The notes under the pieces were generated by a model, which saw nothing but the letters and a program-made list of their open reading frames with translations, was not told the DNA's origin and made no database searches. From NCBI RefSeq assembly GCF_005406125.1, contig NZ_BIXZ01000001.1, positions 434,001-498,000 on the forward strand: a DNA stretch of 64,000 nt, read 5' to 3'. Source of the DNA: Haloarcula mannanilytica. GTDB lineage: Archaea > Halobacteriota > Halobacteria > Halobacteriales > Haloarculaceae. A program made the translations under genes and the position numbers. Positions 1-64,000 of the stretch are shown here, piece after piece. Numbering within the stretch: position 1 is the stretch's first letter; each line of letters begins with the position of its first letter.

Positions 1-93
1 GTCGCTGTCGGGGAAAACGTCGACGGGTTCGAACTCCTCGCCTGTGTTCGGTGCAACCGGGTCAAAGTCTGGTGGGGTTTCAGCGTCACTCAT
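1..93 (-). CDS. glpC: Anaerobic glycerol-3-phosphate dehydrogenase subunit C, N-terminal fragment
   Basis: Only the first 31 codons lie in the window; the gene continues past base 1. The visible protein starts [13 protein letters not shown] and is acidic, with no catalytic motif yet. Identity rests on position: its ATG overlaps the glpB stop by four bases, in the order glpA-glpB-glpC known from haloarchaeal and bacterial operons. GlpC is the iron-sulfur, membrane-associated subunit that passes electrons from GlpAB to the quinone pool. Its CCG and iron-sulfur motifs would lie outside the window, so the name is inferred from synteny. Confidence 0.75.
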   Translation of the reverse strand, partial: MSDAETPPDFDPVAPNTGEEFEPVDVFPDSD

Positions 94-1364
94 CGTGCCT
101 CCTGTGCGGCGCGCTGGCCCGCCGCGTAGCCTGTGGCAATCGAGATACCGCTGCCGGATTTCTCGGCGGCAAAGTCGTAGCCGCCAAGCACCGAGCCGGC
201 GGCGCGTAGGTTCTCGAACTCTCGGTCGTCGCTCGCATCGAGGGGGCGCAGATCGTCGTCGGTCGCCACGCCGTAGCGGGCGAACTCGTGATCGCCGAAC
301 AGTTCGCCCTCGAACCAGTCGTAGCGGTCCGCGGCGTGGGGAACGTGGCAGTCGAAGACGGGTTCGTACACGCCCTCGCGGTCGGATTCGACGCCCTTGC
401 CGACGAAGCCGCCGGTCGCGAGGACGTATTGGTCGGCGCTGTTGGGGATTTTTGCGCCGTTTTTCTCGATGAACACCCGCTCGATGCGGTCCTCGCCCTC
501 GAAGTCGACGACGGGGTTGCCGGTCTCGATACTCGCACCGGCCGCGTCAAGCGCCGAGAACAGGGCGTCCTCAAGCCGGAGACCGGGCAGCGACGGCGGT
601 CCCATCGGCACCTCGAACACGTCGACGCCGAGGTGGTCGCCGAGCGAGTCGCGGATAGCGCCGGGGTGGTCATCTCCTAAAATCGCCGGGAAGCCGACCC
701 GTTGTTCACCCTCAAGTAGGGGGTTTACGCGCTGGGCCAGCGCCTCGCGGGCCGGAACCATTCGCCCGCGGACCGCCACCTCGCTGTTGGTATCGAGCAG
801 TTTGGCATATCGCGTGACCTTCGCGTCCGCTCGCAGGTCACCGGGGAACCGGATTGTCTCACCCCGAACGTCGAACGGGACGCCCGTCGCGTCGAGGTGG
901 GCGGCGACGTGAGGCGCGTCGAAGTCGACCATCTCCTCGATGCCGACGAGCAGCGTGTCCCGGGTATCGCTGGCGAGGCCGGCGCTGGCCCCGGCCGGGT
1001 AGCGGGCGGTCGGCTTGATGCTTCCGCCGTGGGTCGGCAGGAGCGCGTTGGTGTCGGTGTGGTCGCCCTCGTAGGTCGGGACCGCGTCATCGAACAGCGC
1101 CATCGCTTCGCGGACCGTCCCGACACCCACTTTTCGGTAGGGGTGTTTATCGGGCAGCGACGGAATCGCCTCGTACGGGTCGGTCAACGGGCCGTCGCCG
1201 TCAGGTGTGTAGCCAAGCACGTCAACAAGGCCCGACGCCTGCCGGAGCGTGCTCTGCTTGTAGGAGACCAGTCGCACGTCGGCCCCGTCGCGGGCAGCCG
1301 AAAGCGCGCTGGTCAAGCCCGCGAGGCCGCCGCCGACGACGAGTACCTCCGACTCAATAGCCAT
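90..1364 (-). CDS. glpB: Anaerobic glycerol-3-phosphate dehydrogenase subunit B
   Basis: The 424-residue protein begins [16 protein letters not shown], a dinucleotide-binding GxGxxG fold, which places the start at 1364; a longer frame reaching 1433 has an arginine-rich prefix unlike a real N-terminus. In known GlpABC enzymes GlpB is the flavoprotein subunit of the membrane-linked complex that oxidises sn-glycerol-3-phosphate to dihydroxyacetone phosphate. A C-terminal stretch ending [16 protein letters not shown] resembles the second FAD-contacting region of such flavoproteins. It overlaps the glpA stop by 11 bases and the glpC start by 4, so the three are translationally coupled. Confidence 0.9.
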
Positions 1365-3084
1365 CTGTCCCTCCGTCGGCGGCCACGTCCGCGCTGTCGA
1401 CGCTGCCGCCCGTCTGTCCGCGGCCCGAGTCAAAGGCCGAGAAATCGACGGGGTCGCCGTCCGCCGGGTCCTGGTCGCGGTTCTGTGTCGTTGCGTGCAG
1501 CGCGTAGTTCAGCGCGGCCTGGGAGAGTTGTTCGCCCCAGAGAGCATGGCGCTGGCCCTTCCAGCGCTCTTGGAGCAGTTCGTCCCAGGCCTCGCGGACG
1601 ACAGCCTCGTCGTACTCCGAGTGGAGTTCACTCGCCATCCGATGGGAGCAGAAACCACCCTGGCAGTTGCCCATCGACGCGCGGGTGCGGATGCGGACGG
1701 CGTTGAGGTCCGACCCGGACCCCTCGATGGCGTCGTGAATCTCGGCACGGGTGACGCCTTCGCACTCACAGACCGTCGGGTTCGGGCCGTCGGTTGTGAG
1801 CACCTCGTCAGCGCGGGAGCCGAGTCGCTCGACGCTCCGGCGGCCGATTGGCGAGCGGAGGCCGAACTCGTCCATGTAGTCCCGAAGGACCGAGAAGTCC
1901 TCGCTGCCGGGCAGGGGCACGTCGGCGGTTCGGCAGTCGGCGTCGATACCGAACTTCCCGCAGACGTGGTCGGCGATCTGCTCGCCCATCATCCGGTAGG
2001 TGGTGAACTTCCCGCCGACGATGCTGGTCATGCCGGGCAGGTCGTCGCGCTCGTCGTGGTCAAGCAGGAAGAAATCTCGCGTGATGTCCGTCGGGTCGTC
2101 GCTGCCCACGTCCGGCGGTTCATACAGCGGGCGCACGCCCCAGAACGAGCGGATGGTTCGGGCGTCTTCGAGCATCGGAATCAGCTCCGAGAGGGTGTCG
2201 ATCATCATGTCGACCTCCCACTGCTCCTCGGGATAGTCCTCGGGGTCCTCGACCTCCTCGTCGGTCGTGCCCAAAATTGCGGTCGTCTCGTGGGGCACGA
2301 CGATGTCGGCGTCGCCCTTCGGCCGACAGCGGTTGATGACAGTGTCGACCTGGCGGATGTTCATGATGGTCATGACACCCTTGGAGGGCCGGACCTCGAT
2401 GTCCAGTCCCGCCATGTCACCGATGCGACCGGCCCACGCGCCCGTCGCGTTCACGACGTAATCGGCGCGAATCTGCTCGGTTCCGCCTTCGGTCCCGTGG
2501 ACACGCTTCCCGGGACCGGAGTCGTGTTCAACCTCGATACCGACGACCTCGCCGCTCTCCACAAGCAGGTCAGTGACTTTACTATGGGTCTCGATGCGTG
2601 CGCCGTGTTCCTGTGCGCTCGCGGCGTTGGCGACCACCAGCCGGAACGGGTCGATGGCCCCGTCGGGGACGGAGATGGCCTTGTCGATGTCTTTCGCCAG
2701 GTGTGGCTCCATGGCGCGGGCCTCCTCGCCCGAAACGACCTCGGCGGGGATGCCACACTCCTCACAGCCGCTGAGCTTCTTCTGGAAGTACTCCTCTGAG
2801 TCCTCCGGTCGCTTGACGAACAGGCCGCCGGTCATCTCCACGCAGTGACTGGCGATGTCCCGCAACACGCGGTTCTCCTCGATGCACTCGGTCGCACTGG
2901 CCTGGTCCGAAACGGCGTACCGCCCGCCACTGTGGAGCAGCCCGTGCATCCGACCGGTGGTCCCGTGGGTCAGGTTCCCCTGTTCTACGAGGGTCACGTC
3001 GAGCCCGCGCATCGCGAGGTCCCGCGCGATGCCCGCCCCGGTCGAACCGCCGCCGATGACGGCGATGTGTGGTGTCGGTCCCAT
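1354..3084 (-). CDS. glpA: Anaerobic glycerol-3-phosphate dehydrogenase subunit A
   Basis: The 576-residue protein opens with an FAD-binding motif ([19 protein letters not shown], residues 6-24) followed by [16 protein letters not shown], typical of the GlpA/GlpD family. The C-terminal part has a BFD-like [2Fe-2S] cysteine set, CECEG and GNCQGGFC, seen in GlpA but not in aerobic GlpD. It is the catalytic subunit converting glycerol-3-phosphate to dihydroxyacetone phosphate. It is the first gene of the minus-strand glpABC operon and diverges from the transducer-UgpB fusion gene. Length is normal for the family. Confidence 0.95.
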
Positions 3085-3392
3085 CTATCTTTCCGTGGGT
3101 TTGGAGCGCATACACTTCACTTTACCGTTGGCGGCTTCTAGGTAGTAAATTTTCTATGTAATCATGTAGAATACCAGAATCCACTATTGGAATTTGTGCC
3201 CACACAACACATTATGTTTCGCTGAACAGTCTGCTGGACCACTGAACCCAGAAAGACAGATTCGGCAGATACAGGCCATATTCCCTGATTACTACGGCCC
3301 ATGTAGTCATCTCCTGACGAATCTGACCACCGAGAATTTGTTACTACTAACCTCAAGTCGACAGTAACTATTATGTATTTTGATAGTTGATT
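3085..3392. other. Divergent intergenic region, glpA and transducer
   Basis: About 350 bases separate the divergent glpA (minus) and transducer (plus) genes. The region is richer in A and T than its surroundings. AT-rich boxes that could be TATA elements are near 3143-3153 (minus strand) and 3365-3380 (plus strand). No conserved reading frame was recognised in 3085-3392. It probably holds the control elements for both glycerol operons, but no regulator site could be named. Confidence 0.5.
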
Positions 3393-3437
3393 ATGGCCGA
3401 AGCACGTTGGCGGTTCGGCCAACGGGAGCGACAATGA
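3393..3437 (+). promoter_or_regulatory. Possible 14-codon leader ORF overlapping the transducer start
   Basis: ATG at 3393 opens a frame encoding MAEARWRFGQRERQ and ends at TGA 3435-3437. This stop overlaps the downstream ATG (3434-3436) in the ATGA arrangement common for translational coupling. The product is basic, unlike haloarchaeal proteins in general, so it would act as a leader rather than as a functional protein. An AT-rich box sits about 25-30 bases upstream, so a leaderless transcript could begin at this ATG. Translation is unproven. Confidence 0.35.
3395..3424 (+). promoter_or_regulatory. Two mutually exclusive hairpins in the leader
   Basis: GGCCGAA (3395-3401) can pair with TTCGGCC (3414-3420), and CGTTGGC (3405-3411) can pair with GCCAACG (3418-3424). 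The second arms share bases 3418-3420 and the pairs interlock, so both cannot form as simple stems at once. The structure lies inside the short leader ORF and just ahead of the GGGAG and ATG of the transducer gene. Ribosome movement over the leader could choose between them. This is an inference from base pairing alone. Confidence 0.4.
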
Positions 3438-5974
3438 GTAAATGGAACCCATTTGATTCGGAAGACGACCGGTCTGACGTGGGACAGACCGACGGCGGTC
3501 GAAACGAGTCGGAGCAGACACCGCCGACGGGAGACGCCCAGTCGGAAGAACCGGAAATCCAGGCGAATCGGACAGCGCGAGACGCCGAACAGGCGGAGCT
3601 AGAAGCCCGCTGCCAGCAACTGGCGGCAGAACTCGAACAGGAGCGGGCGGACCGCCGCGCGCTCGAAACCGCCGTCGACGAACTCACCGAAGTCGTCAGC
3701 GCGAACGCCAGCGGCGATCTCACAGCGAAACCGGAGCAACCGCCGACTGAGGCCGCCGAACCGCTGTACGACGCATACGACGGATTGCTCCGAGAGTGGA
3801 CCGACACCGTCGACCGGATGGCGTCGTTCAGCGAGCAAGTGACCGCCGCGACCGAACAGGTCGACACACGCCTCGATTCAGTCAAATCCGCCAGCCGGGC
3901 AGTCAGTGGCGCTGTGGGTGAGATTTCGACGGGCTCGGACGAGCAGCGCGACCAGATACAGTCCATTTCCGACGAGATGCGGGACCTTTCGGCAACCATT
4001 GAAGAGATAGCGAGTGCCGCCGACGAGGTCGCGGATACCTCACGGGAAGCCAACGCCCGGGGCGCGTCCGCACAGGAGTCAGCGGCGGCGGCGATGACGA
4101 CTCTCGAAGGGCTGACCGACAGCGCCGAGGCGACCGTCGACAAGGTCGAGCAATTGAACGACGTGCTTGCCGACATCGAGGAGATTGCGGGGTTCATCAC
4201 CGATGTCGCGGACCAGACGAACATGCTGGCGCTGAACGCCAACATCGAAGCCGCTCGGGCGGGCGAGTCCGGCGACGGGTTCGCTGTCGTCGCTGAGGAG
4301 GTCAAAGCCCTCGCAAACGAGACGAAGGAGGCCACTGACGAAATCGAGGCCTCCATCCAGGACGTTCACGACCAGGCCGACGCGACGGTCGAGGAGATGT
4401 ACGACACCAGAGAGAGCGTCGCGGAAACCCGCTCGTCGGTCGCCAGTGCGCTCGATGAGCTGGATGCCGTCGTCTCGATGGTCGAGGACGTGGACGCAAG
4501 CGTTCAGGAAATCGACGAGGCGACGGATACGCAGGCCGAATCCACACAAGAGGTCGTGTCGATGGTTGACGACGTTAAGGAGATAAGCGCTCGGACAGCC
4601 GAGGAAGCGGCCGTCGCCGCTGATGCCGCAGCGGACCAGACGACGGAACTCGCGGAGGTGTCGACGCGGGTCTCGACGCTGACCGAGCGGGCCGAATCGC
4701 TCGATGCGTCCCTGGACGCCTTCGAACTCGTGACCGGCGCGTCGGCGGCTGGCAAGAACGAAACCGTCGTCGAATTCTGGCACGCGATGGGCGGCGAGAA
4801 GGCACTGCTGCTGGAAGAACTCGTCCGTGAGTTCGAGGCACAGACTGACGGTATCAGCCTCGCCTTGCGGTCAAAAGGGAGCTACCGCGGGACCCTCGAC
4901 GCGACGCTAAAGGCGGCCGAAAACGGCGACCCACCCGCCATCGCGCAGATATTCGAGATCGGGACCACGCGTGCGCGTGACAGTGGTCAGTTTAGACCCG
5001 TCGAGGAGCTTCTCCCGGGAGCGCACATCGACTCGCTGCTCGACCCGGTGACCAACTACTACCGCTTCGACGGGACGCTTCACTCGCTCCCGTTCAACGC
5101 GTCGAACCCGGTATTGGCCTACAACCGCGATGCGTTCCGGCAGGCGGGGCTTGACCCCGACTCGCCCCCGGAAACGCTTGCTTCGGTCCGGAGCGTAGCC
5201 GAACGGCTCGTAGACAGTGGTGTCGTAGATGTCGGAATCACGTTCGCGAACTACTCGTGGTTCGTCGAGCAGTGGTTCGCCGAGGCCGACCAACCCCTCG
5301 TGGACCAGCACAACGGACGGGCTGGGTCGCCCACGGAGAGCTACCTTGACGGTCCGCTTGCCCGAGACGTGTTCGAGTGGTGGCAGGGCCTCGAAGCGGA
5401 TGGGCTGTACCATGACCCGGGCATCGAGGCCAGAGGCGCGGCTCGGACCCATTTCTTCGAGGGAGACTCCGCGATGTTGATCGACTCTACCTCCTCTCTG
5501 AACAGCATCGAAAGCGGTGCCGATTTCGACGTAGGAACCGGTCGATTTCCGGTTCTCGACGACCGGACCGGCGTCCTCGTCGGCGGCGCGTCTCTCTGGG
5601 TGGGTGATGCGGTTTCCGAGGTCGTCCACGACGCCGTCGCCGAGTTCCTCACCTGGCTGACCGAACCGGGCCAACAGCGCCGATGGCACCGGGAAACCGG
5701 GTATTTCCCGGTCCACGAGGAGGCGATTCCGCAACTCCGGTCGGCGAACTGGTTCGAACAGAATCCGCAGTACCGGACGGCATTCGACCAACTTATGCAG
5801 ACGCGCGACACCACGGCGACACGTGGCGCACAGATTGGGCCGTTTGATACGGTTCGGACGGTTATCGAGGACGCCATCGACAGTATGGACGGCGTGGATT
5901 CGGTCCCGTCTGCGCTTGACCGACTCGATACGCAGGTCGGAAAACAGCTCGAACGGTACGAATCCGGGCAGTAA
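3434..5974 (+). CDS. Soluble chemotaxis transducer fused to a UgpB-like glycerol-3-phosphate-binding domain
   Basis: The 846-residue protein starts MSKWNPFDSE and has no signal peptide, twin arginine or membrane span, so it should be cytoplasmic. Residues 1-90 are acidic and coiled; a HAMP-like stretch (ANASGDLT) follows. Residues about 110-430 are a methyl-accepting signalling domain with the tip DQTNMLALNANIEAARAGE. From about 440 to the end it is a solute-binding protein closely like bacterial UgpB: FWHAMGGEKALLLEE, PPAIAQIFEIGTT, WFVEQWFAEA, VGGASLWV and WHRETGYFPV all have UgpB counterparts. Domain order is reversed relative to normal transducers (sensor at the C-terminus). It lies between glpABC and glpK. 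It may sense internal glycerol-3-phosphate; the ligand is inferred. A start at 3380 is possible but less likely. Confidence 0.9.
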   Translation: MSKWNPFDSEDDRSDVGQTDGGRNESEQTPPTGDAQSEEPEIQANRTARDAEQAELEARCQQLAAELEQERADRRALETAVDELTEVVSANASGDLTAKPEQPPTEAAEPLYDAYDGLLREWTDTVDRMASFSEQVTAATEQVDTRLDSVKSASRAVSGAVGEISTGSDEQRDQIQSISDEMRDLSATIEEIASAADEVADTSREANARGASAQESAAAAMTTLEGLTDSAEATVDKVEQLNDVLADIEEIAGFITDVADQTNMLALNANIEAARAGESGDGFAVVAEEVKALANETKEATDEIEASIQDVHDQADATVEEMYDTRESVAETRSSVASALDELDAVVSMVEDVDASVQEIDEATDTQAESTQEVVSMVDDVKEISARTAEEAAVAADAAADQTTELAEVSTRVSTLTERAESLDASLDAFELVTGASAAGKNETVVEFWHAMGGEKALLLEELVREFEAQTDGISLALRSKGSYRGTLDATLKAAENGDPPAIAQIFEIGTTRARDSGQFRPVEELLPGAHIDSLLDPVTNYYRFDGTLHSLPFNASNPVLAYNRDAFRQAGLDPDSPPETLASVRSVAERLVDSGVVDVGITFANYSWFVEQWFAEADQPLVDQHNGRAGSPTESYLDGPLARDVFEWWQGLEADGLYHDPGIEARGAARTHFFEGDSAMLIDSTSSLNSIESGADFDVGTGRFPVLDDRTGVLVGGASLWVGDAVSEVVHDAVAEFLTWLTEPGQQRRWHRETGYFPVHEEAIPQLRSANWFEQNPQYRTAFDQLMQTRDTTATRGAQIGPFDTVRTVIEDAIDSMDGVDSVPSALDRLDTQVGKQLERYESGQ

Positions 5975-5986
5975 CGGCGGTCTACC

Positions 5987-5996
5987 CCTTTCTTTA
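5987..5996 (+). terminator. Pyrimidine/T-rich archaeal terminator candidate
   Basis: A T-rich run, CCCTTTCTTT, lies a dozen bases after the transducer stop codon, as is usual for archaeal termination without a required hairpin. It separates the transducer from glpK, which has its own promoter-like region. Confidence 0.35.
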
Positions 5997-6058
5997 CTAT
6001 CTAAACATCACCATTAGTAATCTTTATAATGGTTCAATATGTTGTTTACTGTCAAGGT

Positions 6059-6082
6059 GGTAGCTTTCATAAATAAGCTACC
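6059..6082 (+). promoter_or_regulatory. Perfect inverted repeat over the glpK TATA box
   Basis: GGTAGCTT (6059-6066) and AAGCTACC (6075-6082) form a perfect 8-base inverted repeat around TCATAAAT, which reads as a TATA element about 33 bases ahead of the glpK ATG. A protein bound here would block TBP, so this is a good repressor operator candidate for glycerol-responsive control. The regulator is not identifiable from the window. Confidence 0.55.
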
Positions 6083-6103
6083 TCCACCACGGAGAACACA
6101 ACA

Positions 6104-7636
6104 ATGGCAGACACATACGTTGGCGCAATCGATCAGGGAACGACCGGGACTCGCTTCATGGTATTCGACCACAGCGGTCAGGTCGTTGCGAACGCCTACG
6201 AGAAACACGAACAGATCTATCCGGAGCCCGGCTGGGTCGAACACGACCCCGTCGAAATCTGGGAGAACACGCAGGAAGTCGTCACGCAGGGGTTGGCTGA
6301 CGCGGGTGTCGGTGCCGAACAGCTGGAGGCGCTTGGCATCACGAACCAGCGCGAGACGACGATCGTCTGGGACAAGGAGACCGGCAAGCCGGTCCACAAC
6401 GCGCTGGTCTGGCAGGATCGACGGACCACCGACCGCGTCGAGGAGATCCAGGAGGAGGACAAAGTCGAGTGGATCCGCGGCAAAACCGGGCTGGAATGTG
6501 ACGCCTACTTCTCAGCGACCAAGACCGAGTGGATCCTCGACAACGCCGAACCGCTGAAGATGCAGAGCTCCCGCGGGGCCGACCTCCGCGACCGTGCCGA
6601 GGACGGCGAGCTCCTGATGGGCACCATCGACGCGTGGCTCATCTACAAGCTCACCGGCAACCACATCACGGACGTGTCGAACGCATCGCGGACGATGCTG
6701 TACAACATCCACGATATGGAGTGGGATGACGAACTCCTCGACGAGTTCGGCGTGCCGAAGTCCATGGTTCCCGAAGTTCGACCGTCCTCCGACGAGAGCC
6801 TGTACGGCCACACCGACGGCGACGGCTTCCTCGGCGAGGAAGTGCCAGTTGCGGGCGCGCTGGGTGACCAGCAGGCCGCGCTGTTCGGCCAGACCTGCTT
6901 CGATAAGGGCGACGCGAAAAACACCTACGGCACCGGCGCGTTCTACCTGATGAACACCGGGTCCGAAGCAGTCGCCTCCGACAACGGCCTGCTTACGACC
7001 GTCGGCTTCCAGATGTCCGGCGAGCCCGTCCAGTACGCGCTGGAAGGCTCTATCTTCATCGCCGGCGCGGCCATCGAATGGCTCGAAGATGTCGACCTCA
7101 TCAACAACGCCGCTCAGACGGCAGAACTGGCTCGCTCCGTGGAGTCCACGGACGGCGTCTACATGGTGCCGGCCTTCACGGGTCTCGGTGCCCCGCACTG
7201 GGACGGCCGCGCACGCGGGACGATTGTGGGAATGACTCGCGGGACCCGGAAAGAGCACATTGTGCGTGCCACCCTGGAATCCATTGCGTACCAGACCCGT
7301 GACCTCGCGGAAGCGATGGAAGAGGACTCCGGTGTCGAGATGACGACGCTGCGAGTCGACGGCGGTGCGGTCAAGAACAACTTCCTCTGTCAACTCCAAT
7401 CTGACATCATCCAGACGGACATCGCCCGCCCACAGGTCGACGAGACCACCGCGCTCGGGAGCGCCTACGCCGCTGGCCTCGCCGTCGGGTACTGGGATAC
7501 CGTCGACGAACTCCGGGACAACTGGCAGGTCGACGAGGAATTCTCGCCGGAGATGGACGCCGGGAAGGCCGACAAGATGTACTCCCGCTGGGACGACGCC
7601 GTCGACCGGTCCCGCGACTGGGCACAGGAGGAGTAA
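6104..7636 (+). CDS. glpK: Glycerol kinase
   Basis: The 510-residue FGGY-family kinase begins MADTYVGAIDQGTTGTRFMVFD, the phosphate-loop region of glycerol kinases. GITNQRETT and WQDRRT (substrate-binding region), GALGDQQAALFGQ and a C-terminal LRVDGGAVKNNFL are all family signatures. It phosphorylates glycerol to sn-glycerol-3-phosphate, the substrate of GlpABC and the inferred ligand of the upstream transducer. Length equals the family norm. It ends three bases before the next gene, a membrane protein, forming a two-gene unit known in other haloarchaea. Confidence 0.97.
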   Translation: MADTYVGAIDQGTTGTRFMVFDHSGQVVANAYEKHEQIYPEPGWVEHDPVEIWENTQEVVTQGLADAGVGAEQLEALGITNQRETTIVWDKETGKPVHNALVWQDRRTTDRVEEIQEEDKVEWIRGKTGLECDAYFSATKTEWILDNAEPLKMQSSRGADLRDRAEDGELLMGTIDAWLIYKLTGNHITDVSNASRTMLYNIHDMEWDDELLDEFGVPKSMVPEVRPSSDESLYGHTDGDGFLGEEVPVAGALGDQQAALFGQTCFDKGDAKNTYGTGAFYLMNTGSEAVASDNGLLTTVGFQMSGEPVQYALEGSIFIAGAAIEWLEDVDLINNAAQTAELARSVESTDGVYMVPAFTGLGAPHWDGRARGTIVGMTRGTRKEHIVRATLESIAYQTRDLAEAMEEDSGVEMTTLRVDGGAVKNNFLCQLQSDIIQTDIARPQVDETTALGSAYAAGLAVGYWDTVDELRDNWQVDEEFSPEMDAGKADKMYSRWDDAVDRSRDWAQEE

Positions 7637-7639
7637 CCC

Positions 7640-8764
7640 ATGATAGACAGTCTGCTCCTACAGATTCCGGTCTTTGGGATGAACGTCCCGGACCTCCTGC
7701 TGTTGATAATCGCCGCCTTCGCTGGCGGTGCGTTCGGCGCGGCACTCGGTGCGCTCCCGGCGTTCTGTTTCACCGGCTTCATGGTTATCGCCGGCCAAGC
7801 CGTGGCGATTCTCCGCGGGAGCCTCGCCGGCCAGCTCGGTGAACTCAGCTCCGGCGCGCTCGCGACCGGCGTGACCGGCGCAATCGCGTTCGGTCCAGTC
7901 TTCGGCCCGCACGTCTCCTTCGCCGGCGGTGCCGCGGCGGCCGCCTACGCCGCCAAGAGCGACGGGATGTACGAGCCCGACGACGGCGACTACCACCCAG
8001 CAAAGGACATCGCCTACGCGCTGGGTACGCGCCCGGACATCCTCGCAGTCGGTGGGCTGTTCGGTATCTTCGGGATGGTCGTCCGCCAGGTTTCCGGCGG
8101 GCTCGCGCTCCCGTGGGACCCGATTGCGATGGGCGTCGTCCTGTCGGCTGTCGCCCACCGTATCGCGTTCGGCTACCCCCTTATCGGCGCTGGCAGCCGG
8201 AACATCCTCGACATGTCGCCGTTCGAGAGCGGGGAAAAACGCGTCGCCACGGACGGCGGCAGTGAGACGGCGACCGACGGCGGCACTGTCGAGTCGTACC
8301 GCCTGGCCGTCGAGCCGTGGCTCCCTCACCAGTACAAGTGGACGAACGTCGCGATGATCGGCCTCGTCGCCGGCCTGCTCGGCGGCTGGATCGCCATCCA
8401 GACCGGCAGCGCCTTCCTCGGCTTCGGCATCTCCGCCGCGAGCCTGACGTTCCTGAACCTCGGCGTCGAGAAGATTCCGGTGACCCACCACATGACCCTG
8501 CCCGCGAGCACGGCCGCGCTGGCAGTGTTCGGTGGCACGCCCGAAACCGGATCGATGGCAGCCGTCATCGCCCTCATCGTCGCCGGCGTGTTCGGTGCCT
8601 ACGGTGCCCTCGCCGGTGAGGTCATCCAGCGCGTCTTCTACGCGCACTCGGACACGCACTTCGACCCGCCCGCGGCGGCTATCGTCGTCGGAACGTTTAC
8701 TATCGCAATTCTGGCAATCGCGGGCGTCTTCGGCAGCGCCTCTTGGGTCCCGCTCCCGGTGTGA
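7640..8764 (+). CDS. Polytopic membrane protein linked to glpK, putative glycerol facilitator
   Basis: The 374-residue protein has many hydrophobic, glycine- and alanine-rich spans (for example LLLLIIAAFAGGAFGAALGA near the N-terminus) and a charged loop around residues 190-220 rich in G, D and T. It has no NPA boxes, so it is not an aquaporin/GlpF-type channel. Its start lies three bases after glpK, and a homologous pair in Haloferax has been described as glpK with a putative glycerol facilitator. Role in glycerol entry is inferred from this linkage only; transport of another polyol or phosphate ester is possible. Confidence 0.8.
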   Translation: MIDSLLLQIPVFGMNVPDLLLLIIAAFAGGAFGAALGALPAFCFTGFMVIAGQAVAILRGSLAGQLGELSSGALATGVTGAIAFGPVFGPHVSFAGGAAAAAYAAKSDGMYEPDDGDYHPAKDIAYALGTRPDILAVGGLFGIFGMVVRQVSGGLALPWDPIAMGVVLSAVAHRIAFGYPLIGAGSRNILDMSPFESGEKRVATDGGSETATDGGTVESYRLAVEPWLPHQYKWTNVAMIGLVAGLLGGWIAIQTGSAFLGFGISAASLTFLNLGVEKIPVTHHMTLPASTAALAVFGGTPETGSMAAVIALIVAGVFGAYGALAGEVIQRVFYAHSDTHFDPPAAAIVVGTFTIAILAIAGVFGSASWVPLPV

Positions 8765-8829
8765 GATCCACTCCAAAACGATACCTCTATATTTCCGATT
8801 CCAAACGCTAACACATATCTCTCTAAACG

Positions 8830-10005
8830 ATGGACATTGAAGCGAGAATCAAGCGTCGACAACGCCGGAACGGTGAGCCACGGCTCATTCAGGACTACGA
8901 GGCCATCTCACCGGTCGTTCACATCGAGGAACCGGCCGATCGCGGCCCGGTCCTCGAACGGCTGCTCGACCATCTCGACCCGGTGTTCGACGGGCAGTTA
9001 CCGCCGAACGCGTACGTCTACGGCCCGCACGGCTCCGGGAAATCCGCCGTTATCACGGCGCTTTTCGCCAATTTAGAACAGCTCCCGACAGCACAACAGG
9101 CGATTATCCACACGACGACCCGCGCACAGCCACCGACCTCTCCGTCGTTCGTCTACGTGAACGCCCGGGAGACCGCAAGCGAGTTCGCGTTTTACCACGC
9201 GGTGCTGGATTCGCTGGTGGAGGAGTCAGTCCCGGAACACGGGATCGGGACGGAGACGCTCAGGTCTCGCCTCCATGAACTGGTTCGAGAGCAACGAACC
9301 GGGGTCGTCATCGCGGTAGATCACGTCGGCGAGCCGGAGAGCATCGACGCCTCCTCGCTTGTCGACCTGTTTGCCGGCCTGCCGAGCAACGTCAGCTGGC
9401 TGGCTATCGGTCGTGACGACCCGTCGACGACAGAGCTGACGCGGTACACCGCCGAATCAATCGGCATCGACCGCTACCAGCGCCAGATGCTCGTCGACGT
9501 GTTGATGACCAGAACCTCGAACGGGCTGGCTCAGCAGGGACTCGATCACGGCCTGGCACGGCAAATCGCGGACTGGGCGGACGGCAACGCCCACGACGCC
9601 CTCGCGGCCCTGTTCATCGCGGCGGAGCTGGCAGAGGAAAACGGACAGGACCGCATCACGCAGGCGAACGTGGACACGGCCATCGAGGAAGTACCAGTTC
9701 CCTGCGTGTCGCTTGGCATCGTCCTCTCCCTGCCGACGAACCGACAGGCCGTCCTCAGAGAGCTCATCGACCTGGAGGACAGCGAGCGCTCGTCGGTGAC
9801 AGCGACGACGGAGGCAATCGCGTCCGCCCAATCACTCGACCTATCAGCCGGGACGGTCAAGCGGTTCCTCTATGAGATGGCCGAGTCCGGCGTCGTCGAC
9901 CGCGTCGAGGCGACGACGACAAACGGCCAGGGCCGCCCCCCGAGCCGGGTCGAACCGCGGTTCCCGCCGACGGCGTTCCGTCGGCTGTACGACCTGCGAC
10001 AGTAA
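8830..10005 (+). CDS. Orc1/Cdc6-like AAA+ ATPase with winged-helix end, divergent
   Basis: The 391-residue protein has a Walker A motif (YGPHGSGKSAV, about residues 63-73) and the sensor and lid arrangement of archaeal Orc1/Cdc6 proteins, ending in a winged-helix-like region (TVKRFLYEMAESGVVDRV). The Walker B position reads VVIAVDHVGEPE, with His where replication initiators normally carry Glu or Asp after the first Asp. Hydrolysis may therefore be altered. Haloarchaea carry many such paralogs, most not tied to an origin; no origin repeats were seen beside this one. It is likely a regulatory or accessory paralog. Confidence 0.75.
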   Translation: MDIEARIKRRQRRNGEPRLIQDYEAISPVVHIEEPADRGPVLERLLDHLDPVFDGQLPPNAYVYGPHGSGKSAVITALFANLEQLPTAQQAIIHTTTRAQPPTSPSFVYVNARETASEFAFYHAVLDSLVEESVPEHGIGTETLRSRLHELVREQRTGVVIAVDHVGEPESIDASSLVDLFAGLPSNVSWLAIGRDDPSTTELTRYTAESIGIDRYQRQMLVDVLMTRTSNGLAQQGLDHGLARQIADWADGNAHDALAALFIAAELAEENGQDRITQANVDTAIEEVPVPCVSLGIVLSLPTNRQAVLRELIDLEDSERSSVTATTEAIASAQSLDLSAGTVKRFLYEMAESGVVDRVEATTTNGQGRPPSRVEPRFPPTAFRRLYDLRQ

Positions 10006-10011
10006 TCCCCG

Positions 10012-10035
10012 TTTTGCCGCTGGTCGACGCTTTTT
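10012..10035 (+). terminator. T-tracts between convergent genes
   Basis: TTTT (10012-10015) and TTTTT (10031-10035) lie between the convergent Orc1/Cdc6-like gene and the sugar kinase. On the plus strand these are the usual archaeal termination signal for the ATPase gene. The second tract runs into the stop codon of the convergent gene. Confidence 0.4.
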
Positions 10036-11006
10036 CAGACGCGCTGTGACGGGTCGCCGGTTCCGCCGGTCAGCGCCGACGCCAGTGCGCCACGGACCAC
10101 CACGTCGTCGCCGAACTGCGTCAGCTGGATGTCCGGGATGTTCGACATCACCATATCGTCGAGTCGGTTCCGGATCGGCTCCAGGACCTGTTCGGGGTTG
10201 TTGAGCGCGACGGCCCCACCGACGTAGACCACGAGCGGCGCGTAGGAGTGAACGATGTTCGCGACGCCGATCGCGTTCCAGTGACAGATCTGATCGAGGA
10301 CGTGGGACGCGAACTCGTCTTCGCCGGCGTACTCGAAGATATCCGCCGCCGAAAACTCCTCTGTTTCGATGGGAAGTGCCGTCTCGACGGGGTCTTCGCG
10401 GTGCAGTTGCGTGGCGTACCGCGGGATGTTCTCGCCCGAACAGTACGCTTCCCAGTGCCCGTCGTGGCCACAGCCACAGGTCATGAATCCCTGGGGGTCG
10501 ATGGTCAGGTGGCCGACCTCCCCGGCGTTGCCGTCCCAGCCAGAGAGGATGTTCCCGTCGACGGCGACACCAGCGCCGACCCCGGACGAGATGGTGAGAT
10601 ACACCATGTCATCGGGATTTCGGTCCGAGTAGAACCGCTCGCCGATGACGCCGGCGTTGGCGTCGTTGTGCAGCGAGACCCGCTCGCTGCCGATGAGGTT
10701 CTCGACCGGGCCGGTCAGCGGAATCCGGTCGATAGTGTCGGGGAGGTTCGCGGGGTTCTCGACAACGCCTTCGGCCAAATCCATCGGCCCGAAGGACCCG
10801 ATACCGGCGGCAAGCACATCTGTCGGGGCGATGTCGGCAGCGTCACAGGCCTGTCGAATCGCATCAAGGACCGCTTCCGTGACCGCGATGCCCGACGGTC
10901 CCCGCGGTGTCTCAGTTTTGTGTGACGCGACTATCGAACCCGTCTCGTCACCGATAACAGCCCGAATATGTGTCGCTCCGAGGTCGACCCCTGCGTAAGC
11001 GCCCAT
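10035..11006 (-). CDS. ROK-family sugar kinase, probable glucokinase
   Basis: The 323-residue protein starts MGAYAGVDLGATHIRAVIGD, the ROK phosphate loop. It contains the catalytic region LHNDANAGVIGE and the zinc motif GHLTIDPQ followed by CGCGHDGHWEAYC, with the His and Cys residues of ROK kinases. The start at 11006 is favoured because the ROK loop begins there and a TATA-like AGTTAAGTATC lies about 30 bases upstream. Glucokinase is likely, given the adjoining pyruvate kinase and KDG kinase, although N-acetyl-sugar kinases have the same fold. Confidence 0.85.
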   Translation of the reverse strand: MGAYAGVDLGATHIRAVIGDETGSIVASHKTETPRGPSGIAVTEAVLDAIRQACDAADIAPTDVLAAGIGSFGPMDLAEGVVENPANLPDTIDRIPLTGPVENLIGSERVSLHNDANAGVIGERFYSDRNPDDMVYLTISSGVGAGVAVDGNILSGWDGNAGEVGHLTIDPQGFMTCGCGHDGHWEAYCSGENIPRYATQLHREDPVETALPIETEEFSAADIFEYAGEDEFASHVLDQICHWNAIGVANIVHSYAPLVVYVGGAVALNNPEQVLEPIRNRLDDMVMSNIPDIQLTQFGDDVVVRGALASALTGGTGDPSQRV

Positions 11007-11058
11007 GCTGGTCGAAGGGTTGCTCCACCGATACTTAACTACACAGATTCTACCGCGA

Positions 11059-12849
11059 TCAGTAGTCCCGCTCCGCGCCGGAGATGTCCTCCCGTCCGAC
11101 GGCCTCCTCGTAGACGACGCCGCGCTCCGAGTCCAGCGTGATGGTCGACCCGTCCGAGACACTGTCGGGCAGGTCCGCGTTCGAGATCATCGGAATCGAG
11201 AGTTCGCGGGCGACGATGGCCGCGTAGCTCGTTACGCCCTCATGGGCATCGATGATGCCGCCGATGCGGCTGGTGTCACCGAGGAACTCACCGTCGAACC
11301 CCTCCGGTACCGCCAGAATAGCTCCCTCGGGGACGTTCGAGAGGTCGCCCGGCGACTCCGCGGACGGAGCCGTTGAAATTCGGTGTACCGGTCCGGTCAC
11401 CAGGCCGTCGACGATGGAGCGGCCGCTGGTGACTGTTTCTGCCGCGACGTGGACTTTCAGCATGTTCGCCGTGTTCATCCCCTCCAGTTCGGTCATCATC
11501 CCGGAAAGGACGACGACCGTGTCACCGCTGTCCGCGGCCTCGGTGTCGAGCGCCGACTGGACCGCCGTCTGGATAATCGCGTCGGCCCCGTCGGTGGTGT
11601 ACTCGGTCGTTACGGGCGTGATGCCCCACGAGAGCGCGAGTTTCCGTCGGACGCGCTCGTTTGGCGTCGACGCGACGATGGGAATCGGCGGGCGGTACTT
11701 CGCTGCCTTCAGCGCGGTGTAGCCGGACTCGGAAGCAGCGACGACAGCCGACGCGCCGATATCGCGGGCGAGGAACCGCCCCGAGCGAGCGAGTGCGTCC
11801 GTCCGCGTGTCACCGGCGTTTGGCACGCGCTGCTCGCGGGACTCGGCGTACTCCTCGCTACTCTCGACATCGCGGATGATCCGGTCCATCGTCTCGACGA
11901 CGCGGGTCGGGTGGTCACCGATAGCCGTTTCGCCCGAAAGCATGACTGCATCCGTTCCGTCGAGGACGGCGTTTGCCACGTCAGAGGCCTCCGCGCGGGT
12001 CGGCCGCCGCGAGTGGACCATCGAGTCGAGCATCTCGGTCGCCGTGATAACCGGAACGCCGGCCTCGTGACAGCGGCGAATGATGCGCTTCTGGATGATC
12101 GGCACGTCTTCGAGCGGGCACTCGACACCGAGGTCCCCCCGGGCGACCATCACGCCGTAGGCCTCATCGATGATCGAGTCGAGGTTTTCGACCGCCCCTG
12201 CTCGTTCGATCTTGGCGATGATCGGGATGTCGACGCCGCGCGCTTCGAGCGCCTGGTTGATCTCGTAGATGTCCTCGCCGTCGCGGACAAAGGACGCGGC
12301 CACGAAATCCGGTTCCTTCTCGGCCGCTACGTCGAGTTCCTGCCTGTCGTTTTCCGTGATCGTCGGCAGATCGAGTTCGACGCCGGGGACATTGACACCC
12401 TTGCGGGCGGCCAGTTTCCCGCCGTTCTCGACGGTCGCAAACACCGTCTCGTCCTCGACGCGTTCGACGGTCGTCTCGATGCGTCCATCGTCGAGCAACA
12501 CCCGGTCACCCGGCTCGACTGCCGTGATCGACTGCGAGAGACCGACCTCCTCGGGCGTCGCGTCGTCGCCGACGACGTACCGGATGGTGGATCCCTCAGT
12601 GAGCTGGATCGGCTCGTCGATTGCCGCGGTCCGTACCTCCGGCCCCGGCATGTCGAGCATGGCCGCGACAGGCTCTTCGACCGCCTCGTCGACCTCGTGG
12701 ATGCGGTCGATCATCTCCCGGCGGTGTTCCGGCGAACCGTGGCTCGCGTTCAGTCTGGCAACGGACATGCCAGCTGTCGCAAGCGACGCGATGTCGTCGA
12801 CCGAGTCCGACGCGGGACCGAGGGTACAGACGATCTTTGCGCTACGCAT
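11059..12849 (-). CDS. pyk: Pyruvate kinase with a C-terminal PEP-utiliser-like domain
   Basis: The 596-residue protein begins MRSAKIVCTLGPASDS, the pyruvate kinase N-terminus; the frame extends 14 codons further but without family similarity. IAKIERAGAVENLD, VMVARGDLGVE and TATEMLDSMVHSRRPTRAE are active-site and magnesium regions. Residues about 480-590 form an extra swivelling domain like that of Bacillus pyruvate kinases. There the usual TSHAAIVARE motif reads TSYAAIVARE, so the phospho-histidine equivalent is Tyr. It makes pyruvate and ATP from phosphoenolpyruvate. It shares the minus-strand direction with kdgK and the ROK kinase. Confidence 0.95.
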   Translation of the reverse strand: MRSAKIVCTLGPASDSVDDIASLATAGMSVARLNASHGSPEHRREMIDRIHEVDEAVEEPVAAMLDMPGPEVRTAAIDEPIQLTEGSTIRYVVGDDATPEEVGLSQSITAVEPGDRVLLDDGRIETTVERVEDETVFATVENGGKLAARKGVNVPGVELDLPTITENDRQELDVAAEKEPDFVAASFVRDGEDIYEINQALEARGVDIPIIAKIERAGAVENLDSIIDEAYGVMVARGDLGVECPLEDVPIIQKRIIRRCHEAGVPVITATEMLDSMVHSRRPTRAEASDVANAVLDGTDAVMLSGETAIGDHPTRVVETMDRIIRDVESSEEYAESREQRVPNAGDTRTDALARSGRFLARDIGASAVVAASESGYTALKAAKYRPPIPIVASTPNERVRRKLALSWGITPVTTEYTTDGADAIIQTAVQSALDTEAADSGDTVVVLSGMMTELEGMNTANMLKVHVAAETVTSGRSIVDGLVTGPVHRISTAPSAESPGDLSNVPEGAILAVPEGFDGEFLGDTSRIGGIIDAHEGVTSYAAIVARELSIPMISNADLPDSVSDGSTITLDSERGVVYEEAVGREDISGAERDY

Positions 12850-12949
12850 TGTGGCCTCCGACTCCCAGGAGCCACAGTTTACAGCGTTCATAGTTAATCA
12901 TACCCTGACGTTCCCCGCGAGGGGATAAGAAGCTTGTTGGACGCCGTAG

Positions 12950-13909
12950 CTACCGCGAAATCGCTTCCGTGTCGCCGCTGAGAATCGAACGGATTTCGTC
13001 GGGCGAAACGACGGCTATATCGCCCGGGATGGACCGCTTGAGCGCCGCCGTCGCGGCACCCCACGCGAGCCCGTCGGAGACGCTGCCGCCCGAGAGGTAC
13101 TGCGAGAGGAAGCCGCCGACGAACGAATCGCCGGTTCCGACCGGATGGTCGTCCGTCGCCTCGAAGGTGGGTTGCTCGACCACGGCACCGTCAGCGAGTG
13201 CGAGCGCGCCCTCACTGCCCCGGGTTATCACCGTCACCTCGAACCCGTACTCGTCAGCGAGGTCCCGAGCGACCGCTTCCGTGTCACCGTCCCGGTCCAG
13301 CACGACGTTGGCATCGCGCTCGGCGACCACGAGCACGTCGACGGCCGGGAACAGTTCGGTCAGGACCGAGCGGGCTTCCGCCGGCGTCCAGAGCTTCGAG
13401 CGGTAGTTCAGGTCGAGACTCGTCGTCGTCCCCGCGTCCTGTGCGAGCGAGAGGAGATCGGTGGTCGTCGATTCCAGCGTCTCCGAGAGCGCCGGCGTGA
13501 TTCCCGAGGTGTGGAATCCGGTTGCGTTTTCAATCGTCTCTGTTGGCAATTCTTCGGGCGTCGCAGTTGTGACACTGGCGTTTCGCCGGTCGTAGATAAC
13601 CTCGTTGCCTCGCGGTGGACTGCCCTGTTCGAGGTAGTACGTCCCCTGCCGGGCGGTGTCGGCGTCGTCCCAGGCGATATCGACCGACACGCCGTGGTGT
13701 TTGAGTTCTCCGGTGACCCGGCGGCCGACCGGCGAATCCGGGAGCTTCGAGGTCCACATCGCATCGAGTCCGAGCCGCTGAGCGGCGACTGCGACGTTTG
13801 ACTCCGCACCGGCCGCCCGGACGGTGTACTGGTCTGCAGTCTCCAGTCGCTCGTCATCGGGCGGCGATAGCCGCAACATCGTCTCGCCGAACGTAACTAG
13901 CTCCGTCAT
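12950..13909 (-). CDS. kdgK: 2-keto-3-deoxygluconate kinase (PfkB family)
   Basis: The 319-residue PfkB-type kinase opens MTELVTFGETMLRLSPP and carries AAGAESNVAVAAQRLG (sugar-binding) and DDHPVGTGDSFVGGFL (catalytic Asp and anion hole). In haloarchaea such enzymes phosphorylate 2-keto-3-deoxygluconate in the semi-phosphorylative Entner-Doudoroff path, which feeds pyruvate kinase, its upstream-strand neighbour here. A TATA-like GATTTATAGCC lies about 34 bases before the ATG. Specificity is assigned by sequence style and context. Confidence 0.88.
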   Translation of the reverse strand: MTELVTFGETMLRLSPPDDERLETADQYTVRAAGAESNVAVAAQRLGLDAMWTSKLPDSPVGRRVTGELKHHGVSVDIAWDDADTARQGTYYLEQGSPPRGNEVIYDRRNASVTTATPEELPTETIENATGFHTSGITPALSETLESTTTDLLSLAQDAGTTTSLDLNYRSKLWTPAEARSVLTELFPAVDVLVVAERDANVVLDRDGDTEAVARDLADEYGFEVTVITRGSEGALALADGAVVEQPTFEATDDHPVGTGDSFVGGFLSQYLSGGSVSDGLAWGAATAALKRSIPGDIAVVSPDEIRSILSGDTEAISR

Positions 13910-14041
13910 ATCCGACGTTCCTCACTGGGTGGCTATAAATCCCGGAGAACCAGTCGCCTGTAAGAGACATTAATCCTCGCCTACCAGCTCGTAGAAAGTG
14001 GTTTCGTCGCGTGAACCTGGACAATCGGCGTTAGAGGGTCT

Positions 14042-14054
14042 CCAAAAGCTTATG
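14042..14054 (+). promoter_or_regulatory. Promoter of the binding protein-transducer unit
   Basis: CCAAAAGCTTATG places a purine-rich BRE-like stretch and a CTTATG TATA box 27-32 bases before the ATG at 14081. This spacing predicts a leaderless transcript beginning at the start codon. Confidence 0.5.
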
Positions 14055-14080
14055 TGCAATACTAATTTACACTCGCGGGT

Positions 14081-15439
14081 ATGGATTCAGGGAGAAATGG
14101 TGGTGGAAGGTCCGTCTTTAGGCGGAACCTACTACGTTCAATCGGCGCGTCCGGGCTCGCCGGGCTTGCGGGTTGTGGTGGCAGTGAGGGTGTAACAGAT
14201 GGAGGCGGGACACCGACTCCCACTCCGGTCGGCAACTATCCGGTTTCCGGGGACTCGGTGACGTTCGGTTTCAACGTCGCGTCCTCCGGCACGTATTCGG
14301 CGGCCGGGCAGCAGGAACTGCGAGGGTTCGAACTCGCAGTCAAACACATCAACAACGGCGGTGGATGGGTAACGAACGACAGTTACGAGTCGCCCCTGAG
14401 CGGTGACGGACTCCTCGGAAAAGACGTTGAGTACGCTGTCGAGGACACCGGCGGCAGTTCTGACACGGCCCGGACCAACGCACAGCGTCTTGTTGACAGC
14501 GAGGAGGCTATCATGCTCGCCGGCGGTACGTCCAGCGGTGCGGGAGTGGCCAATCAGGAGGTCGCCGCCCAGAATCAGGTCGTGTACATGGCGACGATGG
14601 CCCACGCGAACTCGCTGACGGGTGCCGAGTGTAACCGGTATGCCTTCCGCGAGATGTTCAACAGCCATATGACGGCCGAGGCGCTGGCTCCGGTTCTCCG
14701 TGAGGAGTACGGCGAGAACGTCAACTACGCCAAGTTCTTCGAAAAGAACGACTGGGGCAAGACGATGCGGGACGATATGGATGCGGCCCTCGGAGAGATT
14801 GGCTGGTCACCCGTCTGGGAACACAGTTCCCAGGTCGGGACGAGCGATTTCTCGCAGTACGCTTCTGAGATCAAATCAGTCGATTTCGATGTAATCGTCC
14901 TCAGTCTTCGTGGCCTTGACGCAGCGAACGCTCTCAGGGCATTCCGTGAAGCGTTCCCGGATTCGGATATCGTCCTCCCGTTGGCCTCGTTGGAAGTCGC
15001 CCAGACCGCGGGCGATGCGATAGACGGCGTACTGGGCACTGTCGCCTGGAGCCCGGCTATCACCTCACCGCTATCCGATACCTTCCGGGAGGCGTTCCGG
15101 GGAGAGTACAGCGGGACGGCGGCGTCTATCCCGTCGGGATCGGCGCACATCGCGTACACGCAAACGCTTCAGTACGCCAGTGCGGTCGAGCGAGCGGGGA
15201 CGTTCAATCCGATTGAGGTTATCGCGGAACTCGAAGACCACGGGTACGACGCCGGCCTTGGATCGCAGACGCTCCGGGCCTGTGACCATCAGGCGATGCG
15301 TCGGGTCCCGGTTGTCAGAGGGAAGCCGGAGGCAGAGCAGTCCTACGGGTCGTACTACGGCCTGATCGGAGAGCCAGCAAATGTGCAGTACGGGTGCGAT
15401 AGCGGTCCAGCGGCCGAGTGCTCGCTTGGAGGGAGCTAA
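14081..15439 (+). CDS. Tat-exported lipoprotein, branched-chain amino acid/amide-type binding protein (BasB-like)
   Basis: The 452-residue protein has a twin-arginine lipoprotein signal, FRRNLLRSIGASGLAGLAGC, with the lipobox Cys near residue 32, followed by a Thr/Pro-rich linker. The rest is a type-I periplasmic-binding fold of the LivK kind (VTFGFNVASSGTYSAAGQQ; GGTSSGAGVANQEVAAQNQV). No permease or ATPase genes adjoin it; a transducer follows three bases after its stop. This matches the BasB/BasT and CosB/CosT pairs of Halobacterium, where a lipoprotein presents the ligand to a transducer. Ligand unknown; amino acid or amide is the family expectation. Confidence 0.88.
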   Translation: MDSGRNGGGRSVFRRNLLRSIGASGLAGLAGCGGSEGVTDGGGTPTPTPVGNYPVSGDSVTFGFNVASSGTYSAAGQQELRGFELAVKHINNGGGWVTNDSYESPLSGDGLLGKDVEYAVEDTGGSSDTARTNAQRLVDSEEAIMLAGGTSSGAGVANQEVAAQNQVVYMATMAHANSLTGAECNRYAFREMFNSHMTAEALAPVLREEYGENVNYAKFFEKNDWGKTMRDDMDAALGEIGWSPVWEHSSQVGTSDFSQYASEIKSVDFDVIVLSLRGLDAANALRAFREAFPDSDIVLPLASLEVAQTAGDAIDGVLGTVAWSPAITSPLSDTFREAFRGEYSGTAASIPSGSAHIAYTQTLQYASAVERAGTFNPIEVIAELEDHGYDAGLGSQTLRACDHQAMRRVPVVRGKPEAEQSYGSYYGLIGEPANVQYGCDSGPAAECSLGGS

Positions 15440-15441
15440 CT

Positions 15442-17367
15442 ATGAGTTCAGACGACACAGAGATAACAGACAGTTCAGCGACCGACTCAAACGCGTCCGG
15501 TGGAATTCTGGCCACGGTGGTCCCGGATTTCATCCGGCGAAACTTCGCACTGAAGTTCGGTATCGTCCTCTTTATCATGGCACTGTCGGTGGGGCTTGTC
15601 GGTCTCGCCGCGACAGAGCAAGTCAGGGACTACACGGAACAGCAAGTCCTGAGCGACTACGAAAACGCCGCGGCACAGGAAGCCGATATCCTATCACAGT
15701 GGGTCGATCGAAACCGGTTATCGACCCAGTTCGTCTCTTCGGACGATATCTGGGCCAGTAGCAATACCGACGATATCGAGATCGAACTCAACAATCGGAA
15801 GGCCGCCTTATCTGCGGACGCTGCCGACATCCACCTGGTCGAACGCGGTGCCACCCAGACGGAAGTCGTCGCCAGCACGTCTAACTCGCAGGTGTTGACC
15901 AACTCACCGCTGGAATCGACAAACAGGGCCTGGTTTACCGATGTCAGCTTCGAAGCAGCGAGTGATGTCGTCATCTCCGACGTGTATCAGACGAACTCCG
16001 GCCCAGTCGTGGGCTTCGTCAGCCCCGTCGACGCCACACAGAACCGATACATCCTCATCGAGTACTCCCTCGATGAGATCGCGAACTCGCTTCAAGGAAA
16101 CAACAGGGCCGAAGGCGGGTTCACGCAGGTCGTCAACAGTTCAGCAGTCGTCATGGTCGACGAACCCAGAGACGGGAGCCGCGGCCTCGGCGAGAACATG
16201 CTGCAGTCATACAGTTCGAACACCCGCGCCACCGCACCGATCGACGCGGCAGACGACCTTCGCTCGTCGGACCAGCCATCCGGTGTCAGCCCGAACATGC
16301 CCGCAGGCGACGTGCTCAACGAACGCTACACCGTGGGCTATGCGCCGATTCAAGGGACTGACTGGGTCGTTCTCGTACACGCACCCAACTCTGCCGTGTT
16401 CGGGTTCGTCCAGAACGTCCAGCAGTACGGGCTCATCGGCACGGCATTGATGGTTTTGCTCATCGCGGGTGTCGGAGCCATACTCGGGTACAACACGGCA
16501 ACATCGATTGACCGGCTGACCAGAAAAACGGACCAGATGCGACAGGGGAACCTCGATGTGGATATCGCTACCGGTCGCATCGACAACATCGGCCGCCTGT
16601 ACAGCGGGTTCGCTGACATGCGCGACGCGCTCAAAGAGCAGATCAACGAGGCCGAACGCGCCCAGAAGGAGGCAGAGGTCTCCCGGGCCGAGGCCCTCGA
16701 AGTCAACAAGTACCTCCAGAAGAAGGCCGAAGAGTTCTCTAACGTGATGGAGGAGACGGCTGCCGGAAATCTCACCGAGCGGATGGCGACTGACGGCGAG
16801 AACGAGTCGATGGACCGCATCGCCAACGAATTCAACGGCATGGTCGACGAACTCGAAAAGACCGTCGGTCAGCTCAACAGTTTCGCCGACGAGGTCGCGG
16901 AATCCGGTGATGTCGTTCTGTCGAGTGCGGAATCTGTCCGTGACGCGTCCGAACAGGTCGCCGAATCCACACAGAAGATCTCCGACGACGCCTACGACCA
17001 GAAGGACCGCCTCGCGTCCATCTCAGAGGAACTTGACACCCTCGTCGACACGCTTGAAGAGCTGGAAGCGAACAATCCGGACATCGACCTGGGCGACTCG
17101 CTCGAACGGTTCCGGACGGTGGCGACCACACTGCAGTCGGCCGCTGAAACGAGCGACCAGATGATGGCCGAAACCCAGACCGTTGCTGGGGCGGCCGAAG
17201 AGCAGGCCGCGGAACTCAACGAAGTGTCCTCGCGTGCCGAACAGCTCAAACGCTACGCGAAGCCACTCGGTGACATCCTGAATCGCTTCGAGACCGAAGC
17301 CGAACACGAGTTCGTCTTCTCCGGCGGCCCATCCCAGAGTCTCGGCGAAGAGGAAGAAGAAGAGTAG
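15442..17367 (+). CDS. Membrane chemotaxis transducer lacking the signalling hairpin tip (BasT-like)
   Basis: The 641-residue protein starts MSSDDTEITD at 15442. A membrane span lies near residues 36-56, an outside Cache-like domain at about 57-320 and a second span near 335-357. Then come HAMP (RQGNLDVDIATGRIDN), a linker and a second HAMP (TAAGNLTERMATDG). The signalling region starts normally (VAESTQKISDDAYDQKDRL) and ends with a usual Htr tail (RFETEAEHEFVFSGG), but the DQTNMLALNANIEAARAGE tip that contacts CheA and CheW is absent. The two arms are joined by a short stretch (ANNPDIDLGDSLERF). The frame is open throughout, so this is not a simple frameshift. It partners the preceding binding protein. 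Confidence 0.88.
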   Translation: MSSDDTEITDSSATDSNASGGILATVVPDFIRRNFALKFGIVLFIMALSVGLVGLAATEQVRDYTEQQVLSDYENAAAQEADILSQWVDRNRLSTQFVSSDDIWASSNTDDIEIELNNRKAALSADAADIHLVERGATQTEVVASTSNSQVLTNSPLESTNRAWFTDVSFEAASDVVISDVYQTNSGPVVGFVSPVDATQNRYILIEYSLDEIANSLQGNNRAEGGFTQVVNSSAVVMVDEPRDGSRGLGENMLQSYSSNTRATAPIDAADDLRSSDQPSGVSPNMPAGDVLNERYTVGYAPIQGTDWVVLVHAPNSAVFGFVQNVQQYGLIGTALMVLLIAGVGAILGYNTATSIDRLTRKTDQMRQGNLDVDIATGRIDNIGRLYSGFADMRDALKEQINEAERAQKEAEVSRAEALEVNKYLQKKAEEFSNVMEETAAGNLTERMATDGENESMDRIANEFNGMVDELEKTVGQLNSFADEVAESGDVVLSSAESVRDASEQVAESTQKISDDAYDQKDRLASISEELDTLVDTLEELEANNPDIDLGDSLERFRTVATTLQSAAETSDQMMAETQTVAGAAEEQAAELNEVSSRAEQLKRYAKPLGDILNRFETEAEHEFVFSGGPSQSLGEEEEEE

Positions 17368-17421
17368 GCTGTTTCTACTGTCACCGAAACCGGTTTTCGC
17401 GCTGGGATCGTACCGTATTTA

Positions 17422-17850
17422 ATGAGCGACGACGCAGGCGATATCTCACAGGCGGACCTCGCCGAGTACTGTCGAACCCAGGCCGCGATTCTTGCGGGCC
17501 ATCTGGAACAGCGCAGCTCGGAGCTTTCCGATCTGCTCGAAGCAATAGAACAGGACACTGCCCACGCTCGTGCGGCGTTGACCAGCGGCGACAGCGAATC
17601 TCTTGCTGAGAATCCGGAAGCAGCTGTTGCCGACATCGAGGCCAAACAAGAGCGGGCACAGGACAAGCAAGCGGAGATCGACGAGTACCGAACGCTCACC
17701 GAGGGGTACACGGACCTCGCCGAACAACTCGCCGACGGCACCGGTGACCTCGAAACAGTGCTGGAGTTCGAGATGGACACTGACGCCCCGTCCTATTTCG
17801 ACGCCGAGACGACGATCCTGGGGGTAGCGACCGGCAAGGATACCGACTGA
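17422..17850 (+). CDS. Small acidic helical protein downstream of the transducer
   Basis: The 142-residue protein (MSDDAGDISQADLAEYC) is acidic and mostly helical, with long heptad-like segments between residues 20 and 110 and no signal or membrane segment. It begins 54 bases after the transducer stop in the same direction, so it may be co-transcribed. No family was recognised. It could be an adaptor or methylation-related partner of the tipless transducer, but that is speculation from position only. Confidence 0.65.
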   Translation: MSDDAGDISQADLAEYCRTQAAILAGHLEQRSSELSDLLEAIEQDTAHARAALTSGDSESLAENPEAAVADIEAKQERAQDKQAEIDEYRTLTEGYTDLAEQLADGTGDLETVLEFEMDTDAPSYFDAETTILGVATGKDTD

Positions 17851-17904
17851 CGACTGTCTCACCTACAGAAGGCATCTACCCCGCTAAAATATTAGCTTTC
17901 AGTA

Positions 17905-18262
17905 ATGAATCGCCCGCTGTCCCGTCGACAGCTCCTCAAAGCCACCTAAGAAACGGTCACAGTGCCCGTGAGCGGGTGTTCCTTTCGCTCCGATAGTGTC
18001 CCACAGATATCACCACGACCCCAACCGAGACCTGTTACAGGAACCTGTGGTCTCGTTCGAAGCTGTCACGTCTACGACACCGCGAGAAATCGAAACGACC
18101 GTTCCCCGAAAGGGAGTACACCGCTACGCTGCCAGTGGTTTGTGAACGAACGTGGTTTCAGAACTCGTAGCCTCCGGATCGTATCCCTCCAGCAGCGTTG
18201 GACGATGGGACACCACCACGCTGTGCCTGACTGTAACTGTAATTCTGAATGTCTCCCGGTGA
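17905..18262 (+). pseudogene. Decayed Tat-lipoprotein gene
   Basis: ATG at 17905 opens MNRPLSRRQLLKAT, a twin-arginine signal start, which stops at TAA 17947. Beyond the stop the same frame reads VTVPVSGCS, a lipobox. The frame then shifts: from 18050 another frame gives VSFEAVTSTTPREIETTVP, hits TGA at 18143, and reads on through SELVASGSYPSSSVGRWDTT to a stop at 18260-18262. The pieces look like one short secreted beta-rich protein broken by two stops and a shift. The original function is unknown. Confidence 0.55.
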
Positions 18263-18441
18263 ACTTTGAGGGAGTACACATAGTAATTCGATATAGCGTT
18301 ATACGATTTATTAGTTTTACATGGGCCATCAGGAATTGATGCTATAGTGACATTCTGATAGAGTATTGGTTGCACACAGTCGGTTAGAACCACCAATCCG
18401 TCGCGTACGTCACCTTCGCTTCTATGCTCGCCGCTCCGAGA

Positions 18442-18564
18442 TTACGAATTAAACGTGTATTCGACGAGATATTTGACTAGATAGAACCCCCCGACAAGTC
18501 CAACGACCATGACCACCAGTACAATCGCAATCATGAATAGGAGGACGAGTGCGTCGTTAGCCAT
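18442..18564 (-). CDS. 40-residue single-span membrane protein
   Basis: The frame begins MANDALVLLFMIAIVLVV at 18564, forms one strongly hydrophobic span (about residues 5-33) and ends KYLVEYTFNS. An AGGAAGGGAG stretch lies just upstream of the ATG and would serve as a ribosome-binding site, supporting this start over the longer frame to 18666. No family recognised. It stands alone in a gene-poor stretch. Confidence 0.45.
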   Translation of the reverse strand: MANDALVLLFMIAIVLVVMVVGLVGGFYLVKYLVEYTFNS

Positions 18565-19703
18565 CAGATCTCCCTTCCTGTCTGGCCGTGTGACGTTGCG
18601 GGTGCATATTGGCCCTTTCAGGCTGGAAACGCTAATGCAGTAGGGTTTCGACTCGGTGGCATACACTACGACTCGTGGGTAGACTTCCGTATCTGGGCTA
18701 CTCGTTTCTCAAACAGTCATGCGAAATACAAGACTGGAGCTTGAATCCTGGTACAGCGTTGCTGATGCTGTCTCCTCGACACCGATACCAACACCGCTAG
18801 TCTAGACAGCTGAACTGGCCACCGATCCCTGTCGATCAGGGAGGACTGTTTTCACATATTTGAACGAATTCTACGGCTGTGAGACCAGTACGACATTCAC
18901 TGAGAATTTGGTGGACCCAACTCTGTAGGGTAACTCAATGGGGTCTCAGAGAGACAGCGACTGGGTTGCTCCAATCGCAAACTGTGGAATACACGATCGA
19001 TTCACCGTATTACCACAGTTTGGTATCGTAGCTACGTAGACGGCACAGTCACGGAATATGGGACGGTCCCGATAGCCCTCCCAGCAATACTCGTCGTGTT
19101 GGGCTTCGGCAACGGATAGTATCGAGGAACCCTGTTTCGCCGGAATGGACGAAATTGTTTGGAATTTTGGAATAGTCACTACGTATCTCGTTCGATTTGT
19201 GTCAACAATCACCAAGTACGGTTTGTCAGGATCGGATGAATCTCTGGGAGATCGGCAGTTGGAGACGTATCTCAGGCGGCAACCAGTCAGTGTGCAGTAT
19301 CCAACGCAGACACTGTGCGGCGATAGTTGAGAAGCCAGAACACGGGCGACGAAAGGATTTGGGAGAGCGCAGTCGGTTAGGGAGAGAACCCGGCTGGGTG
19401 GGGTTTTGAAGCGGTCCGAAACCTAGCCTCCCAGATGATCAAACCCGACCACATGCTGAAGTGCTCTCATGGACAGCGATCAACTCACTGGATGACATGC
19501 AGTTCTGGAAACGACTCCACAATCAATATGTCAGTGCTCGCTTCGCTTGTATTTGTGCTAGTGACCCTATTCAACCAGTTCTAATAATCCAATTGTCATT
19601 ATAGTGGCTTGAGCGGTGAATATAGGGTGCTATATGCCCAAATAAAGGCTTTTATCTCGAATATTGGGACTACATTGAAGTTCCCGGCGTTCGAGGGTGG
19701 AGT
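18565..19703. other. Gene-poor stretch of about 1.1 kb
   Basis: No frame here has convincing haloarchaeal character. Short open stretches on both strands have ordinary amino-acid composition rather than the acidic bias of real genes. One plus-strand piece near 19030-19110 encodes a hydrophobic run (GTVPIALPAILVVLGF) ending at a stop and may be a gene remnant. CCCAAATAAAGG and a mirrored TATTGGG near 19636-19667 lie upstream of the next gene and may form its promoter. Confidence 0.5.
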
Positions 19704-20111
19704 ATGGCCAGTGACAGCGAGCGGGCGACGGTTCGGACGTACATTCCGGCCTATCAGAAAGAACAGTGGCAGGCCCACGCCGAGGAACTGGATATGAGCC
19801 AAAGTGAGTTCGTTCGAACGATGGTGCAGGCAGGCCGGAGCGGATTCGAGCCGCCAGAGGCCGGATCGAGCGGAGCGACTGATGACGGAGCCGTGGAACC
19901 CCATTCTCCGGACGCTACCCCTGGGGGTGAGGCGCTGAAAGACCGGGTCCAGGACATCCTCGCTGATGGAGACTACTACGAATGGGACGACTTGCTCGCC
20001 GAGCTCACTGACGATATCGAGGACCGGCTGGAGGATGCATTGCAGGAACTGCAGTCCGAAAACGAAGTGCAGTACAGCGGACGACACGGGGGGTACGTTC
20101 GAGACGAATGA
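19704..20111 (+). CDS. Small haloarchaeal protein with RHH-like N-terminus, coupled to a recombinase
   Basis: The 135-residue protein (MASDSERATVRTYIPAYQKE) has an N-terminal 45 residues that look like a ribbon-helix-helix or similar DNA-binding segment (VRTYIPAY then ELDMSQSEFVRTMVQAG). After an acidic linker, a C-terminal part (DRVQDILADGDYYEWDDLL and EVQYSGRHGGYV) resembles a small winged domain. A related family of uncharacterised haloarchaeal proteins (DUF5805 type, by memory) has this form. Its stop overlaps the recombinase start by four bases, so the two probably act together. Confidence 0.75.
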   Translation: MASDSERATVRTYIPAYQKEQWQAHAEELDMSQSEFVRTMVQAGRSGFEPPEAGSSGATDDGAVEPHSPDATPGGEALKDRVQDILADGDYYEWDDLLAELTDDIEDRLEDALQELQSENEVQYSGRHGGYVRDE

Positions 20112-21145
20112 GCGCTGATACGACTGCGTCGGATGCTGAATCGGATCCGGTCGGCTATTTCCTTGACGACATCACGTATCACGGCAAGAGCGACCGAACC
20201 CGTGCGTCCTACGAACGTGTCCTTCGGGACTTCGAGTCCTTCCTGGGTGACGGCCAACAGCCCAGCCCTGTTCGAGAAGCCTCGCATCGAGACTGTATGT
20301 CATATGTTCACAGCCTACGTGGCACTGTCGAGGAAAGTACCGTGGCGACGTATGCATCCTATCTACACCGGTTTTTCGCGTACATGACACAGGTCGGGGT
20401 CTTCGAGTCGAACCCGATGACACTCGTGATGGAAGAGATGGACGAGTCGATCAACACCGACCCGACCCGCCGTGAGATAGGTCTCCAATCGATGCGCGGG
20501 TTCGTCGATAGTATCACACACCCGCTAGAGCGGGCTATTGTGGTGACGCTGCTGAAGACTGGGATGCGAGCCGGGGAGTTGTGTAACCTCGATATTCAGG
20601 ACCTCAATCTCGACACTCCCGGCCCACGGCCGGACATCCCTGTCCGAGCAGGGTTACAGGGGCGTCCGGACTCGCTGTTCGTTGCCGCAGACCCGACCCG
20701 TGGCGAGGCGACAAACGGGGAAGAGCGGACAGCCTCCAACAAACGAAAGCGCGAGACGACGATTCCCGTCGATCCCGAGCTAGCCGCTGAACTCCGGCGC
20801 TGGCTCGCGATACGACCGGACACACAGTCACCGGCAGAGCCGTTGTTCGTCTCGACAAGCGGCAGTTGGGGGAAGCGTCTCACACCAAACATGGTCCATC
20901 ACATTGTCGAATCCCACGCCAGAGAGTTCGGCTGGTATATGGACGGCGGCGGTGCCGAGGAAAACGTCACCCCGCATTATTTCCGGCATTTTTTCACCAC
21001 ACACCTTCGGGACCGAACCGGAGACCGCGGCGTCGTCAAGTATCTCAGAGGCGATGTCGCACAGGACGTTATCGATACGTACACTCACGAATGGGGAACC
21101 CGCGTCAGAGACGTGTACGTAGCCGAAATCTACTCGCTATTGTAG
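20108..21145 (+). CDS. Tyrosine recombinase/integrase family protein
   Basis: The 345-residue protein has an N-terminal SAM-like core-binding domain (about residues 12-115) and a catalytic domain with the family residues: Arg in TGMRAGELCNLDI, a Lys/Arg strand KRKRETTIPVD, HYFRHFFTTHL (HxxR) and the nucleophile Tyr in DTYTHEW. It is closer to chromosomal XerC/XerD-like proteins than to viral SSV integrases. It is coupled to the small protein before it. No att repeats, tRNA target or cargo boundary were seen, so a housekeeping or local inversion role is as likely as mobility. Confidence 0.88.
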   Translation: MSADTTASDAESDPVGYFLDDITYHGKSDRTRASYERVLRDFESFLGDGQQPSPVREASHRDCMSYVHSLRGTVEESTVATYASYLHRFFAYMTQVGVFESNPMTLVMEEMDESINTDPTRREIGLQSMRGFVDSITHPLERAIVVTLLKTGMRAGELCNLDIQDLNLDTPGPRPDIPVRAGLQGRPDSLFVAADPTRGEATNGEERTASNKRKRETTIPVDPELAAELRRWLAIRPDTQSPAEPLFVSTSGSWGKRLTPNMVHHIVESHAREFGWYMDGGGAEENVTPHYFRHFFTTHLRDRTGDRGVVKYLRGDVAQDVIDTYTHEWGTRVRDVYVAEIYSLL

Positions 21146-21216
21146 GTCACAGCCGAGACGTTGTCTATATTAGACGATTCCGGGCGGTGGCTTGCAGACT
21201 AATAAATCATATAGTG

Positions 21217-21675
21217 CTATACAGAACTATCGGAATCGTTAGTGTCTCGCTTGACGATAACGATGGCGTCATACGATATGACGCGAGTTTCGTCCTCAGT
21301 CACTCCCTCGAAATGTCTGGTGACATACCCTCGGTCGTCACGGTTCTCCGAGATTCGTTTGTCGAGTACCTCTGTCCGGACGTGAAGGGTATCGCCTGGC
21401 CGTAGCGGCTCGTGCCAACGGAGGTTGTCGACACCGAGTCCGCCGAGCGTTGCAACGTCGGTGATGTTCTCTACTGTCAGTCGCATGCAGATGGCGGCTG
21501 TCTGCCACCCGGAAGCTACGAGTTCGCCGAACATCGAATCTTTTGCGGCTTCCTCGTCGAGATGGAACGGTTGCGGGTCGTACTTCCGTGCGAACTCGGT
21601 GATCTCGTCTTTCGTGATCTGGAACTCACCGAACTCTCGCTGTTCGCCAACGGAGATGGTCTCGTAGAATTTCAT
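21217..21675 (-). CDS. MaoC-like hot-dog dehydratase
   Basis: The 152-residue protein starts MKFYETISVGEQREFGEFQ and contains FARKYDPQPFHLDEEAA, the MaoC hydratase active-site segment with Asp and His, and VDNLRWHEPLRPGDTL, also characteristic. Such proteins hydrate enoyl-CoA thioesters. The start at 21675 is chosen because a TATA-like TGATTATGTATC lies about 29 bases upstream. No fatty-acid or acyl-CoA genes adjoin, so the substrate is unknown. Confidence 0.88.
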   Translation of the reverse strand: MKFYETISVGEQREFGEFQITKDEITEFARKYDPQPFHLDEEAAKDSMFGELVASGWQTAAICMRLTVENITDVATLGGLGVDNLRWHEPLRPGDTLHVRTEVLDKRISENRDDRGYVTRHFEGVTEDETRVISYDAIVIVKRDTNDSDSSV

Positions 21676-21794
21676 ACCCCCACCATGCTGGGGCAGATAC
21701 ATAATCACACTGGAAACCTACAGATACTGACCGCCCGTTCTCAGTTTCGCCTTTAGCGCGGACTGAACGCTGTAGTACCAATTGAAAGGATGTA

Positions 21795-21830
21795 CACACT
21801 GATCGTGCGGCTGTCGTGCGATCAGATGTG
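21795..21830. repeat. Long imperfect inverted repeat in a gene-free gap
   Basis: CACACTGATCG (21795-21805) pairs with CGATCAG and TGTG (21819-21830), interrupted by one unpaired A. It lies in the 326-base gap 21709-22034 between the aminotransferase end and the MaoC start, both on the minus strand. It may terminate the aminotransferase transcript or be a small structured RNA. The rest of the gap shows no gene. Confidence 0.4.
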
Positions 21831-22034
21831 CATTGATTTTCAAGGGCGACGATAGTTGAGGATCCGTCGTTAGTTGGAATCTCCCCGCTCAATACGCTTT
21901 CACGACTGTGTATCTCTCCGTCCGGTACAAAATAACCGCTCTGGGAGTCCAAACATGCGCAACGGTACGGAGTACGTTCAGTCGATTCGGATTTCAGTAC
22001 TGTGCGGAATTCCGCTGTGGCTTCGGGAAAGTTA

Positions 22035-23357
22035 CTACGGGGACGACACAGCGTCGCCAATCTCAGTAAACACCGAATCGAGGATATCAATCCCCAGTTC
22101 GAGCTCGCGTTCAGTAACGTCAAGCGGCGGTAGGAGCCGGAGCGATTTCTGTCCACAGCCGAGCGTGAGGAGGCCGCGCTGCAGCGTGGCTTCCATCACA
22201 GCGTCACGGCGATCAACCGTGTCGAACTCCAGGGCGATCATCAGACCGACCCCGCGTACGTCCTCGACCATCGCGTGGTCGGCAGAGATCATGCGGAGGC
22301 GGTCCATGAAGTACGTCCCCATCTCGGCGGCGTGGTCGAGCAGGTTGTGATCCTCGATAGCGGCGAGAGTAAGCGCGCCACGCATCGACCCCAGGATATC
22401 GCCAGCACCCCACGTCGAGGAGAGTCGCGATGTCTCTGACGGAAACATATCCGACCGAGAAATCGTCGCACCGACCCGAAGCGCCTTCGCGCTCGTGATG
22501 ACATCCGGTTCGATATCGTAGTGGTCGACGGCCCACATCTCCCCCGTACGGCCGACCCCGGACTGGATCTCGTCGGCGATGATCGGGATGTCGTGTGCCC
22601 GGCAGAGGTCATCGAGGGCCGAAAGGAACTCGGGACTCGGGACGTGATAGCCGCCTTCGCCCTGTATCGGCTCCAGAATCAGAAAGGCCACCTCTTCGGG
22701 TGGGATGTGACCGGCATCGGGGTCGAGTTTGCTTCGCAGGCGCTCGACGCCGGCCTCCGAAAACTCGATGTCGTGGATCCCGCTGAGCTCCGGAAACTTC
22801 CGGCGGTACACGGACTTCGAGCGATTCAGCGACAGCGCACCCAGGGTCCGCCCGTGGAACGCACCATCGAAGGTAATAGCATACTTCGGCGTTTCGCAGT
22901 TGTCGTAGCAGATCTTCATCGCGTTCTCGACGGCCTCTGCGCCCGAGTTCGAGAGAAAAACAGTATCGAATCCGTAGTGACTGGAAAGGGCGGTCAGTTT
23001 GTCCATCAAGTGGGCGGGCGCAGGCATCGAGGCGTCGTCTGGCGTCCCGCCAGTACTCACATAGAAATCCTGGCCGGCGATTTTCAGCGGGTCGACCAGA
23101 TCGAACTCGTCGGCACGGTCCAGTACCTTCGGGTTGTTGTAGCCAAGCGGGGCGGATGCGACGTGACTCGTAAAATCTAGGAGCACGTTCCCGTCGGCAT
23201 CGGTACAGAACGGGCCGATAGCGTCTTCGGTGATGTCCCAGACGAAGTCGTACACGTACGTACTCGGGGCAGCCGTTTCGTGGTGGTACGCGACCCACTC
23301 GCTGCTTCGGGGACCGGGGAGGGAATCGACATGCGGTTCTACAGTATCGCGGTCCAT
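22035..23357 (-). CDS. Class III aminotransferase (GabT-like)
   Basis: The 440-residue PLP enzyme has LSNSGAEAVENAMKICYD (cofactor phosphate site), FDGAFHGRTLGALSL, IADEIQSGVGRTGEMW and the Schiff-base Lys in DVITSAKALR. These place it with class III (ornithine, GABA, lysine-type) aminotransferases. The ATG at 23357 is supported by GATTTATACC about 27 bases upstream. No catabolic operon accompanies it, so the amino donor cannot be named; 4-aminobutyrate or lysine is possible. Confidence 0.9.
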   Translation of the reverse strand: MDRDTVEPHVDSLPGPRSSEWVAYHHETAAPSTYVYDFVWDITEDAIGPFCTDADGNVLLDFTSHVASAPLGYNNPKVLDRADEFDLVDPLKIAGQDFYVSTGGTPDDASMPAPAHLMDKLTALSSHYGFDTVFLSNSGAEAVENAMKICYDNCETPKYAITFDGAFHGRTLGALSLNRSKSVYRRKFPELSGIHDIEFSEAGVERLRSKLDPDAGHIPPEEVAFLILEPIQGEGGYHVPSPEFLSALDDLCRAHDIPIIADEIQSGVGRTGEMWAVDHYDIEPDVITSAKALRVGATISRSDMFPSETSRLSSTWGAGDILGSMRGALTLAAIEDHNLLDHAAEMGTYFMDRLRMISADHAMVEDVRGVGLMIALEFDTVDRRDAVMEATLQRGLLTLGCGQKSLRLLPPLDVTERELELGIDILDSVFTEIGDAVSSP

Positions 23358-24099
23358 GGGAAAACGTAATCGGTCCCGTGGTATAAATCACCATGCCGAC
23401 CAGTTCGAACAGTCGTCGGTGAGTCTGCCGTAGCTATCGAGAGCCCAGTCCAACGCGGTTGTCGCTCCCAACGAGCATAGGCCGCCCAAAAGGCTGACAG
23501 ACCCATGAACCGGGACCGCTGTCGCTGGCTGTCTACCCCAACACGAACCGAGTGTGCGTACAGAGGCGGACTAATCCCTACTAACGACGGTACGATTGTT
23601 ATTCGAACCCCCGTTCCAGAGAGCACCACTTCGGGACACAATCCGTCGGTTTGGGGTTTCCAAACCAATTACCACGATAGGGAAAGAAGTCGGCGAAGGT
23701 TCCTAAGAGACTGCGATATTTGGTAGTAAATAGGTCGTAATAGGGGTTGATATTAGAATTATATTGCCATCTAGGTGTATTATCTTCATATATAGTGAGA
23801 ATTAAGGTAGAAATGAAGGCATATTCTAATAGTTCGTTGTAAAGACACTATTATCACCGATATTTCGAAATTAGAATCTAAAATATGAGGGGATATCCCG
23901 ATATCTGGGTCTCATATATTCTACTGCGGTCTCCGAGAATGGAATGACTACACCGATGGTGCGCTAGAGAGTCGACATGATGTAACGGTGGACCCTCCCC
24001 CAGAAAGCGGCGTGTGAAACCGCAAGACAGTCCCCGGGCATGCTCTCTCTCAGCATCACTAAGTATATAAATGGTCTCCCAGAACATTGCGGTGTTGTC
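23358..24099. other. AT-rich intergenic region
   Basis: About 740 bases without a supportable gene. The segment 23720-23890 is much richer in A and T than the window and has stops in all frames. A TATA-like AAGTATATAAATGG sits at 24061-24074. Short frames on both strands lack haloarchaeal amino-acid bias. The composition suggests foreign or decayed DNA, but no recognisable element ends were found. Confidence 0.5.
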
Positions 24100-24129
24100 C
24101 GGTAACTAAAACACTTATTGTTGTTACCG
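24100..24129 (+). promoter_or_regulatory. Inverted repeat flanking a TATA box
   Basis: CGGTAAC (24100-24106) and GTTACCG (24123-24129) are perfect inverted copies separated by 16 bases that hold an ACTTATTG TATA-like box, about 28 bases ahead of the ATG at 24144. The symmetry around the TATA box suggests a regulator that blocks or assists TBP. The binding protein is unknown. Confidence 0.5.
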
Positions 24130-24143
24130 AACGAGATACTAGT

Positions 24144-24869
24144 ATGTCAACGACGCCTGTGCAGGACGATACGCAGTGGTTCCTGCATACATGGCGAGAT
24201 CACATTCTAGAGCCAGTAGAAACGGCTCTCAATGTTCTTGATGAGGAGCATGCGGAGCTTGTTGCCGAGCAGGATGCTTTCGAAGAATTTCTTCAGCGGC
24301 TTCGTGCCGTTGACCCCGTCGAACAGCCCTCCAACCCCGTTGGGACGAAGAGTCAGCGGCCCGTGTCCGCACCTGTCAAGGCGTTGCGGGACGCCTACAC
24401 TGATACGGTTCTCGCTGTCGATCACTACGAATCTGTGTACGACGAGTCGCTGGTCGAGAACGTCGCTGTCGAGTTCGGACCGGACTACGCAGCACTGTTT
24501 CACCCTGCGTCGAACGTTCGATTTTCCCCGCCGCTCAAACGCTCGCTAGTCGCCGCGACCAAACAGGCGATCGACGAACGGGACTCACTCGATCGGGCAG
24601 TCGAAATCGAACAGGAATCGATACAGAACTACCGGGACCACCTCGGGGAGATCATCGACACGCTCGACAGCACCGTCGTCCCGGAATGGTACCGCGAGAC
24701 GTTCCAGGGCGACATCACGACACTCCTCCAAGAACGCCAGGAGCAACTGCACTCAAGCGTTCACCGGTTCGAGACCCACGATTTCTGCGCGTACATGTAC
24801 GAGGAACAGCTCTGGACGTATCCGGTGTTGACCAGTCTCGCACGGTTACAGGAGTCCGTTGACAGTTGA
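24144..24869 (+). CDS. Uncharacterised haloarchaeal helical protein
   Basis: The 241-residue protein starts MSTTPVQDDTQWFLHTWRDH; a start at 24087 is less likely because the TATA box sits between the two. It is acidic, mainly helical with coiled-coil-like segments (residues about 25-60 and 160-190), and has no signal peptide or membrane span. It resembles a lineage-restricted family of haloarchaeal proteins (DUF7260-type, from memory). No function can be assigned. The strong symmetric element at its promoter suggests tight regulation. Confidence 0.7.
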   Translation: MSTTPVQDDTQWFLHTWRDHILEPVETALNVLDEEHAELVAEQDAFEEFLQRLRAVDPVEQPSNPVGTKSQRPVSAPVKALRDAYTDTVLAVDHYESVYDESLVENVAVEFGPDYAALFHPASNVRFSPPLKRSLVAATKQAIDERDSLDRAVEIEQESIQNYRDHLGEIIDTLDSTVVPEWYRETFQGDITTLLQERQEQLHSSVHRFETHDFCAYMYEEQLWTYPVLTSLARLQESVDS

Positions 24870-24950
24870 GGTCGCGGGTGCAAAGTCCCGCACGCGGGCT
24901 AGTGTCTACCTAACGGGAGACTCTTCTCGCTACGGCGCGAAACAGTACCT

Positions 24951-25679
24951 ATGGTCCTCCCTCTAGAGATGGGGTGGCGGCAGTTGCTGTTCGAGAACTG
25001 GCCGGTCGACCCCAATCTCATGGACGCTCATCTCCCGGCGTCACTCGAGGCCGACCGATACGACGGCGCGGCGTGGCTCTCGGTCGTCCCCTTCACCAAC
25101 GTTGCCGTCCGACCGAAGGGATGCCCGCGGTCGCTCGGTATCCGACTCCCTGAGATCAACGTTCGGACGTACGTCACCCACGACGGGGTTCCCAGCGTCT
25201 ATTTCTTCAGTCTCGACGCACAGGGGCTGGCAAGCGTCGTCGGCGCGCGACTCGTCCACCACCTCCCCTATTACTACGCTCGCATCTCGCTGGAGTTCTG
25301 TGACGGGCGCGTCAAGTTCGATAGCCGACGGCGACATCCCGGGGCGCGTCCGGGCAGGTACACGGCGACGTACTGGCCGACAGACAGCCCGTTCCAGTCA
25401 ACAGCGGATTCGCTGGCGGAGTTCCTGGTCGAACGCTATCGCTTCTACACCGAGGCCCCGGACGGGTCGCTTCGCTACACCGATGTCGACCACGATACGT
25501 GGACGCTGTACCCGGCGTCGGCGACCGTCGAGACCGATACGCTACTGCGGGCCAACGGGTTCGCCCGGCCTGACACGGACCCGGTGTACTACTACAGCCC
25601 CGGCCTGGATGTCGTTACATCCCGGAGCAATCGGTGTGAGCCGTCCACTAAAGGGGCTGAATCGGAAAGTACCAACTGA
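24951..25679 (+). CDS. DUF2071/YqjF family protein
   Basis: The 242-residue protein begins MVLPLEMGWRQLLFENWPV, the typical opening of the YqjF/DUF2071 family, and contains PFTNVAVRP, PEINVRTYV and VYFFSLDAQGL, also typical. These proteins have an acetoacetate-decarboxylase-like beta fold but lack a proven reaction. It follows the helical protein in the same direction after 81 bases. The last 20 residues are polar and poorly conserved in style. Confidence 0.85.
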   Translation: MVLPLEMGWRQLLFENWPVDPNLMDAHLPASLEADRYDGAAWLSVVPFTNVAVRPKGCPRSLGIRLPEINVRTYVTHDGVPSVYFFSLDAQGLASVVGARLVHHLPYYYARISLEFCDGRVKFDSRRRHPGARPGRYTATYWPTDSPFQSTADSLAEFLVERYRFYTEAPDGSLRYTDVDHDTWTLYPASATVETDTLLRANGFARPDTDPVYYYSPGLDVVTSRSNRCEPSTKGAESESTN

Positions 25680-25762
25680 CCGGGTCAGGCAGTTCGACGA
25701 AAATTCCACTGTCTGGATGCTGCGGTAGCTCCGCCGGGGATACTGGGTTCACTAGACACCGA

Positions 25763-25774
25763 CGAACATATTCG
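25763..25774 (+). promoter_or_regulatory. CGAA-N4-TTCG palindrome upstream of the nos genes
   Basis: CGAACATATTCG lies about 30 bases before the TATA box of the halocyanin-nosZ unit. To my recollection, an inverted CGAA-N4-TTCG element upstream of TATA boxes is the proposed target of NarO, the denitrification regulator of Haloferax. The match is exact, so anaerobic or nitrate-responsive control is likely. Confidence 0.6.
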
Positions 25775-25804
25775 CCCGGCTTCCTGGGAGATGAGAGCAC
25801 GGTT

Positions 25805-25819
25805 CCCTATATATACAGG
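25805..25819 (+). promoter_or_regulatory. TATA box of the halocyanin-nos transcript
   Basis: CCCTATATATACAGG is a strong TATA element whose centre lies about 38 bases before the ATG at 25850. A transcript with a leader of about ten bases is predicted. Confidence 0.55.
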
Positions 25820-25849
25820 TAGGTCAACGAGTTGCAGTCGTGAGCTACC

Positions 25850-26359
25850 ATGGCAACGCGTAGAACATTCGTGCGTGGACTGGCTGTCGTGGCTGGAGCA
25901 GCGCTGGCTGGCTGTTCATCGAGCGGCGGCTCCAGCGGTGGCGGTGACGGTGAATCGAGTAGCGATGGCGAAACGGCTACCGAAACTGCCGAATCCAGCG
26001 ACGGCGGGAGCGGGTCCGAATGGACCGAAACCAGTACCGTCGAGATGACAGACGGCCTGGCATACGAACCCAAGAACATCCAGGTCGAGGCTGGAACGAC
26101 GATTACCTTCGAGAACGTCGGCGCCATCGGTCACACAGTAACGGCCTACGAGGACAAGATCCCAGACGGCGCGGAGTACTTCGCCTCCGGCGGGTTCGAC
26201 TCCCAACAGGCCGCGAAAGACGGCTACAGCAACGGCCAGAAAGGCAATATTACGGAAGGCGAGAGCTACGAAGTCACGCTTGAGACGACGGGCACGTACG
26301 AGTACTACTGCATCCCACACGAGATGAACGGGATGGTCGGCAAAATCAAGGTGGTCTGA
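25850..26359 (+). CDS. Halocyanin-like blue copper lipoprotein
   Basis: The 169-residue protein has a Tat lipoprotein signal (TRRTFVRGLAVVAGAALAGC), a Ser/Gly/Glu-rich linker to about residue 60 and a cupredoxin domain. Copper ligands are visible: His in IGHTVTAYE and the Cys-His-Met set in YYCIPHEMNGMVG. It is a membrane-anchored electron carrier on the outer face. One base separates its stop from nosZ, so it is the probable electron donor to nitrous oxide reductase. Confidence 0.93.
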   Translation: MATRRTFVRGLAVVAGAALAGCSSSGGSSGGGDGESSSDGETATETAESSDGGSGSEWTETSTVEMTDGLAYEPKNIQVEAGTTITFENVGAIGHTVTAYEDKIPDGAEYFASGGFDSQQAAKDGYSNGQKGNITEGESYEVTLETTGTYEYYCIPHEMNGMVGKIKVV

Positions 26360-26360
26360 G

Positions 26361-28343
26361 ATGAGCAAGAACGAAACCCCACGCGACCCGAACGAAGTTC
26401 TCGACGAATACGAAGAAACGCTCGACTCGGTGCTGGCAGAGGTCGAGTCCCCGGACGAAGCGGCTGAAGACGACGACATCTCGCTGGGACTGCCCGGCCT
26501 CTCGCTCGGCCGCCGGGACTTCATGAAAGCCGGCGTAGCTGCCGGAGCGATGGGCTCCGTCGCCGGCTGTTCGGCGCTGACCGGCGGTGGCGACGGCAGT
26601 GCGGCCAACCAGACGACAGAATCCGGCAGCAGTGTGAGCCACACGGTCGAACCGGGCGAACACGACGAGTACTACGGGTTCTGGTCCGGCGGCCACTCCG
26701 GCGAACTGCGGGTCATCGGCATCCCGTCGATGCGCGAACTCACCCGCATTCCGGTGTTCAACACCGACTGCGCGACGGGGTATGGTTTCACTGACGACAC
26801 CAAGGAACTGCTGGAGGAGGGCGGCGGCTACAGCTGGGGTGACAACCACCACCCGAACCTCTCGGAGACGGACGGCGACTACGACGGCGAGTACCTGTAC
26901 GTCAACGACAAAGCCAACGGCCGCATCGCCCGCGTGAACCTCACGTACTTCGAGACGGACGCCATCACGGACGTGCCGAACATGCAGGCCATCCACGGCT
27001 GCTGTGTCCTCTCGCCGGACACGAAGTACGTGCTGGGCAACGGTGAGTTCCGCGCACCGCTGCCAAACGACGGTACCGACGCGAAGAACCCGGACAACTA
27101 CACGTCGCTGTTCGTCGCCGTCGACCCCGAGTCGATGGAGACCCAGTGGCAGGTCAAGGTCGACGGCAACCTCGACATCGTCGACACCGGCAAAGAGGGG
27201 CGGTGGGCCATCTCCTCGGCGTACAACAGCGAGGAGGCCACCGACATCCAGGGGATGACCAGAGACGACCGGGACAACGTCAAGGCATTCGACATCCCGG
27301 CTATCGAGCAGGCCGTCGAGAACGGTAACTACGAGGAGGTCAACGGCGTCCCCGTCGTTGACGGCACGCAGGAGAGTTCGCTCAACCAGGGCGACCGCCC
27401 CATCGTGAAGTACATCCCGACGCCGAAAAGCCCCCACTGCGTCGAGGTCGGGCCGAACGGCGACTACGCCTTCGTCGCGGGGAAGCTCTCGCCGACGGTG
27501 ACGATGATCGACCTGGACGCGCTGGCCGATTCCTCGGACCCGGAGGATGTCGTCGCCGGGCGACCGCGCGTCGGTCTCGGTCCGCTGCACACTACCTTCG
27601 ACGGCAACGGTCACGCCTACACCTCGCTGTTCATCGACTCCCAGGCAGTCAAGTGGGACATCGAGGCGGCTGTCGAAGCGGACGAAGGGTCCGAAGACCC
27701 CATCATCGAGAAGCAAGATGTCCACTACAACCCCGGGCATATTCAGGCCCTTGAGGCGATGACGACTGACCCCGACGGGGAGTGGCTCGTCAGCCTCAAC
27801 AAGCTCTCGAAAGACCGGTTCCTCCCGGTCGGCCCCATCATGCCCGACAACGACCAGCTCATCCACATCGGACAGGGCGAGGAGTCGATGGAACTGGTCG
27901 CGGACCACCCGGCCTACCCCGAGCCACACGACTGTGTGTTCGCCCACAAGGACAAGATCGACGCAAAGAAGGTGTACGACAAGAGCGACTACGAGGAGAC
28001 CTACATCACCGAGGAGGACTCCGGCGTCGAGCGCACGGGCGACAACAGCGTCCACGTCAAGATGACGACCAAGCGCTCGGAGTACGGCCTGCCGGACTTC
28101 ACGGTTCAGGAAGGCGACGAGGTCAGGCTGTCCACGACCAACATCGAGGGCGTGCAGGACATCATCCACGGCGTTGCCATCCCCGAACACGATATCAACT
28201 ACGCCGTGGCCCCACAGGACACCCGCGAGGTCACCTTCACGGCTGATGACCCCGGCGTGTACTGGATCTACTGTACGTACTTCTGTAGCGCCCTGCACCT
28301 GGAGATGCGCAGCCGGATGATCGTCGAACCGGCGGAGGAGTAG
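26361..28343 (+). CDS. nosZ: Nitrous oxide reductase
   Basis: The 660-residue protein has an acidic N-terminal extension, then a Tat signal with LGRRDFMKAGVAAGAMGS near residue 50, later than usual. The beta-propeller carries CuZ histidine sites (DNHHPN, MQAIHGCCV, SPHCVEVG, GPLHTTFDGNGHAY, HYNPGH, EPHDCVFAH). The C-terminal cupredoxin has the CuA set YCTYFCSALHLEM. It reduces nitrous oxide to dinitrogen outside the membrane, the last step of denitrification. It is followed by the accessory genes of its cluster. Confidence 0.97.
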   Translation: MSKNETPRDPNEVLDEYEETLDSVLAEVESPDEAAEDDDISLGLPGLSLGRRDFMKAGVAAGAMGSVAGCSALTGGGDGSAANQTTESGSSVSHTVEPGEHDEYYGFWSGGHSGELRVIGIPSMRELTRIPVFNTDCATGYGFTDDTKELLEEGGGYSWGDNHHPNLSETDGDYDGEYLYVNDKANGRIARVNLTYFETDAITDVPNMQAIHGCCVLSPDTKYVLGNGEFRAPLPNDGTDAKNPDNYTSLFVAVDPESMETQWQVKVDGNLDIVDTGKEGRWAISSAYNSEEATDIQGMTRDDRDNVKAFDIPAIEQAVENGNYEEVNGVPVVDGTQESSLNQGDRPIVKYIPTPKSPHCVEVGPNGDYAFVAGKLSPTVTMIDLDALADSSDPEDVVAGRPRVGLGPLHTTFDGNGHAYTSLFIDSQAVKWDIEAAVEADEGSEDPIIEKQDVHYNPGHIQALEAMTTDPDGEWLVSLNKLSKDRFLPVGPIMPDNDQLIHIGQGEESMELVADHPAYPEPHDCVFAHKDKIDAKKVYDKSDYEETYITEEDSGVERTGDNSVHVKMTTKRSEYGLPDFTVQEGDEVRLSTTNIEGVQDIIHGVAIPEHDINYAVAPQDTREVTFTADDPGVYWIYCTYFCSALHLEMRSRMIVEPAEE

Positions 28344-28373
28344 CGCCACAACCCACTTCGGAGGTGTCCAGCC

Positions 28374-29162
28374 ATGCAACGACCCACCCTCGACGACTTC
28401 CGCGAGATACGACGGGGCCTCCCCGTGGTAGCGGCGCTGCTGTTCGTCGCTGCGCTCGCGTTCCCGATGTGGCGCATCAGCGTCGACGCGGTTCAGTACC
28501 CCAGTACCACGCTGCACCTGCAGCTGTACGCGTACCCGCGACTGACCGGGGACTTCACCGAGATGGCCCGGCTGAACCACTACATCGGGTTCTACTTCCC
28601 GGACCCGGTGTTCATCGAGCCGAACTACCCGGTGGAGGAGCGGGCCATCGACGTACCCGAGTGGTCGCTGGGACCGTTCGCGTTCGTCGCCGTGTCGCTG
28701 CTGTCGGTGTTCGTCGCTATCGCACCGACCGCCGACAAGCTCAAACGCGGCCTGAAATACCAGTTCGCCGGCACGGTGCTGGTGTTTACGGTGATGGTGG
28801 CCGACATCCAGTTCCGGCTCTGGCAGGCCGGGCATACGCTCGACCCGGACGCGCCGGTGATGGGCGTCTCCGGCTTCACGCCGCCGCTGTGGGGCCAGTA
28901 CCAGGTCGCTAACATCACCAGCGTCTCCCGGTTCGGACTCGGGGCGTACATGGCCGCCACGGCTGCTGGAATGCTCGCGGTCGCGTACTACTACCGCGAC
29001 CAGACGGTGACCTTCGGTGAGTTCCCGGCGCGATTGCGCGACGGGCTCGGGAACCTCCCCAACGCCGTTCGAGAGCGTCTCGGCCGTGGCGATGATCCCG
29101 ACGACGAAGAAGACGCCCCGCACCGCCCGACGACCACCGCGGCAGATTCTGACCACTCATGA
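28374..29162 (+). CDS. Nos-cluster integral membrane protein
   Basis: The 262-residue protein has about four or five membrane spans (near residues 16-32, 98-118, 128-148 and 185-207) with an extracellular segment rich in aromatic residues between the first two. A charged tail follows (RERLGRGDDPDDEEDAP). Its stop overlaps the nosD start by four bases. Clade II nos clusters often carry an unnamed membrane protein right after nosZ (called NosB in some bacteria), and this matches that position. It may help electron delivery or copper-site assembly; no catalytic motif is visible. Confidence 0.75.
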   Translation: MQRPTLDDFREIRRGLPVVAALLFVAALAFPMWRISVDAVQYPSTTLHLQLYAYPRLTGDFTEMARLNHYIGFYFPDPVFIEPNYPVEERAIDVPEWSLGPFAFVAVSLLSVFVAIAPTADKLKRGLKYQFAGTVLVFTVMVADIQFRLWQAGHTLDPDAPVMGVSGFTPPLWGQYQVANITSVSRFGLGAYMAATAAGMLAVAYYYRDQTVTFGEFPARLRDGLGNLPNAVRERLGRGDDPDDEEDAPHRPTTTAADSDHS

Positions 29163-30553
29163 GCCCACTGTCCCACGATTTCGAGCGCGTATTTGCCGTC
29201 GGTACCGCGGTCCTGCTCGTGTTGTCAGTCATGGCTGTCGGCATGGCAAGCGCCGACTCAGCCGACAAGGCTGGAAGCGACGACCTCGCGTTTGACCCTG
29301 ACGTACCCGACACCGACTCGTTTAGCGCCCCGACGGCCGAGGGCACCGCGACGGTCGACGGCGAGACGTACGACAGCGCACAGGCGGCGGTCGAGGCCGC
29401 TGACCCCGGCGATACCATCACGCTCGAAGGCCGGTTCAACGAGACGCTTGTCGTCACCACGCCGAACGTGACGCTGGCCGGGAGCGGTCCCAGGTCGACG
29501 CTGTTACACGGCGACGGCGAGGGCGACGTGCTCGCAGTCGAAGCCCAGGGCGTCACCGTGACTGACCTCTGGGTCCGCAACAGCGGTTTCGACACCGCCA
29601 CGAATGACGCCGCGATATTCGTCAACGGCAGCGAGGCTACCGTCCGGGACAGCCGTGTGACCGACATGACCTTCGGCATCTGGCTAAACGGCATCGATGA
29701 CGCCGAGGTCCGCAACAACACTCTCGTCGGCCGCGAGGAAATCACGCAGTTGACCCAGCGCGGCAACGGCATCCAGATCTGGAAGACCGAGGACAGCGTC
29801 ATCCGGAACAACGAGATCACTACCGTCCGGGATGGACTGTACTTCAACTGGGCGAAAGACGTGAACGCCAGCGAGAACACGATGTGGGACCTCCGCTATG
29901 GCGTCCACTACATGTACTCCGACGACTCGCATCTGCGGAACAACACCGCCTTCGACAACGATGTCGGGTACGCGCTGATGGTCTCGAAACACCTCGTCAT
30001 CGCGGACAACGTCGCGGTCAACAACAGTGGCCAGTCCGGCCACGGTATCCTCGTCAAGAGCATCGACGACACGGACATCCGGGGTAACCACCTCGTCGAC
30101 AACGAGAACGGGCTGTTCGTCTACAACTCCGTCAGCAACCGCATCATCGGCAACCTCGTCGTCGGCAACGACGTGGGCGTCCACATCGCCGCCGGCAGCA
30201 CCGACGGCACCGTAACCAAGAACAGTTTCATCCGCAACAACAGGCCGGTGCTTGCGGTCATGAGCGACCAGGTCCACTGGAACGAGAGCGTCGGGAACTA
30301 CTGGTCCCGGGCGAACCCGACGGACGTTGACGACGACGGCGTCGGCGACACCCGCTACCAGCCGGCCGGGACCGTCCAGCAGGTGACCGCCGAAAAGCCC
30401 GCCGCGCGGGTGTTCGCCAGCAGCCCGGCCTTCGACGCCGTTCGGCTGGCCGAGTCGTCCGTCCCGGTCGTCCAGTCACCCGGCGTCGTCGACGCCCGCC
30501 CGCTCACCGACCCACCCCACGAGAACTGGAGGCACTACTATGAACGTGATTGA
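29159..30553 (+). CDS. nosD: Nos accessory protein NosD
   Basis: The 464-residue protein has a Sec-like N-terminal hydrophobic segment (residues 12-30) and then a right-handed beta-helix of many repeats with N-N-T and G-I patterns (RNNTLVGREEIT, IRNNEITTVRDG, ADNVAVNNSGQS), as in NosD/CASH-domain proteins. NosD works outside the membrane with the NosFY transporter in building the CuZ centre of NosZ. It is coupled at both ends to its neighbours. Confidence 0.92.
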   Translation: MSPLSHDFERVFAVGTAVLLVLSVMAVGMASADSADKAGSDDLAFDPDVPDTDSFSAPTAEGTATVDGETYDSAQAAVEAADPGDTITLEGRFNETLVVTTPNVTLAGSGPRSTLLHGDGEGDVLAVEAQGVTVTDLWVRNSGFDTATNDAAIFVNGSEATVRDSRVTDMTFGIWLNGIDDAEVRNNTLVGREEITQLTQRGNGIQIWKTEDSVIRNNEITTVRDGLYFNWAKDVNASENTMWDLRYGVHYMYSDDSHLRNNTAFDNDVGYALMVSKHLVIADNVAVNNSGQSGHGILVKSIDDTDIRGNHLVDNENGLFVYNSVSNRIIGNLVVGNDVGVHIAAGSTDGTVTKNSFIRNNRPVLAVMSDQVHWNESVGNYWSRANPTDVDDDGVGDTRYQPAGTVQQVTAEKPAARVFASSPAFDAVRLAESSVPVVQSPGVVDARPLTDPPHENWRHYYERD

Positions 30554-31523
30554 CGTAGACGACGTATCGAAAGCCTACGGCGACGTGCAGGCGCTGGACG
30601 GACTGAGTCTGTCCGTCGAACGGGGGGCGACCCTCGGCGTGTTCGGCACGAACGGGGCCGGCAAGACGACGCTGTTCAAACTACTCACCGGGCTGAACAA
30701 GCCCGACGCGGGCAGTGTCTCCGTCGCCGGCGCGGACCCGACCGACGGGACCACCGTTCGCGAACGGGTACGTTACCTGCCGGAGCACGCCGGCTTCCCG
30801 CCGAGCCTGACCGGCCGCGAGATACTCCGCTTCCACGCCCGGATGCGCTCGGTGCCCCGCGAGGAGCGGAGCCACCACGTCGAGCGCATCCTACACACCG
30901 TCGGACTGGCCGACGCCGCGGACCGCCGCGTCGGCGGCTACTCCAACGGGATGAACCGCCGCCTCGGCCTCGGCACGGCGCTCGTCGGCGAGCCGGCTGT
31001 GCTGATACTCGATGAACCGACCGCCGGGCTCGACCCCGACGGCATCCGGGCATTCCACGAGGTTGTGGAATCCCTGGCGGCCGAAACTGACGTAACCATC
31101 GTCTTCTCCTCGCACGCCCTCGGGGAGATTCAGCGGCTCTGTTCGGAGGCGGTCATCATCGCCGACGGGCAGGTTGCCACTGCAGGGCCAGTCGAAGAAC
31201 TCCGGCGCGCCGCCGCCGACGAGGTGACGGTGTCGCTGTCGCTGGGTTCCGAGACCGCTGCGAACGACGCAACGGCCGAACTGCGGGACCACGAGGCGGT
31301 GTCGACCGTCAGTCGGTCCGGCGCGGACCTGCGGGCACAGACCGCACCGACCGAGGCCTACGACCTGCTGACCGCCGTCGGTGAGGCGTACGCCATCGAC
31401 CGGTTCGAGGTCCGCGAACCGGGCCTCGAAGCCGCGTTCCACGAGGCGGTCGGCGGGGACAGCCGGGACACCGATGACGTGCCGACGCCAGCAACAGCGA
31501 ACTCGGGAGGTGAGCCGGCATGA
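30540..31523 (+). CDS. nosF: Nos ABC transporter ATPase NosF
   Basis: The 327-residue protein has Walker A GTNGAGKTTLFK, signature GGYSNGMNRRLGLG (ABC consensus), Walker B AVLILDEPTAGLD and the switch His in FSSHALGE. The C-terminal region after about residue 215 is a typical extension with an acidic tail. It is the cytoplasmic ATPase of the NosDFY complex and overlaps nosD by 14 bases. Confidence 0.93.
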   Translation: MNVIDVDDVSKAYGDVQALDGLSLSVERGATLGVFGTNGAGKTTLFKLLTGLNKPDAGSVSVAGADPTDGTTVRERVRYLPEHAGFPPSLTGREILRFHARMRSVPREERSHHVERILHTVGLADAADRRVGGYSNGMNRRLGLGTALVGEPAVLILDEPTAGLDPDGIRAFHEVVESLAAETDVTIVFSSHALGEIQRLCSEAVIIADGQVATAGPVEELRRAAADEVTVSLSLGSETAANDATAELRDHEAVSTVSRSGADLRAQTAPTEAYDLLTAVGEAYAIDRFEVREPGLEAAFHEAVGGDSRDTDDVPTPATANSGGEPA

Positions 31524-32461
31524 GCGAGGACGCGGCATCGACGGACCCGGCTCCCGACGGTGGCGTTGCCGTCGACGCGCCGACCGCCCGGCTTCGTGAC
31601 GGGGGGACCGAGCAGAAGACGGCCACGGAGGGGACCGACGAGTCGACGCTCGGCCGGCTTGCCGACAGCAGTCTGCTCACTATCGCTCGCCGGGAGTACC
31701 GGCTGGCGGTCCGGAGCCGGTGGGCGCTCGGCGTGGCGTTGCTGTTCGGCCTCTTTACCGCTGCCGTGGTCCAGTTCGGAGCGAGTTCTGTCGGGCCGGG
31801 CCGCTTCGACGCGGTGATCGCGACCATCGCAGAACTGGGTGTCTACCTCGTGCCGCTGACGGCGCTTGCGGTCGGCTACGACGCCATCGTCGGGGCCGAC
31901 GAGCGCGGGTCGCTCGAACTCCTGCTCGCGCTCCCGGTCACGAAAGGCCGTGTCGTCGTCGGCACTGCCATCGGACGGGCGGCGGTGCTGTCCGGCGCGA
32001 TGTTGCTCGGCTTCGTCCCCGGCGCGCTGTTGACCGTCCGATATCTCGGTATCGCAAGCGTCGGACCCTACGCGGCCGTCGCCCTCGCAGCGGTGCTGAC
32101 CGCCTGTGCGATGCTCGGCGTTGCGGTGCTGGTCTCGACAGTCGCACGGACGAAGACCCACGCGCTCGGGGTCTCACTCGCCATCTGGCTGTGGGTCGCG
32201 CTGTTGCACGACCTGGTGGCACTGGGAGCCGTCGCAGGGTTCGATCTCGGCTCGGGCGCTATCGCCGCCGCGATACTCCTCAACCCCGTGGACTGCTTCC
32301 GCGTGCTCGCGCTCTCACAGGTGGACGTGGTCGCTGGCGGCTTCGGCAGCGTGCTGGCACAGGCCGGGCTGACCGCGCCGATGGTCGCCGCAGCGCTGGT
32401 GGCGTGGGTCGTCGTGCCAGTCGGCGTCGCCGCGAAGCTCATCCAGCGGCGGCGTCTCTGA
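31520..32461 (+). CDS. nosY: Nos ABC transporter permease NosY
   Basis: The 313-residue protein has a charged N-terminal leader of about 50 residues, then LTIARREYRLAVRSRWALG, the entry helix of ABC-2 permeases, and six hydrophobic spans. ADERGSLELLLALPVTKGRVV is the characteristic cytoplasmic loop. It forms the membrane channel of NosDFY. It overlaps nosF by four bases and ends the cluster; no nosL or nosR was found downstream. Confidence 0.92.
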   Translation: MSEDAASTDPAPDGGVAVDAPTARLRDGGTEQKTATEGTDESTLGRLADSSLLTIARREYRLAVRSRWALGVALLFGLFTAAVVQFGASSVGPGRFDAVIATIAELGVYLVPLTALAVGYDAIVGADERGSLELLLALPVTKGRVVVGTAIGRAAVLSGAMLLGFVPGALLTVRYLGIASVGPYAAVALAAVLTACAMLGVAVLVSTVARTKTHALGVSLAIWLWVALLHDLVALGAVAGFDLGSGAIAAAILLNPVDCFRVLALSQVDVVAGGFGSVLAQAGLTAPMVAAALVAWVVVPVGVAAKLIQRRRL

Positions 32462-32473
32462 AGCAAATCCGGT

Positions 32474-33370
32474 TCAGACCGACTGCAGCGCCGTTTCTTC
32501 GGGTTCCTCGAACAGACTGGCGACCTGCTTTGTCGTCTCCGTGCGCTCGTGGGCGTTTTCGAGAAGCACGGTCTCGCTGGGGAACAGCCGCTCGCCGAGT
32601 TCGAGGCCGTGGTCGCGCGCGGTCGAGCCAGTGACGGTGAGATAGACGCCAAGCCCCGTTTCGGCGATGTCTTCCTCTTCCTCGCCGCCGTTGGTGGGAT
32701 ACGTGAATGAAATGCCATCGAGGGCGCTCGTCCCGAGGATCGCCTCGACGAGCCGCTCGTACCGCGGTGAGATACAGAGCTCGCCCTCGTAGTTAGTGAC
32801 GAAGGCCCGATCCAGCGGTCCGTCCTGGGAATCCGTGACCTCCGGCGTCGCAAGCAGCGTGTGATACACCGTATCGCCCAGCCCCGTTACGACCCGCACG
32901 TCCGTGTCCAGCGGGTCGATGCGGTCGTTGATTTCGTCGATGGCGGTCAGCGGTTCGTCCCGGAGCTGGACGACCTCTTCGAGGACGAGGTCGGCGCTGT
33001 CGAACCCGAGTGCGAACTCGTGGGTCCGAAGCGCCCGGAACGGCTCCTCGCGGCCGACCAGCTGGACATCGCCGTACTCGGTCGGGACGGTGACGCTGTC
33101 GAAGACGATCCGTCGGGGCATCCCGTCGCGGTCGTCACGGAGCAGCGTGTACTCCGGCTTGGACGGCTCTTCGAGCGAGGAGTAGTCGCTGATGCGATGG
33201 TACACGTCGGCGACCGCGTCCTGCTTGCCCTTGGTGACGGCCTTCTCGTAGCGAAGCGTCGAGATTATCTCGTCGGCCAGGTCGGTGGTCCCTGTACGCC
33301 CGGCGAGTCGCTCCAGCACTGCTTCGAGAGGCCGACCCTTGCGCGGCACGGCCACTCTCGTCGTCGTCAT
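32474..33370 (-). CDS. HisG-like protein of unknown function
   Basis: The 298-residue protein opens TTTRVAVPRKGRPLEAVLERL, close to the start of short-form and long-form ATP phosphoribosyltransferases (HisG). A later stretch, DIAETGLGVYLTVTGSTARD, looks like the HisG phosphate-binding ETG loop with an insertion. The middle differs from HisG and no histidine genes adjoin. It is the second gene of a minus-strand pair after the coiled-coil gene, 39 bases apart. It may be a HisG-fold paralog with a changed role; confidence in the fold is moderate. Confidence 0.6.
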   Translation of the reverse strand: MTTTRVAVPRKGRPLEAVLERLAGRTGTTDLADEIISTLRYEKAVTKGKQDAVADVYHRISDYSSLEEPSKPEYTLLRDDRDGMPRRIVFDSVTVPTEYGDVQLVGREEPFRALRTHEFALGFDSADLVLEEVVQLRDEPLTAIDEINDRIDPLDTDVRVVTGLGDTVYHTLLATPEVTDSQDGPLDRAFVTNYEGELCISPRYERLVEAILGTSALDGISFTYPTNGGEEEEDIAETGLGVYLTVTGSTARDHGLELGERLFPSETVLLENAHERTETTKQVASLFEEPEETALQSV

Positions 33371-33409
33371 TATGCAGGCACAGACGGGGGACCGGTAAAA
33401 CGAGTTCGG

Positions 33410-34507
33410 TTAGTCGCCGCCGCCGATAACCGACGATAGCTGTTCGCGCCACTGTTTGAGCTCTTCGATCTCGGACTCGGTTTCGTCGATCCGCTCGGCG
33501 AGTTCGCCCTCGCCGATTTCCTCGCGGACGGCCTCGATCTCGTCTTCGAGGTCGTCGAGCTGGCCCTCGACGCTCTCGACCTCATCGGAGAGCGCATCGA
33601 CCTGTTCGGAGGCGTCGGTGGCCGTGTTCGTCGCCGACTGGATCTCGTCTTCGAACCCATCGAGTGTCTGTTCGAAGGATTCCAGACGCTCACTGAATTC
33701 CTCGATCATATCCTCGCCGGTCCCGTTCTCTTCGAGGAACTCTTCGAGGGCATCAGTGTAGGCGCGGAGGTCCGCGATGTCGCCCTGGATCCGCTGGATC
33801 CGGGCGTCGTTGACGCCGCCGGTGTCGTTGTCGTCCTCAGAGACGGCATCGAGTGCGCGCTTGAGGAGCTTCACGTCCTCCGGGGAGACGTTTTGATCGC
33901 GGATTTCCTGGGCCATCGTTGCGACGACAGCACCGGACTGCACCTCCGAGTCTGTCGGTGCGGCGTTGCTCTCTTCGGGGGCTTCGACGCTCGAATCGTG
34001 ATTGTTCGGGTCCGAAAGGTCCAGCGTCTCGATGTCCTCGTCGTCCTCGTCTTCGAGGCCGGGAACGCTGTCGGCCTCGCCGGAGATAACGTTCCGAACG
34101 GCGTCATCGCCGCCCCCGACGAGGTCCTCCTCGTCCTCGTCAAGCGGCGGGTCGACACTCTCTATCTCGGGTTCGGTCAGGAACTTCTCGACATCGTCGG
34201 TTCCCGTCGCACGGATTCCATAAACGGTTGTGTAGTCGGCTTCCGGCTCCAGTTCCTTCTCGAACGCGATCCGGTCCTCGTTGATGTCCCAGTACTCGCT
34301 GCCGTACTCCGGGTGAAAGCCGAGGTCCTCGACAGCTACGTCTTCCGGGACGGTGTCGACCAGCCTGATCGTCACCGGAACGGAGCGACGCGAAGTGAGA
34401 TTGAACGCAATCGCGGGCACAGGGAACTCGTCCGCCTCGAACCGCTTGGTCACTGTCACGCCGTCCGAGGCCACAGTGATTTCGTCATAGGCTTGCGAAT
34501 TGCTCAT
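33410..34507 (-). CDS. Acidic protein with beta N-domain and long coiled coil
   Basis: The 365-residue protein has an N-terminal domain of about 110 residues with alternating beta strands (VTVTKRFEADEFPVPAIAFN, PVTIRLVDTVPEDV), a highly acidic linker (residues about 115-190) and a C-terminal coiled coil (about 215-355, with heptads such as SDEVESVEGQLDDLEDEI). No signal or membrane segment is present, so it should be cytoplasmic. No family was recognised. It is the first gene of a two-gene unit with the HisG-like protein. Confidence 0.7.
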   Translation of the reverse strand: MSNSQAYDEITVASDGVTVTKRFEADEFPVPAIAFNLTSRRSVPVTIRLVDTVPEDVAVEDLGFHPEYGSEYWDINEDRIAFEKELEPEADYTTVYGIRATGTDDVEKFLTEPEIESVDPPLDEDEEDLVGGGDDAVRNVISGEADSVPGLEDEDDEDIETLDLSDPNNHDSSVEAPEESNAAPTDSEVQSGAVVATMAQEIRDQNVSPEDVKLLKRALDAVSEDDNDTGGVNDARIQRIQGDIADLRAYTDALEEFLEENGTGEDMIEEFSERLESFEQTLDGFEDEIQSATNTATDASEQVDALSDEVESVEGQLDDLEDEIEAVREEIGEGELAERIDETESEIEELKQWREQLSSVIGGGD

Positions 34508-34680
34508 GGTCTGTATGGTCTCAGCAATGGTATTAAAGGTACGTACCTGACCAACATTTACGCCTTTTTTCTAGATATCCGTGGTTAATATAAGATAGTA
34601 CTATCTATCTCAGTAACACGATTAGGGCATGTATCGGGACGTTCGGCGGATTTCTCACGCTTGGGACCGACAGGTCGGTC

Positions 34681-35514
34681 TCAGTCGAGATCGAACCGGT
34701 CGCCGATTTCAACAATTGAAAGCGTCGACGGATACGTGAAGCTGCTTGCGTGGTTGTGCAACACGGTGGGTTCCGTCGTCATCCCCTTCCACATGTCCCA
34801 GTGGGACGGGACGAGCGTGTCCAGTTGGAGTTCGTTCGCGGCCTCGATAATCATGTTCTCGTCGTTGTACCACTTCGTTCGGACCGGCTCGCCGGTCTCC
34901 TTGTCGTCAATGTTCCCGACGGCCCCGAACGCGAGGACGCCGACATCGATATCGTAGCGCTCACCGACGGATTCGAACTCGCCGGGGCGGGCGTCGCCGC
35001 CGTGGAAGAACGTGCCGGACTCGTGCTCGAACACGTACGACACCGGGTGCTCGGCGTCGGGGTCGTTGGCCGGTTCGACGTGGACAGTCAGGTCGCCGAT
35101 TTCGAGCGTGTCGCCTTCAGTGACCTCGTGGAGCTGGTCGTCCGTGACGCTCCAGTTGTCCATCCAGCCCTCCTCGTCGATGACTTCGTGCCCGCTGTCG
35201 GTGGTGTAGTAGTCCGCGCCCGTCGCGGCGAGAATCGGGGCCTGAGACGGCCCGTGGACGTGGTCCGTGTGCTCGTGTGTCCCCAGAACCGCGTCGCACT
35301 CAGTGATGTCCTCGGGGTTGAACGGCACCGGAATCATCCGCACGGTCCGTGGGGGATCGCCGATGCCGAGATACGGGTCGATGAAGACGGTCGCGCCGCC
35401 GCTCGATTTCACGATGAAGCCGTTACAGCCAAGATACCAGATCGCCAGTCCGTCGGGAGACGCCGACTCCACCGCGCGCGGGAGCCAGTCCGCCCAGTCG
35501 GATTCGACTGTCAT
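34681..35514 (-). CDS. Metallo-beta-lactamase fold hydrolase, UlaG-like
   Basis: The 277-residue protein has the metal motif GTHEHTDHVHGP (HxHxDH), an upstream VFIDPYLGIGDP, FFHGGDARPGE (metal Asp) and LVPSHWDMWKG (late His). This pattern fits the UlaG branch of the metallo-beta-lactamase superfamily, whose founding member opens L-ascorbate-6-phosphate lactone. The window has no ascorbate genes, so the substrate is open. A TATA-like CACCTTAGCG lies about 27 bases before the ATG. Confidence 0.88.
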   Translation of the reverse strand: MTVESDWADWLPRAVESASPDGLAIWYLGCNGFIVKSSGGATVFIDPYLGIGDPPRTVRMIPVPFNPEDITECDAVLGTHEHTDHVHGPSQAPILAATGADYYTTDSGHEVIDEEGWMDNWSVTDDQLHEVTEGDTLEIGDLTVHVEPANDPDAEHPVSYVFEHESGTFFHGGDARPGEFESVGERYDIDVGVLAFGAVGNIDDKETGEPVRTKWYNDENMIIEAANELQLDTLVPSHWDMWKGMTTEPTVLHNHASSFTYPSTLSIVEIGDRFDLD

Positions 35515-35681
35515 GTCCGAACATGCCCCGCCCGGTCGCTAAGGTGTTTCGAAGACGACAGCCTGCGGTCGCTCCGTGGGTGCCGGTCGCCCCAGCGAGT
35601 CGGCCGCACTCCCCGATCGTCTCTCGCTGTCTGAGAACGAGGCCCCTGATTTATCCCTCTGTTGGCTGAAACGTTACCTGT

Positions 35682-36131
35682 ATGTACGACCGAATCCTCC
35701 TCGCTTCAGATGGGACAGCGGCCTCGACGAACGCCGAATCCCACGCGATTGCCCTCGCAGCGGCACACGACGCCGCCCTCCATGTACTGTACGTCGTCGA
35801 CGAAGACGTGTACACGGCCTACAGCGGCGACGAGTACGTCGACGAATCGGAGGGGCCGGAGCACGGCCTCGAAGAGACAGGACAGGAGACACTGGCCCGG
35901 ATACAGGCCGACGCAGAGGCGTCCGGCGTTGACGTGACGACGACCCTGAAACACGGACGGCCGGCCGAATCCATCATCGAAACTGCCACAGAGGCGGATG
36001 CCGACGTACTCGTGCTCGGCACGAAACGGCGGCCGGCGGAGTACCGGAGCCTCCTCGGCAGCATCACGGATAAAGTACTCAGACTGACCGAACGACCGAC
36101 AGTCGTGGTGAAGACCGAAGTCGAAGCATAA
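35682..36131 (+). CDS. Universal stress protein, UspA family
   Basis: The 149-residue protein begins MYDRILLASDGTAAS and has DVLVLGTKRRPAEYRSLLGSI, the ATP-binding GxRxxxxxxxxGS-like motif of UspA (here KRRPAEYRSLLGS). A TATA-like GATTTATCCC sits about 29 bases before the ATG, giving a leaderless transcript. It is a single gene of an expanded haloarchaeal stress family. Specific role unknown. Confidence 0.93.
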   Translation: MYDRILLASDGTAASTNAESHAIALAAAHDAALHVLYVVDEDVYTAYSGDEYVDESEGPEHGLEETGQETLARIQADAEASGVDVTTTLKHGRPAESIIETATEADADVLVLGTKRRPAEYRSLLGSITDKVLRLTERPTVVVKTEVEA

Positions 36132-36189
36132 CCCAAGCGGCGAAGCGGTATCGGTGGCGACCGGTAGCTGTCACCGGGACCATATCACT

Positions 36190-36206
36190 GACAGCCAATG
36201 GCTGTC
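36190..36206. repeat. Hairpin between convergent genes
   Basis: GACAGCC-AAT-GGCTGTC is a perfect seven-base stem with a three-base loop. It lies between convergent uspA and the YlbF-family gene. A partial copy of the arms with TCACTGA occurs about 15 bases downstream (GGCTGTCTCACTGAC). It may end transcripts from both sides. Confidence 0.4.
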
Positions 36207-36290
36207 GGTGCGGCTGTCTCACTGACTATCGACAGTATCGCCTTACGCAGTGCTGTTCGATTCGGCGTCCGCGAAAAACGTGACCGGTCG

Positions 36291-36689
36291 TCAGTCCTCG
36301 CAGCAACCGCCGGCTTTCTGGCCGAAGTCGACGGCCAGTTCCTCGGAGACGACTTCGTTGAGTTCCTGCAGGCGCAGTTCGAGTTCGTTCTGGGCCTCCA
36401 GATAGTCGCTCATCACCGGAATGTCGTGGAGTTCCTCCTGCTTTTGCTGGACCTTCCGGAGGTCCTCCTGGGAGGCGTTGCCGGTCTGACGAGCGAGCAT
36501 GAACTCCTCGCGGATCTGCTCGAACTCCTGAATAGCCTCCTGGGCCTCGTCGTGGTTTTCGACGGCGTCTTTCGTCTCCTTGAATCGCTGGTACACCGGT
36601 AGCTCGGCGATTGCCTCGCCGAACTCTGTAGCGAGCGCCTCGACGTGGTCACCGTCGATATCAGCGGCGGTATCGGTCTCGATGCTCAT
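36291..36689 (-). CDS. YlbF/YmcA-family protein
   Basis: The 132-residue protein starts MSIETDTAADID at 36689; a TATA-like CCTATACCG about 28 bases upstream favours this ATG over the one at 36692. It is nearly all helical, with AIAELPVYQRFKETKDAVEN and IQEFEQIREEFMLARQTG matching the Com_YlbF family. Bacillus YlbF and YmcA form a complex with YaaT that assists RNase Y. The tail GGCCED ends in a Cys pair like the iron-sulfur-linked cysteines of that family, an inference. No partners adjoin. Confidence 0.85.
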   Translation of the reverse strand: MSIETDTAADIDGDHVEALATEFGEAIAELPVYQRFKETKDAVENHDEAQEAIQEFEQIREEFMLARQTGNASQEDLRKVQQKQEELHDIPVMSDYLEAQNELELRLQELNEVVSEELAVDFGQKAGGCCED

Positions 36690-36817
36690 CACCGCGAAGT
36701 ATGGACTCGGGCGGTATAGGCCTGCCGAAACCGGGCGTTTTCTGGACAGGGCGGGCGCGGTGAGGCCGACAGACCACGGCCCCGGAGCTTCAAGTTCTCC
36801 CGCTGAGTTGACGGGCC

Positions 36818-37351
36818 ATGCAACTGCTTGAGGGGATTGCTTCCATCCTCGCCATCTTCCTCTACATCCTCTTACTGGCGGTGCTGTCGTTTGGCATCCT
36901 GTTCGGAATCGCGGCGGTCATGGGCGTCGCCGGGTCGGTGCTCTCGATTCCGCTCCTGTACGTTTTGCCGGACGTGCGCCGATTCCTCCTTCTCGCGTCT
37001 GGGGGCGCGCCAGACGACCAGACGCCGCCGTGGCGCGTCGCCGTCCGCCCCCGGTATCTCCTGCTGTCAATGCTGTTCGGCGTCAGCTACGGCGTCGTCT
37101 TCCTGGTCCTGTTCATTCCGTTCCGCGAACTGCGGCTGGTCCACGCAAGTGTCGGTCCCGTGCCGTTGCTGCTTGGCATCCCGCTGTCGTTTGTCACGCT
37201 GGCGGTTCCGCTGGCGTTCGGAATCCAGCGGACATCGAGTGCCTGGACCGAAACGACCGACAGCCGCTCAGTGCTGGTCCAGTGGATCGTCTTTCTCACC
37301 GTCGTTGTGACCCTCGGAACTGCCGTTCCGGTGGTTGTGACGCAACTCTGA
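36818..37351 (+). CDS. Four-span membrane protein
   Basis: The 177-residue protein has hydrophobic spans near residues 7-30, 33-50, 70-92 and 105-130, with another near 155-175. A charged loop (LPDVRRFLLLASGGAPDD) lies after the second. No catalytic motif or known family was recognised. It is alone between the YlbF-family gene and a transducer gene, in the same direction as the latter. Confidence 0.75.
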   Translation: MQLLEGIASILAIFLYILLLAVLSFGILFGIAAVMGVAGSVLSIPLLYVLPDVRRFLLLASGGAPDDQTPPWRVAVRPRYLLLSMLFGVSYGVVFLVLFIPFRELRLVHASVGPVPLLLGIPLSFVTLAVPLAFGIQRTSSAWTETTDSRSVLVQWIVFLTVVVTLGTAVPVVVTQL

Positions 37352-37429
37352 CTACGGCGTTCTGTGTCTGTTATCAGCTGTTGTAATCGGCCGCAAACGA
37401 TAAATCCGGATCCGGGTTCGTCTGTACCA

Positions 37430-38746
37430 ATGACAAATCCAGCGCCAGCGAGCGACCTGATACCGGACTCTGTAGAGGACAGCGGGACGTTCTGGCTCCA
37501 TGCATTCGAGTCACTTATCGCAGATTTACCCGAGGCAGCGTTCATCGTTGACGCGGACGGGGATATTACGCACTGGAACGACACGGTCGAAGACATGCTT
37601 GGACTTCCGGCGAGTGAGGCCGTCGGGATGAACGCCTACGACGTGTTCGGTACGGAAGGGGAGGACGAGACGCTCGCCCAGGAGGTCATCAGGACGAAAA
37701 CGCCGGTCCGCGAGAACGAGTTCCGCTCCGCCGAGCGGCCCGACGGGACGATGGCACACGCGCGAGCGGTGGCGATCCCGCTCATGGGTCCCGGCGGCGA
37801 CGCCGTCGGTGCGGTCGAGCTCCTGATCGATTTCAGTAACATCGTCGAACAGCGGGCGGAGCTCCAGAACCTCCAGTCGGATATGGCGACAGATGTGGAG
37901 TCAGCTGTCAGCGAACTCGGCGACTCGGCGGCGGCCGTCACCGAGCAGTCCGACGAGATCAAAGACATGACCGACGAGCAGACCAACGATCTCGGTGAGG
38001 TACAGTCCGAAGTCTCCGGGTTCAGCGCTACTGTCGAGGAGATCGCCTCCAGCGCCGAGGAAGTGAGTAGCCAGAGCGGCGAGGCCAGGGAACTCGCCGA
38101 GGAGTCCGTCGAGACGGCCGAAGAAACTATCGAGCGCGTCGAAGATGCGACCGAGTCCGCCGAGCAGGTCGCGGCCGATTCGACGGAACTTCGGGGCCAC
38201 ATCGAGGAGATCGACGAGTTCGTCGAGGTCATCAACGACATCGCGGACCAGACGAACATGCTGGCGCTGAACGCCAACATCGAGGCCGCGCGGAGCAACA
38301 GCGACAGCGACGGGTTCGCGGTCGTCGCCGACGAGATCAAGGAACTGGCCGACGAGTCCAAACAGCACGCCGACGAGGTCGAGCGCATCGTCGGCGAGGT
38401 CCGCGAGATGGCCGACGACACCGCCGAAAACGTCGAGGAGACGACGGACGCGATACAGCAGGCCCTCGCCGACCTGGAGACGGTGCTGGACAATCAGGAG
38501 GCCATCCTCGACGCCGCGTCCGAGACCGAACAGGGAATCAGCGAGGTCGCGGAAGCGACCGACGATCAGGCCGCAAGCGCCGAGGAGATCGCCAGCATGA
38601 TCGACGAGATCGCCGACCGCGCCGCCGAGGTTTCCACGTCCATCGACGAACTGGCTGACGCCAACGAGACACAGCACCAGATGGCCCGGGACCTAGAGGA
38701 GAACGTCGAGCGGGTCGAGCGGAGACTGTCCGAGATTATGGACTGA
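37430..38746 (+). CDS. Soluble PAS-domain chemotaxis transducer
   Basis: The 438-residue protein starts MTNPAPASDLIP at 37430, 27 bases after a TATA-like CGATAAATCC. A PAS domain spans about residues 25-140 (AAFIVDADGDITHWND). The rest is a methyl-accepting signalling domain with tip DQTNMLALNANIEAARS. After the tip the usual AGE-GGFAVVA region reads NSDSDGFAVVADEIKELAD, slightly altered. There is no membrane span, so it senses inside the cell; PAS ligands such as flavin or haem cannot be told from sequence. Confidence 0.9.
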   Translation: MTNPAPASDLIPDSVEDSGTFWLHAFESLIADLPEAAFIVDADGDITHWNDTVEDMLGLPASEAVGMNAYDVFGTEGEDETLAQEVIRTKTPVRENEFRSAERPDGTMAHARAVAIPLMGPGGDAVGAVELLIDFSNIVEQRAELQNLQSDMATDVESAVSELGDSAAAVTEQSDEIKDMTDEQTNDLGEVQSEVSGFSATVEEIASSAEEVSSQSGEARELAEESVETAEETIERVEDATESAEQVAADSTELRGHIEEIDEFVEVINDIADQTNMLALNANIEAARSNSDSDGFAVVADEIKELADESKQHADEVERIVGEVREMADDTAENVEETTDAIQQALADLETVLDNQEAILDAASETEQGISEVAEATDDQAASAEEIASMIDEIADRAAEVSTSIDELADANETQHQMARDLEENVERVERRLSEIMD

Positions 38747-38800
38747 CTACCGCTCAGCGAAACACGGGGGTTATGCCGCTCGAACGGATACACAGTTGCA

Positions 38801-39847
38801 ATGAGTCAAGAGCGGACCGAGGGCGACCTCCGGAACACCGGACTGTCGCTCAAACACGACCGTGAGTGGGACTACGAACTCGACCGAATTATCGAGGCTG
38901 TCGAAGAACGCGATGCAGAGAAGGTGGGGCTGCAGTTCCCCGAGGGACTGAAACGCCGCGGCCCGGCCGTGGCCGACGACCTCCGGGAGAACCTCCCTGA
39001 CGACGTGACTGTGTTGCTCTCGGGACAGCCCTGTTACGGCGCGTGTGATCTCGACACCTACATGATGCGCCGGACGGACGTGTTCGTCCACTTCGGCCAT
39101 TCGCCGATGAAGGAGTCTGACAAGATCATCTACGTGCCGCTGTTCTCGAACGTCGATGTCTTCCCCATCATGGAGCAGGCCCGCGAGGAACAGCTCGCAG
39201 ACCCCGAGGAAGACCCCGACGTGGGGCTGGTGACGACGGCCCAGCACATGAACAAGTTCGAGGAGATGCGGGAGTGGCTGGAAGAGCGGGGCTACACCGT
39301 CCACACGCGCCGGGGCGACGAACGACTCACCCACGAGGGACAGGTCCTGGGCTGTAACTACGCCAGCGCCGACGTGGACGCCGACCAGATGCTCTATGTC
39401 GGCGGCGGGAAGTTCCACCCGCTCGGGCTTGCGATGGAACACCCCGAGAAACACGTCGTCATCGCGGACCCGGTCAACAACGTCGTCACCGTCGCGGACA
39501 CGGAGAAGTTCATGAAACAGCGCTACGGCGCGGTCCACCGGGCGATGGACGCCGAGTCCTGGGGCGTCATCTTCTGTACGAAAATCGGCCAGGGCCGCTG
39601 GGACAAGGCCGAGGAAATCGTCGAGAACAACGAGAACGCCTACCTCATCACGATGGACGAGGTGACGCCGGACCGACTGACGAACTTCGGGATGGACGCC
39701 TACGTCAACACGGGCTGTCCCCGCATCACCACCGACGACGGCCCGCAGTTCAAAAAGCCGATGCTCACCCCCGGTGAGTACGAAATCGCCATCGGCGAGA
39801 AGCCTCTCGACTCCCTGGAGTTCGACACGTTCCACGGCACCTGGTAG
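38801..39847 (+). CDS. dph2: Diphthamide biosynthesis protein Dph2
   Basis: The 348-residue protein has the three cysteines that bind the radical-SAM [4Fe-4S] cluster in archaeal Dph2: QPCYGACD, LGCNYASAD and NTGCPRIT. VGLQFPEGLKRRGP is also family-specific. It transfers the 3-amino-3-carboxypropyl group of S-adenosylmethionine to a His of elongation factor 2, the first diphthamide step. GGTTATGCC about 27 bases before the ATG gives a leaderless promoter. Confidence 0.95.
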   Translation: MSQERTEGDLRNTGLSLKHDREWDYELDRIIEAVEERDAEKVGLQFPEGLKRRGPAVADDLRENLPDDVTVLLSGQPCYGACDLDTYMMRRTDVFVHFGHSPMKESDKIIYVPLFSNVDVFPIMEQAREEQLADPEEDPDVGLVTTAQHMNKFEEMREWLEERGYTVHTRRGDERLTHEGQVLGCNYASADVDADQMLYVGGGKFHPLGLAMEHPEKHVVIADPVNNVVTVADTEKFMKQRYGAVHRAMDAESWGVIFCTKIGQGRWDKAEEIVENNENAYLITMDEVTPDRLTNFGMDAYVNTGCPRITTDDGPQFKKPMLTPGEYEIAIGEKPLDSLEFDTFHGTW

Positions 39848-39848
39848 C

Positions 39849-39890
39849 GTTCTCACAGCTGAGAACCGCGGGAATACAGTCTTGTATTCC
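39849..39890 (+). promoter_or_regulatory. Two tandem inverted repeats between dph2 and a kinase gene
   Basis: GTTCTCA-CAGC-TGAGAAC (39849-39866) follows the dph2 stop directly. GGAATACA-GTCT-TGTATTCC (39871-39890) covers the expected TATA position, about 28 bases before the kinase ATG at 39908. The first may end dph2 transcripts; the second may be an operator. A third small stem, ACGCG-AAAC-CGCGT, ends at the kinase start codon. Confidence 0.5.
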
Positions 39891-39907
39891 GGTACGCGAA
39901 ACCGCGT

Positions 39908-41839
39908 ATGGCTTCTACCAAGGATGCGGCCATCTATCGGGACGTTTTCGAGGCGAATCCGGACCCGATTATGGTCCACGACGCCGACACCGGGACAGTC
40001 GTCCGGGCCAACCAGGCAGCGGGTGACCTGCTGGGATGCAGCCCCGATGACATCGCCGGCATGCACGTCGGCGAGTTTAGTCCGTCGGAGTACACTACCG
40101 CGGACGCGAACGACCTGATAACGGAGGCAGCTACGTCGGGCTCGGTCCGTGTCGAGTGGACGATCCAGGGGCCAGATGGCCAGGACCGACTGGTCGAGGT
40201 TACGCTCGAACGAGCGCTTATCGACGACACGACCCGCGTCGTGGCGTTCATCCACGACGTGACAGCTGTCCGGAGACAGAAACGCAAGCACACCGAACAG
40301 ACCCAACAGCTACAGACGCTGATGGGGAATCTCCCCGTCGTCGTGTTCACGCTCGACCCGGACGGCGTGTTCACGTACTCGGCCGGGAAGGGCCTCGACG
40401 GGCTCGGGCTGGAACCCGGCGAGCTCGAAGGGGTGTCGGTGTTCGAGGCCTACAGCGAGTATCCGGACATCATCAGCGCTGTGGAACTGGCCCTCGACGG
40501 CGAGGAGGTCCGCGTGACACAGGAGATCGACGACCTCGTCTTCGAGACGTGGTATCGACCGGTGTTCGACGACGACGGACAGCTCAAACAGGTTGTCAGT
40601 GCCGCCCGAGATATTACCGACCTCAAGCGCCACGAGAAGCGCGTCGAGGCGCTCAGCGACGCGACGAACGAACTGCTGTACAGCCGGACCGAAGCGGCGG
40701 CCGCGGAGACAGTGACGCGAATTGCACAGCAGATCATCGACCGCCCTCTCGCCGCGATGTGGTCCTACGACGGCGATGACGACACGCTCTATCCGATCGG
40801 TGCAACGGCGGAGGCGGCCGACCTGGCCGGGGTGGACACGCCGGCGGAACTCTCGCCGATGGGTCCCGAGAGCGAGGAGCACCGCATCTTCCACGACGGT
40901 GAGTCGACTGTCATCGAGGACTACCAGGCGCTATCGGACCCGGCAGCGCCGGCAATGCCGATGCGGACGCTCCTGTGTCTCCCGCTGGACGACCAGGGAC
41001 TGCTGTGTATCGGGTCAGAGACCGTGTCGTCGTTCGACGGCGACGAGCGGTTCCTGCTTGAGATCCTCGCCAGTACAGCGGCCGCCGCGCTGGAACGGAT
41101 CGAACGCGAAACCAGGCTCAAGGCAAAGCAGGCGGAACTGGAGCGGTCGAACGAGGCCCTTCAGCAGTTCGCCTACATCGCTTCCCACGACCTGCAGGAA
41201 CCGCTCCGGATGGTCTCAAGCTACGTCGACCTGCTCGACAGCGAGTACGGCGACGACTTAGACGAGGAGGCCGCCGAGTACATGGCCTTCGCCGTCGACG
41301 GCGCGAACCGGATGCAGGAGATGGTCGACGCCCTGCTGCGGTACTCCCGCGTCGAGACGAACGCGGGCGAGTTCGAGGAGACGGATCCCGAAACGGTTCT
41401 CGACCGGACGCTTGACGCCTTACAGATGCGAATCGAGGAGGTCGACGCAACCGTCACGACGGAGTCACTGCCGCCCGTCGACGCCGACCCGAACCAGATC
41501 GGCCAGGTGTTCCAGAACCTGCTCGAAAACGCTATCGAGTACGCGACAGAGGCCGGCGTCGACCCCCACGTCGAGGTCAGTGCAGTCGAAGACGACGGGG
41601 AGGTGACGTTCACGGTCTCGGACAACGGGCCGGGGATTCGGGCGGCGGATCGCGAGGAGGTGTTCGACATCTTCCACCGCGCCGGCGCGCACGACACAGA
41701 GGGGACCGGTATCGGGCTGGCCGTCTGTCAGCGAATCGTCCTGCGTCACGACGGACGCATCTGGGTCGAACCGTCCGACGACGGCGCGACGTTCAAGTTT
41801 ACCCTGCCCGCGGTAACGGAGGTGACGAGCGATGACTGA
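39908..41839 (+). CDS. PAS-PAS-GAF sensor histidine kinase
   Basis: The 643-residue protein has a PAS domain at about 8-120 ([20 protein letters not shown]), a second at about 130-245 and a GAF-like domain at about 255-400. Then comes a HisKA helix with the phospho-His in [16 protein letters not shown], and an ATPase domain ([23 protein letters not shown]). There is no membrane span. It resembles bacteriophytochrome-like cytoplasmic kinases in layout, but no chromophore Cys was identified. Its last eight bases overlap the receiver gene after it. Confidence 0.92.
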
Positions 41840-42278
41840 CTCCAGCGAGGGGCGGCCGGTGGAAATCCTGCTGGCAGAGGACAACCCCGGCGACGTGAAA
41901 CTGACCGAGAAGGCCTTAGAGCGGGGAAAAGTCCTGAACAATCTCCACGTCGTCAACGACGGCGTCGAGGCGCTGGACTACCTCCGCCAGACCGGTGAGT
42001 ACGCCGACGCACCGCGGCCCGACCTGTTGTTGCTCGACCTCAACATGCCCCGAAAGGGGGGCCAGGAGGTCCTCGAAGAGATGAAAGGCGACGAATCGCT
42101 CCGGCGAATCCCGGTCGTCGTGCTGACCAGTTCCGAGGCCGAGGAGGACATCATCGAATCGTACGACCTGCACGCGAACGCGTACCTGACCAAACCCGTT
42201 GATTTCGACGGCTTTGTCGACATCGTCAGCAGCGTCGAGGATTTCTTCCTCACGGTCGTCAAGCGGCCGCCGAAGTAA
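41832..42278 (+). CDS. Single-domain response regulator
   Basis: The 148-residue receiver has [14 protein letters not shown] (acidic pocket), [13 protein letters not shown] (phospho-Asp near residue 67), [12 protein letters not shown] and YLTKPVD (conserved Lys). It resembles the Rcp1 type that pairs with phytochrome-like kinases. No output domain follows. It overlaps the kinase gene before it and sits three bases ahead of the receiver-kinase fusion, so the three form one unit. Confidence 0.93.
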
Positions 42279-42280
42279 CG

Positions 42281-43354
42281 ATGACCGAGACAGTACATCT
42301 CGACGTGCTCCTCGTCGAGGACAACCCCGGCGACGCCCGCCTCGTCGAGCATCATCTGAACTCGCCGGCCGTGGCCCATTTCGTCGACGACGTGACGATC
42401 TCCCACGTCGACTCGCTGGCGCCGGTCGCCGAGCATTCGGGTGCTGCCTACGACGTGGTACTGCTTGACCTCGGCCTGCCGGAGTCGACGGGGCTTCCGA
42501 CCCTCGACCGGGCGACCGAGATAGTCGAGGCAGTGCCGATAATCGTTCTCACGGGGATGCAGGACCGGGAGATGGCTATCGAGGCTATCAACCGTGGCGC
42601 ACAGGACTACCTGCCGAAAGAGGACTTGGACGGCGACCGGCTCGTGCGGGCGCTTCGGTACGCGGTCGTCAGGAGCCGCCAGCAGCGTGCCATACAGCGC
42701 CAGACCGACCAGATGGATTTCTTCAACAGCATTCTCCAACACGACATTCTCAACGGGATGAACGTCATCCGGGCGCGGGCGGAACTCCTCGAAAACACGC
42801 TCGACAGCGAGGAGCGCGAGTACGCCTCGACTGTCGTCCAGTGGAGCGACGACCTCATCGAGCTCACGGAAAAGGTCCGGGCGGTACTGGAGACGGTCAC
42901 CGAGGAGGGCGGGCGGGACCACGAAAACCGTGAGCTACAGACCGTCCTCGCCGCCGCGGCGGAGCGCGCCCGGTCGGTCAGCGACGACTGTACCGTCACC
43001 GTCGAACCACAGTCGGTCACCGTCGTCGCCGACGAACTGCTCGACGACGTGTTCGGGAACCTCTTTCTCAACGCGGTCGAACACGGCGGCCAGGACGTAA
43101 CAATCGACGTGACGACGACGGTCTCGGAGGGCGTCGTGACGGTCTGTATCGCCGACGACGGGGACGGCGTTCCTGACAGCGAGGCCCGGCGCATCTTCGA
43201 GCGTGGCGAGAAGGGCTCCGAGTCCGGCGGCACGGGCTTTGGCCTCTACTTCGTTGATACAATGGTCCGGAGCTACGGCGGCGACATCTGGGTCGAGAAC
43301 AGCGAACACGGCGGGGCCGCGTTTTATGTTGAACTTCCCAGGGCGACGCTGTAG
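42281..43354 (+). CDS. Receiver-histidine kinase hybrid
   Basis: The 357-residue protein has a receiver domain (DVLLVEDNPGDARLV; phospho-Asp in VVLLDLGLPES) at residues 1-125, then a short H-box region with ILQHDILNGMNVI and an ATPase domain (NLFLNAVEHGG, GTGFGLYFVDTMV). The HDILNGM form of the H-box is shared with the kinase two genes on. It has no membrane span. The receiver at the N-terminus suggests it takes phosphate from the kinase upstream and passes signal on, an inference. Confidence 0.92.
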   Translation: MTETVHLDVLLVEDNPGDARLVEHHLNSPAVAHFVDDVTISHVDSLAPVAEHSGAAYDVVLLDLGLPESTGLPTLDRATEIVEAVPIIVLTGMQDREMAIEAINRGAQDYLPKEDLDGDRLVRALRYAVVRSRQQRAIQRQTDQMDFFNSILQHDILNGMNVIRARAELLENTLDSEEREYASTVVQWSDDLIELTEKVRAVLETVTEEGGRDHENRELQTVLAAAAERARSVSDDCTVTVEPQSVTVVADELLDDVFGNLFLNAVEHGGQDVTIDVTTTVSEGVVTVCIADDGDGVPDSEARRIFERGEKGSESGGTGFGLYFVDTMVRSYGGDIWVENSEHGGAAFYVELPRATL

Positions 43355-43447
43355 GCGTGGCCTGCTGTCTCACGAGCGACCAACTGCATTTCAGCTCCTG
43401 AGAACCGGAGCCGAATGTTCAATTCGGGGGAGGTCGAGATACGTGCT

Positions 43448-44995
43448 ATGGGTGATCCGCTGGATGGTGACGAGAACAGCGATTCGACAGCGCAGGATCG
43501 CCATCTCACGGCCATGCAGGACCTCACAGCGGCCATGGCCGCCGGCGGGACATCGTTCGCGGAGCGAATCGAACCCGTTCTGGCGGTCGGACGGGAGCAC
43601 CTCGACTTCTCGGAGGGGTACGTCGCAGTCGTCTCCGACGAGGAGCACGAAGTAGTCGCCAGTACAGACGGCATTCCGGTCGGGATGACCTCGCCGCTCG
43701 CGGAGACGTTCTGCCGACACACGCTTGCGGAGGACGGTATCAACGTCCTGAGTGACCTGGACGAAACACTGACCGATGACCCCGCACAGGACCGGTTCGA
43801 CCTGCGGTCGTACGTCGGCACAGCGTTGCAGCCACAGGAGGGCGTGTACGGAACGCTGTGTTTCGTCAACGATTCCGCCCCGCTTGACGGGTGGTCAGAC
43901 TGGCAGCAGACGCTGTTCGAACATCTCACGCAGTGGGTCGAGGCAGAGATCGAGCGCGAGCGGGCGCTAGATACACGCGAGCGAAGCCAGCGACTGCTCG
44001 AAGCGACGTTCAATTCACCGGAGACGTTCATCGGTATCCTCGACACCGACGGGACCCTCACCAGAGCAAACGAAACGGCACTTGCGTTCATCGACGCTGA
44101 CGACACCGTCTTCGGGGAGCCGTTATGGGAAACGCCCTGGTGGGACCACGATGAGGCGGTAGCGCGCCGTTGTCAGGATGCCATCGAGCGAGTGAGAGCG
44201 GGTGAGACGGTCCGGTTCGAGGCCGAACATATCGGGGCAGACGGACAGCGTATCTCAACCGCTGTCGTGGCCAGACCGGTCGTAGCCGACGGCACTGTTC
44301 GGAAGATAATCATCGAGGGGACAGATATCACGGACCTCAAGCGCCACGAAGAGCAGATGGAGTTTTTCAACAGCATCCTCAGACACGACATTCTCAACGG
44401 GATGACCGTCATCGAGGCGCGTGCGGAAACGCTCGCGGACGACCTCGACGGGACACAGGCAACCTACGCCGAGACGATTCTGGACTGGAGTCGGGATATC
44501 GTCGACCTCACACAGAAGGTCCGGAGCGTCCTGAGCACGATGTCGGAGGACGGGCTGACCGAAGCAGAGGCGATGCCACTGGAACCAGTCATCGAAGGCG
44601 CGGTGAACAAGGCAGCCTCGATGGACGAGGACTGTACAGTTGAAACAGACATCGACGACGGCCTCACGGTTGTGGCCGACGACCTCCTCGACGATGTTGT
44701 CGGAAACATCCTGACGAACGCCGTTGAACACGGCGGTCCCGGCAGCACAATCGAGGTGACGGCGGAACGTGTCGGCTCGATGGTCCGCCTGCATATTGCG
44801 GATGACGGGCCTGGGATATCGCCCGACGAGCGCGACACAATCTTCGAGAAGGGGGAGCGGGGAACCCAGTCGACGGGGACCGGGTTCGGTCTCTACTTCG
44901 TGTCGGTGATGGTCGAGAGCTACGGGGGCGATATCTGGGTCGAGGACAGCGACCTCGGCGGGAGCGAGTTCGTTGTCGAATTTCCGGCGAAATAA
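43448..44995 (+). CDS. GAF-PAS histidine kinase
   Basis: The 515-residue protein starts at MGDPLDGDENSD; a start at 43415 would add 11 residues but lies inside a CCGAAT-GTTCA-ATTCGG inverted repeat. A GAF domain at about 20-170 (EGYVAVVSDEEHEVVAS), a PAS domain at about 185-300 and an H-box ILRHDILNGMTVIEARAETL follow, then an ATPase domain (NILTNAVEHGG, GTGFGLYFVSVMV). It is related to the preceding hybrid kinase by the same H-box type. A T-rich run follows its stop. Confidence 0.9.
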   Translation: MGDPLDGDENSDSTAQDRHLTAMQDLTAAMAAGGTSFAERIEPVLAVGREHLDFSEGYVAVVSDEEHEVVASTDGIPVGMTSPLAETFCRHTLAEDGINVLSDLDETLTDDPAQDRFDLRSYVGTALQPQEGVYGTLCFVNDSAPLDGWSDWQQTLFEHLTQWVEAEIERERALDTRERSQRLLEATFNSPETFIGILDTDGTLTRANETALAFIDADDTVFGEPLWETPWWDHDEAVARRCQDAIERVRAGETVRFEAEHIGADGQRISTAVVARPVVADGTVRKIIIEGTDITDLKRHEEQMEFFNSILRHDILNGMTVIEARAETLADDLDGTQATYAETILDWSRDIVDLTQKVRSVLSTMSEDGLTEAEAMPLEPVIEGAVNKAASMDEDCTVETDIDDGLTVVADDLLDDVVGNILTNAVEHGGPGSTIEVTAERVGSMVRLHIADDGPGISPDERDTIFEKGERGTQSTGTGFGLYFVSVMVESYGGDIWVEDSDLGGSEFVVEFPAK

Positions 44996-45010
44996 CTACT
45001 GCGCATTTCC

Positions 45011-45020
45011 AAACGTTTTT
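45011..45020 (+). terminator. T-tract after the signalling cluster
   Basis: AAACGTTTTT lies about 15 bases after the GAF-PAS kinase stop and is a likely archaeal transcription end. The next gene starts about 25 bases on. Confidence 0.35.
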
Positions 45021-45045
45021 GAATGAATCGGGCGTATCGCCGGTG

Positions 45046-45672
45046 ATGCCGACAAAGAGCGCGCTCGCCCAGCAACTCGCCGTTGTCGCCGGGTTCGACA
45101 ACCCGCGGGCCAGTCTCGAACAGTACCGGACGCCGCCGGACCTGGCGGCGCATCTGGTCCACACCGCGGACCTGCAGGGCGACATCCAGAGCCGCACTGT
45201 CGTCGATCTCGGCTGTGGAACCGGAATGTTGGCGCTGGGCGCGGCGCTGCGGTCGCCGGCCCGGGTCGTCGGGCTGGACATCGACCCCGCACCGCTGTCG
45301 ACAGCGCGGGGGAACGAACACAAGGTCGGGTCGACAACATCGGTGTCGTGGATCCGTGCCGACGCCACGGCTGCCCCGCTGTGTCCCCCTGTCGAGGAAA
45401 CCACTGTCGTCATGAACCCGCCCTTCGGCGCACAGTCGGACAACGAACACGCCGACCGGCGGTTTCTCGAAACGGCGGCGGCTATCGCGGGCGTCTCCTA
45501 CTCGATTCACAACGAGGGGAGCCAGACCTTTGTCGAGTCCTTCGCCGCCGACAACGGTGGCGAGGTGACCCACGCCTTCGAGACGGAGTTCGACCTGCCG
45601 CGACAGTTCGACTTCCACGAGTCGGACCGACAGGCGATCACCGCCGAAGTGTACCGCATCGACTGGGCCTAG
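45046..45672 (+). CDS. METTL5-like RNA N6-adenine methyltransferase
   Basis: The 208-residue protein starts MPTKSALAQQLAVVAGFDNP. It has the SAM-binding VVDLGCGTGMLALGAAL, GLDIDPAPL and the catalytic MNPPFGAQ. The LEQYRTPPDLAAHLV segment is typical of the METTL5 family, which methylates an adenosine in small-subunit rRNA in eukaryotes and archaea. The RNA target here is inferred. Its TAG stop overlaps the stop of the convergent rhomboid gene within CTAG. Confidence 0.85.
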   Translation: MPTKSALAQQLAVVAGFDNPRASLEQYRTPPDLAAHLVHTADLQGDIQSRTVVDLGCGTGMLALGAALRSPARVVGLDIDPAPLSTARGNEHKVGSTTSVSWIRADATAAPLCPPVEETTVVMNPPFGAQSDNEHADRRFLETAAAIAGVSYSIHNEGSQTFVESFAADNGGEVTHAFETEFDLPRQFDFHESDRQAITAEVYRIDWA

Positions 45673-47327
45673 TTCTGCCCCGCTTGCTGGCGGCGTTCAG
45701 CGACCTTGACGCGAGTGCCGTCGGTGCGTGCGTACAGCCGCGAGCGGTTCCGCTCGAAGGTCAAGCCGCCGATTCGCGTCCGCGTCATGTTCGCCGGGAG
45801 CGGTGCCTGCCCCACAGTTTCGTTCCCTTGCGTGACGACCACGTCGAACCCGTTCTGACGGGCCGCTACGGTCACGTTCTGCCCATCGAGTATCACGTCC
45901 GCCGTTGATGGTTCGGAGGTATAGGCTGTCCGGGGCTGTCCGCCCGCGCGCCTGAGCTGAACCCGGTAGACGCTGTCGTTGCCGAGTACCGTCCAGTCCG
46001 TTCGGTTCGCGTACACCGACTCACGCCATGTCGGCCCGCCAACGGTGACCTGTTCCTCGCCGTTTATCGCGAGCCGGCCCGGCTGGACGGCGGCGATCCA
46101 GACCTCCCGCTTCGCGCTGGTGACGATGACGCCGCTGGCGTTGACGCTCGCGCCCCCTCGCTGGGTGGGGAGCCAAATGTTCTCGAAATAGGCGTTTGGC
46201 ACGTCCTCGTCGTAGGTCACCACGTAATCCCTGACCTCGATACCGTCTTCGGGGAGCTGGTCTTCCTGAAGGTCAACGAGGTTCGTCGGCACGGCGGCGA
46301 GGCTCAGTGCGCCGAGGACGACGAGCAGGACCAGCACTGCGAGCGAGGCCGGGCGACGGTCGAACCCCGGCCGGAACCCGCGGTCGGAACCGAGAGTCGC
46401 CGCGGCGACGACGAGCGCGAGAACGAACACCAGCGCCGTCCCGACCCAGCGGAACAGCCGAAACCGACCGCCGCCGAGCGGAAGGTACACCGCCCAGAGT
46501 CCCTGCGCGACGGCGAACACGAGCGCCGCAAAGAACACCCGGAGCGTGTTGGGCCGTTCGTCTCGATACCACAGCAGCGCGAGACCGATGATGACGCCGG
46601 CCAAAATGCCGATTGCATGCCCCTGGATGGCGATGTTGGACCACCACGGCGTCACGAAGCGGGTCTGGCCCGACGCCGTCGACACTGGGTAGCGCAGCGC
46701 CGAATACAGGAGGTCGAGCACGTTGTTTCCGAGAAACGCGCCGAGAAACAGCGTCGGCCGCGTCACGAGCGCGAACCCAGCCATGGCGAACACGACGCCG
46801 GAAAAGCCCACGACCGGCCCGATGGCGAACACCGCTGAGAACACGCCGACGACGAACATGACGACTGGCACGACGAGAATCCGGGCGAACGGGTTCGTCC
46901 GCAGCGATGTGAAGGTCTGCACCCCGCGCTTGTTGGGGTAATGTCCCCAGACGTACTCCGCGACTGTCCCGTACACCAGTGTGCCCATGAGATTCCCCGT
47001 GATGTGACCCTGGCTGCCGTGGGTGAACGCCCCGGTGAGCATCCCGAACGGGTAGAAGTACGACCACGTCCGGAACGGGGTGACAAGCGGGTTTCGCGGA
47101 TGCCACCACGCCCCCTGCAGGAATAGATACATCGCCAGCACGCCGGCCATTGTCAGCAGCGTCCCCCAGGGAACGCCGAGGAGGAGCCGTGCCCGTATCC
47201 TGTCCCCGAGTCGCGCCTCCGAGAAGCGACGGACACCAGCGAGGACCGCAAGCACCACCGCGAGGACGACCGCTTCCTGCCACGGGAGCCATCCGGGCAC
47301 GGCCGGTGTCGGCAGCGACTGCATCAT
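45669..47327 (-). CDS. Rhomboid-family intramembrane protease with outer C-terminal domain
   Basis: The 552-residue protein has a hydrophobic N-terminal helix followed by a rhomboid core: HITGNLMGTLVYG (HxxxN), VVGFSGVVFAMAGFA (GxSG with catalytic Ser) and QGHAIGILAGVIIGL (catalytic His). A further set of spans leads to about residue 330. The last 200 residues form a beta-rich outside domain with several N-x-S/T sites. Rhomboids cleave membrane proteins within the bilayer. The large C-terminal domain is unusual for bacterial rhomboids but known in haloarchaea. A GCATAAGCC box lies about 28 bases upstream. Confidence 0.9.
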   Translation of the reverse strand: MMQSLPTPAVPGWLPWQEAVVLAVVLAVLAGVRRFSEARLGDRIRARLLLGVPWGTLLTMAGVLAMYLFLQGAWWHPRNPLVTPFRTWSYFYPFGMLTGAFTHGSQGHITGNLMGTLVYGTVAEYVWGHYPNKRGVQTFTSLRTNPFARILVVPVVMFVVGVFSAVFAIGPVVGFSGVVFAMAGFALVTRPTLFLGAFLGNNVLDLLYSALRYPVSTASGQTRFVTPWWSNIAIQGHAIGILAGVIIGLALLWYRDERPNTLRVFFAALVFAVAQGLWAVYLPLGGGRFRLFRWVGTALVFVLALVVAAATLGSDRGFRPGFDRRPASLAVLVLLVVLGALSLAAVPTNLVDLQEDQLPEDGIEVRDYVVTYDEDVPNAYFENIWLPTQRGGASVNASGVIVTSAKREVWIAAVQPGRLAINGEEQVTVGGPTWRESVYANRTDWTVLGNDSVYRVQLRRAGGQPRTAYTSEPSTADVILDGQNVTVAARQNGFDVVVTQGNETVGQAPLPANMTRTRIGGLTFERNRSRLYARTDGTRVKVAERRQQAGQN

Positions 47328-47441
47328 CTATCCCCCGTTCGGGCACGGGACGGCTTATGCATGACGGCAGGTGTCACTCTCGAACAGTGACAGACGGGAA
47401 CGGGCGGCGGCAAGCAACCCGATTGTGACAGAGACGGGGCC

Positions 47442-47861
47442 TCAGAAGAGAGTCACGCCGACGCTGTAGGGCCACGACGTACCGGCCACCGAAAGCAGCG
47501 CCAGCGCGCCGCCGGCGAGCGCGACGTTCTTGAGGAACTGCGTCATCTCGTCCTGTACTTGGTCGTCCGGGACCGCCCAGAAGTTGTGCATCAGGACGGC
47601 GGAGACGAGGAGGAACGTCGCCAGTGCCCCGGCCGCGATGACGGGGTACGCCCCGAGGATGACGAGGACGCCGCTGACGAGAAGCAGCCCGCCGCTTCCG
47701 TAGACCGACGCCGCAGGTGCCGGGAGCCCCTTCGCCTCCGCGTACGGGGCCATCTGCCCGGCGTTCTGGAAGTGATTCAGGCCCATGAAGGCGAGGACGC
47801 CACCGAACAGGAGTCGGCCCAGCAGGAACAGTTCACCCGCGCCGGCGGACTCGAACGCCAT
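47442..47861 (-). CDS. DoxX-family membrane protein
   Basis: The 139-residue protein has four spans and the DoxX pattern LLFGGVLAFMGLNHFQNAGQMAPYAEAKGLPAP, here beginning near residue 17. DoxX/DoxD-like proteins are linked to thiol or quinone redox and oxidative-stress functions; no enzyme activity can be claimed. It diverges from an HxlR regulator gene, with a palindrome between them. Confidence 0.88.
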   Translation of the reverse strand: MAFESAGAGELFLLGRLLFGGVLAFMGLNHFQNAGQMAPYAEAKGLPAPAASVYGSGGLLLVSGVLVILGAYPVIAAGALATFLLVSAVLMHNFWAVPDDQVQDEMTQFLKNVALAGGALALLSVAGTSWPYSVGVTLF

Positions 47862-47939
47862 CAGGCGCTCACCGCCGGAATCCGGGTGGTTTCGCTGCGA
47901 GACTGTCGAACCGTGGTTAGTGGTTTCATTACGTTACTT

Positions 47940-47955
47940 GGTTCGTATCCGAACC
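47940..47955. promoter_or_regulatory. Palindromic operator candidate between doxX and hxlR
   Basis: GGTTCG-TATC-CGAACC is a perfect inverted repeat with six-base arms. It lies 43 bases before the HxlR-family ATG and 79 bases before the divergent DoxX ATG. HxlR/YodB-type regulators commonly bind such dyads upstream of their divergent redox gene. Autoregulation is inferred. Confidence 0.5.
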
Positions 47956-47997
47956 TATTTGTACGTTCCCGGACAAAGAAGATACCAGGTAGCACCG

Positions 47998-48348
47998 ATG
48001 TCATCTGAAGTATTCACTGCCGCAGACGAGGCAGACGAAAGCGGGCCGTGTGCCGTTATCGAGTCGCTGGAACAGATCGGGTCGCGCTGGCGGCTGGTCG
48101 TGCTTCACGAACTCCAGAACGGCGAACAGCGGTTCAACGAACTCAAACGCGCCACTGACGCCAGTTCGCGCACCCTCTCGCGGGTTCTCGATGACCTGCA
48201 GGAGATGGGCTTTGTCGACCGGCGGCTCGAAGAGGACGCACCCGTCGCCACGTTCTACCAGCTCACGCCAAAGGGCGAATCCCTCTGTCCGGTGTTCGAC
48301 GAAATCGAAGAGTGGGCCGAAGAGTGGCTGGCCGGCTGCGAGAGCTGA
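47998..48348 (+). CDS. HxlR-family transcriptional regulator
   Basis: The 116-residue winged-helix protein has GPCAVIESLEQIGSRWRLVV, with the single N-terminal Cys seen at a redox-active position in HxlR/YodB, then RFNELKRATDASSRTLSRVL (recognition helix). The start at 47998 gives the normal family length; a longer upstream frame lacks haloarchaeal character. It diverges from DoxX, its likely target. Confidence 0.9.
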   Translation: MSSEVFTAADEADESGPCAVIESLEQIGSRWRLVVLHELQNGEQRFNELKRATDASSRTLSRVLDDLQEMGFVDRRLEEDAPVATFYQLTPKGESLCPVFDEIEEWAEEWLAGCES

Positions 48349-48394
48349 CCCGACAACACAGACTTTTCTATCCCCCGGTCCCATCGCTCTACCA

Positions 48395-48721
48395 ATGGGA
48401 GTACGGCCACCAGCCGATAACAGCGACGAGCCAGATGTCATCGAGTTCGGTATCGCGGCCCTCGACGCCCGCCTGTCGGACGTGGACATCGAGTACCCCG
48501 CGACCGCGAGGGAGGTCCGGGACGCGGCCGGGCACATCACGGTCCCGTTCGACGCGTCCGGCCACTCGATGACCGTCGCCGAGGCGCTCGACGAGACGAA
48601 CGCCACGGAGTTCGACAACGAGCAGGAACTGCTCAACGATCTCCATCCGATTTTCGAGCGGAAACGGGAAGCGACGCGAAACAGTATTCTCTCCCAGCTA
48701 CGCGCGCTGGTTCCGTTCTGA
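48395..48721 (+). CDS. Small conserved haloarchaeal protein
   Basis: The 108-residue protein (MGVRPPADNSDEPD) is acidic and soluble, with ALDARLSDVDIEYPATAREVRD and FDNEQELLNDLHPIFERKRE as main features. It resembles a family of short haloarchaeal proteins (DUF5789 type, from memory). It is downstream of the HxlR gene by about 45 bases. No function is known. Confidence 0.75.
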   Translation: MGVRPPADNSDEPDVIEFGIAALDARLSDVDIEYPATAREVRDAAGHITVPFDASGHSMTVAEALDETNATEFDNEQELLNDLHPIFERKREATRNSILSQLRALVPF

Positions 48722-48722
48722 G

Positions 48723-49817
48723 CTACTCGTCGGGCTGGTGTGTCGACACTGCCGGTTCCGTCTCCGCGTCGCCGTCTTCGACGCGGTCTGATGTGCCCGT
48801 ATCGGCGTGGTCCGGCTGCCCGCCATCGCTACGGTCGGCGTCGTCTATCTGTTGGTCGTCGAATACGTCCGCCGGCCGGGCCCGGTTCTCCCGGGTGAGC
48901 TGGACCGCGATGTCCTCCAGTCGACGCGTCTGCTCGCGGTTTACTGCCACGAGCATATCCGACAGCACGCCGAACATGAGGAGCTGAATCCCTAGCAGAA
49001 TGGCGAAGGAACCAACGACCGCGATCACTTCGTGTGAAATGCCGTTGACGACCCAGTCGTAGGCGACGAACGCGCCCAGTCCGAACCCGACGACAGTGCT
49101 CCCGAGGCCGACGCTTCCGAAGTAAAACAGCGGATTGTTCGTCTTCGCCATCTGGTACAGCGTCAGGATGATCGTCGCGCCGTCCCGGAACGGCCGAAGG
49201 TTCGTGTCGGACTCGTCGGGACGGGGCTGGTAGGTGATCGGCACAACCGCCGTCGAGATGTTGTGTTTGACACACTCGACGGCCATCTCCGTCTCGATGC
49301 CAAAGCCCGACGCCGTCAGCGAACTCCGCTGGAAGGACTGCCGCGTAAACGCGCGATAGCCCGAGAGGATGTCGGTGAGGTCCCGTCCGTGAATCGTTTC
49401 GAACGCCCTGTTGATGATTCGGTTGCCGATCTGGTTCAGTTTCGTCATCGCACCGGGCTGCATGTCCGCAAAGCGGTTCCCGATGATGTGAGCCGCTTGC
49501 CCCGACAGCAGTGGTTCAAGGAGTCTGTCTGCTTCCTCTGGTCGGTAGGTCGCGTCGCCGTCGGCCATCAGCACGTAGGGCTGCTCGATGTGACGCGTTA
49601 CCGCCTCTCTGACTGCCTGTCCCTTCCCCGAGCCGGACTGTTCGACGACCCGCGCGCCGGCCGATTCGGCGCGGTCCTGTGTCCCGTCGGTCGACCCACC
49701 ATCGATGACGAGGACGTTGTCGAACCCCTGCTCGCGGAACCCGGACACGACCGATTCGATGGTCTCGGCCTCGTTGTATGTCGGCAACAGTATACAAACG
49801 TCGTCTCGGTCGGCCAT
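48723..49817 (-). CDS. aglJ: Dolichyl-phosphate hexosyltransferase AglJ
   Basis: The 364-residue GT2 protein begins MADRDDVCILLPTYNEAETI. LVIDGGSTDGTQ, VEQSGSGKGQAVREA and VLMADGDATYRPEEAD follow the pattern of haloarchaeal AglJ. Two membrane spans near 245-300 and an acidic tail complete it. AglJ adds the first hexose to dolichol phosphate in Haloferax N-glycosylation. ATG 49817 is preferred over GTG 49835 because GCATTTATTTGCC lies about 28 bases upstream. It opens the glycosylation locus. Confidence 0.85.
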   Translation of the reverse strand: MADRDDVCILLPTYNEAETIESVVSGFREQGFDNVLVIDGGSTDGTQDRAESAGARVVEQSGSGKGQAVREAVTRHIEQPYVLMADGDATYRPEEADRLLEPLLSGQAAHIIGNRFADMQPGAMTKLNQIGNRIINRAFETIHGRDLTDILSGYRAFTRQSFQRSSLTASGFGIETEMAVECVKHNISTAVVPITYQPRPDESDTNLRPFRDGATIILTLYQMAKTNNPLFYFGSVGLGSTVVGFGLGAFVAYDWVVNGISHEVIAVVGSFAILLGIQLLMFGVLSDMLVAVNREQTRRLEDIAVQLTRENRARPADVFDDQQIDDADRSDGGQPDHADTGTSDRVEDGDAETEPAVSTHQPDE

Positions 49818-49863
49818 TGCCCCAACGTCAGCCACGCGGAGGCAAATAAATGCGGGTCTGCTT

Positions 49864-49980
49864 TCAATCCTCGCGCTGCTCGCTCATATGCTCCCAGACC
49901 TCCGCACAGCCACAGCCGTCGTCGATGTCTGCCAGGTGGTCCTCGTCCTCGGTCCGGGATCGTTCAGTCGTGTTACTCAC
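49864..49980 (-). CDS. 38-residue acidic CGC protein with GTG start
   Basis: GTG at 49980 starts a 38-residue frame, (M)SNTTERSRTEDEDHLAD, continuing IDDGCGCAEVWEHMSEQ and ending at TGA 49864. The acidic make-up and the CGC motif look haloarchaeal and unlike a chance frame. The Cys pair could bind metal. A TATA-like ATCTATTAGTGGG lies about 36 bases upstream. It sits between aglJ and a TrmB-type regulator. Function unknown. Confidence 0.6.
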   Translation of the reverse strand: MSNTTERSRTEDEDHLADIDDGCGCAEVWEHMSEQRED

Positions 49981-49992
49981 TTTGCGAGTAAC
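49972..49992. promoter_or_regulatory. Inverted repeat over the start of the 38-residue gene
   Basis: GTTACTC (49972-49978) and GAGTAAC (49986-49992) are perfect inverted copies seven bases apart, covering the GTG start (49978-49980). It may be an operator or a start-site hairpin for the small gene. Confidence 0.4.
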
Positions 49993-50066
49993 TACCCTCG
50001 GCCACCCACTAATAGATTCCGGCGACGGGCGACGCGTTTTACATCCCCTGCCACACATGAGCGTGT

Positions 50067-50909
50067 ATGAGCGACCCCGCGGACGTGTTTGACCTGGTCG
50101 GGCTGACCGAGTACGAGGCGACAGCGCTGGAACAGTTGCTTTCGCTCGGGCGAACGACGGCCCCGAATCTCGCAGAGGCCAGCGGCATCCCGAAGGCCCG
50201 CGTCTACGGGGTGCTGGAGTCGCTGTCCGACCGCGGCTTCATCAAGGTGGTCCCCGGCCGCCCCAAGGAGTACCAGCCCAAAGCCCCCGAAGAAATCCTC
50301 GACCGGGCCGTCGAGAACCGCAAGCAGTCCTACGAGTCCTTCGCCGCCGATATCGAGTCCCAGCGCGAGGCCTTCCTCGCCGAGTACGAACCGCGATACG
50401 AGCGCGCCAGCGAAGACATCTCGCCGACGGCCGAACTGTTCCACGTCGTCGACGTTGGGGAACCCAGCGAACGCGAGACCAGACGGCTGTACGACGACGC
50501 CGAGGACACGCTCCGGGTTATTACAAACAGCTTCGCCTACCTCGATAACGTCGAGCGTGCCCTCGAAGCCGCCCTCGACCGCGGCGTCGATGTCAGTATT
50601 CTGTTCCTCCATCCCGACGAACTCCCAGCTGAGAAGGCAGCTGTCCAAGCAGACATCGTCGACCGGCTGGCGGCGGAGTATCCCGTCGTCGACCTGCGGT
50701 TCAGCACGGAGAAGCTCCCCTGGCGCGGGACACTCGTGGACCCGAGCATGGACTACGACAGCGGTGAGGCGATCCTGTTGGTCGAGGAGCCCGAGGTTCC
50801 AAACCACATGCGACAGGCCGCGATTACGGACAACGGCTCGTTCGTCGCCGGCATGAAGCGGTACTTCGATTTGATCTGGGAGTACGAGAGTACCCAACGA
50901 CCGAACTGA
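50067..50909 (+). CDS. TrmB-family transcriptional regulator
   Basis: The 280-residue protein has a winged-helix domain with GLTEYEATALEQLLSLGRTT and GIPKARVYGVLESLSDRGFI, typical of TrmB. A coiled linker (about 85-120) leads to a phospholipase-D-like C-terminal region (DDAEDTLRVITNSFAYL). Sugar-binding TrmB proteins control sugar genes; many haloarchaeal members have other ligands. It lies in the glycosylation locus on the opposite strand to its neighbours, so local control is possible but unproven. Confidence 0.88.
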   Translation: MSDPADVFDLVGLTEYEATALEQLLSLGRTTAPNLAEASGIPKARVYGVLESLSDRGFIKVVPGRPKEYQPKAPEEILDRAVENRKQSYESFAADIESQREAFLAEYEPRYERASEDISPTAELFHVVDVGEPSERETRRLYDDAEDTLRVITNSFAYLDNVERALEAALDRGVDVSILFLHPDELPAEKAAVQADIVDRLAAEYPVVDLRFSTEKLPWRGTLVDPSMDYDSGEAILLVEEPEVPNHMRQAAITDNGSFVAGMKRYFDLIWEYESTQRPN

Positions 50910-50911
50910 GA

Positions 50912-52009
50912 CTACTCCACGATGTCGTCGTAGAGTGCGCCGTACTGCTTTGCAACGGCCGTGATAGTGTACTTTTCTTCCACCAGGTCCCGACCTGCCT
51001 GGGCCAGCGACTCGCGGCGTGATTCGTCCGTCAACAGCATCTCCAGGCAGTCCGTGAGACCGCCGACGTTGTCGACAGCATGATACAGCGCCGCGCCGTC
51101 ATACAGTTCTCTGAACGTGTCGATATCCGAGAGTACCGTCGCGGTTTCCGCGGCCAGTGCCTCGGCGACGGCCGAACAAAACCCCTCCCAGCGGGACGGC
51201 ATCGCAAAGGCGTCGACAGCTTTCGCCATGGCGTAGACGGCTCGGCGCCCGACCAGACCAGCGAAGGAGACCTGTGATCGGATACCGAGTGTCTCGGCGA
51301 GCGATTCCAGACGTGCCCGTTCGGGGCCGTCGCCACAAATAATGAGTTCGACCGGTCGGTCGGCCCGGTCGTTCAGTTCGGCGACGGCCCGAATCAGCGT
51401 GTCCTGGGCCTTCTGTTCGTAAAGCATGGCTGCGTTCCCAATGAGGAAAGCGTCGTCCGCTGGGGTGACGCCGTCCGGTAGTGCAGGCGCGGTCTCGTCG
51501 ATGCGGTCTATGTGGACGCCGTTCGGGATCTGCCGAACCTTTCCTTTGGGCAGTATCGCCCGCTCCCAGCGGGTGAACGATTGATAAACGCTATCGGAGA
51601 TACAAACGACACGTCTGGCAAGCGGATTAGTGACACCGTTTGCTATCCGGCCCTTCCGGGTGAACCCATCTCGGGTATTTCCCTCACGGGAGACGGCCGG
51701 GACGCCGACCCGTCGCGCAATGACCTTTGTAAACGCCGCAGAGTGGTTGTGGTGGGCCTGGACGAGGTCGTACTCTGAGAGGATGCGCGCAGCGCGGTGG
51801 TACGTGTCCGAATCGATACCAAGCGCCGTATCCGGCGCGTCAAGGGACCGAACGTCCAGTAGCTCTTCGCCGGCAAACTGCCCCGAGTTGAACCACGTCA
51901 AGATATCGACAGTGTGGTCGGTGTGCCGTGTCACCGCCGTCGCAATCTCCGCCGGGATGCTCCCTTCGCCGACCGCGTTCACCACGAAACAGATATCCAA
52001 CGAAGCCAC
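50912..52009 (-). CDS. GT4-family glycosyltransferase
   Basis: The 365-residue protein has the GT-B fold of GT4: early LVQAHHNHSAAFTKVIARRV, GKVRQIPNGVHIDRI, then FLIGNAAMLYEQKAQDTLIRA, ELIICGDGPERARLE and SRWEGFCSAVAEALA (EX7E-like nucleotide-sugar site). The start codon is GTG. It probably extends the lipid-linked glycan on the cytoplasmic side. Sugar unknown. Confidence 0.88.
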   Translation of the reverse strand: MASLDICFVVNAVGEGSIPAEIATAVTRHTDHTVDILTWFNSGQFAGEELLDVRSLDAPDTALGIDSDTYHRAARILSEYDLVQAHHNHSAAFTKVIARRVGVPAVSREGNTRDGFTRKGRIANGVTNPLARRVVCISDSVYQSFTRWERAILPKGKVRQIPNGVHIDRIDETAPALPDGVTPADDAFLIGNAAMLYEQKAQDTLIRAVAELNDRADRPVELIICGDGPERARLESLAETLGIRSQVSFAGLVGRRAVYAMAKAVDAFAMPSRWEGFCSAVAEALAAETATVLSDIDTFRELYDGAALYHAVDNVGGLTDCLEMLLTDESRRESLAQAGRDLVEEKYTITAVAKQYGALYDDIVE

Positions 52010-52051
52010 GGTGATTGGCCTTCGCTGAGGTCGGGCAAAACGGTTGCGACC

Positions 52052-53386
52052 TCAAGCGTACCCCAAGTCTTCGAGACGTTCCATCATCGAGTCTGAGACG
52101 GCAATGTCGTCGTCGCCCTCCGAAGTATCGAGGTCGTCGACCAACTCGTCCATCCGGTCACGGGGGGCTTCGAGAGTGCTTGTCCCGGATTCGACGAACT
52201 CCTCGTCGAAGTCCTCGTACCCGTAGTAGTCCTCGGCTGTGGCGATACCGTACAGCTCCCGGTCGTACGTCGAGTATTCGTCGGTTTGGCCGGCCGCCTC
52301 CAGTTTCCGTTCGCGCCACATGTTCAGGCCGAGATACTCCGTCAACTGCGGTTCATGCGCTACTGGCGACCGAAGGTCCCGCCCGCGACCCTCGTACTCG
52401 GTGTCCCCGACACCGGCCATCGCTAGTATCGTCCGGTGAACGTCGATGAGGCTGACAACCTCTTCGCGCGTCTCCCCACTGTCGACCCCCCATATCGAGA
52501 GCGGGACGTGGGTCAGTTCCGGATAAAGGCCCAGCCCGTGGCCCCAGATCCCCTTCTCGCCGAGGTTTTCCCCGTGGTCGGATAGCGTGATCACGTAGTC
52601 GAATTCATCGCGGAGTTCCGCGAATATCTCCTCGTACTTCTCGGAGAGATACCGAACCGAGTCGTCGTAGGCCTGCCGGATGGTCTCGGCGTAGTCCTCG
52701 TCGACCGGCTCCTCCTGGACGGACTCTGCGAACCCGGGCATTTCCTCGAACTCTACCGTGCGGTACTCCTCTGGCGGTCTGTACGGCCCGTGGGCCTCCA
52801 TCAGGTTCATAAAGAGGAAGGCGTCGTCCGCGAAGTCTGTCCCACGGACGTGTGAAAGTGCCTCCTGTGCCCCGGAGTCGGACACGGTATGGGTCCGGTA
52901 TTTGATCTCCAGCCCGTGTTTGAGACTCGGGACCGTGTCGCAGTCGCCGGAGACACACGCCCACAGCGCCTTGAGATAGCGCTGTGGTCCCTCGTCGCGG
53001 TGTTCCCGGATGAACGCATTCCACTCGAAGATGTCGTCGGTCGCGTTGGCGTGTTTGGAGTTCCAAGAGCCGTTGTAGCTGTCGAATCCCCGGTCCCAGC
53101 CGAACTGTCTGGAAATCTGGACGTTCGCGCTGAAGGCGTGGGTTTCCAGTCCCTCGTCCTGCAGTCGGCGGGCGAGCGGGGGGTTGGGCGGAGTGAACTG
53201 GTGGGAATTCGCGTTCGTGCCTGTCTCGCTCGGATAGAGCCCAGTGAACAGCGAGGCGTGTGACGGGACAGTGTAGTGACTCGGCGCGTAGGCGTGTTTG
53301 AACTTGGTCCCCAGGAGCCACTCGAAGTGTTTATCGAAGGCGTCCTTGCGGAGGGTATCCAGCACGACCAGGGCAATACTAGTCAC
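52052..53386 (-). CDS. Sulfatase-fold alkaline phosphatase superfamily enzyme
   Basis: The 444-residue protein starts at GTG 53386 and has SIALVVLDTLRKDAF (first metal Asp), HYTVPSHASLFTGLYPSETG (nucleophile segment) and VITLSDHGENLGEKGIWGHG (second metal set). Sulfatases have Cys or Ser in CxPSR; here it is T-V-P-S-H, as in phospho- and phosphoglycerol-transfer enzymes. It ends LEDLGYA. No signal peptide or membrane span is visible. It may add or remove a phosphate or sulfate group on the glycan. Confidence 0.82.
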   Translation of the reverse strand: MTSIALVVLDTLRKDAFDKHFEWLLGTKFKHAYAPSHYTVPSHASLFTGLYPSETGTNANSHQFTPPNPPLARRLQDEGLETHAFSANVQISRQFGWDRGFDSYNGSWNSKHANATDDIFEWNAFIREHRDEGPQRYLKALWACVSGDCDTVPSLKHGLEIKYRTHTVSDSGAQEALSHVRGTDFADDAFLFMNLMEAHGPYRPPEEYRTVEFEEMPGFAESVQEEPVDEDYAETIRQAYDDSVRYLSEKYEEIFAELRDEFDYVITLSDHGENLGEKGIWGHGLGLYPELTHVPLSIWGVDSGETREEVVSLIDVHRTILAMAGVGDTEYEGRGRDLRSPVAHEPQLTEYLGLNMWRERKLEAAGQTDEYSTYDRELYGIATAEDYYGYEDFDEEFVESGTSTLEAPRDRMDELVDDLDTSEGDDDIAVSDSMMERLEDLGYA

Positions 53387-53431
53387 ACGTAACGGGAATC
53401 ACGTCGCCAGTATAAATCTCACTACGTCGTG

Positions 53432-54400
53432 CTACATGTAGCCGAGGTCTTCGAGCTGGGATGTCACCGCGTCGTTGTCCTCTATAGAAAGAGATTCGCC
53501 GTCCGGGCCGCTGTGATCGCGGTGGCGCAGTTCCGCCTCGATTGCTGCTCGCACATCGAGGACGCTATCGATCTCCTCGACAAGACGCGGCGACGTGCCC
53601 GCCACCATCGCCTCGTGGGTGTGGACGCCGTCCTGGAGGCCATGGTCGCTCACGAGGAGGAGTTCGTCGTCCTCGCGGAGATCACCCACGACCTCACCGA
53701 CGAACTCGTCGAGTTCACCGTAGGCCTGCATCTGGAGCGTCGGGTGGTCATAAGAGACGTGCCCGATGAGGTCAAGACCACTCGTGTACGCGAAAACAAG
53801 CTCTTTTTGCCCACCCCGGAGCGCTCTTCGCGCCCGGGCAAGGCGAACCATCGACATCTCCAGACACTGCTCGTAGAACGCCACTGGGTCGGCCGAGGTG
53901 TGGCCCCCCGGGGCGTTCCCGTTGCGTTCGAACAGGTCACCGAGGTTCCGCCGGAGGCTGTGCTCTCGGTCCTCGTTTTCGGGATCGACGACGTAGTTCG
54001 GGATACCGATGGTCGCCGCCTCGCGGCCGTCAAACACCGTCGATATCCCGTTTTTCTGGTAGTAGGTCGCCGGAACGCGGAACGCGTCTTCGCCGGTGTT
54101 GTTGAGCAGCCACGCGCCGATTCTGGTCTGGAGTCCGTCGGGGATGACGTAGTTCGCAGCCGCGCTCCCGTACCGTAGCAGGGGGTTCTCCCAGGCCACG
54201 CCGTCATCCAGTTTCAGCCCGTGGTCCTCGGGAGTGAGCCCGGTGATAATCGTCGGCCACAGTTCGTGGGTACTTGGCTCCCCCTCAACGCTGTTTATCG
54301 TCTCGATGGACCGGTGGCTGTCAAGGGTGAGGTTTGGGTGGTCCGTAGCGTCTACCAACTCCGGGTCCAGCGCGTCGATACCGAGGACGACCAGCACCAT
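53432..54400 (-). CDS. Alkaline phosphatase superfamily, nucleotide pyrophosphatase-like enzyme
   Basis: The 322-residue protein has VLVVLGIDALDPELV (metal Asp), STHELWPTIITGLTPEDHG (nucleophile Thr region as in phosphodiesterase/NPP proteins) and LLLVSDHGLQDGVHTHEAMV (metal Asp and His). It ends QLEDLGYM like its neighbours. No signal peptide was seen. Substrate unknown; a phosphodiester in glycan or lipid handling is possible. Confidence 0.82.
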   Translation of the reverse strand: MVLVVLGIDALDPELVDATDHPNLTLDSHRSIETINSVEGEPSTHELWPTIITGLTPEDHGLKLDDGVAWENPLLRYGSAAANYVIPDGLQTRIGAWLLNNTGEDAFRVPATYYQKNGISTVFDGREAATIGIPNYVVDPENEDREHSLRRNLGDLFERNGNAPGGHTSADPVAFYEQCLEMSMVRLARARRALRGGQKELVFAYTSGLDLIGHVSYDHPTLQMQAYGELDEFVGEVVGDLREDDELLLVSDHGLQDGVHTHEAMVAGTSPRLVEEIDSVLDVRAAIEAELRHRDHSGPDGESLSIEDNDAVTSQLEDLGYM

Positions 54401-54448
54401 GATTGTCTCAATTCTGCTACGTGTCCATTTAATACTTATCTACTTCGG

Positions 54449-55321
54449 CTACTCGGCGTAGCCCAGCGCTTCCAAGCGGTCTTGGACAGTCCCGTCATCG
54501 ACCGTGTCCGGTTGGGACGAATCGAATTCGACCCACGGGACAGCCGTCAGCGGTCGGATTCCGACCTTGCAGGGGTGTTCATACATCGTGGCGTCAGTGA
54601 GGCGGCCGAACACCTCACCATGGTCGGCGGTGACGACGACGGTGTGGCCGTCGGCGACCCACGACTCGATGGCCGGAAGTAGCGTCCGCCAGATGCTCCG
54701 TACCGAGGCTCGATAGGCGCTGTAGGCCCGTTCAACGTCGATCTTCCCACGGGCCATCGCCACCTGCATGCCAGCTATCTCCTCGTCACCGTCCGTCCAC
54801 GGACCGAGATCGGGGTATGCGAGTTCCCATTGGTCGTCGATTCGCGCGACGTAGGGCCAGTGGGGCTGCTGGAGGTGTGCGATAACGGGTGGCGAGTCCC
54901 CGCTGACGTGCTCGGTGACTCTATCGAGGACCGGTCCGGGCAGCACGGTCTGGCGGCGCTCGTCCCAGTGACTCTGCCAGAAGTGTTCTATCGAGTCGGC
55001 CTCGAATTCGAACTTTTGATACTGCGGATTTGCAGTCAGGACTGCCTTCCCGGCGAACAGGCCCCGGTCTGCGGCAGCCGCGAGCCAGTCCGGGGTACAA
55101 CTGGCCGGTGTGGTCACTTCTTGGACCGGCCAGTCGACAGCGTCCCGACAGGTGTCAAGCCGACAGGCGTCGAGAACGAGCAGCACGTCCCAGTCACCCT
55201 CTGCGATTCGCTGGTGCTGGTCAGCGCCGGCCATCGAGGTGGCCCGCTGGAGCAGCCACTTCCGAAGCCGATAGGAGAGCTGCTCGCTGGCGCTGGTGTC
55301 AGCTGTCGGGCTCTCGGGCAT
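54449..55321 (-). CDS. Short sulfatase-like protein
   Basis: The 290-residue protein has DWDVLLVLDACRLDTCRDAV (metal Asp), VTTPASCTPDWLAAA in the nucleophile position (Cys or Ser followed by TP) and TVVVTADHGEVFGRL (metal site). It is shorter than the 440-residue neighbours. It ends RLEALGYAE. Such DACRxD proteins are common in haloarchaeal glycan loci. A GATTTATCACAG box lies about 29 bases upstream; the promoter is divergent to the next gene. Confidence 0.78.
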   Translation of the reverse strand: MPESPTADTSASEQLSYRLRKWLLQRATSMAGADQHQRIAEGDWDVLLVLDACRLDTCRDAVDWPVQEVTTPASCTPDWLAAAADRGLFAGKAVLTANPQYQKFEFEADSIEHFWQSHWDERRQTVLPGPVLDRVTEHVSGDSPPVIAHLQQPHWPYVARIDDQWELAYPDLGPWTDGDEEIAGMQVAMARGKIDVERAYSAYRASVRSIWRTLLPAIESWVADGHTVVVTADHGEVFGRLTDATMYEHPCKVGIRPLTAVPWVEFDSSQPDTVDDGTVQDRLEALGYAE

Positions 55322-55344
55322 GCGTTCGGGTATCTCACCGTCTG

Positions 55345-55386
55345 TGATAAATCATCCGTCTCCATCCGGAACCGGAATATAAATTA
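55345..55386. promoter_or_regulatory. Divergent TATA boxes between two sulfatase-like genes
   Basis: GATTTATCACAG on the minus strand lies about 29 bases before the gene starting at 55321. GGAATATAAATTACC on the plus strand lies about 37 bases before the ATG at 55418. Two similar words, ATAAATCATC (55348 region) and ACAAATCATC (55396 region), flank the plus TATA box. Confidence 0.45.
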
Positions 55387-55417
55387 CCGGAGGACAAATC
55401 ATCAGAAACCACACTGT

Positions 55418-56803
55418 ATGTCGACGCCGAATATCGTCTGGATTACTCTCGACAGCCTCCGGTCAGATCACACGACCATCGGGGGCTACGAGCGCGACAC
55501 GACCCCGGAGATGGCCGACCTAGCCGCCTCGGGCCACGGGTTCGATACGTGCATCGCCCACGGTAAATCTACGCTGCCCTCCAGCGGTGCGATCCTGACG
55601 GGCTACGCTCCGACCCACACGAACATCGGCATCGACGGGAACGCGGTTCCGGACGGTATTACGACCATCGCGGAGCGGTTCCGCAACGCCGGCTACCGGA
55701 CGGCCTGCCTGTCCCGCAACTCGTATGTTAGCTCTGCAACCAATCTCGACCGCGGCTTCGATCGGTTTCAGTGGCTCGCGTCCTCAACGATTCACCGGGC
55801 CGGTGCAAAGACCCTCGCCTCGTACCTCTGGAACATCCGGAGCCACTCGGCCGGGCTGACGACGGACACGGCGAAACACGCGTCGCCACTGCTGATGAAC
55901 GGCGTCGCGAAGCGATGGTTGGGTGACTTCGAATCCGAGTCTGAGCCGTTCTTTTTCTATCTGCATTACAACGAACCACATCGGCCCTACTACCCGCCAG
56001 GGAAATACCTCGATGCCTTCACCGACGACCTTGCGATGTCCGGGCGCGAGGCTGCCGAACGTGCACTCGAGATCCACTACAACCTCGATGAAATCATCGC
56101 AAACGGCTGCGAGCTGACCGATACCGAATGGGCCGCGCTCCGTGCGATGTATGACGCGGAGATCGCATACACAGACGAGATGGTGGGGCGGCTCGTCGCA
56201 CATTTGCGCTCGCTCGATCTCGGCGACACTGTCGTCGTGGTGACCGGGGACCACGGCGAACTGTTCGGCGAATGGGGCTTACTCTCGCATAGCTACGTCC
56301 TGAACGACGCCGTTACCCGCGTCCCGCTCGTCATCAACGGACTCGACGAGCCGCTGTCTGTTGGGGATGACGACATCATCCAGCACAGCGACGTGATGCG
56401 GACGCTGCTCGAAGTCGCCGGCGTGGACGGCTCGGATACCATCGGCGTCGACCTCCGTGAGGAGGGCCGTGAATTCGCCGTCTCGCAGCGGGGTCCGAAC
56501 ACATACGAGGAACTGCTCACACACAACCCTGACTTCGACTACTCGGCGTTCCACACCGGGACGCTGAACGCGCTCCGGACAGAAGAGTGGCGCTATCAGG
56601 AGAGCGAAGAAGGTGCGGAGCTGTTTGACCTCGCCGACCAAGAGACCGACGTGCGCGAGGCACACCCTGAAGTTGCCGAGTCGCTACAGTCTGCCCTGAC
56701 CGACTGGATTGAAGCGAACGGCCAGCCGGTGTCTGAGGGCCAGCAGGAAGAGTTCTCCGACACGGTCCAACGCCAGCTCCGAGACCTGGGCTACATGGAA
56801 TGA
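55418..56803 (+). CDS. Sulfatase-fold alkaline phosphatase superfamily enzyme
   Basis: The 461-residue protein starts MSTPNIVWITLDSLRSDHTT (metal Asp). Its nucleophile segment is HGKSTLPSSGAILTGYAPTH, with Thr or Ser where sulfatases have Cys. FFFYLHYNEPHRPYYPPGKY and TVVVVTGDHGELFGEWGLLS complete the metal site. It ends RQLRDLGYME. A longer upstream frame is not supported because the promoter lies inside it. The stop overlaps the flippase ATG in ATGA. Confidence 0.85.
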   Translation: MSTPNIVWITLDSLRSDHTTIGGYERDTTPEMADLAASGHGFDTCIAHGKSTLPSSGAILTGYAPTHTNIGIDGNAVPDGITTIAERFRNAGYRTACLSRNSYVSSATNLDRGFDRFQWLASSTIHRAGAKTLASYLWNIRSHSAGLTTDTAKHASPLLMNGVAKRWLGDFESESEPFFFYLHYNEPHRPYYPPGKYLDAFTDDLAMSGREAAERALEIHYNLDEIIANGCELTDTEWAALRAMYDAEIAYTDEMVGRLVAHLRSLDLGDTVVVVTGDHGELFGEWGLLSHSYVLNDAVTRVPLVINGLDEPLSVGDDDIIQHSDVMRTLLEVAGVDGSDTIGVDLREEGREFAVSQRGPNTYEELLTHNPDFDYSAFHTGTLNALRTEEWRYQESEEGAELFDLADQETDVREAHPEVAESLQSALTDWIEANGQPVSEGQQEEFSDTVQRQLRDLGYME

Positions 56804-58242
56804 GGCTCGGTAAGACAGCCCTCTCGCATTTCGTCTCGCAGGTGGTCGTTTCGCTGGCCGGGTTCGCAGCGACGTGGCTCATCGCCGTCGTGCTTGGTGC
56901 GGACGGGCTGGGCCGGTACTCAGTTATCGTCTCGCTTGGCTTCTTCTGGCTCGTTGTTCCCGGAAACGCCGTCGCGAATGCGATGAAAAAACGCATCAGC
57001 GAAGGCGACAGTCCTGCGGAATTCATCGGCGGAGGCATCCTGCTCAACGTGGCTATGGCTGGCGTACTCGGCGTGCTAGTCCTGGCGGCCGGCGAGCTTC
57101 TTGGGGGTATCGTCTCCCGTAACCGCGAGCTGATGCAGGTCCTCATCGGCTATGACGTTGAGATCGTGGTCATGCTGGTCGCAACGGTTGCATACCGCAC
57201 GGCACAGGGGAGCCTGCAGGGGCAGAAACGAGTCGCTACGACAGGCTGGCTCAAGGCTGGCGAGCGCGTGACGCGAACCGCCCTGCAGGTCGGTGCGCTT
57301 CTGGCGGCGATGGGTGTGGCTGGTATCGCGCTGGGCCACGCCTTGTCGCTGGCTGTCGCCGCCCTGGCCGCCTTCCCGCTTAGCGAGCGGCGGCCGGCGC
57401 TGCCCACTGTCGCTCAGCTCCGGAGCCTCGTCGACTACGCCAAGTACGCGTGGATGGGAGCGCTCCGGGGCCGGGTCTTCGGCTGGCTCGACACCATCTT
57501 TCTCTCGTTTTTCGTCAGTGCATCCCTCATCGGCATCTACGAGGCGGCGTGGGGTATCGCATCGATGCTTGCCATCGCGAGTTCGTCGATCAGCCAGACG
57601 CTGTTTCCCGAGGTCAGCGACCTGAGCACGACGGACGGCTACGACCGTATCGTCCACTACCTCGACGAGGCGTTGGCGTTCAGCGGTATCCTCGTCATCC
57701 CGGGGTTCGTCGGCGCGGCCGTCATCGGCGACCGAGTCCTCCGGTTCTATCGTCCGGAGTTCGAGCAAGGCGCAACAGTGTTGCTCATCCTCATCTCGGC
57801 GTATATTGCTGACGTGTTCGCTTCCCAGTTCACAAATGTCATCAACGGGGTCGACAGGCCCGACGCAGCGTTCCGCGTTAACATGGTTTTCATCGTCTCG
57901 AACGCGATCCTGAACGCGGTTCTCATCTGGCAACTCGGCTGGACGGGGGCGGCCATCGCCACCGCGCTGTCATCGGTGATTCGGGCGCTGGTCGGCTATT
58001 GGATGCTCAATGGAATAGTCGGCTCCGTCCGGATTCCGTACCGGACGCTCGGCACGCAGGTCGCCGCCGCCGCGCTGATGGCCGCCGCAGTCTCACCGGT
58101 CTCCACGATGATCCCCCCAGGTCGGCCCGGGACGCTGTTGCTCGCCGGCTTCGGTGGGGTCGTCTACGCTGTCGTCCTCGTAGTCATCTCGGCGCGGGTC
58201 CGCACGAAAGCCCTGCTTCTCATGCCGGAAACGATACTATAG
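56800..58242 (+). CDS. Wzx/MATE-type polysaccharide flippase (AglR-like role)
   Basis: The 480-residue protein has 12 to 14 hydrophobic spans. RLGKTALSHFVSQVVVSLAG at the start and ISEGDSPAEFIGGG after the second span are typical of polysaccharide-biosynthesis flippases. In Haloferax AglR has the similar role of moving dolichyl-phosphate mannose across the membrane; here the cargo is inferred to be a lipid-linked glycan. It is coupled to the sulfatase-like gene before it. Confidence 0.88.
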   Translation: MRLGKTALSHFVSQVVVSLAGFAATWLIAVVLGADGLGRYSVIVSLGFFWLVVPGNAVANAMKKRISEGDSPAEFIGGGILLNVAMAGVLGVLVLAAGELLGGIVSRNRELMQVLIGYDVEIVVMLVATVAYRTAQGSLQGQKRVATTGWLKAGERVTRTALQVGALLAAMGVAGIALGHALSLAVAALAAFPLSERRPALPTVAQLRSLVDYAKYAWMGALRGRVFGWLDTIFLSFFVSASLIGIYEAAWGIASMLAIASSSISQTLFPEVSDLSTTDGYDRIVHYLDEALAFSGILVIPGFVGAAVIGDRVLRFYRPEFEQGATVLLILISAYIADVFASQFTNVINGVDRPDAAFRVNMVFIVSNAILNAVLIWQLGWTGAAIATALSSVIRALVGYWMLNGIVGSVRIPYRTLGTQVAAAALMAAAVSPVSTMIPPGRPGTLLLAGFGGVVYAVVLVVISARVRTKALLLMPETIL

Positions 58243-58277
58243 CAATCCTTAATTGTGCCACTGGCGGACGCAGTAGC

Positions 58278-59633
58278 ATGAACAATATCCTCCTCGTTAC
58301 TATCGATTCGCTCCGAGCGGACCACGTGGGATACCATGGGTACGAGCGAGAGACAACGCCAAATATTGACGCGTATGCTGAAGAGAGCAGCACGTTCATG
58401 AACGCGTTCTCGCATGTCGGTGGCACCCGTTTTTCATTTCCCAGTATTCTCTCCGGCGTGACGCCGATGATGTACGGCGGCCACGAACGCATCTCCGAGG
58501 AACAGACGCTTATCTCGGAAGTACTCGACGGTGCCGGCTACCGTACCGGCGGGTTTCACTCGAATCTCTACGTCTCCGGGCAGTTCGGCTACGACCGAGG
58601 CTGGGACGAGTTCTACGACTCGGCGCCCGACGAGTCGACCACCTCGAAGCTCCGCAAGTGGGCCAAGACGAACCTCGACGGGCGACTCCTAACCCTCCTG
58701 AAGCGGGGCTACGATTTCATCGAGTCCTCGCAGGGCGTCAACGTCGGGTCCTATCACGTCCCTGCCGACGAAATTACGGACCGAGCGATTGAGTTCATCG
58801 AGGACAGCGACGATGAGACGCCGTCGTTCGTCTGGGCGCACTACATGGATGTCCACCATCCATTCCTCCCGCCCGAGGAGTACCAGCGCGAGTTCCGGGA
58901 CGAGCCGGTGTCCGACAGCGACTCTATCCAGCTTCGCAGGAAGTTCATCGAGGAGCCCGAGGCGGTGACGGAGGAAGAGTACCAGACGTTCATCGACCTC
59001 TACGACGCGGAGATACAGTTCAACGACGCGGAGGTCGGCCGCCTCATGGACGCCGTTGCGTCGAACTGGGGCGACGACTACGTGATGGCATTGACAGCAG
59101 ACCACGGCGACCACTTCCTCGAACATGGCTACTTCGGCGGAGCCCGCCTGCTCGACGTGAAAAACCACGTCCCACTCTTGATTAACGGCTGGGACGATAC
59201 GGGAAGCTACGACGAGCTGGTTGGGCTGACCGACCTACCCTGCACGCTCGTTGATACCGTCGGGCTCGATATTCCGAACAACTGGTTCGGACAGAGCCTC
59301 CGGCGGCTTGTCTTCGACGGGGAGTGGGACCGCGCCGAGATTCTGGGCGGGTACCGTGATAGCGATGGCAATGAGCATATCCGCGTTCGAGAGCCCGAGT
59401 GGAAGCTCATCGCCCACGAGGACGACGAAGCCGACGAGCTGTATGCCCTGACGGACGACCCTGAAGAGCAAGTAAACGTCATCGAGGACCACCCATCCCA
59501 GGAGCGGCGGCTCCGCAAACAGCTCGATGACCACCGGCAACTCGTCCGGGCGACGCAGGCGGACGATGTCCAGCGCCCGGACATGGACGAAGAGGTCAAG
59601 CAACGACTCCGACGGCTGGGTTACGACGAGTAG
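58278..59633 (+). CDS. Sulfatase-fold alkaline phosphatase superfamily enzyme
   Basis: The 451-residue protein starts MNNILLVTIDSLRADHVGYH. The nucleophile segment reads GTRFSFPSILSGVTP, with Ser before FPS where Cys-x-Pro-Ser-Arg is usual and no Arg after it. FVWAHYMDVHHPFLPPEEY and MALTADHGDHFLEHGYFGG follow. It ends LRRLGYDE. It follows the flippase by 35 bases and overlaps the convergent glycosyltransferase by 13 bases. Substrate unknown. Confidence 0.85.
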   Translation: MNNILLVTIDSLRADHVGYHGYERETTPNIDAYAEESSTFMNAFSHVGGTRFSFPSILSGVTPMMYGGHERISEEQTLISEVLDGAGYRTGGFHSNLYVSGQFGYDRGWDEFYDSAPDESTTSKLRKWAKTNLDGRLLTLLKRGYDFIESSQGVNVGSYHVPADEITDRAIEFIEDSDDETPSFVWAHYMDVHHPFLPPEEYQREFRDEPVSDSDSIQLRRKFIEEPEAVTEEEYQTFIDLYDAEIQFNDAEVGRLMDAVASNWGDDYVMALTADHGDHFLEHGYFGGARLLDVKNHVPLLINGWDDTGSYDELVGLTDLPCTLVDTVGLDIPNNWFGQSLRRLVFDGEWDRAEILGGYRDSDGNEHIRVREPEWKLIAHEDDEADELYALTDDPEEQVNVIEDHPSQERRLRKQLDDHRQLVRATQADDVQRPDMDEEVKQRLRRLGYDE

Positions 59634-60814
59634 CCGGCGGCTGATTCGAGAATACCACAGTACCGCTCACAGGCCGCCTCGAAGCTGTATTCCGATTCGA
59701 TCAAATCACGCCCGGCGGCGCTGATGCTGTTTCGGTCCTCGTTGGCAAGGATGTCGAGTATCGTTTCCCGGAGAGCGTCTGGGTCCCGCGAATCGAGGAG
59801 AAAGCCGGTTTCGCCCTCGCGGACAACGTCGGGAACACCCGAAACCGGAGAAGCCAGGACCGGCGTCCCACAGGCCAGCGACTCCAGGATTGTCGTCGGG
59901 AGCCCCTCCGTCGGCTGTGACGGCAGCACGAGCAGGGAGAGGTCGTTCAGCTGGGCGGGAACGTCGTCGTGATCTACCCAGCCAGTGAGTTCCACCGTGC
60001 CGTCGTCGATTTCCGACGCGAGTTCGGCTTCCAGCCACGTCCGGAGGTCGCCGTCACCGATGAACCTGAACGTTACGTCGTCGGGCAGTTCGGCGGCGAC
60101 GGAAGCGAGCGCTCGGATCCCTTTCTCCTCGTCGAGTCGCCCGAGGAACCCAACGACCCGGTTGCGGTCCGCATAGGGCCGTTGAACGCGGAACTCGTCT
60201 GTTCGAACGTATCGCGCGCCCGTCGGATACACCGTCGGGGCTTCCGGATGCAGGTCCAGTTGGCGAGCCATCTCCGGCGTGTAAGTGACGACGCCGTGGG
60301 CCGCGGCGAAACCGGCCCGTTCGAGTGCGCGCACCGTGCCGGCGAGTCCGGCCGCCACCTTGTCGGGCAACTGCTGTTCCCAGTTCAGCCGGAGCGTCAA
60401 CGGTACGTCGCCGCGGGGTTCGACGAGGACCGTCTTCCCGAGCAGCCGAGCCACGACAATCGGCAGCAGGTACGACGTGGCACCGAAGAAGAGCACCACG
60501 TCCTCGTCCCGGTCGGCGATGACGCGACACATCCGGAGCTGGTTCAGGAGGAACCGGAAGGCGGCGACTAGCACCGAGTTACCCGCCCCCTTCTGCGTGA
60601 GTTCGACCAGTTCGTGGCGGTCGCGGATCTCGGAGTCGGTGGGCAGGTCCGCGGTCACGAGTGCGACCGACGTGATCGCAGAGAGGATGTCAAGCAGGCT
60701 CCGCGTGGCGTTCTCGCCGGCGGCGGCAAGCGGATGCGTAACTACGCAGACGCTCGGGAGGTCCGTTTTCCGTGTCTCTGCCTCGCCTTCGTTCCGGTGT
60801 GTTGTCCCTGTCAT
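59621..60814 (-). CDS. GT4-family glycosyltransferase
   Basis: The 397-residue protein has a polar N-terminus, then VCVVTHPLAAAGENATRSLL, HGVVTYTPEMARQLDLHP, NRVVGFLGRLDEEKGIRALA, FRFIGDGDLRTWLEAEL and PSQPTEGLPTTILESLACGTP (nucleotide-sugar and EX7E-like site). A hydrophobic stretch near residue 115 may touch the membrane. It is cytoplasmic or peripheral and likely extends the glycan. It ends three bases after aglG in the same direction. Confidence 0.88.
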   Translation of the reverse strand: MTGTTHRNEGEAETRKTDLPSVCVVTHPLAAAGENATRSLLDILSAITSVALVTADLPTDSEIRDRHELVELTQKGAGNSVLVAAFRFLLNQLRMCRVIADRDEDVVLFFGATSYLLPIVVARLLGKTVLVEPRGDVPLTLRLNWEQQLPDKVAAGLAGTVRALERAGFAAAHGVVTYTPEMARQLDLHPEAPTVYPTGARYVRTDEFRVQRPYADRNRVVGFLGRLDEEKGIRALASVAAELPDDVTFRFIGDGDLRTWLEAELASEIDDGTVELTGWVDHDDVPAQLNDLSLLVLPSQPTEGLPTTILESLACGTPVLASPVSGVPDVVREGETGFLLDSRDPDALRETILDILANEDRNSISAAGRDLIESEYSFEAACERYCGILESAAGYSS

Positions 60815-60817
60815 CTG

Positions 60818-61792
60818 TTACCCCCAGACAGTCATCCCGTACAGGTAACCAAAGCCGACGAAGGCGGTGAGAGCAAACAGGAACACGAGCTGTAACACGC
60901 CGGCTACCGACGGCGAGCGGACGAGATTACGGATCCTGGCAGGGGCAAACCGAAACAGGAGATCACCGAGGAAGTCGGACTCCTCGCCGGTCGATTCCGG
61001 CACGAACACCTCCATTCCGCGCTTCGAGTACCCCTGCCAGAAGGCGCGGTCTAACAGCCAGCCGGGGTCAGTTCGGTAGTCGAATATCTTGTGGGCGACG
61101 AGCGCGTCCGGCGTGTAGTACACCCCCTCGTCGTACTCGGTGCGCAAGCGCGCACAGAGTTCCGTCTCACCGCCCTGGAGGTTCTTCTCGCCCTGCCGCC
61201 CGCCGATGTCGTCGTCGAAGCCGCCCAGGTCGAGAAACACGTCCTGGTCGAAGGAGATGTTCGAGCCGAAGGTGTTGCGGACGACGCCGGCCTCGTCTGG
61301 GTCGCCGTTCGGGCCGAACCCGCGGTGGGTGACGCCGATGAGCCAGTAGAACTCCTCGGGGAGAAAGCTCGGTTTGCCGGCGACCCACGCGGGGGTCATC
61401 CGGCCGCCCACTGCGAGCGCGTCGTGACGTTCGTAGGCATCGACTAAGGCCTCGACCCACTCCTCGTCGGCGATAGCGTCGTCGTCGAAGAACGCGACTA
61501 CGTCGCCGGTTGCGACTTCAGCCCCGTTGTTCCGGCTCTCCAGCAAGCCGACGTTCTCGTCGTTACAGTAGGTGAGAACGTCGGCCCGGTCGCCAAAGTC
61601 CGATTCGTACTGTTCGTACACTTCTCGGTTGCCGTCCGAGACCAACACGAGTTCTACGTCGTCGTAGGTCTGGTCTAAGACGCTCTCGGCCGCCGCTCGG
61701 CAGTCGTCGTATCGCTCCATCGTGTGCGTACAGAGCACGACCGAGACTCGCATAGTCGGTGGTGTGCCAGCGGTGCTGTTAGGCGTTTCCAT
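60818..61792 (-). CDS. aglG: Glycosyltransferase AglG-like
   Basis: The 324-residue GT2 protein has MRVSVVLCTHTMERYDDCR, VLVSDGNREVYEQY, DVVAFFDDDAIADEEWVEAL (DDD metal motif), GKPSFLPEEFYWLIGVTHRG and DYRTDPGWLLDRAFWQGYSK, with a C-terminal hydrophobic span. This order closely follows Haloferax AglG, which adds glucuronic acid to the dolichol-linked glycan. ATG 61792 is chosen because the shared TATA box lies 29 bases upstream; ATG 61753 (MRVSVV) is an alternative. Confidence 0.82.
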   Translation of the reverse strand: METPNSTAGTPPTMRVSVVLCTHTMERYDDCRAAAESVLDQTYDDVELVLVSDGNREVYEQYESDFGDRADVLTYCNDENVGLLESRNNGAEVATGDVVAFFDDDAIADEEWVEALVDAYERHDALAVGGRMTPAWVAGKPSFLPEEFYWLIGVTHRGFGPNGDPDEAGVVRNTFGSNISFDQDVFLDLGGFDDDIGGRQGEKNLQGGETELCARLRTEYDEGVYYTPDALVAHKIFDYRTDPGWLLDRAFWQGYSKRGMEVFVPESTGEESDFLGDLLFRFAPARIRNLVRSPSVAGVLQLVFLFALTAFVGFGYLYGMTVWG

Positions 61793-61816
61793 CCTGGGCC
61801 CGCACGGAGGTCAAAA

Positions 61817-61826
61817 GGCTTATGCG
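61817..61826. promoter_or_regulatory. Shared divergent TATA element, aglG and aglB
   Basis: GGCTTATGCG reads as a CTTATG box on the plus strand and as CGCATAAGCC on the minus strand. Its centre is about 28 bases from the aglB ATG at 61850 and about 29 bases from the aglG ATG at 61792. One element could therefore set leaderless transcripts in both directions. Confidence 0.5.
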
Positions 61827-61849
61827 CGCCTTGGCAGTTTTTCCGTGCA

Positions 61850-64000
61850 ATGAGTCAATCACGGGGCTATCTTGACGACAACCCCGAACTCGAGTCCGCC
61901 CTGGAGTGGGCCGAGCGCTGGTACCACGTTCCGGTCCTCCTGGTACTGCTCGGGTTCATGCTGTGGAATCGCGTCAAGAGTTGGCAGAACTTTATTGTTG
62001 ACGGCGAGGTGCTGTTCAGCGGAAACGACGCCTGGTATCACTACCGGTCGACGCAGTACGTCGTCGAGAACTGGCCTGCGACGATGCCGTTTGACCCCTG
62101 GACGTATTTCCCGTACGGGACCACTAACGGACAGTTCGGAACGCTGTTCGACCAGATCGTTGCGACAGTCGCCCTGATCATCGGTCTCGGTTCCCCCAGC
62201 GACCAGACGGTCGCAATGACGCTGCTGTTTGCACCGGCTGTGTTCGGGACGCTCGTTGCGATTCCGACGTACCTCATCGGACGGCGACTCGGCGGCCGCG
62301 TCGGCGGTGTGACCGCGGTCACCGTGCTCGCGTTCTCAACGGGGTCGCTCTTGCAGTGGAGCCGAGTCGGCTCGTCCGACCACCACGTCGCTGAAGCGCT
62401 CTTTCAGGTGCTGGGAGTCCTCGGGGTCATGGTCGCCGTCAGCGTCGCCGCGCGGGACAAGCCGATCTACGAGCAGTTCTTGGAGCGGGACATCGACGCG
62501 TTGCGGGATACTATCAGCTGGTCCGTGCTTGCGGGCGTGGCGATTGCGCTGTATCTCTGGACATGGGCTCCCGGTGTGCTCCTGCTCGGGATACTCGGTG
62601 CCTTCTTCCTGGTTCGATTGTGTCTGGAGTACGTCCACGACTCCAGCCCGGAACACACGGCCATCGCGGGCGCAATCACGATGACGACCGCCGCCGTGCT
62701 GAGTGCATCTAGGATTACCGTACTAGAGATCACAGCAACCGAGCAATCGCTGCTACAGCCGGGCCTGGCACTGGCTGTTGGTCTCGGCTGCGTGTTCATG
62801 GCGTGGTTGGCCCGAGTTATGGAGCAACGCGAGTACAGTCCGTACGCGTATCCTGCGACCGTGTTCGGAATCCTCGCTCTCGGGGCCGTTCTGATGGCAG
62901 TGTTGACCCCGGACTTGTGGGGATACTTCACGAACAACGTGACGCGGGTCCTCGGGTTCTCGGTAAGCCAAACGGCTGATACCGTCGGCGAAGCCTCACC
63001 GCTACAGGACACCGGTGTCCTGTTCAACCGACACGGATTCGCCACCATCGTCGCTGGGATCGGCGGCCTCATCCTGCTCGGAAAGCAGTTCCTCTCCGAC
63101 GACGCTCCCGCGGAAGAACTACTCGTGGTCGTCTGGGCGCTGTTCATTCTGTCCGCGACGTTCACCCAGCGGCGATTCGCGTACTACCTCGTCGCGCCGA
63201 TCGCAGTACTGTCGGGGATGCTCGTCAGTCGGTTCATCGTCTGGTTCGATTTCAGCGCTGACGACGGCATCGAGTACTATCAGGTCCTGACGATTCTTGC
63301 GGTGATTATCGTCATCGTCGTCCCGCTGTTTGCCCTCGGCACGGCACCGGTCGAAGCAGGCGCTACCGGTCCCGGACCGGGTATTCAGAACTGGGACGAG
63401 AGTCTCCAGTGGATGGAAGCGAACACGCCCGCAGAAGGAGCGTACGGCTCCGGCGGTTCGTCGACACTCGACTACTACGGCACCTATCAGCAACAGGAGG
63501 ACTTCGACTATCAGCAGGGCCAGTACGGCGTCCTGTCATGGTGGGACTACGGGCACTGGATCACAACGCGGGCCGAACGGGTTCCGAACGCGAACCCGTT
63601 CCAGCAGGGAACGGACACGGCAGCACCGTTCCTGGTCGCACAGAACGAAACGCAGGCAAACGATATCCTCGAGAGCACGGACGAGGATGACGCGAAGACG
63701 CGGTACGTCGCTGTCGACTGGTTGATGGCCGAAACGAACGGGAACATCGGCGGGAAGTTCTTCGCGCCACCGGCCTTCGTCGACGGGGTGCAGCGGAGTG
63801 ATTACTACACTCGGATGTACGTACCCCAGGGCAGTGGTCTCCGGTCGATAACGTTCCAAAAGCAGGCCTACTACGAAACGATGGTCACCCGGCTGTACCG
63901 GTTCCATGGGAGCGCAGCCGAACCCCAGCCAATCGTCGTCGACTGGGAGGTAAAGGAGACGAATCAAGGCGCACAGTACCGCGGCGCGCCGACAGACGAA
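61850..64000 (+). CDS. aglB: Archaeal oligosaccharyltransferase AglB, C-terminus cut by the window
   Basis: The frame runs open from ATG 61850 to the window end (717 codons). LFSGNDAWYHYRSTQYVVEN, with the first acidic motif, and SDHHVAEALFQVLGVL match the STT3/AglB N-terminal loops. About 12 spans follow, then QYGVLSWWDYGHWITTRAE with the WWDYG catalytic motif near residue 563. AglB transfers the dolichol-linked glycan to Asn in N-x-S/T sites outside the cell. The neighbouring GTs, flippase and aglJ support it. Confidence 0.96.
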   Translation, partial: MSQSRGYLDDNPELESALEWAERWYHVPVLLVLLGFMLWNRVKSWQNFIVDGEVLFSGNDAWYHYRSTQYVVENWPATMPFDPWTYFPYGTTNGQFGTLFDQIVATVALIIGLGSPSDQTVAMTLLFAPAVFGTLVAIPTYLIGRRLGGRVGGVTAVTVLAFSTGSLLQWSRVGSSDHHVAEALFQVLGVLGVMVAVSVAARDKPIYEQFLERDIDALRDTISWSVLAGVAIALYLWTWAPGVLLLGILGAFFLVRLCLEYVHDSSPEHTAIAGAITMTTAAVLSASRITVLEITATEQSLLQPGLALAVGLGCVFMAWLARVMEQREYSPYAYPATVFGILALGAVLMAVLTPDLWGYFTNNVTRVLGFSVSQTADTVGEASPLQDTGVLFNRHGFATIVAGIGGLILLGKQFLSDDAPAEELLVVVWALFILSATFTQRRFAYYLVAPIAVLSGMLVSRFIVWFDFSADDGIEYYQVLTILAVIIVIVVPLFALGTAPVEAGATGPGPGIQNWDESLQWMEANTPAEGAYGSGGSSTLDYYGTYQQQEDFDYQQGQYGVLSWWDYGHWITTRAERVPNANPFQQGTDTAAPFLVAQNETQANDILESTDEDDAKTRYVAVDWLMAETNGNIGGKFFAPPAFVDGVQRSDYYTRMYVPQGSGLRSITFQKQAYYETMVTRLYRFHGSAAEPQPIVVDWEVKETNQGAQYRGAPTDE

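Follow-up and report, generated by a model that had tools for sequence, protein, structure and literature searches.

A gene in the glycerol locus of Haloarcula mannanilytica, within a 64,000-nucleotide stretch of genomic DNA (the window), joins an MCP signaling domain and a UgpB-type ligand-binding domain in a single reading frame. The encoded protein probably acts in the cytoplasm as a chemoreceptor that senses a glycerol phosphate, mainly the glycerol-3-phosphate (G3P) made by GlpK, and it would serve metabolism-dependent taxis to glycerol. Related fusions form a clade found in the Halobacteria. We give about even chances to the broader reading that they are a haloarchaea-wide receptor family for this kind of taxis, in which an MCP captured the binding protein of an ABC transporter, the export signal was lost, and the domain came to read the earliest product that glycerol catabolism makes inside the cell.

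Domain organization of the fusion protein

The fusion gene begins with an ATG at position 3434, and its stop codon occupies positions 5972-5974 (Table 1). The first-pass annotation of the window had placed it between glpABC and glpK, and this placement holds. The reverse-strand genes glpB and glpA to its left and the forward-strand gene glpK to its right all score above their NCBIfam cut-offs, and glpC is assigned by reading. The fusion stop codon and glpK are separated by 130 bp, and glpK is followed by a gene for a membrane protein and then by one for an Orc1/Cdc6-like AAA+ protein. None of the glp neighbors described here encodes an ABC transporter.

Table 1. Features of the fusion gene and its surroundings (positions refer to the window)
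Feature	Position	Residues	Strand	Basis or remark
glpC start, continues beyond window	1..93		-	Assigned from reading iron-sulfur/CCG-type sequence
glpB, G3P dehydrogenase subunit B	90..1364		-	Above NCBIfam cut-off
glpA, G3P dehydrogenase subunit A, removes proposed ligand	1354..3084		-	TIGR03377, 783.8 bits
MCP-UgpB fusion transducer, cytoplasmic, 846 aa	3434..5974		+	ORF, Pfam, hydropathy
Degenerate HAMP-like stretch	3671..3832	~80-133	+	Preceded by a coiled coil
MCP signaling domain with conserved hairpin tip	4115..4585	228-384	+	Pfam
Short flexible linker, MCP helix end to UgpB domain	4727..4762	432-443	+	Predicted model
UgpB-type ligand-binding domain, 410 aa (ligand binding predicted)	4742..5971	437-846	+	Sequence and predicted structure
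Pocket residue span	4883..5857	Y484, E508, S557, N606, W609, S685, G718, Y757, R808	+	HMMER mapping
glpK, glycerol kinase, makes proposed ligand	6104..7636		+	TIGR01311, 721.6 bits
Membrane protein, unannotated, adjoins glpK across genera	7640..8764		+	Gene neighborhood

The signaling domain is complete, as the first-pass annotation had claimed. It matches Pfam MCPsignal (PF00015) with E = 6e-40 and 139 bits against a cut-off of 34.6, and it retains the whole hairpin tip motif DQTNMLALNANIEAARAGESGDGFAVVAEEVK, whose residues are invariant across the fusion family. A Pfam SBP_bac_8 match (E = 5e-32) covers residues 462-781 in the same frame. The HAMP-like stretch of the window copy falls below the Pfam HAMP cut-off, and a Halohasta relative scores above it at the same place.

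The further claim that this transducer has neither an export signal nor a membrane span is borne out. A scan of the window protein found no Tat motif, no lipobox, and no signal peptide motif. Its peak 19-residue hydropathy is 1.33 and it therefore has no membrane span. With its sensor C-terminal of the signaling domain, the protein has the makeup of a cytoplasmic chemoreceptor. A model of the full-length protein (pLDDT 71, pTM 0.50) was used for secondary structure only because of its low confidence, and residues 432-440 of the linker have pLDDT values below 50 in the predicted model.

The host genome has the chemotaxis machinery: it encodes 15 MCP domains above the PF00015 cut-off, including that of the fusion, together with four CheF matches. 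It also has 12 SBP_bac_8 matches (11 above the cut-off), and the fusion is the only one of these that lies in a frame longer than 550 aa.

Fold and pocket of the UgpB-type domain

Roughly 400 C-terminal residues had been described as strongly resembling UgpB, and both sequence and predicted structure agree with this description. The best PDB sequence matches of residues 437-846 are the UgpB proteins of E. coli (E = 3e-55) and Phaeobacter (E = 2e-51). An AlphaFold2 model of the domain, built with 48 relatives, has a pLDDT of 94.5, and we compared it with known structures by Foldseek and VIA-align 2. The top structural matches are all UgpB (Z = 54.2 for 6x84, 49.0 for 4aq4, and 48.2 for 9lff), and the next family scores 41.7. 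The model superimposes on these three structures with an rmsd of 1.4 to 2.9 across 398-405 residues. The closest of them, 6x84, is the W169S/W172S mutant of UgpB. Among solved structures, UgpB is thus the nearest relative by both fold and sequence. The window protein is nevertheless not a UgpB transport protein: it has no export signal, it scores 216 bits against the 411-bit cut-off of the NCBIfam UgpB equivalog NF008211, and one residue of the ligand clamp is missing.

The ligand contacts of Phaeobacter UgpB have been published. Tyr64, Ser143, Ser266, and Tyr342 contact the phosphate, Glu88, Gly303, and Arg393 contact the hydroxyls, and Trp188 and Trp191 form a clamp (PMC12718374). When these positions are mapped through HMMER alignments, the window protein has all of the phosphate contacts (Y484, S557, S685, and Y757) and all of the glycerol-hydroxyl contacts (E508, G718, and R808). 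In the clamp, Trp191 is kept as W609 and Trp188 is replaced by N606. Eight of the nine glycerophosphate-contact sites are therefore kept, and these eight are invariant among 52 fusion sequences, compared with 66 invariant sites in the 410 positions overall (p = 2e-6). This conservation rules out a decayed pocket, although one Trp has been lost.

The first clamp position is occupied by Asn (42 sequences) or Thr (10 sequences) in the fusions, and each of the nine solo UgpBs compared from haloarchaea has Asn there. The clamp change therefore predates or accompanies the haloarchaeal branch rather than the fusion event. E. coli UgpB needs the equivalent residue (Trp169/188) for G3P. The M. tuberculosis UgpB (4mfi, 6r1b) has the same fold and also lacks the first clamp Trp, with Leu205 in its place. 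This protein is exported, unlike the fusion, and it binds glycerophosphocholine and not G3P (PMC7034087). In the comparison with the UgpB pocket that the first-pass annotation had proposed, the domain thus holds up apart from one residue: the fold, the phosphate contacts, and the glycerol contacts agree, and one clamp Trp does not. Together these residues favor a glycerol phosphate as the ligand without settling which one, and with the clamp Trp lost the specificity for G3P that we infer is unproven.

Distribution and origin

The earlier suggestion to seek the same fusion in other genomes was productive. A scan of one genome per species returned 70 loci with a related domain. At 49 of these loci, all other than that of the window, an MCP and a UgpB-type domain share one frame, and two more such fusions are cut by contig ends. 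Every fusion locus with a stated taxon belongs to the Halobacteria. The bacterial relatives found, within a scan that covers close relatives, are all single-domain proteins, and none is an MCP-UgpB fusion. Phylogenetic analysis groups the fusions in one clade, adjacent to the solo UgpBs of haloarchaea, with a single change of state (support 94), and the fusion therefore arose once. Tat and lipobox motifs are present in the solo proteins of haloarchaea.

In a survey of 391 Halobacteria genomes that are at least 90% complete, with fusions recognized by a C-terminal domain in a long frame, the fusion is present in 71 genomes from 14 genera. One of these copies is broken. This decayed copy, in another genome of the same genus (G188, positions 6010-7097 of locus L094), lies at the same glp site. 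A frameshift disrupts its UgpB portion, and no MCP sequence was found there. Both halves of the fusion have a dN/dS of 0.04-0.10 among Haloarcula copies, and the gene is under purifying selection. These ratios and the 49 other loci rule out a local oddity or a sequencing artifact.

The Halohasta and Halonotius fusions have a hydrophobic segment near the N terminus, ahead of the HAMP and MCP domains (the start codons are uncertain). Since this segment is N-terminal of both domains, the C-terminal domain stays on the same side of the membrane as the MCP.

Association with glpK and cheF

All 71 fusion genomes contain glpK, compared with 343 of the 391 genomes overall, and all 71 contain cheF, compared with 239 of 391. 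Thirty genomes have cheF but no glpK, and none of them carries the fusion (p = 1e-5, with kinship not corrected for). Genomes that have only a solo UgpB are often without cheF (for example G005, G045, G046, G047, G107, G193, G203, and G247). The co-occurrence with glpK spans 14 genera, which are too few to be decisive alone at the genus level.

Proximity to glpK is stronger evidence than this co-occurrence. In 27 of the 71 genomes, representing 7 of the 14 genera, no more than 10 kb separates the fusion from glpK. The fusion is at least 120 kb away on the same contig in 15 genomes and on a different contig in 29. The order in Haloarcula and Halomicrobium is a divergent glpA, followed by the fusion, glpK, the membrane protein gene, and the orc gene. 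In Halohasta, Halonotius, and genome G054, a divergent glpA is followed by glpK, the membrane protein gene, the orc gene, and then the fusion. The fusion of SHR40 is beside an orc gene and near a second glpK, and in G076 it is 3.6 kb from glpK. The link to glycerol catabolism therefore extends beyond one genome. The first-pass annotation had also asked whether the fusion is always near glp genes. It is not, since no glp gene is close to it in Halorubrum and most Haloferax, where it is located elsewhere. Either the fusion was ancestrally part of the glp block and then moved, or it arrived there repeatedly. Both histories fit a working link to glycerol.

Proposed function and alternatives

Outside the fusion gene, the closest counterparts of the UgpB domain in the host genome are only 24% and 20% identical to it, so a UgpB-type importer is not an evident source of G3P. 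For this reason G3P would be expected to come from GlpK, and lipid turnover is another possible source. Other Haloarcula species have both the fusion and a solo UgpB.

The following account, including the ligand, the direction of the response, the route of the signal, and glycerol taxis itself, is inferred. Glycerol would enter the cell and be phosphorylated by GlpK to G3P, which would be trapped inside until GlpABC removes it. The C-terminal domain would work as a clam-shell binding protein of the UgpB type that faces the cell interior, and its two lobes would close when G3P binds in the cleft. Closure could be transmitted along the short linker (about residues 428-443), reach the end of the C-terminal MCP methylation helix, and change CheA activity, and this change would reach the archaellum switch through CheY and CheF. 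If so, the cell would steer by its inner glycerol phosphate level and thus by the glycerol that is being metabolized.

An unlikely but credible alternative is that the domain senses sn-glycerol-1-phosphate (G1P), from which the archaeal lipid backbone is made, or a larger glycerophosphodiester released by lipid turnover, and that it reports membrane-lipid metabolism or phospholipid recycling rather than glycerol intake. Phaeobacter UgpB takes both G1P and G3P in one pocket (PMC12718374), and a UgpB that binds glycerophosphocholine differs from one that binds G3P by the loss of the clamp Trp (PMC7034087). Every archaeon needs G1P, yet the fusion is missing wherever a chemotactic genome has no glpK (30 genomes), and it clusters with glpK and not with lipid genes. 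It is improbable that the protein is an organophosphate or phosphate-status receptor that reads a pool of G3P or glycerophosphodiesters imported by a Ugp-type transporter. This idea draws on the domain family, which is that of the phosphate-scavenging Ugp system, and on the solo UgpBs of many fusion genomes, other Haloarcula included. However, the genome of the window has no solo UgpB, and a G3P importer would have no need of glpK, the conserved neighbor.

With ligand binding and taxis both predicted, the domain might also be a structural or protein-binding appendage that senses no ligand, or the signaling output might be something other than swimming. We judge this quite improbable. The pocket residues are invariant far above background, and cheF, which encodes an archaellum-coupling protein, accompanies the fusion in every genome and is often missing where there is only a solo UgpB. 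An extracellular C-terminal domain, as in an ordinary UgpB, scarcely merits consideration even though characterized UgpB proteins are all exported. This placement is already contradicted by the window protein, which as read from its sequence has neither a signal nor a span, and by the position of the hydrophobic segment in Halohasta and Halonotius. A cytoplasmic receptor for glycerol phosphate remains our preferred reading.

Comparison with known systems

In brines, Dunaliella supplies glycerol that is a major source of carbon. Metabolism-dependent taxis has long been discussed and, to our knowledge, the receptors for inner metabolites are mostly unknown. Halobacterium salinarum has a cytoplasmic arginine transducer, Car. 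Like the fusion it is a soluble haloarchaeal transducer for an internal metabolite, but its ligand is arginine, and we know of no UgpB-type domain in it. In the BasT/BasB and CosT/CosB systems of the same species, a separate, exported lipoprotein docks on a membrane transducer. These pairs also use a haloarchaeal solute-binding protein as a taxis sensor, whereas the binding domain of the window protein is fused and internal. The UgpB proteins of the CUT1 family (4aq4, 6x84, and 9lff) share the fold (Z = 48-54), 28-32% identity, and eight of the nine ligand contacts with the fusion. In contrast to them, the fusion is not exported, has no adjoining transporter genes, lies behind an MCP domain, and has Asn in place of one clamp Trp.

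A published survey recognizes class V archaeal cytoplasmic chemoreceptors, which have a C-terminal ligand-binding domain, and gives SBP_bac as a rare sensor type (PMC9680633). As described there, class V receptors share with the fusion a soluble protein, the signaling domain, and a C-terminal sensor. Because that survey lists both this class and this sensor type, the MCP-UgpB architecture may be counted in it. The fusion protein does not appear in its main text, which also gives no ligand, topology, or connection to glycerol genes. Our literature search found no description of the fusion protein, which the supplement of the survey may list, and the literature found describes no glycerol receptor in haloarchaea. 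The new element appears to be an inward-turned UgpB-type sensor tied to glpK. If this is true, the binding protein of a transporter has been redirected to the cell interior as part of a chemoreceptor that gauges metabolism, through the product of the first enzyme, instead of the nutrient outside. The idea is directly testable, because the genes for the putative receptor and for the enzyme that makes the candidate ligand are neighbors in genera that are open to genetic work.

Other features of the glycerol block

A conserved TATA-like sequence, TTTATAAT, occurs in front of glpK and suggests that this gene has its own promoter. We therefore do not assume that the fusion and glpK are cotranscribed. 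The glpK leader also contains an inverted repeat (GGTAGCTT...AAGCTACC, window positions about 6057-6082). Its counterpart in locus L025 is GAGTCTTG...CAAGACTC. The two arms have changed in concert, a pattern that favors an RNA hairpin over a fixed operator. A search of window positions 3000-6300 with Rfam gave no match.

The pentamer AGTAA is present in seven copies in the intergenic regions 3085-3433 and 5975-6103 (478 bp), compared with 36 copies in the whole 64-kb window. Some of the intergenic copies are conserved in Haloarcula and Halomicroarcula, and the motif is absent upstream of the fusion in Halohasta, Halonotius, and G054. It is a weak, post hoc candidate for an operator shared by glpA, the fusion, and glpK.

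The multi-span membrane protein has no Pfam or NCBIfam match, and its gene is 3' of glpK in most genomes examined. It may take part in glycerol uptake or in some related process. The Orc1/Cdc6-like AAA+ protein (window positions 8830-10005, forward strand) scores below the cut-off of TIGR02928. Its gene adjoins glpK and the membrane protein gene across genera, and in Halohasta, Halonotius, G054, and SHR40 (L093) it is also next to the fusion. Although it resembles a replication initiator, this protein may be a regulator.

Follow-up and report, generated by a model that had tools for sequence, protein, structure and literature searches.

The window analysed here is a stretch of 64,000 nucleotides of Haloarcula mannanilytica DNA. 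Positions 15442-17367 of its plus strand hold an uninterrupted frame of 641 amino acids, from ATG to stop. The product is a membrane receptor that contains HAMP but no MCPsignal domain and has intact homologues, which together with it are called tipless below. The preliminary description of this DNA had reported the open frame as well as a sensor, membrane spans and HAMP units, and all of these are present. The first transmembrane segment (TM1, about residues 35-57; 15544-15612, +) has a hydropathy maximum of 2.5 and is followed by an extracellular Cache-like sensor (15613-16425, +). The sensor was assigned from matches at the family level: 13 of 36 tipless family members match dCache_1 in Pfam (best E 1.3e-10), and a search with the family profile hit 7w0w, an MCP Cache structure (E 6e-5). 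TM2 (about residues 330-349; 16429-16488, +; hydropathy 2.4) leads into HAMP1 (residues 350-399; 16489-16638, +; Pfam HAMP E 6e-11). A second HAMP-like unit (residues about 436-478; 16747-16875, +) was recognised from the pattern GxLTxRM...MDxIAxEFNxM in alignment with full-length receptors, and Pfam sees two HAMP stretches in the protein. These units are related to those of haloarchaeal transducers; the family profile matches the NpHtrII transducer (2f95) with an E value of 7e-27.

The remainder of the protein is predicted to form a short helical hairpin. An AlphaFold model of the module contains two helices, residues 457-544 and 551-623, with pLDDT values of 82-91 around the turn. On this model the N arm covers residues 479-544 (16876-17073, +) and the C arm residues 551-616 (17092-17289, +), so that the hairpin has twice about 66 helical residues. 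They are joined by a turn of six residues (545-550; 17074-17091, +), which replaces the MCP tip and is the least conserved area. The C arm carries the most conserved stretch of the family, a belt with the sequence AGAAEEQAAELNEV (residues 582-595; 17185-17226, +). The protein ends in a family-specific tail, ETEAEHEFVFSGGPSQ (residues 617-632; 17290-17337, +), identified by motif counts and a tail profile and proposed to be a docking motif. A model of the full protein had a mean pLDDT of only 44, with six near-identical sequences; this model and the PDB fold search were excluded from the evidence.

Two genes on the same strand flank the receptor. The upstream gene (14081-15439, +) ends 2 nt before the receptor gene and encodes a substrate-binding lipoprotein of 452 amino acids (Pfam Peripla_BP_6, E 1.8e-58) with a twin-arginine-like leader and a lipobox. 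In Haloarcula and genera close to it, relatives of this lipoprotein are encoded immediately 5' of the orthologous receptor gene, and the lipoprotein is the probable ligand donor for the receptor. The downstream gene (17422-17850, +) starts after 54 nt and encodes a small acidic helical protein of 142 amino acids. The N-terminal part of a 779-amino-acid full-length MCP in the same genome (L074:617-2956) is related to the lipoprotein (23% identity, E 2e-9). An 864-amino-acid MCP without a predicted TM segment, encoded at about 3380-5974 (+) of the window (L076:1881-4475), has an SBP_bac_8 domain (E 5e-32) fused behind its signalling domain.

Chemoreceptors are defined by their kinase-contact tip, and to our knowledge the known length (heptad) classes of these proteins all keep it. 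No Pfam match to MCPsignal was found in the 15442-17367 product. Detection of this domain works in the same genome because 15 other proteins match it in full. Among the tipless family members 3 of 36 gave weak MCPsignal matches, the best with an E value of 0.006. A motif search for the CheA/CheW tip was negative in the 15442-17367 product and in all 41 non-redundant tipless relatives; the full-length receptors in the same alignment do have the motif, L112 included, where it occurs in a variant spelling missed by the regular expression. The arms measure 71 and 67 residues here versus 143 and, on the C side, about 158 in the full-length receptors. The hairpin tip and its adjoining heptads are thus missing, as the preliminary description had stated, and judged from the sequence the shortened hairpin appears to lack the known CheA/CheW contact. 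That description had also postulated a symmetric loss around the tip. The remaining hairpin is indeed near-symmetric; however, the N side has lost about 72 residues and the C side about 91, in a coiled-coil alignment that may slip by heptads, and strict symmetry of the loss is not borne out. The 15442-17367 product is chemoreceptor-derived but lacks the defining MCP domain and the adaptation features described below, and we would not classify it as an MCP.

The short form is widespread and intact. With a profile of the module (cut-off E ≤ 1e-60) it was found in 69 of 146 genomes of the GTDB family of Haloarcula, in 10 of 22 genera and in one to four copies, all of them intact. Members score 282-402 bits, and the 15442-17367 product scores 382.5 bits over the whole module. 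No tipless form was seen outside this family in a search of 293 genomes of the order with the same profile: scores of 280 bits or more occur only inside the family, and the best proteins elsewhere in the order reach at most 187 bits with a partial match, mostly in frames of over 800 amino acids. No tipless member was recognised among the 25 matches listed from plasmid records. In two relatives (L036, L052) the long N-terminal extension is probably an artefact of the start codon chosen in the mechanical ORF call. Beside another tipless receptor gene lies a dCTP deaminase gene with an inserted intein of the LAGLIDADG type (L040:8187-10208).

These data bear on the question of whether the receptor is a decaying gene or an artefact, a reading prompted by the absence of a domain that all other chemoreceptors have. 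The preliminary description had named an assembly error and full-length alleles in close relatives as the observations that would speak against its claim. At least 12 further Haloarcula-group genomes, five named Haloarcula species included, carry the same form at 92-93% identity, which excludes chance or an assembly error, and close and distant relatives are all short. Frames are intact in dozens of genomes, the tail has a mean column identity of 76% across the family, and dN/dS within the Haloarcula group is 0.06-0.19, although dS is near saturation in distant pairs; these ratios indicate purifying selection. We therefore consider decay or artefact extremely improbable. Dozens of intact relatives share both the short form and a new conserved surface, which argues for a receptor class that has been rewired and not for a broken gene.

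Next we consider where this conservation lies. In full-length receptors it is highest at the tip (0.90). In the tipless proteins the distal turn reaches only 0.46-0.57, whereas the belt AGAAEEQAAELNEV reaches 0.91-0.94 and the tail 0.78. The conservation pattern is inverted relative to chemoreceptors. Residues E577, Q588, E591 and L592 are invariant in 33 sequences. The belt corresponds to a former methylation-like site with a broken consensus and, by symmetry about residue 549, would face residues 503-516, which are also conserved (about 0.8). The methylation consensus as such has disappeared: 39 of 41 tipless modules have no site, while 14 of 14 full-length receptors have one to four. The only exceptions, with one methylation-like consensus match each, are the two soluble H-NOX-linked modules L055 and L056.

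The preliminary description had called the C-terminal tail conserved. Conserved it is, but it is not the ordinary MCP tail: the sequence ETEAEHEFVFSGGP, with the pattern HEF[VY]F..GP, is specific to the family and occurs in 37 of 41 tipless proteins and in none of 14 full-length receptors. A profile of the last 43 residues found the complete tail only in tipless proteins; the 15442-17367 product scores 101 bits against it. In full-length receptors from other haloarchaeal families (L102-L106, L109-L111, L116 and L117) an acidic linker precedes a terminal aromatic motif (VFTF, MFSF or EFEF), and these ends recall tails at which adaptation enzymes dock. Among the nearest full-length relatives outside the family, an acidic linker followed by a terminal aromatic FxF is frequent, and the tipless tail may therefore be derived from an older docking tail; we mention this as a lead.

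The phylogenetic relationship of the tipless proteins was analysed separately for the module and the sensor. A tree of the region from HAMP to the N arm unites the tipless proteins without exception in a single clade (support 100/99.9), which is nested among full-length receptors; the HAMP and hairpin region shares ancestry with the MCP superfamily. For the sensor region, whose tree has long branches, monophyly of the tipless proteins is rejected (log-likelihood difference 317, p-AU 4e-72); the L048 sensor, for instance, falls among full-length receptors. Since the modules form one clade and the sensors do not, the tip was lost once and the module then moved between sensors. This exchange speaks for the module itself as the functional output. 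A tandem pair of tipless receptor genes (L037:5970-10051) has nearly identical modules and diverged sensors.

On balance, and by a small margin over even chances, we think that these proteins are a receptor class, derived from chemoreceptors and belonging to one haloarchaeal family, which lost the tip once and signals by another route to a putative cytoplasmic partner. Somewhat more tentatively, at a little under even confidence, this route may be a chemotaxis-independent haloarchaeal pathway in which a tipless module on different sensors (binding protein/Cache or H-NOX) acts through the belt and the HEFxF tail on a putative common partner. At the present locus the lipoprotein would bind a solute and load the Cache-like sensor, and the signal would pass through TM2 and the two HAMP units to a short four-helix bundle of the dimer. 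A change in this bundle could make the belt in the middle of the hairpin and the C-terminal tail more or less accessible, and both would bind a putative partner other than CheA, CheW and CheR. The output would probably be nutrient-linked physiology, such as uptake or carbon metabolism, and not archaellum switching.

The neighbouring genes are relevant to what this partner could be. A binding-protein gene (Peripla_BP_6 or SBP_bac_1) lies directly upstream in 13 of 41 tipless loci, and in 3 of 41 (L041, L042 and L065) sugar-type ABC transporter genes, one for a MalK-type ATPase and one for a solute-binding protein, lie directly 3' of the tipless gene. Both arrangements are consistent with direct control of transport: binding protein and receptor would sense as a pair and regulate an ABC transporter or the genes for it, and the transporter would be the true partner. 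However, most loci, that at 15442-17367 included, have no permease or ATPase gene nearby. A role restricted to transporters also does not fit the two of 41 loci (L055:4963-6719 and L056:5409-6798) where a soluble tipless module, with one HAMP and no TM segment, adjoins a haem-NO-binding (H-NOX) protein. Hence we regard transport control as unlikely. The receptor gene at 15442-17367, like its orthologs in Haloarcula and several other genera, has among its neighbours genes for a sugar kinase of the pfkB family (KDG-kinase type) and for a pyruvate-kinase-like protein, the latter named from its sequence.

The small protein encoded at 17422-17850 was the partner suggested in the preliminary description. 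It is on the same strand, probably in one operon with the receptor, and is kept beside it in most Haloarcula and in two other loci. As a general mechanism this route finds little agreement with the wider distribution: most tipless genes have no such neighbour, and relatives of the small protein occur at unlinked loci in many genomes without a tipless receptor. It was rejected as a general partner, and signalling through it seems very unlikely to us. Together with L087-L101 the protein belongs to a wider haloarchaeal family with the patterns YCxTQA...L.G and ..DAPAYF, encoded at unlinked loci.

The most serious competitor is a role inside chemotaxis, in which the tipless protein tunes the output of the array, either as a companion of full-length receptors or by competing with them for binding proteins that both use; the preliminary description had spoken of a decoy or modulator. 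Tipless genes occur in 10 of 17 CheA-positive genera and in none of the 5 others (hypergeometric p 0.03), a restriction that would also fit a role of this kind. The same holds for the ancestry and the HAMP units common to full-length receptors, and the tail could be a retained dock for adaptation enzymes, given the FxF ends of the closest full-length relatives in other families. Against this, the trimer and CheA/CheW contact tip is gone and the hairpin has less than half the length, so that from known array geometry it should not reach the array layer. The adaptation consensus is lost, and the conserved belt and tail suggest another contact. Furthermore, the genome G060 (89% complete, 60 contigs) gave no match to CheA, CheW, CheR, CheD, MCPsignal or archaellin but keeps an intact tipless receptor with a dN/dS of about 0.19. 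Its sister G061 has matches to all six, and the chemotaxis-free state of G060, a single draft genome, may have arisen by recent loss. The genome G108 was considered as another chemotaxis-free case and rejected, since CheR and CheD are both present on one of its contigs; the absence of CheA and CheW there is probably due to assembly fragmentation. The molecular features, including the movement of the module between sensors, favour independence from chemotaxis, while the distribution fits a chemotaxis-linked role too. The decoy or modulator proposal is weakened by these results, and we judge such an accessory role to be rather unlikely.

A rewired receptor class can be compared with several known systems. 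The transducers BasT and CosT of Halobacterium salinarum, paired with BasB and CosB, are also two-TM proteins that work with a binding protein; they act through CheA and CheW (PMC3579733). The likeness rests on the architecture and the adjacent binding-protein gene. Unlike BasT and CosT, the tipless receptor has neither the tip nor the methylation consensus and has a new conserved belt and tail. With the MCP signalling domain (PF00015) the module shares its place inside the superfamily in the module tree and an antiparallel helical hairpin after HAMP, but it fails the defining domain. Af1503 of Archaeoglobus fulgidus, also an archaeal membrane receptor, reportedly contains HAMP and lacks a recognised output domain, and its HAMP reference structures (such as 2l7h and 4gn0) are matched by the tipless family profile. 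The tipless family differs from it in having two HAMP units, a conserved hairpin, the belt, the tail and gene partners; the protein does not end after HAMP without an output module, as an orphan-HAMP receptor of the Af1503 type would, since the conserved hairpin and tail follow HAMP2. Bacterial H-NOX proteins have MCPs, kinases and cyclases as partner modules. The two haloarchaeal loci resemble these systems in placing a soluble module beside the haem-NO-binding protein, but this module is a tipless hairpin instead of a kinase, a cyclase or a full MCP.

No description of the tipless receptor family was found in the open-access literature searched, and the main text of a census of archaeal chemoreceptors (PMC9680633) makes no mention of the hairpin, of truncation or of Haloarcula. 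Counting chemoreceptors by the MCPsignal domain overlooks this family. With its two conserved surfaces the family offers a handle for finding the partner by pull-down, and as a conserved and repeatedly re-plugged class the tipless receptors would be a concrete case of a chemosensory part that has moved to another pathway.
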